DNA from: Acidobacteriota bacterium
GTDB taxonomy: Bacteria > Acidobacteriota > Vicinamibacteria > Vicinamibacterales > Fen-181
NCBI GenBank assembly: GCA_017883185.1
Contig: JADGOB010000022.1
Span: forward strand, 1 to 40,243
DNA: 40,243 bases
Reading direction: 5' to 3'
The position numbers and the translations under genes are program-made. The notes under the pieces are model-generated. The model saw nothing but the letters and a program-made list of their open reading frames with translations, made no database searches and had not been told where the DNA came from. Each line of letters opens with the position of its first letter. Within the stretch, counting starts at the first letter, position 1. Below are positions 1-40,243 of this stretch, piece after piece.

Positions 1-186
1 GAGGAATTGCCTTGTTCATCGTGGTAGCCATCATGGCCATGGAGGTCATGCCGATGGTCATGCTCCCGTCGTCGAAGACGAATGCGGCGAGTGAACCAGG
101 TCCCGCGCCCGCGGCCGTGGCAGCCAAGGCGCCAGAGCCGCCAAGGGCCAAGATCGAGGCCCGCGTGAAATTTACGGGCATGCAGT

Positions 187-573
187 TTGCCGATGACCGG
201 GGCCGTCTTGATCGACACCGGCGCGTCGAATACGTGTGTCGACCTCGAGGCGGCGAAGGCGATAGGGCTGCCCGTGATCGACATGGCGAAGATGACGTCG
301 GCGACGCATGATCAGGTCGACTGTCCGGTTTACCCGGTCCAGATCCAGATCGTGGGTTTGCCATTGGCCTTTCAGGCGCGCCGGGCCTTCGGTGCCGCGC
401 TGAAGGCCCAGGGATTCATCGCGCTCATTGGGAGGGATGCGCTCGCGAGCGCCATCTCGTGCCGCGCGGGCCGGGACAGCCACCGATCCGCGAGTCCACC
501 CACGTCCCGATCGACGCCCCGACCACTTGGCAGCGCAGAAAGCAGCGGATGGACACGGACGAGCAGGGCTTGA
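187..573 (+). pseudogene. Retropepsin-like aspartic protease fragment
   Basis: The reading frame contains VLIDTGASNTCVD followed by a segment ending in LIGRDAL. This resembles the single-lobe retropepsin-like bacterial aspartyl proteases, with the catalytic D-T-G-A motif near the front and the hydrophobic I/L-I-G-R-D strand near the end. No proper N-terminal strand precedes the DTGA motif in this frame. After the IGRDAL stretch the translation turns into Arg/Ser-rich sequence typical of a wrong frame, so the C-terminal part is lost or frameshifted. The homologous part covers about 190-450. I read it as a decayed gene. A functional short protease is unlikely but not excluded. No neighbouring gene suggests a role. 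Confidence 0.4.
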
Positions 574-831
574 CGGAAGTCAGCTACCAGCCGGGGCGCT
601 ACGCGCGGACAGCGGCTGACGTGGACGCCGACGGCGACGCGGGCCAGGTCGATCGTGGCGACCAAGACCAGAGCGGCGACGGTCCCGACCGGTACTGAAA
701 CGGACCGGCTGACCACCCGGGAGGCGCTGCGGCGGGAATCCGTCGGGCGCCCACTGCACCACCAGCAGCACCACCGACACTCTCAGACAGGCCAGCCCGC
801 GCGCTACACCGCTATTGCACCCCCAGACACG
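574..831. other. Gene-poor stretch, nothing recognised
   Basis: Between the protease fragment and the hairpin beside tRNA-Arg I find no recognisable protein in any frame. Several overlapping open frames exist on both strands, but they are Arg/Ala/Asp-rich and look like by-products of high GC. Confidence 0.4.
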
Positions 832-860
832 AACGGCCCGACATCGATTGCCGGGCCGTT
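832..860 (-). terminator. Hairpin downstream of tRNA-Arg
   Basis: Perfect 9-bp inverted repeat: AACGGCCCG at 832-840 and CGGGCCGTT at 852-860, with an 11-base loop. It lies 32 bases past the 3' end of the minus-strand tRNA-Arg gene. It closely resembles the terminator stem after tRNA-Pro at 7761-7790. Unlike that copy it has no clear T tract on the minus strand, so it may be a weak or processing hairpin. Confidence 0.5.
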
Positions 861-891
861 GCTGTATCTAGCTGTATTTATTGGTCTTAAG

Positions 892-968
892 TGGTGCGCC
901 CGGCGCGACTCGAACGCGCGACCTCCGGTTTAGGAAACCGATGCTCTATCCTGCTGAGCTACGGGCGC
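892..968 (-). tRNA. tRNA-Arg (anticodon CCU)
   Basis: On the minus strand the cloverleaf is complete. The acceptor stem GCGCCCG pairs with CGGGCGC, followed by discriminator A and an encoded CCA (892-894). The D arm is GCTC...GAGC. The anticodon loop TTCCTAA gives CCU, reading AGG. The T arm is GCGCG-TTCGAGT-CGCGC. No other tRNA is adjacent. A CCU-Arg tRNA is a common integration target for tyrosine recombinases, but I see no integrase gene in this window. Confidence 0.95.
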
Positions 969-1240
969 ATAAGGCTAACTCTATGAGATACGGTAAGATA
1001 CAGTCACTACCGAAAAACCGCCGCCGCACCTGATGTTTCCGGGGATGCACCGGGGATGCACGCCGGCACGCGAGGTCGACCGCGATGAACGCGGCGCGCG
1101 GGACGGAACTGTCCACGTACCTCACGCGTTGAATCCTACCACAGGGGGAAAGACCCGCTCTGGATATGCTGCAGGCACGGGCCTCCACATCCCGCCGCCG
1201 TCGTCCTGGCGCGCACAGGCAGGCGCCACGTCCCGGCGCG

Positions 1241-1531
1241 TCAGGAGGGGCCGCCCCCGACGACGGCGTCGAGGACGAGGACTTCAATCCCTTCAACCCG
1301 CCTCATGCCGAAGTCGTTCGTCACAAGCCCGGTCGCCTCACCGGCGATCGCCGTGGCGACCTGAATGGCGTCAGGGGTGCGCAGACGGTATTCGGCACGA
1401 AGTTGCGCGGCCCGGTCCGCGATGCTCAGCGTGAGTGGCATCCACTCGCGATGGTAGATCAGCGGAGCAGTGTCAATGCCTATCCGCCGGTGCCTTGCGA
1501 GGAACTCGGCCAAGCGCTCAGGCGACGTCAC
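1241..1531 (-). pseudogene. VapC-like PIN-domain toxin with internal deletion
   Basis: The N-terminal part has IGIDTAPLIYH, the first PIN strand with its catalytic Asp. The C-terminal part has LRAEYRLRTPDAIQVATA and VTNDF, which hold the third and fourth acidic residues of the PIN active site. The central helices, with the second conserved acid (usually in an S-x-x-x-x-E segment), are missing: sequence passes from IYHR almost directly to MPLTLSIADRAAQLR. The product is about 96 residues, against about 130-140 for the family. The probable start is GTG at 1531, which overlaps the antitoxin stop as GTGA, the usual coupling of these pairs; a TTG lies one codon further upstream. RNase activity is unlikely because part of the metal site is gone. 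Confidence 0.7.
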
Positions 1532-1746
1532 CAACTGCCCCGTTCGCGCGAGAGGTAGTCCGACGGGTACGTACCGCGCATCGACCCTGCCAGTGCCTTA
1601 ACCGGATTGCGAGGCACGCGGAGGAGTACCAGGGTCTCACCCTGGACCAGCACCTCCAGCTTCATCCCCGGCTTGATGCGCAGCGCCTCCCGGGCCTCCC
1701 GTGGAACGACGATCTGGTTCTTGCTCGACATGGTCACTTCAGGCAT
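1528..1746 (-). CDS. AbrB/VapB-type antitoxin
   Basis: 72-residue protein of the SpoVT-AbrB swapped-hairpin family: VTMSSKNQIVVPREAREALRI is the typical N-terminal DNA-binding part, with the usual K-N-Q-I-V-V-P core. The C-terminal tail from about residue 45 would be the toxin-binding region. A GGAG ribosome site lies 9 bases before the ATG. The gene is translationally coupled (GTGA overlap) to the PIN toxin. Because that toxin is internally deleted, the antitoxin may now be an orphan repressor. In this family antitoxin dimers repress their own promoter, and a TTTACA/TGTAAA inverted repeat sits just upstream. Confidence 0.85.
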   Translation of the reverse strand: MPEVTMSSKNQIVVPREAREALRIKPGMKLEVLVQGETLVLLRVPRNPVKALAGSMRGTYPSDYLSRERGSW

Positions 1747-1759
1747 GGGCGCACGCTCC

Positions 1760-1783
1760 TTTACAAGTCTCCATTAATGTAAA
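1760..1783. promoter_or_regulatory. Inverted repeat, likely antitoxin operator
   Basis: TTTACA (1760-1765) and TGTAAA (1778-1783) are perfect inverted half-sites separated by 12 bases, placed 14-37 bases upstream of the antitoxin ATG on the minus strand. This is the position expected for autoregulation by an AbrB-type antitoxin. The ribosome site GGAG is immediately next to it. Function is inferred from position and symmetry only. Confidence 0.5.
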
Positions 1784-1951
1784 GCGGCCGGTCAAGGCAG
1801 GCAACCTACGGCCTCTCTGCCTCCCGCCGGCGTGCTGGGTCCGGGCCGGTGCCCGGAAAGACTGGCGCTGACAGCTGAATCCTATCTGCCTGGATCTGAA
1901 TCTCTATGGTGGCGGTGGCAAGAGCGCCCCCGGCAATCAAGGAGAACCGAC

Positions 1952-2158
1952 ATGGCCAGCCTCTTCGCAACCAACGAGGGCGCGGTGGACCGCACCCTCA
2001 GGGTGATCGTCGGTGTGGCTCTTCTGAGCCTCGTGTTCGTGGGGCCGAAGTCACTGTGGGGCCTGGTGGGCGTCGTGCCGCTGTTGACTGGCTTGGTGGG
2101 CAACTGCCCCCTCTATACCCTGCTCGGCATCAACACCTGTCCGCACAAGTCCCGCTGA
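1952..2158 (+). CDS. DUF2892 small membrane protein
   Basis: 68-residue protein with the DUF2892 pattern (the membrane segment of YgaP-like proteins): N-terminal N-x-x-x-x-D-R-T-L-R-V, two short hydrophobic segments (about residues 18-32 and 36-52), then N-C-P-L-Y-x-L-L-G-I-N-T-C at the end. The two cysteines are typical of the family. AAGGAG at 1939-1944 lies 7 bases before this ATG and fixes the start. The gene stands alone and faces apt. In other bacteria the domain is sometimes fused or linked to rhodanese or sulfide-handling proteins, but nothing here points to such a role. Confidence 0.85.
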   Translation: MASLFATNEGAVDRTLRVIVGVALLSLVFVGPKSLWGLVGVVPLLTGLVGNCPLYTLLGINTCPHKSR

Positions 2159-2193
2159 CAGACGACGCGGCACGTTCGTCGCGGCCTTCCGGC

Positions 2194-2709
2194 CTAGTAC
2201 TTGAGGAGCGAGAAGATCTGCTCCCCTTCCAGGTGCTGCCGGCCGTTCAAGCCGACCAGCTCGATGAGGAACGCGAGGCCGTGCAACTCGCCGCCCAATC
2301 GCTTCACGAGCCGCGTGGCCGCGCTCGCCGTGCCGCCGGTCGCCAGCACGTCATCCACGATCAGCACGCGCTGCCCAGGCTCGATCGCGTCGGCGTGGAT
2401 CTCGATCGCATCGCTCCCGTACTCGAGGTGGAAGGCCTCCTTGATCGTCTTGGCGGGGAGCTTGCCGGGCTTGCGAATCGGGCAGAACCCAACACCAAGC
2501 CGGTCCGCCACCGCCGCGCCAAGGATGAAGCCGCGGCTCTCGATTCCGATCACGAGGGAGATGCCCTGCCCCTGGTACGGCGTGGACATCCCGTCGAGGG
2601 CGGTCTTGAAGCCGACCGGGTCACGCAGCAGCGTGGTGATGTCGTAGAAGAGGATGCCGACGTTCGGGAAGTCAGGGATCAAACGGATACGCGACTTGAG
2701 TGTGTCCAT
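2194..2709 (-). CDS. apt: Adenine phosphoribosyltransferase
   Basis: Purine salvage enzyme joining adenine and PRPP to give AMP and pyrophosphate in the cytosol. The 171-residue protein has the family order: RLIPDFPNVGILFYDITTLL near the N-terminus, GIESRGFILG, the flexible-loop segment RKPGKLP, and the PRPP-binding motif VLIVDDVLATGGT at about residues 115-127. Length is normal. An ATG at 2709 is preceded by AGGACA; a TTG two codons upstream is less likely. It follows acyP by 15 bases and ends facing the DUF2892 gene. It probably shares the promoter at 3039-3068 with acyP. Confidence 0.95.
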   Translation of the reverse strand: MDTLKSRIRLIPDFPNVGILFYDITTLLRDPVGFKTALDGMSTPYQGQGISLVIGIESRGFILGAAVADRLGVGFCPIRKPGKLPAKTIKEAFHLEYGSDAIEIHADAIEPGQRVLIVDDVLATGGTASAATRLVKRLGGELHGLAFLIELVGLNGRQHLEGEQIFSLLKY

Positions 2710-2724
2710 CAGCAAGTGTCCTGG

Positions 2725-3000
2725 TCAGTGGCGCGCGGTGAACGAGACAAATCGGCCGGTCGGCGCCATGAGTTCCGTGGTGACATCGTCCACGCGCGCC
2801 CGGCTCGGGCCGCGTCGCACGGCGCGTTCGAAGCGTTCCACAGCTTCGGCATCCCCCTCAGCGAGAATTTCGACGGAACCGTCGGGCAGGTTCCCGACCC
2901 AGCCGGTGACGTTTTCGAGCGAGGCGATCTCGATGGCGAACCACCGGAACCCGACGCCTTGCACCCGTCCGGATACGAGCAGCCTGCGCGCGATGATCAT
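2725..3000 (-). CDS. acyP: Acylphosphatase
   Basis: 91-residue protein that hydrolyses acyl phosphates such as carbamoyl phosphate or 1,3-bisphosphoglycerate. The signature VSGRVQGVGFRWFA is at residues 9-22, with the catalytic Arg in GFR and the second block GWVGNLPDGSVEI holding the catalytic Asn. Length matches the family. It is the first gene after a promoter with TATAAT and CTGACA, and is followed 15 bases later by apt. The acyP-apt pairing looks like simple co-transcription; I know of no shared pathway. Confidence 0.95.
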   Translation of the reverse strand: MIIARRLLVSGRVQGVGFRWFAIEIASLENVTGWVGNLPDGSVEILAEGDAEAVERFERAVRRGPSRARVDDVTTELMAPTGRFVSFTARH

Positions 3001-3038
3001 GATCCGCCCGATTTCCGCCGTGCACCCACGAACGGCGG

Positions 3039-3068
3039 ATTATACCCAAGGCGCCGAGGCGCTGTCAG
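3039..3068 (-). promoter_or_regulatory. Sigma-70 type promoter for acyP-apt
   Basis: On the minus strand CTGACA (3068-3063) and TATAAT (3044-3039) are 18 bases apart, 38 bases upstream of the acyP start. Just after the -10 box, CCGCCGT and ACGGCGG form a 7-bp hairpin that would sit at the very 5' end of the transcript. That could stabilise the mRNA or affect initiation. Confidence 0.7.
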
Positions 3069-3088
3069 CACGAACACGCGGCACTCCT

Positions 3089-6000
3089 CTACTTGACGGG
3101 CTGGACCTTCGCCGCCGCGGCCAGCCTGTTGAACGCGGTCAGGTCGGCCAGTTGGACAGCCTCGAGCTTCTCGAGTTCCGCGTCCAGCCGTGCCGCCAGG
3201 TTCTTGAAGGCCGCGACGCTCTGCTCAGTGGGCTTTCCGTCAGCACTCTCGATGACGCCAAGCAGCGCCGCGAGCTTGTTGTTCAACTTGATTGGATAGT
3301 TGAGCGGGTCCTGGCTGCTCATGTTCCGATACTGGTAGATCTCGCCTTCGATGGCCGTCAGCTTCGACGACAACGCGTCAGCCGCGGGACCCAGCTTGCC
3401 CGGTTTCGAGCCCGACACCCGGTCTTTCAGCTGGTCCTTCAGTGCGCGAATGCGGATCACGGCTTCGTTGGCCGCGCTCACTCGATCGCGGACCTGCATG
3501 GCCAGCGAGAACTGCTCCTGGATATCGGCGTCGGGCACCGACGTCAGCCACGGGTGCTTGCGAATCCCGAACGGTGCGGTCAAGACGATCGGCGCGGCCG
3601 CCGATGCGGCGACCGGGGTGACGGTCAACCGCACCTGGTAACGCCCCGGCACTGCCTTGGGGCCACGAGTGCCCGCCGCCCAGAGGATCATCTTCGGGAT
3701 GGCCGTGGGACCCGGATGGCGCATATCCCAGACGAAGCGGTTCATCCCGACCTTCGCCGTCACCGTGGGGTCGGCGCCTCGCGGCGCCTCCTCTTCCGCC
3801 GCCGGCTCTTCCCTCTTCTCCTTCCCGGCAGTCGCTTCGGGTGTTCCGGTGAACGCCCTGACCAGCTGTCCGCTGACGTCGAGCACCTCGACGGTGACCT
3901 TCGATGCCGCCTCCTTCAGGTAGTAGTCGATCGTCACGCCGCGGCTCACCGAACGCACCGCGTCCTGCGGCGTGAACAGGTGAACGGCGTCCGCGGCCGC
4001 CTGGGGCGTCAGTTGGCGGAGCACCGCCACATCATCGAGGACGAAGAAGGACCGGCCGTGCGTGGCGACCACGACGTCGGTCTCGGTCACCGCGATGTCG
4101 TGGACCGGGGTTACGGGCATGTTCAGCCGGAGCGACTGCCAGTTGGCGCCCTCATCGAACGAGACGTAGAAGCCGTGTTCGGTCCCCGCATAGAGCAAGC
4201 CCGGTCGCTTCGGATCCTCGCGAATCGCCCGCGCGAAATCAGTCACGGGAATCCCCTTCACGATCTTCGTCCAGCTCTTGCCGTAGTCTTCTGTTCGGTA
4301 GAAGTACGGCGAGCGGTCATCGCGCTGGTAGCGATTGGCAGCCACGCAGGCTGTGCCTGGGGAATGCGGAGATGCGTCGATCAGGCTGATCCTGGCAAAC
4401 TCCGGCAAGTCGGGCGGTGTCACGCGCGCCCACGTGGTTCCGCCATCCCTGGTCAGCTGGATCACGCCGTCGTCGCTTCCCGTCCAGATCGTCGCGCCAT
4501 CTCTCGGGGACGGGGCAATCGTGAAGATGGTCGCGTAGGTTTCGACGCCTGTCTGATCGAGGGTGATCGGACCGCCCGACGGCCCGAGCGTCGAAGGATC
4601 CGCTCGCGTGAGGTCCGGGCTGATGCGTTCCCAGCTTCGCCCTTCCGTGGTCGTGCGCCACAGGTGCTGCGACCCGACATAGAGGACCTTCGGGTCGGTC
4701 GGCGCGAACACGATCGGGAAGGTCCACTGGAACCGTTCCTTCATGGCATTGGAGGAATGACCCATCGGGTTCTCGGGCCACACGTTGATCTGCCGCATCT
4801 GCCCCGTGCGCCGGTCATAGCGAGTGAGGAGACCGCCGTAGCTCCCGGCGTAGAAGACATCCGGGTTTCGCGGGTCCGCCGCGACGTACCCGCTCTCGCC
4901 ACCGCCGATGTCGTAGAAGTCGTCGCCGCTGCTGGTGACCGGGAGGCAGGCGGTGCTGTTGTCCTGCTGCGCGCCGCAGACGTGGTACGGCACATGCGCG
5001 GTCGTCGTGACGTGGTAGATCTGCGCCGTCGGGTAGCGCTGCCCGGTCCACGTCTCTCCCCCGTTGAACGACACGTTCGCGCCCCCGTCGTTGCCATTGA
5101 TCATGCGCGCGGTGTCGTTCCCGGCAATCCAGAGGTCGTGATTGTCCCCGTGGGGAACGCCGATAGCCTTCCAGGTTTTGCCCGCATCAGCTGAGCGATA
5201 GAAGCCGGTGTTCAGCACGTAGACGCGCTCGCGGTCCTTCGGATCGGCGTAGATTCGGCTGTAGTAGAACGCGCGCTGACGGAACCGTCGCTCGTCGTTG
5301 ATCCTCGTCCAGGTGGCGCCCGCGTCCTCGGACCTGAAAATTCCACCATCCTCTGCTTCGACGATGGCGTAGACCCGGTTGGAGTCGGCGCCCGCGACCG
5401 CGACGCCGATCTTGCCGATCGTCCCCTTTGGCAGCCCGGCGTTTCGCGTCAGTTCCGTCCAGCTGTCGCCGCCGTCGGTAGACTTGAACAGTCCGCTCCC
5501 CGTTCCGCCGCTCGAGAGCGAGTGAGGTGTGCGAGATACCTCCCAAAGCGCCGCGAACATGACCAGGGGGTTCTTCGGGTCGAGGGCCAGGTCTACCGCG
5601 CCTGCCGTGCTGGTCCTGAACAGCACCTTCTTCCACGTCGCCCCGCCATCGACCGTGCGGAACACGCCCCGTTGGTCGTTGGGCCCGTAGGTATGCCCCA
5701 GCGCCGCCACGAAAACAATGTCAGGGTTGGAGGGATGGATGCGGATTCTGGCAACGTTCTGAGTGTCCGACAGGCCGATTCGCTTCCAGGTTTTCCCTGC
5801 ATCTGCCGACTTGTAGAGGCCATCGCCCTGGATCACGTTTCCCCGAAGCGCCACCTCGCCCATCCCGGCATAGACGATGTCGGGATGAGATTCCGAGACG
5901 GCGATCGCACCGACCGAGGATGTCTGGAGGAAGTCGTCGGCGACGGGCCGCCAGGTGGTTCCGCCATCGGTCGTCTTCCAGATGCCCCCGCCCGTCGCGC

Positions 6001-6229
6001 CGAAGTAGTACTCCAGCGGTCGCGCCGGCGAACCCGCCACAGCAATCGACCGGCCGCCGCGGTTCGGCCCGATGTTCCGCCACTTCAGGGCGCCAAAGAA
6101 GGCGCGATCGACGACGCCAGAGCCCGCGTCAGGCACCTGGCTTCGAGCACGGACGACCCTCGTCCACGACCCTGACGCGAGAACCATGCAGGCGATGACC
6201 ACGACGAGCCACGAGAACCTGGAACGCAT
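3089..6229 (-). CDS. Secreted Asp-box (BNR/VPS10-like) repeat protein
   Basis: 1046-residue protein starting with a signal peptide: two Arg, a hydrophobic core VVVIACMVLAS, then a small-residue cleavage region. It contains about ten Asp-boxes of the form S/T-x-D-x-G-x-x-W (for example KTTDGGTTW, KSADAGKTW, RTVDGGATW, KSTDGGDSW, RTEDYGKSW), so the body is one or two beta-propellers of the sortilin/sialidase-like fold. The C-terminal third has a FlgD-like strand region (VEVLDVSGQLVRAF) and a long helical tail. The ATG at 6229 is preceded by AGGAGG; the open frame continues upstream but without a good start. Such proteins are common in Acidobacteriota and often annotated as glycosyl hydrolase. 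No catalytic glycosidase residues can be confirmed, so the substrate is unknown. It may bind or process extracellular polymers. Confidence 0.85.
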   Translation of the reverse strand: MRSRFSWLVVVIACMVLASGSWTRVVRARSQVPDAGSGVVDRAFFGALKWRNIGPNRGGRSIAVAGSPARPLEYYFGATGGGIWKTTDGGTTWRPVADDFLQTSSVGAIAVSESHPDIVYAGMGEVALRGNVIQGDGLYKSADAGKTWKRIGLSDTQNVARIRIHPSNPDIVFVAALGHTYGPNDQRGVFRTVDGGATWKKVLFRTSTAGAVDLALDPKNPLVMFAALWEVSRTPHSLSSGGTGSGLFKSTDGGDSWTELTRNAGLPKGTIGKIGVAVAGADSNRVYAIVEAEDGGIFRSEDAGATWTRINDERRFRQRAFYYSRIYADPKDRERVYVLNTGFYRSADAGKTWKAIGVPHGDNHDLWIAGNDTARMINGNDGGANVSFNGGETWTGQRYPTAQIYHVTTTAHVPYHVCGAQQDNSTACLPVTSSGDDFYDIGGGESGYVAADPRNPDVFYAGSYGGLLTRYDRRTGQMRQINVWPENPMGHSSNAMKERFQWTFPIVFAPTDPKVLYVGSQHLWRTTTEGRSWERISPDLTRADPSTLGPSGGPITLDQTGVETYATIFTIAPSPRDGATIWTGSDDGVIQLTRDGGTTWARVTPPDLPEFARISLIDASPHSPGTACVAANRYQRDDRSPYFYRTEDYGKSWTKIVKGIPVTDFARAIREDPKRPGLLYAGTEHGFYVSFDEGANWQSLRLNMPVTPVHDIAVTETDVVVATHGRSFFVLDDVAVLRQLTPQAAADAVHLFTPQDAVRSVSRGVTIDYYLKEAASKVTVEVLDVSGQLVRAFTGTPEATAGKEKREEPAAEEEAPRGADPTVTAKVGMNRFVWDMRHPGPTAIPKMILWAAGTRGPKAVPGRYQVRLTVTPVAASAAAPIVLTAPFGIRKHPWLTSVPDADIQEQFSLAMQVRDRVSAANEAVIRIRALKDQLKDRVSGSKPGKLGPAADALSSKLTAIEGEIYQYRNMSSQDPLNYPIKLNNKLAALLGVIESADGKPTEQSVAAFKNLAARLDAELEKLEAVQLADLTAFNRLAAAAKVQPVK

Positions 6230-6387
6230 GCCAGCCTCCTCCATCGGACGCAGGGGCACATCGGGATGCGGATAAGCCGGGCCGGAGAGAAAGAGGCTCG
6301 GCAAGGGAGTCATCGTAACGCGGAGCGACCGAGGCCACAAGCGGATGAGGTGAGGAGGCTGGGTGGCCGGGGTGAGATGCTGGGGCT

Positions 6388-6837
6388 TCAGGGCACGGAT
6401 TCCACAGCCGGCCCGAAGTGGCGGTCGATGAACGCTTCGACCTGGTCGAGCGACTCGTACGCGCAGGTCGCCCCGTGCGCGGTGCTGAACCCTGACACGA
6501 GTCGCGACACCTGGTCGCGTCGGGCCGCATCGTAGAGCACGAACACGCGCTGCCCTGTCGCGGCGGCGCGGCCGGTCACGTACCCCACCTCGAACCCGAC
6601 GCCGTAGCTCGATCCCGACGCTTCCGCGACAAGCGCGTGGCACTCGTCCAGCCAGCGCCGGTCGCGCTCGTACACCTCTCCCTCGGTGACCGCCCCTTCT
6701 GCCCGCTCTACGTCGTCCACGAGCAGGTGTGACGTCAGGGTCTCGTGCCCGAGCGCGCGCAGCCGCTCGGCAATCACCCGCGCGGCGACGACGCCCGCTC
6801 GACTGCCCCGAACCGTGCAGGCCAGATAGATACGCAT
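6388..6837 (-). CDS. DNPH1/RCL-like 2'-deoxynucleoside 5'-phosphate N-hydrolase
   Basis: 149-residue member of the nucleoside 2-deoxyribosyltransferase superfamily. The order resembles eukaryotic DNPH1: IYLACTVRGSR at the N-terminus (phosphate-binding loop), RDRRWLDECHALVAEAS in the middle, and GVGFEVGYV with the Glu that acts as nucleophile in this superfamily. DNPH1 splits deoxynucleoside monophosphates into base and deoxyribose 5-phosphate and removes abnormal nucleotides. Assignment to hydrolase rather than transferase rests on similarity recalled from DNPH1, not on a search. Its ATG is two bases after the stop of the ferritin-like gene, so the two are almost certainly translated together. 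Confidence 0.75.
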   Translation of the reverse strand: MRIYLACTVRGSRAGVVAARVIAERLRALGHETLTSHLLVDDVERAEGAVTEGEVYERDRRWLDECHALVAEASGSSYGVGFEVGYVTGRAAATGQRVFVLYDAARRDQVSRLVSGFSTAHGATCAYESLDQVEAFIDRHFGPAVESVP

Positions 6838-6839
6838 GG

Positions 6840-7343
6840 CTAACGACTGGTTGGCTGCAGCATCAGCTTCAGGTCTTCTTCCAGGCTCTGCAGATCTTCC
6901 TCGTGCTCCACTTCCTGCTGCAGGATGGTCAGCGCCAGGTTGTACGTGACCATGTCCTTGTCCTTCGTCGTGTCCATCAGTTGCTTGTAAGAGGAGATGG
7001 CGCACTGCTCGCCCACGATGTTCTGCCCGAGGATCACGCCGACATAGGCGTCGGCGGGCGCCTCGTACTTGCAGGGGCTCAGCGTGAACCAGTCCTTCGG
7101 ACTCAGCCCCGGCGTCCCGCCGAGCTGTACGATCCTCCCGGCCAGCAGCACGGCGTGATTCAGTTCCTCGGCGGCATGGAGATTCAGCTCCGCCGCCACC
7201 GCGTCCTTCATCGGCCCCTTGATGACCTTCGCGCCGAGCCAGTACTGGTAGTAGGCCAGCCACTCGCTGGCGTACGCCCGATTGAGCAGGTCGAGCAACT
7301 GGTTCACGTCCATCCCGACGATTTCGCGGCCGCGCGTACCCAT
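6840..7343 (-). CDS. Ferritin-like protein (DpsL-type)
   Basis: 167-residue four-helix ferritin-like protein. It has E-W-L-A-Y-Y-Q-Y-W in helix A and E-E-L-N-H-A in helix B. Helix C has N-I-V-G-E-Q-C-A-I and helix D Q-E-V-E-H-E-E-D-L, which together give the E...ExxH...E...ExxH di-iron ligands. A Cys in the B-C region (SPCKYEAP) and one in helix C (GEQC) match the thioferritin/DpsL subgroup known from archaea and some bacteria. The expected role is iron storage and peroxide detoxification. Start: AGGAGG lies just before ATG 7343. It heads a two-gene unit with the DNPH1-like gene. Confidence 0.85.
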   Translation of the reverse strand: MGTRGREIVGMDVNQLLDLLNRAYASEWLAYYQYWLGAKVIKGPMKDAVAAELNLHAAEELNHAVLLAGRIVQLGGTPGLSPKDWFTLSPCKYEAPADAYVGVILGQNIVGEQCAISSYKQLMDTTKDKDMVTYNLALTILQQEVEHEEDLQSLEEDLKLMLQPTSR

Positions 7344-7412
7344 GACGCCTCCTGGTGATGAGGATGACAGGCGCCGTTTCTCTTCGTTGGAGAGCGGGCG
7401 CCAGAAGGGGGA

Positions 7413-7443
7413 ATTGTACACCGGCTGGCCGGCTATCGGTCAG
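7413..7443 (-). promoter_or_regulatory. Possible promoter for the ferritin-like gene
   Basis: On the minus strand TACAAT (7418-7413) lies 70 bases before the ATG, with CTGACC (7443-7438) 19 bases further upstream. The -10 box is good; the -35 box and spacing are poor. No Fur-like or PerR-like palindrome is evident. Confidence 0.35.
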
Positions 7444-7752
7444 CAGCCCCCAGCGCATGGCTGGGAAGTCAATCTCCTGGGTCGCCTGGATCAGGCTCGC
7501 GGCGCGGCAGCACGCCGGCGTCGGAGCGCGGCCTGAGACGCCACCGGCATCGTGCCGCCACTCGGCGTCGTCCGCCGAGGGTGTATCCACACCGGACCGC
7601 GGCCGTCCCAGAGATGGCCAGCACCGCGCACTCAGGCTTCTGGGAGCCGCGTGTTCAGCAGCACGCTGTTCGCACGCCATCGGAAGCTCTTCACATGCCG
7701 ATGGAGTTTCTGGTAGGGACAAGGCCCCGGCGTTTCACCACTATTGCCCCAC
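7444..7752. other. Non-coding stretch, nothing recognised
   Basis: About 300 bases between the ferritin promoter area and the tRNA-Pro terminator. The open frames here are short and show no recognisable domain. I see no repeat or conserved RNA. Confidence 0.4.
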
Positions 7753-7790
7753 CAAAAAGAAACGGCCCGGCGCTGTTTCGCCGAGCCGTT
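7753..7790 (-). terminator. Rho-independent terminator after tRNA-Pro
   Basis: On the minus strand AACGGCTCGGCG (7790-7779) pairs over 12 bases, with one G-U pair, with CGCCGGGCCGTT (7772-7761), loop of six. A TCTTTTT tract follows (to about 7754). It lies 33 bases past the tRNA-Pro 3' end. The stem is a close relative of the hairpin after tRNA-Arg. Confidence 0.85.
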
Positions 7791-7822
7791 CTCGTAAGTG
7801 CTTGTCTTTATTGGCTGAAAGT

Positions 7823-7899
7823 TGGTCGGGGCGAGTGGATTCGAACCACCGACCCCTCGGTCCCGAACCGAGTGCTCTACCAGGCTGAGCCACGCCCCG
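7823..7899 (-). tRNA. tRNA-Pro (anticodon CGG)
   Basis: Complete cloverleaf on the minus strand. The acceptor stem CGGGGCG pairs with CGCCCCG, with discriminator A and an encoded CCA (7823-7825). D arm GCTC...GAGC; anticodon arm CTCGG-TTCGGGA-CCGAG gives CGG; T arm GGTGG-TTCGAAT-CCACT. It starts 11 bases after the surE stop, so it may be read through from surE as well as from its own promoter. Confidence 0.95.
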
Positions 7900-7910
7900 A
7901 CCCAAGAACG

Positions 7911-8669
7911 CTATTCTACCCCAGCGTCCCTCTCCAGGCCAAGACCTTTTATGTACTCGAGCGCCTGGTGCGCGGTCAGATCCGACTGGAGGGGCGTCAG
8001 CGACACATAACCGGCGCGAATCGCCTCGTAATCAGACCGGTCATTCGGCATCCACTCGTCCTGCCCTTCGCCAATCCAGTAGTAGGGCCGGCCCCGCGGA
8101 TCGTGGCGCTCGGTGACGGTCGTGGCGTGGTTGCGCGCGCCCTGCACCGTCAGGCGGACGCCTTTCGGCCGCACGCGCGGCACGTTGACGTTCAGGAACG
8201 TCCGCTGCGGCATCCCGTTCGCCAGCACGCGCTCGGCCACGTCACGGGCGACCCGCGCCGCATCGCTGAAGTCCCATTCCCCGGGGCCATGCTGCAGCGA
8301 CACGGCAATCGCGGGAACGCCCAGCAGCGCCCCTTCGAGCGCTCCCGAGACGGTCCCGGAGTACGTGACGTCATCGCCGACGTTGAGCCCCTTGTTGATG
8401 CCCGACACCACCAGGTCCGGGAGACCCCGCAGCACCGACGCGACCGCGATGTTCACGCAGTCGGTCGGCGTGCCGTCGAGCGCGTATGTGGAGTCCCTGA
8501 CATGCTCGAGCCGGAGCGGGTGGTGAAGCGTGAGCGCGTGCCCGATCGCGCTCGCTTCATGGCTGGGCGCGACAACGACCACCTGTCCGAGTGGCAGCAG
8601 CGCGTCGGCCAGCGCCCGAATGCCCTCCGAGAGCACGCCATCGTCATTGGTTACGAGGATGCGAGTCAT
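7911..8669 (-). CDS. surE: 5'/3'-nucleotidase SurE
   Basis: Metal-dependent nucleoside monophosphate phosphatase of the stationary-phase survival family, 252 residues. The N-terminus MTRILVTNDDGVLSEG holds the metal-binding D-D pair; PSHEASAIGHALTLH and SGINKGLNVGDDVTYSGTVSGA complete the active site. Length is normal. The ATG at 8669 is favoured because the protein starts right at the first strand; an in-frame ATG nine codons upstream would add an unusual extension. TATACT lies 11 bases before the ATG, so the mRNA may have a very short leader. It precedes tRNA-Pro on the same strand. Confidence 0.95.
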   Translation of the reverse strand: MTRILVTNDDGVLSEGIRALADALLPLGQVVVVAPSHEASAIGHALTLHHPLRLEHVRDSTYALDGTPTDCVNIAVASVLRGLPDLVVSGINKGLNVGDDVTYSGTVSGALEGALLGVPAIAVSLQHGPGEWDFSDAARVARDVAERVLANGMPQRTFLNVNVPRVRPKGVRLTVQGARNHATTVTERHDPRGRPYYWIGEGQDEWMPNDRSDYEAIRAGYVSLTPLQSDLTAHQALEYIKGLGLERDAGVE

Positions 8670-8696
8670 GCCAACCACCGAGTATAGCAGGCTCAT

Positions 8697-8805
8697 CGCG
8701 GGGCTGAAGCCCCTCGGCACACCTGCAAGGGCGCCGCCCCACACCGACAAGGGCCTCGCGCCACACGGCGAAGCCAGCTCGCGGCGCTGAAGCCCCTCGC
8801 TACAC
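8697..8805. repeat. Degenerate short tandem repeat between MFS gene and surE
   Basis: Read on the minus strand, four units begin with GTGT. The outer two are similar (GTGTAGCGAGGGGCTTCAGC and GTGTGCCGAGGGGCTTCAGC), while the two middle ones are 22 bases long (GTGTGGCGCGAGGCCCTTG and GTGTGGGGCGGCGCCCTTG). The GGGGCTTCAGCCCC unit can fold on itself. It fills nearly all of the spacer between the two genes. Confidence 0.55.
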
Positions 8806-8823
8806 GGCGGCACGAGGCGGCTC

Positions 8824-10062
8824 TCAGTCTTTCTCTCTCACAAGGGCGGCCAGGAGCACGGTGGCAAGAAGGGCCAGGCCGGCGCCAAGCCCGAACGCGG
8901 CCTCCGGGCTCACGATCTTCCAGACGAGGCCGAACACGACGCTCGCCAGCAGGGAGCCAAGACCGAGCGCCGCGTTGTAGATGCCGAAGGCCGTACCGCC
9001 CAACGAGGCTGGGGCAAGGTCTGCGATGAGCGCCTTCTCGGTCCCTTCCGAGAGACCGTAGTAGAAGCCGTAGACGAGGAACCACGCGACCAGGGCCGCC
9101 ACCGACGTGCTCAGCGCGAACCCGGCGTACACCAACGCGTAGATGAGCCAGCCGGCGCCAATGACCACTCGCCTTCCCCATCGATCCGACTTGATGCCGC
9201 CCCACACCGACATGAGCGCCTTGACGACGTGCAGCAGCGCCCAGAGCATCGGGATGAATGCCGCGCCCACGCCGAGGTCGCTGAGCCGCAGCAGCAGGAA
9301 CGCATCGGCCGAGTTGCCCAGCGCGAAGACGAGCAGCACGATGAGCAACCGGTAATAGCGAGGCGGAAGATCACGCCAGCCCTCCCGCGCCGACTCGACG
9401 CCACGGGCCGCTTCCGCTGGCAGACTGGCCACCTCGGGCCCTGGTTCCTCGAGCAGGAACAACGTGGACACCGCCAGCGCGCCCGGGATGATCGTCAGCG
9501 CGAACAGCAGGCGATACTGCCCGGGAAACAGCAGCAGGAACAGTGACGCCAACGCCGGCCCCAGCACGGCCCCGACGTGGTCCATCGCGCGGTGGAATCC
9601 GAAGACCCGCCCGCGGGTCCGTGGCGTCGCGCACGCGGCGAGCAGCGCGTCGCGCGGCGCTCCACGCACGCCCTTCCCCACCCGATCCAGAAATCGCACG
9701 ACGAACAGCTGCGGCCAGGACGTGACCAGCGCGACCAGCGGGCGGACGGCGGACGAGAGCGCGTATCCGCCAATCACGATGGGACGGCGCACCCGCCAGC
9801 GGTCGGAGAGGTGGCCCGATACGATCTTCAGGAGGCTGTTGGCGGCTTCCGCGAATCCCTCGATGAGTCCCAGCGACAGGGCGCCGGCGCCAAGGACACG
9901 CGTGAGGTACAACGGGAGCAGCGGGTAGATCGCCTCGCTCGCGGTGTCGGTAAAGAGGCTTGTGAGCCCGAGGAGCCAGACCGGCCGGGAGAGCCCGAAC
10001 ACCGTTCGCCCCGGCCCGGGGGAAGACGCGGCCACGCGTTTGTCGTCAGTGGGCGGTGACAT
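8824..10062 (-). CDS. MFS transporter
   Basis: 412-residue major facilitator with about 12 hydrophobic segments in two halves. The conserved loop 2-3 motif reads SGHLSDRWRVRRP, and the same loop in the second half reads GGIKSDRWGRR, fitting the classical G-x-x-x-D-R/K-x-G-R-R pattern. LDRVGKGVRGAPRDALLA in loop 4-5 resembles a subgroup of MFS proteins often annotated only generically. Substrate unknown. The ATG at 10062 lacks a good ribosome site and lies 15 bases after the stop of the acyltransferase gene, which suggests translation coupled to it. Confidence 0.85.
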   Translation of the reverse strand: MSPPTDDKRVAASSPGPGRTVFGLSRPVWLLGLTSLFTDTASEAIYPLLPLYLTRVLGAGALSLGLIEGFAEAANSLLKIVSGHLSDRWRVRRPIVIGGYALSSAVRPLVALVTSWPQLFVVRFLDRVGKGVRGAPRDALLAACATPRTRGRVFGFHRAMDHVGAVLGPALASLFLLLFPGQYRLLFALTIIPGALAVSTLFLLEEPGPEVASLPAEAARGVESAREGWRDLPPRYYRLLIVLLVFALGNSADAFLLLRLSDLGVGAAFIPMLWALLHVVKALMSVWGGIKSDRWGRRVVIGAGWLIYALVYAGFALSTSVAALVAWFLVYGFYYGLSEGTEKALIADLAPASLGGTAFGIYNAALGLGSLLASVVFGLVWKIVSPEAAFGLGAGLALLATVLLAALVREKD

Positions 10063-10077
10063 TGGTCAATGGCAACG

Positions 10078-11223
10078 CTACACCTTCAGGAAGATCCGGC
10101 GGCGGTACATCACCCAGAGGATGGCGTACAAGACCACGAGGTTGGTCAGCGCGAACAACAGCGAGGCGTTCTTCGGCGAGGCGAGCGGCTCATACCACCC
10201 ACGGTAGACGAACCCCTGCAACGAGACCAGCGTTCCGGCCGCGTTGGTCACCTTGATCAGTCCCATCGTCTTGGCGATGAGACCCGACAGGACGAAGAGC
10301 GCGATCGCGTTGACGCCCAGAACGACAAACGGCTTGGTCCACCACTTCCAGCCCTTCACGTCGATCGTCCAGTAGCACGCGCCAAGACCGACCGCGCCCG
10401 CTCCACCCATGAACCAGGCGTAGGAACTGGTCCAGAGGTTCTTGTTGATCGGAAGAGCCAGGTCCCACAGCAGGCCGATCGCCATCGCGGCGACTCCGGC
10501 GGCAACCATCAGCAGCGACTTCGTTCCGCCAGGGACGGGCGCGCGCAGCCAGAAGCCTGTCACCACGCCCATCAGCGTGCTCGCGACAGCCGGGAGAGTG
10601 CTGAGCAGCCCTTCGGGATCCCACGGGCGCTTCCCCCACATGTGGTTCTGGCCGAGCACCGCGCGGTCGATGAACGCCCCGAGGTTCCCCGCTGCGGTGA
10701 GGTCGCCGGGGTTGTGGCCCGGATACGGCGCGAAGACCATCGCGAGCCAGTAGCCCACCGTCAGCCCGACAATCCAGATCATCAACCGGGACGCGTGCCC
10801 TCGGTCATTCCGGTCAGGATGCGGCGAGGTCAGGCGGAAGATCGCCGCCGCCGCCAGGTAACAGAGGCCGATGCGGACGAGGACGCCAGGCAGCCGCAGC
10901 GTCGCCAGCCTGAAATAAGGGAAGCCGGCGAGAAACCAGCCGAGCGCCATGATCGTCACCCCTCGGCGCACCACCTTCCACCCCGCCCCCATCGTCGCCC
11001 TCGAGAGCGTCATCGAGACGCCGACGATGAACAGGAAGAACGGGAAGATCAGGTCCGTCGAGGTCCACCCGTTCCATTCGGCATGGAGCAGCGGCCAGTA
11101 GGCATTGCCCCAATCGCCCGGGTTGTTGACGATGACCATGGAGGCCATCGTGAGCCCGCGGAAGACGTCGAGGGAGACCAGGCGCGCTGAGAGGGCCGGT
11201 GCCGGCGCGGCAGTCCGTGTCAT
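10078..11223 (-). CDS. HGSNAT-like membrane acyltransferase (DUF5009/NagX type)
   Basis: 381-residue protein with about ten membrane segments. The N-terminal signature SLDVFRGLTMASMVIVNNPG and the following LLHAEWNGWTSTDLIFPFFLF match the heparan-alpha-glucosaminide N-acetyltransferase-like family. The His in that segment corresponds to the acetyl-accepting His of the human enzyme. In bacteria the family is linked to N-acetylglucosamine or other sugar acetylation and transport, but the substrate cannot be read from sequence. The MFS gene follows 15 bases later, and a partner role in sugar handling is an inference. The start is ATG 11223. The divergent VanX-like gene begins only 30 bases away, so promoters must overlap coding sequence. 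Confidence 0.85.
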   Translation of the reverse strand: MTRTAAPAPALSARLVSLDVFRGLTMASMVIVNNPGDWGNAYWPLLHAEWNGWTSTDLIFPFFLFIVGVSMTLSRATMGAGWKVVRRGVTIMALGWFLAGFPYFRLATLRLPGVLVRIGLCYLAAAAIFRLTSPHPDRNDRGHASRLMIWIVGLTVGYWLAMVFAPYPGHNPGDLTAAGNLGAFIDRAVLGQNHMWGKRPWDPEGLLSTLPAVASTLMGVVTGFWLRAPVPGGTKSLLMVAAGVAAMAIGLLWDLALPINKNLWTSSYAWFMGGAGAVGLGACYWTIDVKGWKWWTKPFVVLGVNAIALFVLSGLIAKTMGLIKVTNAAGTLVSLQGFVYRGWYEPLASPKNASLLFALTNLVVLYAILWVMYRRRIFLKV

Positions 11224-11253
11224 CGGGTGAGAGATTAGCAGTAAGCTAGGTAC

Positions 11254-11937
11254 ATGCGCAAAACCGCTCTCGCGCTCGTGCTGGTCGGCCTCCTGTTCCC
11301 CGCCCTGGCTGCAGGCCAGGCCGCCGTTGCGATCCAGGGACCTCCGCAGGAGGCTGGCACCTTCCTGAAGCCCGACTTGGTCGAACTCGTCGGGCTCGAC
11401 TCGACGATCCACCTCGACGTGCGCTATGCCACCGCGAACAACCTGGTCGGTCGCCCGGTCTATACCGAGGCCCGCGCATTCCTCCAGCGACCGGCGGCCG
11501 AGGCGCTCGTGCGCGTCAGCGCCGCACTGGAGAAGAGCGGCTACGGTCTGCTCGTCTTCGATGGCTATCGCCCCTGGTCGGTGACCAAGATGCTCTGGGA
11601 CGCGACGCCGCCTGAGAAACGCGAGTTCGTGGCCGACCCGTCAAAAGGCTCGAAGCACAATCGAGGATGCGCCGTGGACCTCTCCCTCTATGCCGTGGCG
11701 ACCGGGCGCGAGGTTGGGATGCCGAGCGCCTTCGACGAGATGTCACCGCGGGCTTATCCGAGCTACACCGGCGGCACGGACGCCGAGCGAGCCGCGCGCG
11801 ACCTGCTGCGGCAGGTTATGGAGGGCGAAGGATTCACGGTAGAACAGAACGAGTGGTGGCACTTCAACTACCGCGACTGTCCGAGCTACCCCATTCTCAA
11901 CCTCCAGTTCTCTCAGATCGGGAGGTTGCAACGGTAG
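11254..11937 (+). CDS. VanX-like D-Ala-D-Ala dipeptidase (M15D), secreted
   Basis: 227-residue zinc dipeptidase of the VanX/DdpX family. It has a signal peptide (MRKTALALVLVGLLFPALAAGQ), FDGYRPWSV with the transition-state Arg, SKHNRGCAVDLSLY with the zinc ligands His and Asp, and NEWWHFNY with the catalytic Glu and third zinc ligand His. Because of the signal peptide it most likely acts in the periplasm on D-Ala-D-Ala from cell-wall turnover, like DdpX, rather than giving vancomycin resistance; no vanH or vanA is present. It ends 11 bases before the amrS-like start, so the two may be co-transcribed. Confidence 0.9.
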   Translation: MRKTALALVLVGLLFPALAAGQAAVAIQGPPQEAGTFLKPDLVELVGLDSTIHLDVRYATANNLVGRPVYTEARAFLQRPAAEALVRVSAALEKSGYGLLVFDGYRPWSVTKMLWDATPPEKREFVADPSKGSKHNRGCAVDLSLYAVATGREVGMPSAFDEMSPRAYPSYTGGTDAERAARDLLRQVMEGEGFTVEQNEWWHFNYRDCPSYPILNLQFSQIGRLQR

Positions 11938-11948
11938 GGTGATTGAAT

Positions 11949-13022
11949 ATGGTTCCCCTGGCCGATGATCTTGCCCGTCAGACGCGCGAAGGCGAGTTGT
12001 ACGAACGCTACAACGGCGACTGGACACGGTGTGTCGCGTGCGGCCACCGCTGCCCCATCCCGAACGGCGCTCAGGGGGTCTGTAAGGTGCGATTCAACCG
12101 CGACGGGCGGTTGATGGTGCCGTGGGGATACGTGGCCAGCGCCCAGTGCGATCCGATCGAAAAGAAACCGTTCTTCCACGTGCACCCGGGCGCGCTCGCC
12201 TTCAGCTTCGGCATGCTCGGCTGCGACCTGCATTGCGGCTACTGCCAGAACTGGGTCACCTCGCAGGCGCTTCGCGACCCACAGTCGGTGTTGCGGTCTG
12301 AACCAGCGACGCCAGAAGGCCTGGTGCGAACTGCCGTGCAACTCGGGGCGAAGGCCCTGGTCAGCACCTACAACGAGCCGCTGATCACCGCGGAATGGGC
12401 GGTTGCGGTGTTCCGGCTCGCGAGGTCCGCAGGGTTGCTCACCGGGTTCGTCTCCAACGGAAACGCCACCCCCGAAGCGCTCGAGTACCTGGAGCCGTGG
12501 GTGGACCTCTTCAAGGTGGACCTCAAGGGATTTGACGACAAGCGTTATCGACAGCTCGGCGGCCGGTTGCAGCCGGTCCTCGACACGATTGTCACCCTTC
12601 ATCGGATGAGGCTCTGGCTGGAGATTGTCACGTTGCTCGTGCCCGGGTTCAACGACTCGGACGAAGAGCTCCGCCGGCTGACCGGGTTCGTCGCCGACGT
12701 GTCACCTGCGATCCCCTGGCATGTCAGCGCGTATCACGAGGACTACCGGATGAGCGGGAATGGCGGGACGATGGCCGCCATGCTCGAGCGCGCGGCCGCA
12801 ATCGGGCGGACGGCCGGATTGCAGTATGTCTACGCGGGCAATATCCCGGGAACGATCGGCGACCTCGAGAACACGCGCTGCCCATCCTGCCAGGAGATGC
12901 TCATCGAACGCCGCGGCTACCGCGTGCGCAGCTACCGGCTGACGTCCGACGGCAGGTGTCCATCCTGTGCGACGACGATCCCCGGGCGCTGGAGCACGGC
13001 CCCGCGGCCCCTCACGACCTGA
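11949..13022 (+). CDS. amrS: AmmeMemoRadiSam-type radical SAM enzyme
   Basis: 357-residue radical SAM protein. An N-terminal cysteine-rich segment (CVACGHRCPIPNGAQGVC) precedes the barrel, as in the AmrS/PflA-like family. The cluster motif is C92-x3-C96-x2-C99 (GCDLHCGYCQNW), followed by TYNEP and SNGNATPEALEYL. A C-terminal zinc-like set (CPSC, then CPSC) is also present. The reaction of AmrS is not established to my knowledge. In many genomes it sits with the Memo and AMMECR1 genes, which are absent here. The ATG at 11949 is preferred over a TTG two codons upstream. moaA follows after 24 bases. Confidence 0.85.
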   Translation: MVPLADDLARQTREGELYERYNGDWTRCVACGHRCPIPNGAQGVCKVRFNRDGRLMVPWGYVASAQCDPIEKKPFFHVHPGALAFSFGMLGCDLHCGYCQNWVTSQALRDPQSVLRSEPATPEGLVRTAVQLGAKALVSTYNEPLITAEWAVAVFRLARSAGLLTGFVSNGNATPEALEYLEPWVDLFKVDLKGFDDKRYRQLGGRLQPVLDTIVTLHRMRLWLEIVTLLVPGFNDSDEELRRLTGFVADVSPAIPWHVSAYHEDYRMSGNGGTMAAMLERAAAIGRTAGLQYVYAGNIPGTIGDLENTRCPSCQEMLIERRGYRVRSYRLTSDGRCPSCATTIPGRWSTAPRPLTT

Positions 13023-13046
13023 GTGGTCCTGGGGTAAGATCGAACC

Positions 13047-14066
13047 ATGTCGTTCGTCGATCAGCTCGGCCGGCCACTGCGCAGCCTGCGCGTGTCTGTC
13101 ACCGACCGCTGCAATCTTCGCTGCCAGTACTGCATGCCCGAGGCGGAGTACGTCTGGCTTCCGCGCGAAGGCCTGTTGTCCTTCGAGGAGATCGTGCGCC
13201 TCGTGGACGTCTTCGCGGGTCTCGGCGTGGACAAGATCCGCCTGACGGGAGGGGAACCGCTGCTCCGCCGCAATCTTCCCGACCTCGTGCGCCTCCTCGC
13301 CGCGGATCGGCGCCTGACCGACCTGACACTCACAACCAACGGTGTCCTGCTCGCGGACCACGCCGAGGCACTCCGAGCCGCAGGGCTCATGCGCCTCACG
13401 GTGAGCCTCGACACTCTTCAGCCTGATCGCTTCAGGACCCTGACCAGGTTGACCACCCACGCCCGCGTCTTGGAAGGGCTCGAGGCGGCCGCGCGACTGT
13501 TCAGCACGCTGAAGATTGACAGCGTGATCATGCGCGGCGTGAACGACGACGAACTGATCCCGCTCGTCGAATACGCGCGGGCACACCACGCCGAAGTGCG
13601 CTTCATCGAGTACATGGACGTGGCAGGCGCCACGCAGTGGGCCGCGGATACGGTGGTGTCGCGCGCGGAAATCCTGCAGCGCCTCGAAGCGCACTACGGT
13701 CCGCTCGAGCCTCTCGACGACTCCGTGTGGGCGCCTGCCGATCGCTTCCGCCTGCCCGATGGCGCGGTTATCGGCGTGATCGCCTCGACGACCAACCCGT
13801 TCTGCGGGACGTGCGATCGCGCCCGGCTGACTGCCGACGGGTTGTGGCTCACCTGCCTCTACGCCACCGACGGCATCGATTTGCGAGCGCCGCTCCGGGC
13901 GGGAACGCCGCCAGCCGAACTGGCGGCGCGCGTCGAACAGGCGTGGCGCGCCCGCAGCGATCGGGGGGCCGAGTTGCGGGCCGCCGATCGCAAGCGCGGC
14001 ATCTACATCCCGGCATCGACGCTGAAGGGTAACTCTCACCTCGAGATGCATACCCGCGGCGGGTAG
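13047..14066 (+). CDS. moaA: GTP 3',8-cyclase MoaA
   Basis: Radical SAM enzyme for the first step of molybdenum cofactor synthesis, converting GTP to 3',8-cyclo-dihydro-GTP. 339 residues, normal length. The first 4Fe-4S motif is C22-x3-C26-x2-C29 (RCNLRCQYCMPE); the LTGGEPLLRR strand binds SAM. The second cluster is C-x2-C-x13-C (FCGTCDRARLTADGLWLTC). The protein ends in the double Gly that the family needs for activity. It lies directly after the amrS-like gene. Other moa or moe genes are not in the window. Confidence 0.97.
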   Translation: MSFVDQLGRPLRSLRVSVTDRCNLRCQYCMPEAEYVWLPREGLLSFEEIVRLVDVFAGLGVDKIRLTGGEPLLRRNLPDLVRLLAADRRLTDLTLTTNGVLLADHAEALRAAGLMRLTVSLDTLQPDRFRTLTRLTTHARVLEGLEAAARLFSTLKIDSVIMRGVNDDELIPLVEYARAHHAEVRFIEYMDVAGATQWAADTVVSRAEILQRLEAHYGPLEPLDDSVWAPADRFRLPDGAVIGVIASTTNPFCGTCDRARLTADGLWLTCLYATDGIDLRAPLRAGTPPAELAARVEQAWRARSDRGAELRAADRKRGIYIPASTLKGNSHLEMHTRGG

Positions 14067-14139
14067 CAGGCCGCTGAACAGGACCCGCCTGACCCGCTTC
14101 GACGAGGATCACGCCCGCTGAGGCGGGATGGACCGACCG

Positions 14140-14355
14140 GAATTGGCACGCCAGCGCGTGCCCCTCGAGGCGTTCGAAGCCGAGGAAGCCGCACGTCCCC
14201 TTGATCATGTGGATCGTCCGAAAGACGCTGCCCAGGAGCGCGAGATCGTTCGGCCGCTGCTCGAGCGCCAGCATCTCCTGCTCCAACCGCGCCAGGTTCT
14301 CATTGCTCTCGATGAGAAATTCCCTGATGAGATCGAGAACCTCGTTGTCGTCCAT
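14140..14355 (-). pseudogene. CheA N-terminal Hpt stub
   Basis: From ATG 14355 the protein begins as CheA does: an acidic N-terminus, LIREFLIESNENLARLEQE, and then FRTIHMIKGTCGFLGF with the phosphorylated His at residue 49. Similarity stops at about residue 72, after LEGHALACQF. The frame stays open to 13849, but that stretch overlaps the end of moaA on the other strand and looks like shadow sequence. All later CheA domains (dimerisation, kinase, CheW-like) are absent. It is a truncated remnant. An expressed solo Hpt domain is possible but unlikely given the non-homologous tail. Confidence 0.7.
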
Positions 14356-14367
14356 TATCTCCCCAAG

Positions 14368-14535
14368 GCGCGGCCGATTGACCGGCCGCGCACGACAGCG
14401 AAGATCCGCGACGGCCGGCCGGCGGAATCCCAGTAGCCTATGAATCGTCAGGCCGACGCAGCACTTGAGAGATTTGTGTGCGATCCGCACACGAACTGCG
14501 CGGTTTTGGATGGGTATCCCGGGCGGAGCTTCGCT
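14368..14535 (-). repeat. Two-hairpin dispersed element, copy A
   Basis: The core 14366-14416, read on the minus strand, matches 24598-24648 on the plus strand at 46 of 51 positions by hand count. It has two foldable parts. One is a hairpin at 14368-14391, with 10-bp arms around a TTGA/TCAA loop. The other is a 13-base arm pair, 14397-14409 and 14523-14535, differing at one base. In this copy the long arms are separated by 113 bases. It lies between the CheA stub and the hybrid kinase stop. Confidence 0.65.
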
Positions 14536-14548
14536 AATTGGAACAGCG

Positions 14549-17500
14549 CTACCCGGCGCGCTCGGCGTCGAGGACTTCGCGCACCTTCCGGCCCAATGTT
14601 TCGGGCGTGAACGGCTTGCCCAGGAACGCCACCCCCGATTCCAGCATATGCTGTTCGACGACCACGTGCTCGATATAGCCGGACATGTAGATGATCCTCG
14701 CCTTGGGGCGGAGGGCAGACACGGCGTCCGCCACCTCCCATCCGCTCATCTGGGGCATCACCATGTCGGTGACGACCAGGTGGATCGGGCCGTCGTGAGC
14801 GCGACAGAACTCGATCGCGACCGGGCCGTTCTCGGCTTCGAGCACGGTGTAGCCGAACCGCCGGAGGATGTCGCGAAGCAGGTGGCGAACCGCTTCTTCG
14901 TCCTCGACGAGCAAGATCGTCTCGGACCCGTGCGGCGCCGACCGCGGTTCGGCCAAGAGTGACGGCCAGTCGGCCGCTTCGTCGATCCGCGGCAGGCAGA
15001 TGCGAAACGAACTGCCGCGCCCGACCTCGCTTTCCACCCAGATGTAGCCGGCACTCTGCTTCACAATCCCGTAGGTGGTGGACAGCCCGAGCCCGGTGCC
15101 CTTGCCCTGCTCCTTGGTGGTGAAGAACGGTTCGAACAGGTGCGACTGGGTGTCCTGGTCCATGCCGCAGCCGGTGTCGGTCACGGTGAGCACCACATAG
15201 GCGCCCGGTTGCAGTCCCAGGTGACGAGCGGCGAACTCCTTGTCGAGCAGCGCGTTGGACGTCTCGATCGTGAGCGTTCCACCCTGCGGCATCGCGTCGC
15301 GGCTGTTCACCGCCAAGTTCATGATGACCTGTTCGATCTGGTTCGGATCGGCCTTGATCCGTCCAAGGTCGGTGGCCGGCTGGGTCACCAGTTCCACGTC
15401 CTCGCCGATCAGCCGCTGCAGCAACTTGTTCATGTTGCTGACGACGGTATTCAGGTCGAGCACTCTCGGCGCCATGATCTGGCGGCGGCTGAACGCCAGC
15501 AGTTGTTGCGTGAGGGCGGCTGCCCGGTCCGCCGATTGCTTGATCGCCTCGGCGCCCTTTCGGAGCGGGTCGCCATCGGCCAGGCCCATCAGCAGGCGTT
15601 CGCTGTAGCCGGTGATGACCGTCAGCAGGTTGTTGAAATCGTGGGCGACGCCACCGGCCAGGCGGCCTACCGCCTCCATCTTCTGGGACTGCCGGAGGCG
15701 GGCCTCGAGGTCGCGCCGCGCGCTGGTGTCCTGACCGAAGGCGATGAACTCGGTGATCCGTCCGGAATCGTCGCGGACCGGGGTGATCGTCTCCTCCCAG
15801 GCATACAACGCGCCGCTCTTGCTGCGGTTGGTAATCTCGCCGCGCCAGACGCGACCGTCGAGAATCGTCTCCCAGAGGTCCGCGTATGTGCGCGGATTCT
15901 GCACGTCCGCCCGCAGCAGGCGGGGGGTCCGTCCCAGCACTTCCGTCGAGGAGTAGCCGGTCAGCCGCTGCCAGGACGGGTTCACGTACACGATCGTCCC
16001 GTCTCGCTTGGTCATCATGATGGCTTCGGCGGCCTGTTCGACCGCCGAATTGAGCCGGGCGCGCTCCGCGGCCGCGCGCCGCCGCGCGGTGATGTCGCTG
16101 CACATGGCGAGCAGCCCTTCGACGTGGCCACGCTCACCATGGATCTGGGCGGTCGAGGCCGTCACCCAGATCTCCGCGCCGCCCTTGCGACGGAACCGCA
16201 GTTCCACAGGCTCGCGCGCCCCCTGCCGCTGCGGGCCGATGCCTGTGCTCACGTGCTCGCGGTCGTCATCGAAGACGAAATCGAGCAGGCTGCGCCCGAC
16301 CATCTCTTCGATCCGGTATCCCATCATTGCGGCCATCACGCGATTGACGTATTCGGTTCGCCAGCCGGCATCGGTCATCCAGATGCCTTCGTTGGCCGTC
16401 TCGACAATGCGGCGATAGCGCGCCTCGCTTTCGCGGAGCGCCTTCTCGGCCTTCCGACGGGAGGTGACGTCGGTGAACATCACGAGGGCGCCGCCGAAAT
16501 CGCCGGCCTGATCGAGGATGGGACTCGTGGACGCGAGGACCCACAACTCCGTCCCATCCAGGCAGCGGAGGCGGAAGTCGAACTGGTTCTGCACGCCCCC
16601 CTTCCATCCCTCGAGCACGGAGGGGTCCTGCCGGTCCTCCTCGAACATGAAGTCGAGGGTGGACCGTCCGAGCAGCGTGTTCGGGGCGTCGTAGCCCAGC
16701 ATCTCCGCCGCGCGGCGGTTCACGTAGGTCAGCTGCCCTTCGGCGTTCATCGCGCAGATGCCTTCCGACGCGGTGTCGAGAATGTGGCGGTAGCCGGCCT
16801 CGCTGACCCTGAACACCTTCTCGACCTGCTCGCGGCTGATCGCCGACCCGATGACGTGCGCGACCAGTTCGAGGAACTGCACGTCCTCGCTGGAGAAGGC
16901 TCGCGGGAAGCGGTGATGGGCGGCCAGCACGCCGAACGGGCGGTCGTCTCCGTGGATCACGACGCAGGCGCCGCTCGCGATCCCGGCATCGGCGAACCAC
17001 GGCGGGAAGACGAACCGCGCCGCCTCGTCGCGGTTCTCGAACACGACGGGGCGCTTCTGTGTGAGGGCCAGGCCGACATCCGTCGCCTCGGTGGCGTCCA
17101 CCGTTGTCCGGCCTCCGACGGCGTGTTCCCAGCCAATCGACGCCCGCAGCACGAGATGCCCGGTGCCGCCCGGCCACTCGTAGATCTCCGCCGACGAACA
17201 GTCGAGGGTTCGACTCACGACGGCGGCCGCGTCCTCAAGCAGGGACATCGCGTCGGTGCTCGCCAGGGCGCGCTGGCCGAGGCCAGCGACCGCCGACTGC
17301 TGCCGGGCAATCCGGCGCAGCGTCCGTTCGGCGCGCTTGCGCTCGATCGCGTAGCCGACGGCGCGGGGCAGGTGCTTCTCGCTCCCGGACCCCTTCACGA
17401 TGTAGTCCTGCGCCCCTTCCTGCACGGCGCGCCGGGCCAGGCCGCGGTCGTCACGCCCCGTCAGCACGATGATCGCCGTGTCCGGCGCACGGTCGCGCAC

Positions 17501-17722
17501 CGAGACGAGCGTGTCGAGGCCATCGCTGTCGGGCAGCCCGAGGTCGAGCAGGATCAAGTCGATCGCCGGCTCCTGTGCGATCCGGTGCAGACCGTCGGCC
17601 AGCGTGGTGGCGAAGAGGACTTCTTCGGGCGGATCTTCGGATTCGTGGAGCGCCGCGCGCGCAAATGCGGCATAGACCGGATCGTTTTCTATCACGAGTA
17701 TGCGTGGGCGGTCGATGGTCAT
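14549..17722 (-). CDS. Hybrid sensor histidine kinase (REC-GAF-PAS3-HK-REC)
   Basis: About 1057 residues, no membrane segments, so a cytosolic sensor. Domains in order: receiver (about 6-125, phospho-acceptor D60 in LILLD); GAF (about 145-300); three PAS domains (about 305-430, 430-555, 565-690); HisKA with H694 in [10 protein letters not shown]; HATPase (N-box [41 protein letters not shown]); and a C-terminal receiver with D986 in VVTDMVMP. All key residues are present. The start could be ATG 17722 or ATG 17752, ten codons upstream; I chose the one immediately before the receiver. It is the only complete kinase among several decayed relatives (17768-19146), and phosphotransfer through the Hpt protein at 18375-18737 is plausible. 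Confidence 0.9.
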
Positions 17723-17767
17723 GCGGATATGTCCCGAACCGCAGCAGACCATATCCGCGCCAGCCCG

Positions 17768-18375
17768 TCAAGCGGCCGCAGTGTAGGCAAGAACTTCGCG
17801 GACTTTCCTGGCGAGCGCGTCGGGTGTGAATGGCTTGGCCAGGAAGGCGTCCCCGGCGCGCGCGCGGCCGTGGCGACCGGCGACGTGTTCGATATACCCG
17901 GAGACGAAGAGCATGCGCATCCCGGGACGGATCGTGCGCAGGCGCTCGGCCACTTCGTATCCATCCATGTGCGGCATCACCACGTCGGTGACGAGCGCGT
18001 GGATCGGCCCGGAGTAGCGTTCGCAGAATAGCAGCGCCTCGCCGCCGTTCGACGCCTCGAGCACGGTATAGCCGCACGTGCCGTCCTTGCGCCGGTTCGT
18101 GATCTCCCCCCGCCACACCTGGCCCTGCAGGATGGTCTGCCATAGGTCGCGATGCACCTCTCGACCCTGTCGCTCGGCTGCCAGGATGACCGGCGTCCGT
18201 CCCACCGCTTCTTCCGCGGTGAAACCGGTGATCCGTTCAAAAGCGGGGTTCACGTACATGATGCGGCCGTCTATCCCCACCAGCCGAACCGACCGAGGAA
18301 CAGGGGACACGACGTGGCCACCGCGGCCAGGGCGGCGAGCAGCAGCACGAAGCGACACCAGGCACCGAACCTCAT
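17768..18375 (-). pseudogene. Hybrid kinase remnant: PAS joined directly to receiver
   Basis: The gene starts with an ATG overlapping the Hpt stop (ATGA at 18375) and encodes a membrane segment (FVLLLAALAAVATSC), then hits a stop at 18271. In another frame a PAS domain continues (IMYVNPAFERITGFTAEEAVGR to [13 protein letters not shown]). It is joined without a gap to the inside of a receiver domain (GYTVLEASNGGEALLF, VTDVVMPHMDG, FLAKPFTP). The end of PAS, the HisKA and HATPase domains and the first receiver strand are missing. The neighbour at 14549-17722 carries the same PAS and receiver motifs in full, so this is a deleted and frameshifted paralogue. Confidence 0.8.
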
Positions 18376-18737
18376 CACCAGTCCTGGCCCGCGCCCAACG
18401 CTCGAAGCGCGACCCGCACGCGTTCGAGTTCGGAGACGAGTCGATCGAAGAGCAGCGGCGCGTCTCCCACCCGGCCGTCCCGACCCGCAGTCTCCAGCGC
18501 CGCGGCCGCCGCATGTGCTGCCGGCACGCAGAAGTTTGCGACCGAGCCCTTCAGCGTGTGGGCAGCCCGCCACAGCGCCTCAGACTGGCCGTCTCGAACC
18601 GCCGTGGCGATCTGGTCGATCAGCCCTTGTTCGTCCTCGAAGTAGAGTCCAACCAGTTCCTTCAGGAGCTCACGGTCTCCCTCGAGCCGATCCTTGAGCG
18701 CTGGTACGTCAATCACGTCGTTCATGGTGTCGATCAT
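18375..18737 (-). CDS. Hpt-domain phosphotransfer protein
   Basis: 120-residue single Hpt domain: ALWRAAHTLKGSVANF puts the phospho-accepting His at residue 60, in the usual A-H-x-L-K-G context. Four to five amphipathic helices cover the whole protein. AGGAGT just before ATG 18737 supports that start; a second ATG four codons later is possible. Its stop overlaps the start of the degraded kinase (ATGA), so it was once translated together with a partner whose kinase core is now lost. It could still serve the intact hybrid kinase. Confidence 0.85.
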   Translation of the reverse strand: MIDTMNDVIDVPALKDRLEGDRELLKELVGLYFEDEQGLIDQIATAVRDGQSEALWRAAHTLKGSVANFCVPAAHAAAAALETAGRDGRVGDAPLLFDRLVSELERVRVALRALGAGQDW

Positions 18738-18778
18738 ACGACTCCTGGCCCGCGCGTCATCGCCCGACGAATCGGGCA

Positions 18779-19146
18779 TCAGCCCGCGAGTCCGGGATGA
18801 CCCGATTCCGGCCCGGCGTCCGAACCAGAGGATGCCAGCAACCGGGCGATTTCGGCGGCGTCCACGTGCTCGGAGAGCGAAGTTCCGACACCCTCGACGC
18901 CTTCCATCGACGAGCCGATGAGAATCAGGTCGTACGGGGCGTCTTCCAGTGTCGCCTGGTTGGTGGCCACGGTGGCGGCCCAGGGCGAATCGGCAAAGAC
19001 CGGGGTGATGCCGAACCCGTCGAAGAGCGACGCGATCGCCTCGCGCGTCTCCGGCTTGTCGTCCACGACGAGCACCTGCGCCCGGGGCTCCGGGTGGGGC
19101 CGACGGGGCCGCGAGGCGCTTCCTCATCGAGCGCCGGAGTTCCATC
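18779..19146 (-). pseudogene. Degenerate receiver domain
   Basis: The frame gives VLVVDDKPETREAIASLFDGFG, a good receiver N-terminus with its acidic pair. Where the phospho-acceptor should be (LILLD), it reads LILIGSSMEG, so the Asp is replaced by Gly. The rest of the receiver fold (the Lys after strand 5) is not recognisable, and the tail is Ser/Gly/Pro-rich. A likely original start, ATG 19146 (MELRRSMRKRL), lies in a different frame, so a frameshift separates start and domain. I read it as decayed. A pseudo-receiver with a binding role is the alternative. Confidence 0.6.
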
Positions 19147-19244
19147 AGGTTCGCGGTTGTGTCCTCAGAAAACGGTACTCTCAAGGAACTCCACGTCGTC
19201 GATGTCGGCGAGCCGCCACTGGAAGCCGACGGCCGCGTCGGAGA

Positions 19245-19362
19245 GGACGGCACACCCATTTCGCGCACTTCGGGCACTGCCGGAAATGGGGCTTCGTCTC
19301 CTCGACGCACTCTTGTCGGTCGAGTGATCGGTGTGGTTGCGCGTGAACTGAATCAAACTCAT
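19245..19362 (-). pseudogene. Remnant of small zinc-ribbon protein
   Basis: From ATG 19362 the protein begins MSLIQFTRNHTDHSTDK, the start I remember for a family of ~130-residue zinc-ribbon proteins common in Acidobacteriota. A second piece in another frame (19250-19325) reads ETKPHFRQCPKCAKWVC, the C-terminal zinc-ribbon half of the same family. The middle, including the first Cys pair, is missing and the frames differ, so the gene carries a deletion plus frameshift. The family assignment is from memory and needs a search. Confidence 0.55.
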
Positions 19363-19404
19363 CTCGTGTCCCCCCGTGCAGCAGGCCCCCAACAGGAATC
19401 CGAT

Positions 19405-20775
19405 CTACAGCTGCTCGAACCGGGCCGTGAAGTGGCGCAACACGGTCGGAGCGGAGACGATGCGGTATCCACGGAGACTCTCCTTCAACCGCGCCACCTC
19501 GATCGCCCCCTCGGCCACGTAGTCGATGTGCGACTGCGTGTAGACTCGCCGGGGAATGGCCAGGCGGACGAGATCCATGGCCCCTGGCGTCTCGCTGCCG
19601 TCGGGACGGAGTCCGAACATGACCGTCCCGATTTCCACGCCCCGAATGCCCGCCTCGACGTAGAGCGCGTTGGTCAGGGCGATGCCGGGGTACTGCAGCG
19701 GCGGGATCTGCGGCAGCAGCGCCCGCGCGTCGAGGTAGATCGCGTGTCCGCCCGACGGGCGAATCGTCGGAACCCCCGCGGCGGTCAGCTTGTCGCCGAG
19801 GTACTCGGTCGATCGTATCCGGTACCTGAGATACGGCTCCTCCACCACTTCCTCGAGCCCCCTCGCGATCGCCTCGAGGTCGTAGCCGGCCAGTCCGCCG
19901 TAAGTCGGGAACCCTTCCGTCAGGATCAGGAGATTGCGCGCCGTCTCCGCCAGCCGGTCATCGTTCATCGCCAGGAAGCCGCCGATGTTGGCCAGCCCGT
20001 CTTTCTTGGCCGACATCGTGCAGCCATCCGCCAGCGAGAACATCTCCTGCGCGATCGCCTTCGGCGTGCGGTCCTCCTGCCCGGCTTCCCTGATCTTGAT
20101 GAAGTAGGCGTTCTCCGCGAACCGGCAGGCGTCGAGGAACAGCGGCTTGCGGTACCGGTCGCACAGCGCCCGAACGCCGCGGATGTTCTCGAGCGACACG
20201 GGCTGACCGCCGCCCGAGTTGTTGGTCACGGTCACCATCACCAGGGGCACGCGGTCCCCATCCTCCCGCAGCGTCTTCTCCAACGCGGCGAGATCGACGT
20301 TCCCCTTGAACGGGTGGACGAGCGCCGGGACGCGTCCCTCGGCGATTACGAGATCGCGCGCCTCGCACTGCTCGACTTCGATGTTGGCGCGCGTGGTATC
20401 GAAATGGTTGTTGTTCGGAATGACCTGGCCCGGCTTCAGCACGCTGTGGAACAGGATCCGTTCGGCGGCCCGGCCCTGGTGCGTTGGGATGACGTGCGTG
20501 AACCCGGTGAGGTCACGGACAACCGACTCGAACCGGTAGAACGAGCGGCTGCCCGCGTACGACTCGTCGCCCTGCATCAGCGCGCCCCACTGCGCGGCCG
20601 ACATGGCGCCGGTGCCCGAGTCGGTGAGCAGGTCGATGAGAACGTCCTCGGCGCGAAGCCGGAAGACGTTGAAGCCCGCATCCTGGAGTGCCGCCTCGCG
20701 CTCCTCGCGCCGCGTGAACTTGACCGACTCGACCGACTTGATGCGGAACGGCTCGATGATCGTGCGGAAATTCAT
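19405..20775 (-). CDS. tnaA: Tryptophanase
   Basis: 456-residue PLP beta-eliminating lyase, cleaving tryptophan to indole, pyruvate and ammonia. It has the family start EPFRIKSVESV, DLLTDSGTGAMS, GDESYAGSRSFY, THQGRAAE and TMSAKKDG with the PLP lysine at about residue 258, and ends LRHFTARFEQL. Tyrosine phenol-lyase differs at two substrate positions, Thr124 and Arg381 in the Citrobacter enzyme. Here they read Asp126 (FDTTR) and Ile382 (VEIG), as in tryptophanases. No tryptophan permease is adjacent, and I see no TnaC-like leader in the 66 bases before it. metK lies upstream on the same strand. Confidence 0.9.
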   Translation of the reverse strand: MNFRTIIEPFRIKSVESVKFTRREEREAALQDAGFNVFRLRAEDVLIDLLTDSGTGAMSAAQWGALMQGDESYAGSRSFYRFESVVRDLTGFTHVIPTHQGRAAERILFHSVLKPGQVIPNNNHFDTTRANIEVEQCEARDLVIAEGRVPALVHPFKGNVDLAALEKTLREDGDRVPLVMVTVTNNSGGGQPVSLENIRGVRALCDRYRKPLFLDACRFAENAYFIKIREAGQEDRTPKAIAQEMFSLADGCTMSAKKDGLANIGGFLAMNDDRLAETARNLLILTEGFPTYGGLAGYDLEAIARGLEEVVEEPYLRYRIRSTEYLGDKLTAAGVPTIRPSGGHAIYLDARALLPQIPPLQYPGIALTNALYVEAGIRGVEIGTVMFGLRPDGSETPGAMDLVRLAIPRRVYTQSHIDYVAEGAIEVARLKESLRGYRIVSAPTVLRHFTARFEQL

Positions 20776-20841
20776 AGGTGTGCCTGTCGTCGTGGGTGAG
20801 GGGGGACACGTGGCGGTGCGCCCCCCGGTCCCTCCCGGTGA

Positions 20842-21954
20842 CTACGCCTCCCAGGGCAACCCCGCCTTGCCGAAGTGGCCGTAGTTGGTCGTCGAGCGGT
20901 AGATCGGCTGCAGGAGGTTCAGCTGCTCGATGATCGCCGCCGGGCGAAAATCGACCGTGTCGAGGAACCGCCGTGCCGCGCGCTCGTCGCCCGTGCCGTA
21001 CGTATCGACCTTGGTGGACACCGGCTGCGCCTGGCCGATGGCGTACGCCACCTGCACCTCGGCGCGGCGGGCGATCCCGGCCTTCACGATCTGCCGGGCC
21101 ACGTAGCGGCCAAAGTACGCACCGCTGCGGTCCACCTTCGACGGGTCCTTGCCGCTGAAGGCGCCGCCCCCATGATGCGCCGCCCCGCCGTAGGTGTCCA
21201 CGATGATCTTGCGCCCCGTGACGCCGCAGTCTGCGGACGGGCCGCCGATCGCGAAGCAGCCGGTCGGGTTGACCAGCACCTGCACCTTCGGCGTGAACCA
21301 CTCGCCGAGGACGCGCGGCGCCAGGTACGTGGCCACGTAGTCGTAGATCTCCGGGTGCCTGGTCTCGGCGGCGTGCTGGGTGGAGACGAGGACGCACGTC
21401 ACGCCCACGGGGGTGCCGTTCTCGTATTCGACCGACACCTGGGACTTGGCATCCGGGCGCAGCCATGGGTACTTTCCGCCACGGCGATCGTCCGCGAGCC
21501 CGCGCGTCAGTCTGTGCGCCAGCAGGATGGGCAGCGGCATCATCTCGGGCGTTTCCGCCGTGGCGTAGCCGAACATCATCCCCTGGTCGCCGGCGCCCTG
21601 CTCCTTGTCGAGCCCGCGCCCCTCGTCCACGCCCTGCGAGATGTTGTCCGACTGCTTCGAGACGTAGTTGAACACCTGCACGCGGTCGGCATGGAACGCG
21701 TCACCATCGTACAGGTAGCCGATCTCGCGGATCGCCTGCCGCGCGACCGCCTCGTGATTAACGGTCGCCTTCGACGAGATCTCGCCCGCGATCACGACCT
21801 TGTCGTCCTTGCACATGACCTCGCACGCCACGCGGCTGCGCGAGTCGCCGGCCAGGTACGCATCCAGGATCGAATCGGCGATGTAGTCGCAGACCTTGTC
21901 GGGATGGCCTTCGGAAACGGATTCGGACGTCAGCGTGTGTCTCAGATTCTGCAT
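20842..21954 (-). CDS. metK: S-adenosylmethionine synthase
   Basis: 370-residue enzyme making SAM from methionine and ATP. Motifs: GHPDK at residues 16-20, GDQGMMFGYA, and GGGAFSGKDPSKVDRSGAY, with the catalytic Asp and Lys residues in place. Slightly shorter than the usual 380-400. AGGAG just before ATG 21954 sets the start. tnaA follows after 66 bases, so the two may share a transcript. About 280 bases of non-coding sequence lie between this start and a terminator-ended RNA candidate on the same strand (22235-22350). None of the known SAM riboswitch signatures I can recall fits the leader. Confidence 0.95.
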   Translation of the reverse strand: MQNLRHTLTSESVSEGHPDKVCDYIADSILDAYLAGDSRSRVACEVMCKDDKVVIAGEISSKATVNHEAVARQAIREIGYLYDGDAFHADRVQVFNYVSKQSDNISQGVDEGRGLDKEQGAGDQGMMFGYATAETPEMMPLPILLAHRLTRGLADDRRGGKYPWLRPDAKSQVSVEYENGTPVGVTCVLVSTQHAAETRHPEIYDYVATYLAPRVLGEWFTPKVQVLVNPTGCFAIGGPSADCGVTGRKIIVDTYGGAAHHGGGAFSGKDPSKVDRSGAYFGRYVARQIVKAGIARRAEVQVAYAIGQAQPVSTKVDTYGTGDERAARRFLDTVDFRPAAIIEQLNLLQPIYRSTTNYGHFGKAGLPWEA

Positions 21955-22234
21955 CGTCGCTCCTCGAGAAGTGAACAAGGGCGTCCCGAGCACGGCTCGC
22001 GCCGGGCGCGCCAAGGTACACGAAACCAGACACCGGAATCGAGACTCGTATGCCCTTTCGAGATCGCGGTCCGTCTCGCTCGCGCATGGTCCCAGGCCGC
22101 GTGGGCCTGGCCGGCTGGGCCACCGTGTGCTCCAGGAGCTGGAGCCGGACGACGGTATGGCGTACGGGTCATCGAGCCGGGACTCTCGCCGTACTCTTCA
22201 TGCTGGCAGCCCGAGACAAGAGCTGCCGGGCGGC

Positions 22235-22350
22235 AAAACAAAAGGGCTTCGCAACAGGTGTCGCGAGCCCTGGCCGCGACTTAGATGGTCATTGCGTTGT
22301 CTCCAGCCGTGGCTGGCGCGCGGCCCATCAAGTCGAAAAAATCGCCGCGC
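22235..22350 (-). ncRNA. Candidate structured RNA upstream of metK
   Basis: On the minus strand a promoter-like site (22360-22389) is followed by about 115 bases that fold well. CGACTTGATGG (22335-22325) can pair with CCATCTAAGTCG (22288-22277) with one bulge. The pair encloses a hairpin with 5-bp stem CCAGC/GCTGG. A stem GGGCTCGC...GCGAAGCCC (22270-22244) followed by TTTTGTTTT (22243-22235) ends it like an intrinsic terminator. It could be a free small RNA or an attenuating leader of metK, which starts 281 bases downstream. I do not recognise it as a known SAM riboswitch, SRP RNA or 6S RNA. Confidence 0.4.
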
Positions 22351-22359
22351 CGATCTATA

Positions 22360-22389
22360 AATATGCCCGCTGATGCAGGCCAAAGTCAA
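22360..22389 (-). promoter_or_regulatory. Promoter for the RNA candidate upstream of metK
   Basis: Minus strand TTGACT (22389-22384), then CATATT (22365-22360) after 18 bases, within an AT-rich patch ATATTTATAGAT that stands out from the GC-rich surroundings. Transcription would begin at about 22350 and run through the structured segment. Confidence 0.5.
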
Positions 22390-22596
22390 GCGCCGGAGCG
22401 GCGGCGGACGCGCAAGCCGCCTTCTTACGACGGTTGTCTTGAAGTCGCGCTTCCCGTCGCAGGCCAACGACTGATGAATGACGCCTTGATCGATCCGGCA
22501 GAGCCGGGGGCTTTCGGTTGTGAGCCGCCCAAAGCGGCAAGATCGGTTTCTAGTGTGTGACGATGCGGATCGGCTGAAAGACGAGTGTAACGCGTT

Positions 22597-23319
22597 CTAC
22601 CGCAGCACACGCTTCAACGTCCGCAGGACGGCAGCGAGCGGGTCGCCCGTGCCGCCGAGCAGCAGATCGACCAGAGCCGGCGTCCCATCAGGGTCCTGCA
22701 CCTCAACAAAGGCGCGCTCGGTCCGCATGCGTTCCATGGCGAGCGAGATGGGCAGCGCCGGATCTGGCCCGGCCTCGGCCTTCTCCAGATCACGCCGCAC
22801 GCCGGCAGCGATCGTCTTGATCTGGTCGGCGTCAAGGATGGCGAGGGGCGTATGGCAGAAACCGCAGATGCCCTCCTTCTCGACCTCGACCGGGGCCCCG
22901 CAGTTCACGCAGTTGATCTGGCGGATGTGTCGGCGCAGTTCGGCGATCTCCGCGTCACCCAGGGCTCGCACCACGTTCTTGGCGCGCAGGAACTGGAAGT
23001 AGGTGACGAAACGGCCGTGCCCGCCATGACATCGGTGGTACCAGAACTTCGTGTTCTGCTGCTGGTCGTGCGTTTCGACGAGGCGGCGCTGGCACCGGGG
23101 GCACGCCATTCGGGCCCCGAGCGCCTGCCGCGCCCCCGCCTGAACGTCGGCCAGGTCGGCGAGGAGCTGTAGCGTGGCCGCCGGCGTCAGCTGCAGGAGC
23201 TCCTGATTGTCGAACCAGATCGCACAGCACTGGTGGCACACATCGATGGCGATCGGCCGCCCGTAGTGGCCCTCGGTCTGGTGCTCACGCATCGCCTGCT
23301 GGCAGTTGGGACAGTTCAC
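22597..23319 (-). CDS. Zinc-ribbon (zf-TFIIB type) protein
   Basis: 240-residue protein with three cysteine sets. The first is CPNC...CHQC at the N-terminus, the TFIIB-like ribbon followed by AIWFDNQELLQL. The second is CPRCQRR with a later H-x3-C-H pattern. The third is INCVNCGAPV...CGFCHTPL near residue 160. The C-terminal part is helical without known motif. Each ribbon probably binds zinc structurally; the function is unknown. The start is GTG 23319, the only suitable start in frame at the beginning of the ribbon. It follows the kinase fragment by 46 bases on the same strand. Confidence 0.75.
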   Translation of the reverse strand: MNCPNCQQAMREHQTEGHYGRPIAIDVCHQCCAIWFDNQELLQLTPAATLQLLADLADVQAGARQALGARMACPRCQRRLVETHDQQQNTKFWYHRCHGGHGRFVTYFQFLRAKNVVRALGDAEIAELRRHIRQINCVNCGAPVEVEKEGICGFCHTPLAILDADQIKTIAAGVRRDLEKAEAGPDPALPISLAMERMRTERAFVEVQDPDGTPALVDLLLGGTGDPLAAVLRTLKRVLR

Positions 23320-23365
23320 GACCAGGTAGCATGGCAGATTCTCTCAACTCGTCAAGCCCGCCGGC

Positions 23366-23791
23366 TCAACAGCACGCCGCGATCCGCCAGGCCGCGCGGA
23401 GTTCGCCTGAACTCGCAAAGCGTGCGGCGGGGTCCTTATCGAGACATTTCAGGATGCAGGCGGCGCCGCTGGCGGTCACCTCGGCCTGCAGTTCGCGCGG
23501 GTCGCGTGGCGTTCCGCCCAGCATGGCGCCCAGCAACTCGGGCAACGCGCGCCCGCCGAACGGCGGCATGCCCGTCGCCATCTCGTAGATCAACGCCCCA
23601 ATCGTGAAGATGTCCGACCTTGCGTCAGCCGTCCGCCCGGCCAGCACTTCCGGAGCGATGTACGGCATCTCGGTGCTGCTCAGCTCTCCGTCCCGCAGGA
23701 CCGCGGCACTAATCGACGCCAGCAGTTCCTGGACCTGGCTGATGCTCCCAGTCGAAATCATCAGCCGCTCGCCGTCGTCGTCGGTCGTCAT
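23366..23791 (-). pseudogene. Ser/Thr protein kinase C-lobe fragment
   Basis: 141-residue frame that matches only the second half of a Hanks-type kinase: PYIAPEVLAGRT (the A-P-E motif), DARSDIFTIGALIYEMATGMPPF (subdomain IX), and LDKDPAARFASSGEL (the Arg of subdomain XI). The N-lobe, ATP loop, Lys, the H-R-D loop and D-F-G are absent. The frame is open further upstream, but there it overlaps terC and is shadow sequence. ATG 23791 lies 8 bases past the terC stop, so transcription may continue into it. It cannot be an active kinase. An adaptor role for the remaining lobe cannot be excluded. Confidence 0.65.
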
Positions 23792-23799
23792 GCGGATGT

Positions 23800-24501
23800 C
23801 TACGCCGCCCTGCCCTTCTTGCGCTCGTCGATTCTCGCCCAGGCGAGCGCGGCCAGGAAGATGACGACGATGAGGCCGTAGCCGAGCCACTCGGGGACTT
23901 CCCAGGCGATCAAGCCAACCTGGTGCAGGTACTGGAGCAGGAGCCGCGCGCCGACCCAGGCGATGATCACGAAGGCGCCATCGACGAGGACCGGGTACCG
24001 CTCGACGACCGTGAGCAACTGCCCGATCACCAGCCTCATGGCGATGATTCCAAGCACCCCTCCGGTCAGCACGACCCACGTCTTCTGCGAGATCGCCACG
24101 GCCACGACGATCGAATCGACGGCGAAGACGATGTCGGTGAGTTCCACCTTCACGACGGTGGCCCAGAACGGCGACATGCCCAGCCAGGGGCGGGCCTGGG
24201 GCACCGAGCGGCGGTCCTCCGAGTCACGCTCGCCGAAGAAGTGCCGGAACGGCAGGTACAACAGGTAGATCGCGCCGGCAAGCTTCACCAGGCTCACGCC
24301 GATCATGTACAGCCCGAAGATCAGCGCCAGCGACCGGAACGCAAACGCCCCGACGATGCCGTAGCGGAGGGCCCGTTTCCGCTGGTGCTTCGGCAGCCCG
24401 AGCGCCAGCACCGCCAGGACCACGGCGTTGTCGGCGCTGAGCAGCCCTTCGAGGAGCACGAGCAGCAGGATGACCAGGAAGTCGTAACCTTCAAACGTCA
24501 C
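23800..24501 (-). CDS. TerC-family membrane protein
   Basis: 233-residue integral membrane protein of the TerC/Alx family, with about seven hydrophobic segments. Typical motifs: LEGLLSADNAVVLAVLA near the N-terminus and VELTDIVFAVDSIVVAVA in the middle, each with an acidic residue inside the membrane that is thought to bind metal. The family exports manganese or calcium, and in part supplies metal to secreted enzymes. The start is GTG 24501. I saw no yybP-ykoY manganese riboswitch before it. The upstream spacer instead holds a copy of the two-hairpin element. Confidence 0.85.
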   Translation of the reverse strand: MTFEGYDFLVILLLVLLEGLLSADNAVVLAVLALGLPKHQRKRALRYGIVGAFAFRSLALIFGLYMIGVSLVKLAGAIYLLYLPFRHFFGERDSEDRRSVPQARPWLGMSPFWATVVKVELTDIVFAVDSIVVAVAISQKTWVVLTGGVLGIIAMRLVIGQLLTVVERYPVLVDGAFVIIAWVGARLLLQYLHQVGLIAWEVPEWLGYGLIVVIFLAALAWARIDERKKGRAA

Positions 24502-24559
24502 AGTCGCCGTTCATCGCGGCGCCAGCATGCCGCGAACATTCATTCTAGCCCGGCCGGCC

Positions 24560-24646
24560 AGCGAAGCTCCGCCTCAATTCGCCGAGATCGGAGAGGCGGC
24601 CGTTGCGGATCTTCGCTATGGTGCGCGGCCGGTCAACCGGCCGCGT
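24560..24646 (+). repeat. Two-hairpin dispersed element, copy B
   Basis: First arm pair AGCGAAGCTCCGC (24560-24572) and GCGGATCTTCGCT (24605-24617): 12 of 13 complementary, 32-base loop. Second, GCGCGGCCGG (24623-24632) and CCGGCCGCGT (24637-24646) around loop TCAA. The core 24598-24648 is the counterpart of 14366-14416 in opposite orientation. It sits between the divergent terC and hspR genes, just before the hspR promoter. Confidence 0.65.
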
Positions 24647-24719
24647 CTAAGACAGATTCCAGAGACCCCACAGAAACTCGCGTCAACCGTCACGATCTCA
24701 GTCCTGGAAGATGTCTAGA

Positions 24720-24749
24720 CTTGACACGTTTCATATCAATGCCTATATT
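24720..24749 (+). promoter_or_regulatory. hspR promoter with overlapping HAIR-like operator
   Basis: TTGACA (24721-24726) and TATATT (24744-24749) with exactly 17 bases between form a near-consensus vegetative promoter. CTTGACA at 24720-24726, seven bases, then TATCAAT at 24734-24740 has the layout of the HAIR element bound by HspR (CTTGAGT-N7-ACTCAAG): both TTGA and TCAA cores are present at the right spacing, and the inner bases differ. HspR binding here would block the -35 region, giving autorepression released by heat. Confidence 0.7.
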
Positions 24750-24778
24750 CGTTCTGTAGCAGGTTGAAGCAGGGTCTC

Positions 24779-25141
24779 ATGAGGATTACCCGGGAGTTCT
24801 ACTTCATCAGCAGCGCCGCGCGGCTGCTCGGGATGCACCCCCAGACGCTCAGGAAATACGAGCGCCTCGGCCTGGTGCAGCCGACACGCACCGTCGGCAG
24901 CATGCGCGTCTACTCGGGCGAGGAACTGGAGCGCCTCCGGTTGATCAAGCACCTGGTAGACGAGCTGGGCATCAACCTCGCGGGCGTGCAGCGCTTGCTG
25001 TCGGTGGCCGATTCGGTCGAGCGCATGCGAAAGCTGAGTGGCGGCGCCGGGCTCCGCAGCGACGCTCGGCGGCGCATCGAGCGCGAGGTCGACCGGTTGT
25101 GCGACATCATCGGCCTCGGCCGCGAGTACCACGAGGGCTAG
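24779..25141 (+). CDS. hspR: Heat-shock repressor HspR (MerR family)
   Basis: 120-residue regulator with a MerR-type winged helix: FISSAARLLGMHPQTLRKYERLGLVQPTRT at residues 7-36, then VYSGEELERLRLIKHLVDELGINLAGVQ and a C-terminal coiled helix. The HPQTLRKYE and INLAGV parts are characteristic of HspR rather than metal-sensing MerR proteins, and there are no cysteines. HspR represses chaperone operons and in actinobacteria needs DnaK as co-repressor. Here it is the first gene of hspR-cbpA-clpB-ftsH. ATG 24779 was chosen; a TTG five codons upstream is possible. Confidence 0.9.
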   Translation: MRITREFYFISSAARLLGMHPQTLRKYERLGLVQPTRTVGSMRVYSGEELERLRLIKHLVDELGINLAGVQRLLSVADSVERMRKLSGGAGLRSDARRRIEREVDRLCDIIGLGREYHEG

Positions 25142-25148
25142 CGACGAC

Positions 25149-26114
25149 ATGGAATTCAAGGATTACTACCAGACGCTGGGCCTCGCCAAGACCGCCTCTG
25201 GCAAGGAGATCAAGCAGGCCTATCGCAAGCTCGCCCGGAAGCTCCACCCGGATGTGAACCCGGGCGACAAGGCGGCCGAGTCGCGATTCAAGGAGATCAA
25301 CGAAGCGTACGAGGTGCTCGGAGACCCGGAGAAGCGGAAGAAGTACGACGAGCTCGGGGCGAACTGGCGCCAGTACGAGCAGGCGCAGCAGGCCGGCCAG
25401 TCCCCCTTCGGCGACATCCGGTGGAACCCCGGGACGGGCCAGCCGGGCGGATACAGGACGATCAACGAGGACGAACTCCGCGACATGTTTGACGGGGAGA
25501 ACCCGTTCTCGGACTTCTTCCAGGCATTCTTCGGGGGCGGCGGCCATACCGGGGGGCGCCGCGCGCGGACGTCGCGGACGTCCAAGACACGGGCGGGGCG
25601 TGACATCGAAGAAGAGATCGATCTGTCACTCGAGGAAGCCATGCAGGGCGCGATGCGCCGGCTCGCCGTCAAGCAGGAAGGGCACACGCGCACGGTGGAC
25701 GTGAGGATTCCCGCCGGCGTCAACGACGGCTCCCGCGTGCGCGTCCCGGGAGAGGGCGAGCACGGAGCCGCCGGCGGCCGGGCCGGCGATCTCTACCTGC
25801 GCGTCCGCCTGCGAACAGACCCCCGTTTCGAACGGCGCGGTCGCGACCTGCACACGCAGGTGAGCATCCCGCTGACAACCGCGGTGCTCGGTGGCGAGGC
25901 GGAGGTGCCCACGGTCGGCGACCGTCCGCTGCGGCTCAAGATCCCGCCGACGACGCAGAACGGGCAGGTCTTCCGGCTCAAAGGGCACGGCATGCCCGCG
26001 GTCGGCAAGCCGGCGGAACGCGGGGACCTCTACGCCACCGTCAACGTGTCGCTCCCGCGCCAGTTGACGGAGGAGCAACGCCGTCACTACGAGGAACTGG
26101 CCAAGCTGGACTGA
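25149..26114 (+). CDS. DnaJ-type co-chaperone (CbpA-like)
   Basis: 321-residue type II J-protein. The J-domain is at residues 1-70, with H-P-D at 33-35 and the [18 protein letters not shown] segment. A Gly/Phe-rich linker follows ([14 protein letters not shown]), then two beta-barrel substrate domains. The CxxCxGxG zinc finger of DnaJ proper is absent, so it belongs with CbpA/DnaJ2. It stimulates the ATPase of DnaK, which is not in this window. It starts 7 bases after the hspR stop and ends 7 bases before clpB, so it is part of the same heat-shock operon. Confidence 0.92.
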
Positions 26115-26121
26115 TAGGACT

Positions 26122-28719
<2,598 letters not shown>

Positions 28720-28723
28720 TGCA

Positions 28724-30607
28724 GTGGCACCGATCAAGAAACCGCGCTTGCCGAAGCCTCGAAGCGGACGCCCCGGCGACCGCCGGCCTCTCGACCCGCG
28801 GCCAGTATCCTCCATGTGGTACCTGCTCGGGTTCTTCCTGCTGCTCGCGGTTGTGCAGGCGTACCTGTTCATGCCGACCGGGCGCACCCTCCCGTACAGC
28901 GAGTTCAAGTCGCTGCTGGCACGGGACAAACTGGCCGAGGTGACGGTCAACGATCAGGCGATCCGGGGCCAGCTGAAGGGCTCGGAGGGCGACGAGAAGT
29001 CACGCGCCTTCATGACGACGCGCGTCGAGGACCCGAAGCTCGTCGAGGAGCTCGAGCAGCACAACGTGAAGTACACCGGCGAGGTTGCGAGCCGATGGCT
29101 CCCCGACCTGCTCGGCTGGATCCTGCCGCTGCTGCTCATCGTCGGGCTCTCCAGCTTCTTCTTCCGCCGGATGGGTGGGGGCGAGGGCGGCGTCATGTCG
29201 TTCGCCCGCAGCCGCGGCAAGATCTACGCGGAAGACGATGTCAAGGTGAGCTTCTCGGACGTGGCCGGCGTGGACGAGGCCGAAGAGGAGCTGAAGGAGA
29301 TCGTCGAGTTCCTCCAGACGCCGAAGAAGTACACGCAGCTCGGCGGTCGCATCCCCAAAGGCGTCCTCCTGGTCGGTCCTCCGGGAACCGGCAAGACGCT
29401 GCTCGCGCGGGCCGTCGCGGGTGAAGCCCACGTGCCCTTCTTCAGCCTGAGCGGCTCGGAGTTCGTGGAGATGTTCGTCGGGGTTGGAGCCGCCCGCGTC
29501 CGCGACCTATTCCAGCAAGCCGACGCGAAAGCGCCGTGCATCGTGTTCATCGACGAACTCGATGCGCTGGGCAAGGCGCGCGTGCAGAGCCCGCTCGGCA
29601 GCCACGAGGAGCGCGAGCAGACCCTGAACCAGCTTCTGGCCGAGATGGATGGCTTCGACTCCCGGAAGGGCGTCATCATCATGGGGGCGACCAACCGACC
29701 CGAGGTGCTGGACCCCGCCCTCCTCCGCCCCGGGCGGTTCGACCGGCAGGTGCTCGTGGACAAGCCGGATGTCAGGGGCCGCGAGGCCATCCTGAAGATC
29801 CACGCGCGCGGGGTGAAGACGGCCCCCGAGGTGGATCTCAAGGTGGTGGCGGCGCGGACGGCCGGGTTCGCGGGCGCAGACCTGGCGAACCTCGCCAACG
29901 AAGCCGCGCTGCTTGCGGCCCGCAAGAACAAGCCGAGCGTCGAGATGCGCGACTTCGAGGAGGCGATCGACCGGTTGATTGCCGGCCTCGAGAAGAAGCG
30001 CGTGATGAGTGATCGCGAACGGGAGATCATCGCGTACCACGAGTCGGGCCACGCCATCATCGCGACCGTGGTGCCGGGCCTCGACCCGGTGCACAAGATC
30101 TCGATCGTGCAGCGCGGGTTCGGTGCCCTCGGCTACACGATGCAGCTGCCGCTCGAGGATCGCTACCTCATGACGCGAACGGATCTCCACAACCAGCTGG
30201 CCGTCCTGCTCGGAGGACGGACCGCCGAGGAGATCGCGCTCGGCGAGATCTCGACGGGCGCCCAGAACGACCTCCAGCGCGCCAGCGACATCGCCCGGGC
30301 GATGGTCACCGAGTTCGGCATGAGCGAGTCGATGGGCGCGGTGAGCTTCGACAGCCACACTCGTAACCGGTTCCTCGAGATCCCGCTCGGCGGCGAACGC
30401 GGCAACTACGCCGAGGACACGGCGCGAGAGATCGACACGGAGGTCCGGCGGATCGTGAACGCCGCCCACGAGCGAGCGCGAACGCTCCTGGCCGACCACC
30501 GCGACACGCTCGACCGCGTCGCCCGCCGCCTGCTGGAGAAAGAAGTGATCGACGGGGAGGAACTGCGGGAGATCATCCACGGCCCAAAGGGGGCGCAACC
30601 GGCGTAG
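28724..30607 (+). CDS. ftsH: Membrane-bound zinc protease FtsH
   Basis: 627-residue AAA+ metalloprotease. A charged N-terminus is followed by membrane segment 1 (about 31-52, [18 protein letters not shown]), a periplasmic domain, and membrane segment 2 (about 128-148). The AAA domain has GPPGTGKT at about 218-225, [11 protein letters not shown], and the second region of homology [22 protein letters not shown]. The protease domain has the zinc motif HESGH at about 438-442. The GTG at 28724 is 4 bases past clpB; an ATG at 28814 would remove the basic N-terminal tail. The substrates are misassembled membrane proteins and regulators. Its place in an HspR operon suggests heat control. Confidence 0.95.
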
Positions 30608-30638
30608 GGGCGACCCTCCAGATCCATGAAAAGACGAA

Positions 30639-30668
30639 GGCCGCGCCGGGAACAACCCCGCCGCGGCC
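30639..30668. terminator. Shared terminator between convergent ftsH and rho
   Basis: GGCCGCGCCGGG (30639-30650) and CCCGCCGCGGCC (30657-30668) pair over 12 positions with one mismatch, loop AACAAC. On the minus strand the stem is followed by TTCGTCTTTTC, which suits the end of rho; on the plus strand only a poor T run follows. It lies between the ftsH stop (30607) and the rho stop (30715), so it may serve both. Confidence 0.65.
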
Positions 30669-30714
30669 CTCGTTCTGTCAGCTGCCGGCTGTCGGCTGTC
30701 TGCTGCCTGGTGAA

Positions 30715-32115
<1,401 letters not shown>

Positions 32116-32215
32116 AGTGTGTGGTCTACAGGTAACTCAGGCAGGTTGAGAATTCTGGAAATACGGGGCGGAAGGCCCCCGCGGGCCACATGACGGGAAG
32201 AGGCGTGATAGAGGA

Positions 32216-32245
32216 AGTATAGGAGGACAACTCCCTGCCTGTCAA
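32216..32245 (-). promoter_or_regulatory. rho promoter
   Basis: Minus strand TTGACA (32245-32240) and TATACT (32221-32216) with an 18-base spacer, about 100 bases upstream of the rho ATG. Both boxes are close to the vegetative consensus and stand out in the local sequence. Confidence 0.75.
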
Positions 32246-32346
32246 GGACCTTCAGCCCGAGTGTTCCTGCCTCTCCTGACAGGTGCATCGTTGATCGTGG
32301 CGACGGTGGCGGCCGTCCTGATGCTCGAGGCCTTCAACCTGATCAG

Positions 32347-34173
32347 TTAGTACGCCGTCGGGCTGGCGCCGACACCGAGGATACTGCACGCGACGACTGG
32401 CTTCAGTTCGAGCGCCTTGGCCCGTGCCACCAGCTCGGGGCTGTCGGCGCCCGGGTTGAACCAGACGTCCGTGATGCCTTTCTTCGCGAGGTCGTCGAGG
32501 AGCGTCAGTCCCACCGCCGGCGACACGTAGAAGGTCGCCATGTCAATGGCACCCGGGACGTCGAGGACGGAGGCATAGCTCTTCTCACCCTCGACTTCCG
32601 CCTCCTTCGGGTTGATGGGAATCACGGTGTAGCCGCGGTCGCGAAACGCCCGCAGCGCCTTGTTCCCGAATTTCTTCCGGTCCGACGAGGCGCCAATTAC
32701 CGCAACAGTCAGTGGCATGAAGCCAGTATACCGCGACGACACCGGTCGTCGTCCGGACAGCCCTGCCGCGCCCACGACGGCGTCAGACGTGGAGGGGAAA
32801 ATCTTGCCGGGGTTCAGGATGCCGTGAGGATCGAACGCCTGCTTGATGCGCCTGGAGAGCGCGATGACCTCTGGCGACAGCTCGATCGACAGGAACGGCG
32901 CCTTGGTGAAGCCGATCCCATGCTCGCCGCTGATCGACCCCTCGCGCGCGACGACGCCCTCGAACAGCCGTCGCTGCGCGCGGTGGGCGCGATCGACCGC
33001 GTCGGCATCGCTCCCGTCCACCATGATGTTGACGTGGATGTTGCCGTCCCCGGCGTGCCCGAAACACGGGATCGTCAGGTTGAACTCGCGCCGCAGTTGG
33101 CCGATCAGCTGGAACAGGTCGGGCATGCGCCCGCGGGGCACGACGACGTCCTGGTTGATCTTCATCGACGCGATCGTCTTCAGCGCCGGTGACAACTCGC
33201 GGCGGACGCGCCACAACTCCTGGCGCTCCTCCTCGGTCGCCGCGCGGAGCAGCTCCGTGGCGCCGGCGGCGCGGCAGGCCGCCTCCACCAGGTGCGCTTC
33301 TTCCTCGACGGCGCGCGCCATGCCGTCCACCTCGAGGATCAGCAGGCCTGAGGTTCCCGCCGGCGCGAGCGCGGCTCCGCCCAGGTAGCGGGTCACCGCG
33401 GCCAGGCACTCGCCGTCCACCAGTTCGATCGTCGCCGGCACCACCCGTGCGCGGATCAGCTCGTTCACGGCCTCGACGGCGGCGTCGATGCTGTCGAACG
33501 TCGCCCGGATCGTTGCGTGCGCCGGTGGCTTGGGAATCAGCCTCAGGACCGCTTGGGTGATGATTGCGAGCGTCCCCTCGGACCCCACGAGCAGTTGGGT
33601 GAGGTCGTAGCCCACGACGTTCTTGACCGCCTTCGAGCCGGTACGAATAATCTCGCCGGTCGGCAGTACCGCCTCCAGGCCGAGGACGTACCGCTTGGTC
33701 GTGCCGTACTTGAACGCCCGCGGCCCCCCCGCGCACTCGGCGATGTTCCCCCCGATGACCGACTCGTCGAGGCTCGCGGGATCGGGTGGATAGAACAGAC
33801 CGACCTTTTCCACCTCCGCCTGGAGGCGCCCGGTGATGACGTTGGGCTCGGTCACCACGAGGAGGTTCTGCTCGTCGATCTCCAGGATGCGGTTGAACCG
33901 CTCCATCGACATGAGGACGCCGCCGAGCAGCGGGACGGCGCCCCCGCTGTAGCCGGTGCCGCCGCCGCGCACGTAGAGCGGCACGCGCTGCGCGTGGCAC
34001 GTCTCGGCCATCGCGGCCACTTCGCTGGTGGACCCGGGCAGCGCTACGATCTCCGGCAGGTGCGGCTGCTTCAGCCCGTCCTGGCCGTACGCCGTCCGTG
34101 CCGCCTCGTCATGCTTGACGAAGGCGGCACCGACGATCTGCTCGATGTCAGTCACGAACGTCGCAGGGAGCAT
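32347..34173 (-). CDS. GlcD-like FAD-linked oxidase fused to a CoA-binding domain
   Basis: One open frame of 608 residues with two parts. Residues 1 to about 470 are a GlcD/D-lactate dehydrogenase-type FAD enzyme: PLYVRGGGTGYSGGAVP, DPASLDESVIGGNIAECAGG, VGSEGTLAIIT, and the end segment FGHAGDGNIHVN...GEHGIG...DPHGILNPGKIF. Residues 486-608 are a complete YccU-like CoA-binding Rossmann domain (AVIGASSDRKKFGNKA to VACSILGVGASP). No stop separates them. The second part may also be a separate gene from ATG 32718 (123 residues): TATACT lies seven bases before that ATG, which would allow leaderless expression, but there is no ribosome site. The expected reaction is oxidation of a 2-hydroxy acid such as glycolate or lactate. 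It follows the aminotransferase by 28 bases. Confidence 0.85.
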   Translation of the reverse strand: MLPATFVTDIEQIVGAAFVKHDEAARTAYGQDGLKQPHLPEIVALPGSTSEVAAMAETCHAQRVPLYVRGGGTGYSGGAVPLLGGVLMSMERFNRILEIDEQNLLVVTEPNVITGRLQAEVEKVGLFYPPDPASLDESVIGGNIAECAGGPRAFKYGTTKRYVLGLEAVLPTGEIIRTGSKAVKNVVGYDLTQLLVGSEGTLAIITQAVLRLIPKPPAHATIRATFDSIDAAVEAVNELIRARVVPATIELVDGECLAAVTRYLGGAALAPAGTSGLLILEVDGMARAVEEEAHLVEAACRAAGATELLRAATEEERQELWRVRRELSPALKTIASMKINQDVVVPRGRMPDLFQLIGQLRREFNLTIPCFGHAGDGNIHVNIMVDGSDADAVDRAHRAQRRLFEGVVAREGSISGEHGIGFTKAPFLSIELSPEVIALSRRIKQAFDPHGILNPGKIFPSTSDAVVGAAGLSGRRPVSSRYTGFMPLTVAVIGASSDRKKFGNKALRAFRDRGYTVIPINPKEAEVEGEKSYASVLDVPGAIDMATFYVSPAVGLTLLDDLAKKGITDVWFNPGADSPELVARAKALELKPVVACSILGVGASPTAY

Positions 34174-34201
34174 CAGCTTGTCGCGCTCCGAAAACTGCCG
34201 G

Positions 34202-35434
34202 TTACAGCCAGTCCCTTACCACGGTCTTCTCGCCGATGCGCATCTCCTTCGGCGCCGCGGGATCGAGCGCCCACCTGATCCGATCGATCCCCTCGAGCAC
34301 CTCGGCGGTGCTGCCGGCGTAGCTCAGGCGCAGGTAGCCTTCGAGGCCGAAGTCCCTGCCAGGCACCGTCACGACGCGGACCTTCGACAGGAGGAACATC
34401 GCCAACTCGAACGAGTCCTTCGCAATCCCGGCCTTGAAGCAGCCGCTGAAGTCGGGCAGGCAGTAGAACGTCCCGGCCGGCTTGATGACCGAGACGCCAG
34501 GCACCTTCGCCAGTTCGGCCACGATCACGTCGCGGTTGTGCTCCATGCTCTTCCGCAGCCCCTCGACCTCGTCCTGGGGCCCGAGCATCGCGCCCTGGGC
34601 CGCCAGCTGGCAGAGGCTCGACGTGCACGAGGTCGTCTGCGACTGCAGCGTCCCCATCGCCGACACGATCTCCTGGCTCGCGATCGCCCAGCCGATCCGG
34701 AAACCGGTCATCCCGTAAGTCTTGGCGATCCCGTTGACGACGATCAGGCTGCTGGCGTTGGTGTCGCGCGTGGAGAACTCGTAGCACGACGGGGCCTTCA
34801 CGCCGTCGAACACGAGCTTGTGGTAGATGTCGTCCATGATCGCGTGGATGCCGCGCTCCTCGCAGAACCGGACGAGCTCGCCCACCAGGTCGCGCGAGAA
34901 CACCATCCCGGACGGGTTGTTCGGGCTGTTGACGATGATCGCGCGGGTGCGCGGCGTCACCGCCCGCTCGATCCGGTCGAACGAGGGCGTCAGCGTGCCG
35001 TCGGCGGGGGTGACGACGACCGGGACGGCCCGGCACATCTTCACCATCTCGGGATAGCTGACCCAGTAGGGAGCCAGCAGGATCACCTCGTCTCCCGGAT
35101 CGAGGATCGCCCAGAGCGCGTTGAAGATCGCCTGCTTCGCGCCGGCGCACACGATCACGCTCTTCGGGCTGACGGTCCGGCCGTAGTTCTCTTCGGTGTA
35201 GCGGATGACGGCTTTCTTGAACGACGGGATCCCGGTCGTGGGGGTGTACTTGATCTTCCCGCCGGCCAGCGCAGACGCGGCGGTGTCGATGGCCGCCTGC
35301 GGCGCCTTGTTCTGCGGTTCGCCGATTCCGAGGTGTACGATCGACTCGCCCTGTTCACGCAACATGCGTGCCTGCTCGTTCAGCGCCATGGTCGGCGATT
35401 CCGAGATGCTCCGGGCAAACTGACTGACTCCCAT
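34202..35434 (-). CDS. Aspartate aminotransferase-like PLP enzyme
   Basis: 410-residue class I aminotransferase, Ib-type layout: GEPQNKAPQAAIDTAASAL near the N-terminus, YTPTTGIPSFKKAV, NSPNNPSGMVF, MDDIYHKLVFDG, NGIAKTYGMTGFRIGW with the PLP lysine, and a C-terminal Arg in YLRLSYAGS that binds the substrate carboxylate. Most such enzymes act on aspartate, some also on prephenate; the exact substrate cannot be fixed here. AGGAG shortly before ATG 35434 sets the start. Position: 34 bases after coaD and 28 before the FAD oxidase, so within the same minus-strand run. Confidence 0.88.
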   Translation of the reverse strand: MGVSQFARSISESPTMALNEQARMLREQGESIVHLGIGEPQNKAPQAAIDTAASALAGGKIKYTPTTGIPSFKKAVIRYTEENYGRTVSPKSVIVCAGAKQAIFNALWAILDPGDEVILLAPYWVSYPEMVKMCRAVPVVVTPADGTLTPSFDRIERAVTPRTRAIIVNSPNNPSGMVFSRDLVGELVRFCEERGIHAIMDDIYHKLVFDGVKAPSCYEFSTRDTNASSLIVVNGIAKTYGMTGFRIGWAIASQEIVSAMGTLQSQTTSCTSSLCQLAAQGAMLGPQDEVEGLRKSMEHNRDVIVAELAKVPGVSVIKPAGTFYCLPDFSGCFKAGIAKDSFELAMFLLSKVRVVTVPGRDFGLEGYLRLSYAGSTAEVLEGIDRIRWALDPAAPKEMRIGEKTVVRDWL

Positions 35435-35468
35435 AACACTCCTCCGTGCGCCTGGCGCCGGTCCTGGC

Positions 35469-35999
35469 TCAGGGTTGCAAATCGCCCGCCTTGCTGCGCA
35501 TGCGAGTTTCGACGACCTCTGGCACCAGACCGGCAATCGGTCCGCCGAGCGCGAAGACTTCCCGGATCAGCCGGGAACTGATGTAGGTGTAGGACTCGGC
35601 CGGCATCATGAAGACCGTCTCGATGTCGGGTGCCAGCCGGCAATTCATCAGCGCCATCTGAAATTCGTACTCGAAATCCGAGATTGCCCGCAACCCGCGG
35701 ACGATGACGTGCGCGCCCTGCTGCCGGGCAAAGTCCACCAGCAGGCCGTCGAAACTGCTGACGACGACCTTCCGTTCGGCCGCGAACACGCGGCGCGCTA
35801 TCTCGACCCGTTCATCCACAGAGAACAGCGCGGTTTTCTCCCGGTTGTGCAGGATGGCCACAATGATGCGATCGAAGATCGCGGCCCCTCGCGTGATGAT
35901 GTCGACGTGGCCGTTGGTGAGCGGGTCGAACGAGCCGGGATAGATGGCCACGCGGTCGGAAGCTCGCGCGGACGTCTTGGGCGCCCTGATGTGTTTCAT
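35469..35999 (-). CDS. coaD: Phosphopantetheine adenylyltransferase
   Basis: 176-residue nucleotidyltransferase of coenzyme A synthesis, joining ATP and 4'-phosphopantetheine to dephospho-CoA. It has YPGSFDPLTNGHVDII (the T/H-x-G-H motif), VRGLRAISDFEYEFQMALMN and the C-terminal ISSRLIREV in place of the usual ISS-x-x-V/I-K/R-E. The first ~15 residues are a basic extension. Its ATG overlaps the rsmD stop (ATGA at 35996-35999), so translation is coupled; rsmD-coaD is a common gene pair in bacteria. Confidence 0.96.
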   Translation of the reverse strand: MKHIRAPKTSARASDRVAIYPGSFDPLTNGHVDIITRGAAIFDRIIVAILHNREKTALFSVDERVEIARRVFAAERKVVVSSFDGLLVDFARQQGAHVIVRGLRAISDFEYEFQMALMNCRLAPDIETVFMMPAESYTYISSRLIREVFALGGPIAGLVPEVVETRMRSKAGDLQP

Positions 36000-36580
36000 G
36001 ATGAACTCGGCGCGTTGTCGCCGGCCGTGAGGGCGTCCGCGCTGCCGTGCCGGTAAAACGACAGCGCGCTGTCGCCGGACTGCACGACCCGGGTGCGCGT
36101 CAGGCCGCCGGCGCCGGGGGGAGACAGCCTGCGGCGGGCGTGCTCGAGCACCAGCACGCCGCCCGGCGCCAGCCACGCGGCGACGTGGGCCACACACGAC
36201 TCGAAGTCCGGGCCGGCGTACGGCGGGTCCAGCAGGACCAGGTCGAATGGCCGCGAGCCGCCCGGCTGACTCAGCCGGGCGATGTCCGCGCGAATGATAG
36301 CATAGCCCCCGGAGATGCCGCAGCGGCCGAGGTTTTCCGCGATGAGCGCGGCGGCCCGGTTGTCGCGCTCGACGAACACGACTCCCGACGCCCCCCTGCT
36401 CAGCGCCTCGATCCCCACGGCACCAGTCCCCGCGTAGCCGTCAAGCACGTACGCACCGGCCACCCGGCCCGCGAGGATGTTGAACAGGGTTTCGCGCAGG
36501 CAGTCGGATGTCGGACGCAGCCCTTCCCATCTCGGCGTCTCGAGGCGGCGTCCCTTCAGGCTGCCCGCGATGATCCGCAT
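35996..36580 (-). CDS. rsmD: 16S rRNA (guanine966-N2)-methyltransferase RsmD
   Basis: 194-residue Rossmann methyltransferase that modifies G966 of 16S rRNA with SAM. Features: N-terminal MRIIAGSLKGRRL, RPTSDCLRETLFNIL, the SAM-binding DGYAGTGAVGIEALSRGA, FVERD, and the catalytic LVLLDPPYAGPD. The ATG at 36580 has AGAGG before it and lies 9 bases after the recG stop. Its end overlaps the coaD start. Confidence 0.95.
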   Translation of the reverse strand: MRIIAGSLKGRRLETPRWEGLRPTSDCLRETLFNILAGRVAGAYVLDGYAGTGAVGIEALSRGASGVVFVERDNRAAALIAENLGRCGISGGYAIIRADIARLSQPGGSRPFDLVLLDPPYAGPDFESCVAHVAAWLAPGGVLVLEHARRRLSPPGAGGLTRTRVVQSGDSALSFYRHGSADALTAGDNAPSSS

Positions 36581-36589
36581 TCGTCCTCT

Positions 36590-38686
36590 CTATCCCACAC
36601 TGATGAGGCCAAACTGCCGGGACCATCGCTCCCGGACAAACGCCTCCAACCGGCCAGCTTCTGGGCCGCCGCGAGCCAGCCAGTCCCGCGCGTCGGCCGC
36701 AGCCTGGGCCATCACGTCGCGATCCCGCGCGAGGTTGCCCACCCGGAGTGTCGGCATCCCCGCCTGGCGTGTGCCGGCGACGTCGCCCGCGCCTCGCAGC
36801 TCGAGATCCTTCTCCGCGATCGCAAAGCCATCGCTGGTGGCGGCCACCGCCGCGAGACGCGCCTCGGCTTCCTCCGATAACGGCTGCTGATACAGGAGGA
36901 CGCAGTAGGACTGCTGCGCCCCGCGGCCGACCCGTCCGCGTAGCTGGTGCAGCTGCGACAACCCGAAGCGCTCGGCATGCTCGACCACCATCACCGTGGC
37001 GTTCGGCACGTCGATGCCGACCTCGATGACCGTCGTCGCGACCAGGAGATGCACCTCCCCGGCGGCAAACCGACGCATCACGTCGTCTTTGACCTGCGGC
37101 GTCATCCGGCCGTGGAGCAAGCCCACGTGGTACTCGGGAAAGACATCCTGTGCCAGGTGATCGGCCATCTCGGTGGCCGCGCGCAGGTCGATCTTCTCCG
37201 ATTCCTCGACGAGCGGGTAGATGACGCAGGCCTGGCGGCCCTCGTTCAGCTGCTCGCGAACGAAGGCGTGGACTTCGTCGCGACGCGCCTCGGGCCGCAC
37301 CGTCGTCTTGGTCGGCACCCGGCCGGGCGGAAGGTCGCGGATCGCCGACACGTCCAGGCCGCCGTAGAGCGTGAGCTGCAGGGTGCGGGGAATCGGGGTC
37401 GCGGTCATGACGAGCATGTCGGGACGCAGGCCCTTGGCCCGCAGCCGCGCGCGCTGCACGACACCGAAGCGATGCTGCTCGTCCACGACCGCAAGCCCGA
37501 GCCGGGCGAACCGCACGTCTTCCTCGATCAGGGCGTGCGTGCCGATGACGAGGTGCATGCTGCCGTCGGCCAGGTCGGCCAGCGCGGCGCGGCGGGCCGG
37601 GGCCGGCATCGAGCCTGTGAGCAGGCCGACACGGAACTTGGTCGGTGCGAGCAGCCGCGTGATCGTCTCGCGATGCTGCTCTGCCAGGATCTCGGTCGGC
37701 GCCATCAGCGCCACCTGCAGGCCGTTCTCGAGCGCCACGACGGCCGCGAGCAGCACGACGATGGTCTTCCCCGACCCGACGTCCCCCTGCAGCAGGCGGT
37801 TCATCTGCCGGCCGCGCTGCATGTCCTCGACGATATCCTCGAGCGCCGCGCGTTGCCCCGCCGTCAGAGGGAACGGCAGCACGCCCTTGGCGGCCGCCCG
37901 CACGCGGTCGTCCACGACCGGCACGAAGGGCTTCTGTTCCTGGTCGGCAGACCGCCGATGCGCGATCAGGCCGCACTGGAACAGGAAGAACTCCTCGAAG
38001 ATGAGCCGCAGCTGCGCCGGAGACCGGAATGAGGCGAGCAAGGACGCCGGCGTCCCCACCGGCGGAAAATGCGCTTGGCGGAGCGCTGTCCGGCGGTCCG
38101 GGAGTCCCATCTGCGATCGCAGGTCGGCGGGCAGCAGGTCGTCCACGTCCGCGGGCATCTGTTCGAGGATGTCGTGGACCAGCGCACGCTGCATGCGGCT
38201 CGTCACCGTGCCCGTCTTCTCGTACACCGGCACGATGCGCTGCGCGTGCACCGCCTGCCCTTCCCCTTCGCCCACGATCTCGACGTCGGGGCTGCTCAGT
38301 TGCAGAACGCCGCGATAGCGAACTGCAGGCCCGTGCAGGACGACCCGCTGGTGCGGGCGCAGCGTGTTCTGGCGGTACGGCTGGTTGGGCCACACCGCGA
38401 GCAGGTGCCCCGAGTCGTCGCGAACGACCGCCTCGAAGATCTTGAAGCCCCGCCGGGCCGTCCATCGCAGGCGGCAGTTGAGCAACTCTCCCGCAACAGT
38501 CACCTTTTCGCCTTCCCGGACACCGGCGACGGGCCGAAAGGACGTCCGGTCCTCGTAGCGAAACGGCAGCCGAGCGACCAGGTCACCGATGGTGTCGAGT
38601 CCCGCGTGCGCGAGCGCGCGCTCCCGCTGCGGACCGATTCCCTTCAATTCCCTGAGAGGCGTGTCGAAGAAAGGCGTGTCGGACAC
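36590..38686 (-). CDS. recG: ATP-dependent DNA helicase RecG
   Basis: 698-residue branch-migration helicase that regresses stalled forks and processes Holliday junctions. N-terminal wedge/OB region ([30 protein letters not shown]). The helicase core has the Walker [19 protein letters not shown], the DEQHRFGV box in place of [19 protein letters not shown], and the motif V-VI part [39 protein letters not shown]. Length is normal. The start is GTG 38686, 4 bases after the stop of the secreted-protein gene; no strong ribosome site, so coupling to that gene is likely. Confidence 0.96.
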
Positions 38687-38690
38687 GAGG

Positions 38691-39308
38691 CTACTGCTTG
38701 ACGAGAGCCTCGCCCGGCCTCACCTCGATCTGCTGGATGCGAGCCGGGAGCGGGTACGGGTCATCGAGGTTCAGGCCGCGGGGGTTCGACTCGGTCCTCG
38801 AATAAAAGGTCACCAGTTCCTGCACCACCATCTTGGGGACAGGCACCCCGCCGACCTTGGCGGTCTCGAGCGCAAAGCGCGCCATCCCGCCATTCGCATC
38901 GAGCCTCCCCGAGACGGCAACCGGGACCTTTCCCGTGAGGTAGTTCAGCGGATCGAGCCAGCCACGTGACTGGCGCTGCTGGCGGACGGCGTCGAGATCC
39001 ACGATGGCCGTGCCCGACAGGCTCCCGTCGGCGAGAACCGTGATGCGCGGTTCTGTGAGCCCCGCCGGCAACTGGTCCCCGGCATCGTAGAGAAGGTAGG
39101 CGTTGACTTCCTGCTCGGTCACCCTGGTAACGAGAGGAGCGGACGGACTCGACCCGGCGTTCCGGGAGATGGCGTCGATCTTCGACCGCAGGCGTCCCGC
39201 GTCCTCGCGGGACGGTGCGTGCCGCTGGCCGAGCGCGGGGGTGACAGCGAACACCAACGCCATCAGGCCGATCACGCCGCGTCGAAACCCGGAGGGGAAG
39301 TACATCAT
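38691..39308 (-). CDS. Secreted protein of unknown function
   Basis: About 205 residues. It begins with a signal peptide: a basic FRRG stretch, the hydrophobic run [16 protein letters not shown], then a probable cleavage site before QRH. The mature part has [40 protein letters not shown] and [16 protein letters not shown], an alternating strand pattern reminiscent of DUF2993/LmeA-type lipid-binding folds. That comparison is a guess from pattern, not from a search. Several starts are possible (39308, 39341, 39353); I chose ATG 39308 because it gives a standard signal peptide. It is the first gene of the run leading into recG, and no promoter with good boxes is evident. Confidence 0.65.
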
Positions 39309-39355
39309 CACTCGATACCGCCCGGAAAAAGCGTGCGACATCGAGTGTAGCACGC

Positions 39356-39580
39356 CTACCGGACGACGGACGGCCCGGGCCTGCCCGCGTCGCTCGCCCG
39401 CTGCCGGGCCCTCAGGAGCAGGTCGATCTTCCGCCGCTCCACGACCTCCTCGAAGATCCTGAACCTCGCCTGCTGGACCGCGTCCAGCACCTCGTCGAGC
39501 GCGTCATACGTCTTTCGAAGGTCTTCCGCCGCCCTGGTGTCTAGTTCGCGGAGCGCCTTCAACTGATCGCGCAAACCCCA
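39356..39580 (-). pseudogene. C-terminal part of a host gene cut at the composition junction
   Basis: In the GC-rich part the frame reads LRDQLKALRELDTRAAEDLRK, then helical sequence rich in Leu, Arg and Glu to the stop at 39356, about 70 residues. It looks like a genuine charged helical C-terminus in local codon use. Just upstream, at about 39577-39582, the sequence becomes AT-rich and this frame no longer makes sense; the frame that does is that of the GHKL ATPase. The N-terminal part of the gene is therefore missing here. The family is not recognised. Confidence 0.45.
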
Positions 39581-40243
39581 GTGGGAAATTAACTTCAAAT
39601 CTTCGGGAAAGAGATGCATAATCCGTGACAACTTCAACAAGCCATTGGCGAATGGCGATAAAAACTCTGTGCTTGGTGTCAATTCCGGACTTACTGCTGT
39701 TCCACGGCATTAATTGCACTTTTCCGGTTAGTGACACAATAACTCTAGTTAATGATATTTTTGCATGTGGTTGTCCTGCCAATCCTTTTACAAATCCTAA
39801 TTCATAACTTTTTAAACCTCGAGCTATTAAACGTTCGTTGCAATAAAAATACACTCCATATTCTCCTCCTGAAGGACTAGATTCCATAGTCAAGCCAGCA
39901 AGAACTTCAACTTTTACTATTTCACCTTCTTCAGTTTTCAAATCACCAATGTATTTTCGCGGTTCATAACCTGGAGGATACGCCCAATTCTCAAAACTCA
40001 GTGGATTTATTTCTTCTTGGCCAAGTCTAATTATTACTTGTTTATTTATTAGGAATCTTGCATACGTAGATTGGAGATGCTTTTTAAGATGAGATATTGC
40101 TTCATCAGTTATGCTTACTCTAAGCTTCTGTAATTCGATATTTGTGGTACCCTCTGCAATATCATCCACTTCATACACGTTTAAAATCCATTTATCATCG
40201 GCTTTTAGCCAGCTATCGTCAAATTCTAATAAATATGTTTTTT
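39504..40243 (-). CDS. GHKL/MORC-like ATP-binding protein, partial at both ends
   Basis: The frame is open through the right edge of the window, so the N-terminal ATPase domain lies outside. The visible part reads like the middle and C-terminal region of bacterial HSP90/MORC-type ATP-binding proteins: HLQSTYARFLINKQ, ENWAYPPGYEPRKY, LTMESSPSGGEYGVYFYCNERLIARGLKSYE, GLAGQPHAKISLTRV, MPWNSSKSGIDTKHRVF and VTDYASLSRRFE. Homology ends near 39580, and the last ~25 codons to the stop at 39504 are host sequence read in the wrong frame. Base composition is strongly AT-rich here (19 of 60 G+C in the row starting 40021). Such ATPases occur in mobile and defence-associated islands, but the role is unknown. 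Confidence 0.7.
   Translation of the reverse strand, partial: KTYLLEFDDSWLKADDKWILNVYEVDDIAEGTTNIELQKLRVSITDEAISHLKKHLQSTYARFLINKQVIIRLGQEEINPLSFENWAYPPGYEPRKYIGDLKTEEGEIVKVEVLAGLTMESSPSGGEYGVYFYCNERLIARGLKSYELGFVKGLAGQPHAKISLTRVIVSLTGKVQLMPWNSSKSGIDTKHRVFIAIRQWLVEVVTDYASLSRRFEVNFPLGFARSVEGAPRTRHQGGGRPSKDV

Follow-up and report, generated by a model that had tools for sequence, protein, structure and literature searches.

In this work we have investigated the leader of metK in a window of 40,243 nucleotides from the genome of a soil bacterium of the Vicinamibacterales (Acidobacteriota). On the minus strand, at 22353-22235, lies a unit of promoter, structured RNA and terminator which is conserved in the Vicinamibacterales and in Gemmatimonadota. 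This RNA probably combines the aptamer and the expression platform of an OFF riboswitch which shuts down metK transcription in response to SAM, the main methyl donor of the cell, and represents a distinct variant of the SAM-II/SAM-V type. The gene that it would regulate encodes S-adenosylmethionine synthetase (20842-21954 on the minus strand; NCBIfam TIGR01034, 469 bits), begins at 21954, 281 bases beyond the RNA as an earlier note on this DNA had reckoned, and is followed by a tryptophanase-like gene.

Results

The -35 box TTGACT (22389-22384) and the -10 box CATATT (22365-22360), with an 18-base spacer, are present on the minus strand as the earlier note had claimed, and promoters with at least 8 of 12 matches stand at the same place in 60 of 80 relatives, against 2.3 expected from shuffles. 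Judging from the promoter spacing, transcription would start near 22353. The intrinsic terminator proposed in the same note (22271-22234, minus strand) was also borne out: a stem at 22271-22243 of -19.2 kcal/mol is followed by TTTTGTTTT, with the U tract at 22243-22235, and 72 of the 80 relatives have a terminator, compared with 10.9 expected. The idea of an RNA with its own promoter and terminator thus holds for both of these signals, but the element is better described as a cis-acting leader, of which the RNA of about 119 nt is the would-be terminated product. When the sequence is folded by itself the z-score is only moderately low (-2.04), and the case for the RNA therefore rests on comparative evidence.

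The comparison was based on a structural alignment of 80 distinct copies. P1 is formed by GCGCGGC (22350-22344) and GCCGCGC (22324-22318), and each of its seven pairs shows compensatory changes. The 5' strand is followed by a third strand, GAUUU (22343-22339), corresponding to U10-U12 of SAM-II, which has UUU in 76 of the 80 copies and GGG in 4; the UUU strand is expected to form a major-groove triplex. The 5' strand of P2, CGACUUGAUGG (22335-22325, with the equivalents of U20, U21 and G22 at 22331, 22330 and 22329), adjoins the 3' strand of P1 without a linker and pairs with CCAUCUAAGUCG (22288-22277). Exactly this long-range pairing had been pointed out before, and it proved to be an 11-bp helix of -13.1 kcal/mol, with a bulged U at 22283, equivalent to U44; A45 and A46 have their counterparts at 22282 and 22281, and the position of A47 is taken by G22280. 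As the P2 5' strand lies within the P1 loop, the fold is an H-type pseudoknot. Four P2 pairs show double changes, one of them being U-A in 44 copies, C-G in 27 and A-U in 1, and the cells of P1 and P2 together are paired in 98.3% of cases, in contrast to 30-47% when the strands are slid against each other. The core pairs of P2 are nearly invariant, an invariance which is somewhat overstated because part of the 80 copies was gathered by a pattern that fixed part of this core. The loop that joins P1 to P2 holds a further hairpin, P3 (CCAGC/GCUGG, 22316-22303), whose sequence varies while the hairpin is kept; in 75 such loops the mean stability was -11.0 kcal/mol, against -5.3 kcal/mol for shuffles. 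The earlier note had made the existence of the RNA depend on conservation and covariation in relatives, and both were found. Three features had escaped it, namely the P1 hairpin (22350-22344/22324-22318), the antiterminator (22280-22275/22265-22260) and, within the 281-base gap, an S-box-like element. In one relative (locus L020, G039:C28) a MITE-like element of some 190 bp has inserted into the 3' strand of P2 and divides the aptamer; it carries terminal inverted repeats (GGACCCTGGCCGGAATA) and has CTAAG duplications on both sides.

How could such a fold control transcription? The antiterminator hairpin (22280-22260, minus strand) consists of GUCGCG (22280-22275), which shares bases with the 3' strand of P2, and CGCGAC (22265-22260), which is part of the terminator's 5' arm, and it excludes both of these structures. 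The complement of a leader's own GUCGCG hexamer occurs within 45 bases after the aptamer in 59 of 80 leaders, compared with 21.2 expected; this is a pooled test, and the shuffle test per leader is individually weak. For the nascent RNA up to 22259 the minimum free energy structure is exactly P1, P3 and the antiterminator, and the full-length RNA folds with the terminator. Mutually exclusive folds of this kind follow the logic of a transcription switch that a ligand would turn off.

When 60 relatives were searched with the intergenic region, the block 22350-22234 was matched immediately before metK in genomes from several families of the order. Scanning GTDB genomes with an exact pattern gave more members in Acidobacteriota (Vicinamibacteria) and Gemmatimonadota, together with random matches elsewhere; about 12 of the 43 matches were rejected as random, as P1 was unpaired and they came from unrelated phyla. 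A covariance model, R1, was built on the P1 pairs only; its real members have scores of more than about 30 bits, and matches below this value lay inside coding sequence and were discarded as false. With R1, clear members turned up in about 45 of the 162 genomes examined from the order and in about 30 of the 249 from Gemmatimonadota, with almost none elsewhere in Acidobacteriota. Among the genomes searched, the RNA is essentially confined to Vicinamibacterales and Gemmatimonadota, and the viral contigs searched held no credible copies.

The genes downstream accord with the SAM-related control element that had been proposed from the position before metK. Gene context was counted for 81 distinct copies, and 62 of them lie upstream of methionine or SAM biosynthesis genes (metK 49, metY/metZ 8, metX 3, osmC-metZ 2). 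In three of the 49 metK copies a second element, described below, stands between the aptamer and metK. In another 13 of the 81 copies this second element comes next and is followed by non-methionine genes, and the remaining 6 fall outside these groups; one of them (L151) has a peroxiredoxin-like gene downstream. We also noticed that an intergenic segment at 22538-22495 of the window has copies of 80-90% identity in several genomes of the order, and possibly represents a dispersed intergenic repeat. In a near relative (G001:C181, 3064-7034) the metK leader, otherwise 97% identical, lies about 4 kb away from the upstream gene.

The second element of the window (22206-22081, minus strand) aligns with positions 1-108 of the S-box (SAM-I) family RF00162 at 33.0 bits (E 5e-6), below the gathering cut-off of 44.4; an intermediate copy from Gemmatimonadota reaches 42.3 bits, which is also below it. 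The recognition is reciprocal, as a model made from this element alone finds canonical S-boxes with E-values down to 6e-9. We regard it as a diverged S-box aptamer. It shares with the S-box the full-length alignment, the J1/2 sequence AAGAG, a kink-turn-like P2, a pseudoknot between the P2 loop and J3-4, a P3 with CCA(n)ACC/GGUGG, and the SAM-contact nucleotides. In the RF00162 alignment it keeps A6, U7, G11, C44, A45, A46, U57, G58, A87 and U88, whose numbers we take to be those of the SAM-I structure. It differs from the S-box in that A45 and A46 are usually separated by one more base, in an additional 5' hairpin, and in its position immediately ahead of the ribosome-binding site of varied genes. 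In relatives the 3' end of the element lies just before the Shine-Dalgarno sequence and start codon, which suggests translational control there; in the window, metK begins about 90 bases beyond the element, with its own Shine-Dalgarno sequence. One relative (G005) has an S-box alone before metK. Two other views of the element were abandoned. There was no HEARO match that would make it a HEARO/omega-RNA, and a kissing pairing between its loop and its tail was only modestly better for own than for swapped pairs (24/35 vs 39%).

Discussion

Could a leader without any match to the known SAM families nevertheless belong among them? Thirteen nucleotides are invariant in SAM-II, namely U10-U12, U20, U21, G22, C23, G42, C43, U44, A45, A46 and A47; U11 and U21 contact the sulfonium, U44 the adenine and A47 the amino-acid end (PMC3764141). 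Ten of these (U10-U12, U20, U21, G22, C43, U44, A45 and A46) are present in 76-80 of our 80 copies. The RNA resembles SAM-II (RF00521, SAM_alpha; 2QWY) in the H-type P1/P2 pseudoknot with a U-rich L1, in the GAUUU sequence straight after P1, in its transcription-terminating platform and in its association with methionine/SAM genes. It differs by the replacement of A47 by G (79 of 80 copies), of the C23-G42 pair by A-U in most copies and of GAUUUG by GAUUUC, by the P3 hairpin in L3, and by a P2 without the noncanonical stretch. With A47 and C23-G42 altered, the RNA would have to read the amino-acid end of its ligand in another way. An enlarged loop is also known from the SAM-II long loops (RF01726), which were described in Bacteroidetes and marine sequence (PMC2864571), although our RNA does not match that family.

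Rfam, read at the gathering cut-off and in wide E-value scans, returned nothing relevant; the wide scans are weak negatives, as the one made of this region failed to pick up the S-box, which had an E-value of 5e-6 in a scan of 211 nt. Narrow scans of 131-161 nt were therefore used for SAM-II, and RF00521, RF01726 and RF01826 gave no match in them. RF00521 likewise had no match at these loci in 60 relatives, while it did detect a true SAM-II elsewhere in a relative, G020. Matches to p27_CRE, ctRNA_p42d, isrD and S4-Bacteroidia were far below the cut-off or in the wrong context and were set aside. Conversely, a true SAM-II escapes model R1, and with neither model recognising the other's RNA, the kinship rests on anatomy.

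The anatomy is also that of SAM-V (RF01826; 6FZ0), in which the strands follow the order P1, third strand, P2, directly P1, P3 stem-loop and P2 (PMC6061858). Our RNA has the identical order, with the 5' strand of P2 running straight into the 3' strand of P1, and likewise a bulged U in P2 and a UU/AA core. In SAM-V, A50 is the counterpart of A47 in SAM-II (PMC6061858), and the A18.A50 pair that anchors the aminoacyl end is replaced here by C-G in 63 and U-G in 16 of the 80 copies. Further differences from SAM-V are that P2 is an 11-bp helix interrupted only by the bulged U, that a terminator is found in place of a Shine-Dalgarno sequence in or next to P2, and that the RNA occurs in other phyla, without an RF01826 match. 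That the earlier note recognised no known SAM riboswitch class is in keeping with the Rfam families, but the pseudoknot core is recognisably that of SAM-II and SAM-V. Our best reading of the sequence comparison is that the RNA would work like SAM-II and SAM-V; by the criteria tested it belongs to neither as now defined, and it is a sister variant. No earlier report of it was found in the open-access papers searched.

We consider SAM to be the likely ligand and propose the following mechanism. At low SAM, the nascent RNA would form P1, P3 and the antiterminator GUCGCG/CGCGAC, which would block the terminator and allow transcription of metK. At high SAM, the ligand would sit in the P2 helix, with the adenine at the bulged U22283 and the sulfonium at the U.A-U triples of the UUU strand. 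Bound SAM would stabilise the P2 pseudoknot, and its 3' strand (AAGUCG) would then be lost to the antiterminator, so that the terminator could form and the RNA of about 119 nt would be released. The S-box-like element at 22206-22081 would probably subject readthrough transcripts to a further control by SAM. The 281 bases that lie between the RNA and metK in the window speak against this mechanism. If this is true, the RNA is a third branch of the SAM-II/SAM-V superfamily, it covers methionine control in two large, little-studied soil phyla, and it offers a natural test of a pocket which lacks the amino-acid anchor A47 and still serves SAM-synthesis genes.

More questions are raised by the four copies with GGG (L136-L139, from G058, G364, G365 and G366). 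GAGGGG replaces GAUUU in them, P1 and P2 are kept, and the second element always comes next, followed by other genes and never by a met gene. In two of them, L138 and L139, a MoxR-type AAA ATPase gene comes after the variant. Tandem true SAM-II switches also stand before a MoxR-type ATPase gene in G020:C10 (L074, 2873-2724, minus strand), the first with a terminator and the second, which was matched only partly, at the Shine-Dalgarno sequence. The ligand of the GGG subgroup may have changed, and these RNAs are perhaps a natural specificity switch; more prosaically, they could be degraded switches. Perhaps, then, the pseudoknot has diversified into sub-classes, with the main group, which carries G47, having rebuilt the amino-acid pocket for SAM or binding a SAM derivative, and the GAGGGG group binding a ligand other than SAM. 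We find this unlikely, though worth keeping in mind, as sub-classes with different ligands would amount to a new riboswitch class on the SAM-II scaffold.

Another alternative is that the switch works as described and its natural ligand is a relative of SAM such as SAH, methylthioadenosine or decarboxylated SAM, or methionine itself, the change at A47 reflecting altered specificity as in known variant riboswitches. The substitution in 79 of 80 copies, the loss of C23-G42 and the GGG subgroup, which lacks the U triple that senses the sulfonium and stands before no met gene, would fit this, and SAM-I variants that sense spermidine are a precedent (PMC10853860). However, the main group precedes metK, metX, metY and metZ, all of which SAM would be expected to repress, and it retains both the UUU strand for the sulfonium and the bulged U for the adenine; we consider such a ligand unlikely. 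It is highly improbable that the leader acts in cis without a small molecule, as a protein-bound or translation-coupled attenuator, or that the terminated RNA acts mainly in trans. The conserved promoter and terminator would indeed delimit a separate RNA of about 119 nt, and SAM-II leaders of S. meliloti accumulate as small RNAs (PMC9373788), but a covarying pseudoknot with SAM-II pocket nucleotides, an antiterminator exclusive with that pseudoknot and a fixed place ahead of met genes in two phyla speak against both possibilities. The modest folding z-score might have suggested that promoter, hairpin and terminator are mere chance resemblances in GC-rich intergenic DNA, but this is refuted by the conservation, covariation and common gene context across two phyla.

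Returning to the SAM-responsive switch, the metK leader is, as far as its sequence allows us to judge, a tandem of two unrelated and presumably SAM-binding aptamers. Few similar tandems have been described; seven examples of SAM-II before SAM-I/IV have been counted, and leaders with SAM-II and SAM-V in tandem are also known (PMC9481103). As in those tandems, a SAM-II-type switch with a terminator is followed by a different SAM aptamer on one leader; unlike them, it is made up of two variants, and both putative SAM-sensing elements of this metK leader are missed when Rfam is read at its cut-offs. S-box-like elements were also seen directly before diverse non-methionine genes in Gemmatimonadota (L037, L153, L156, L157, L211 and others), among them a recurrent RPxSYW family without a Pfam match, an SNF2 helicase and short unknown proteins. 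At another locus (L217, 1849-1501, minus strand) a more canonical-looking S-box is directly followed by a diverged S-box-like element.
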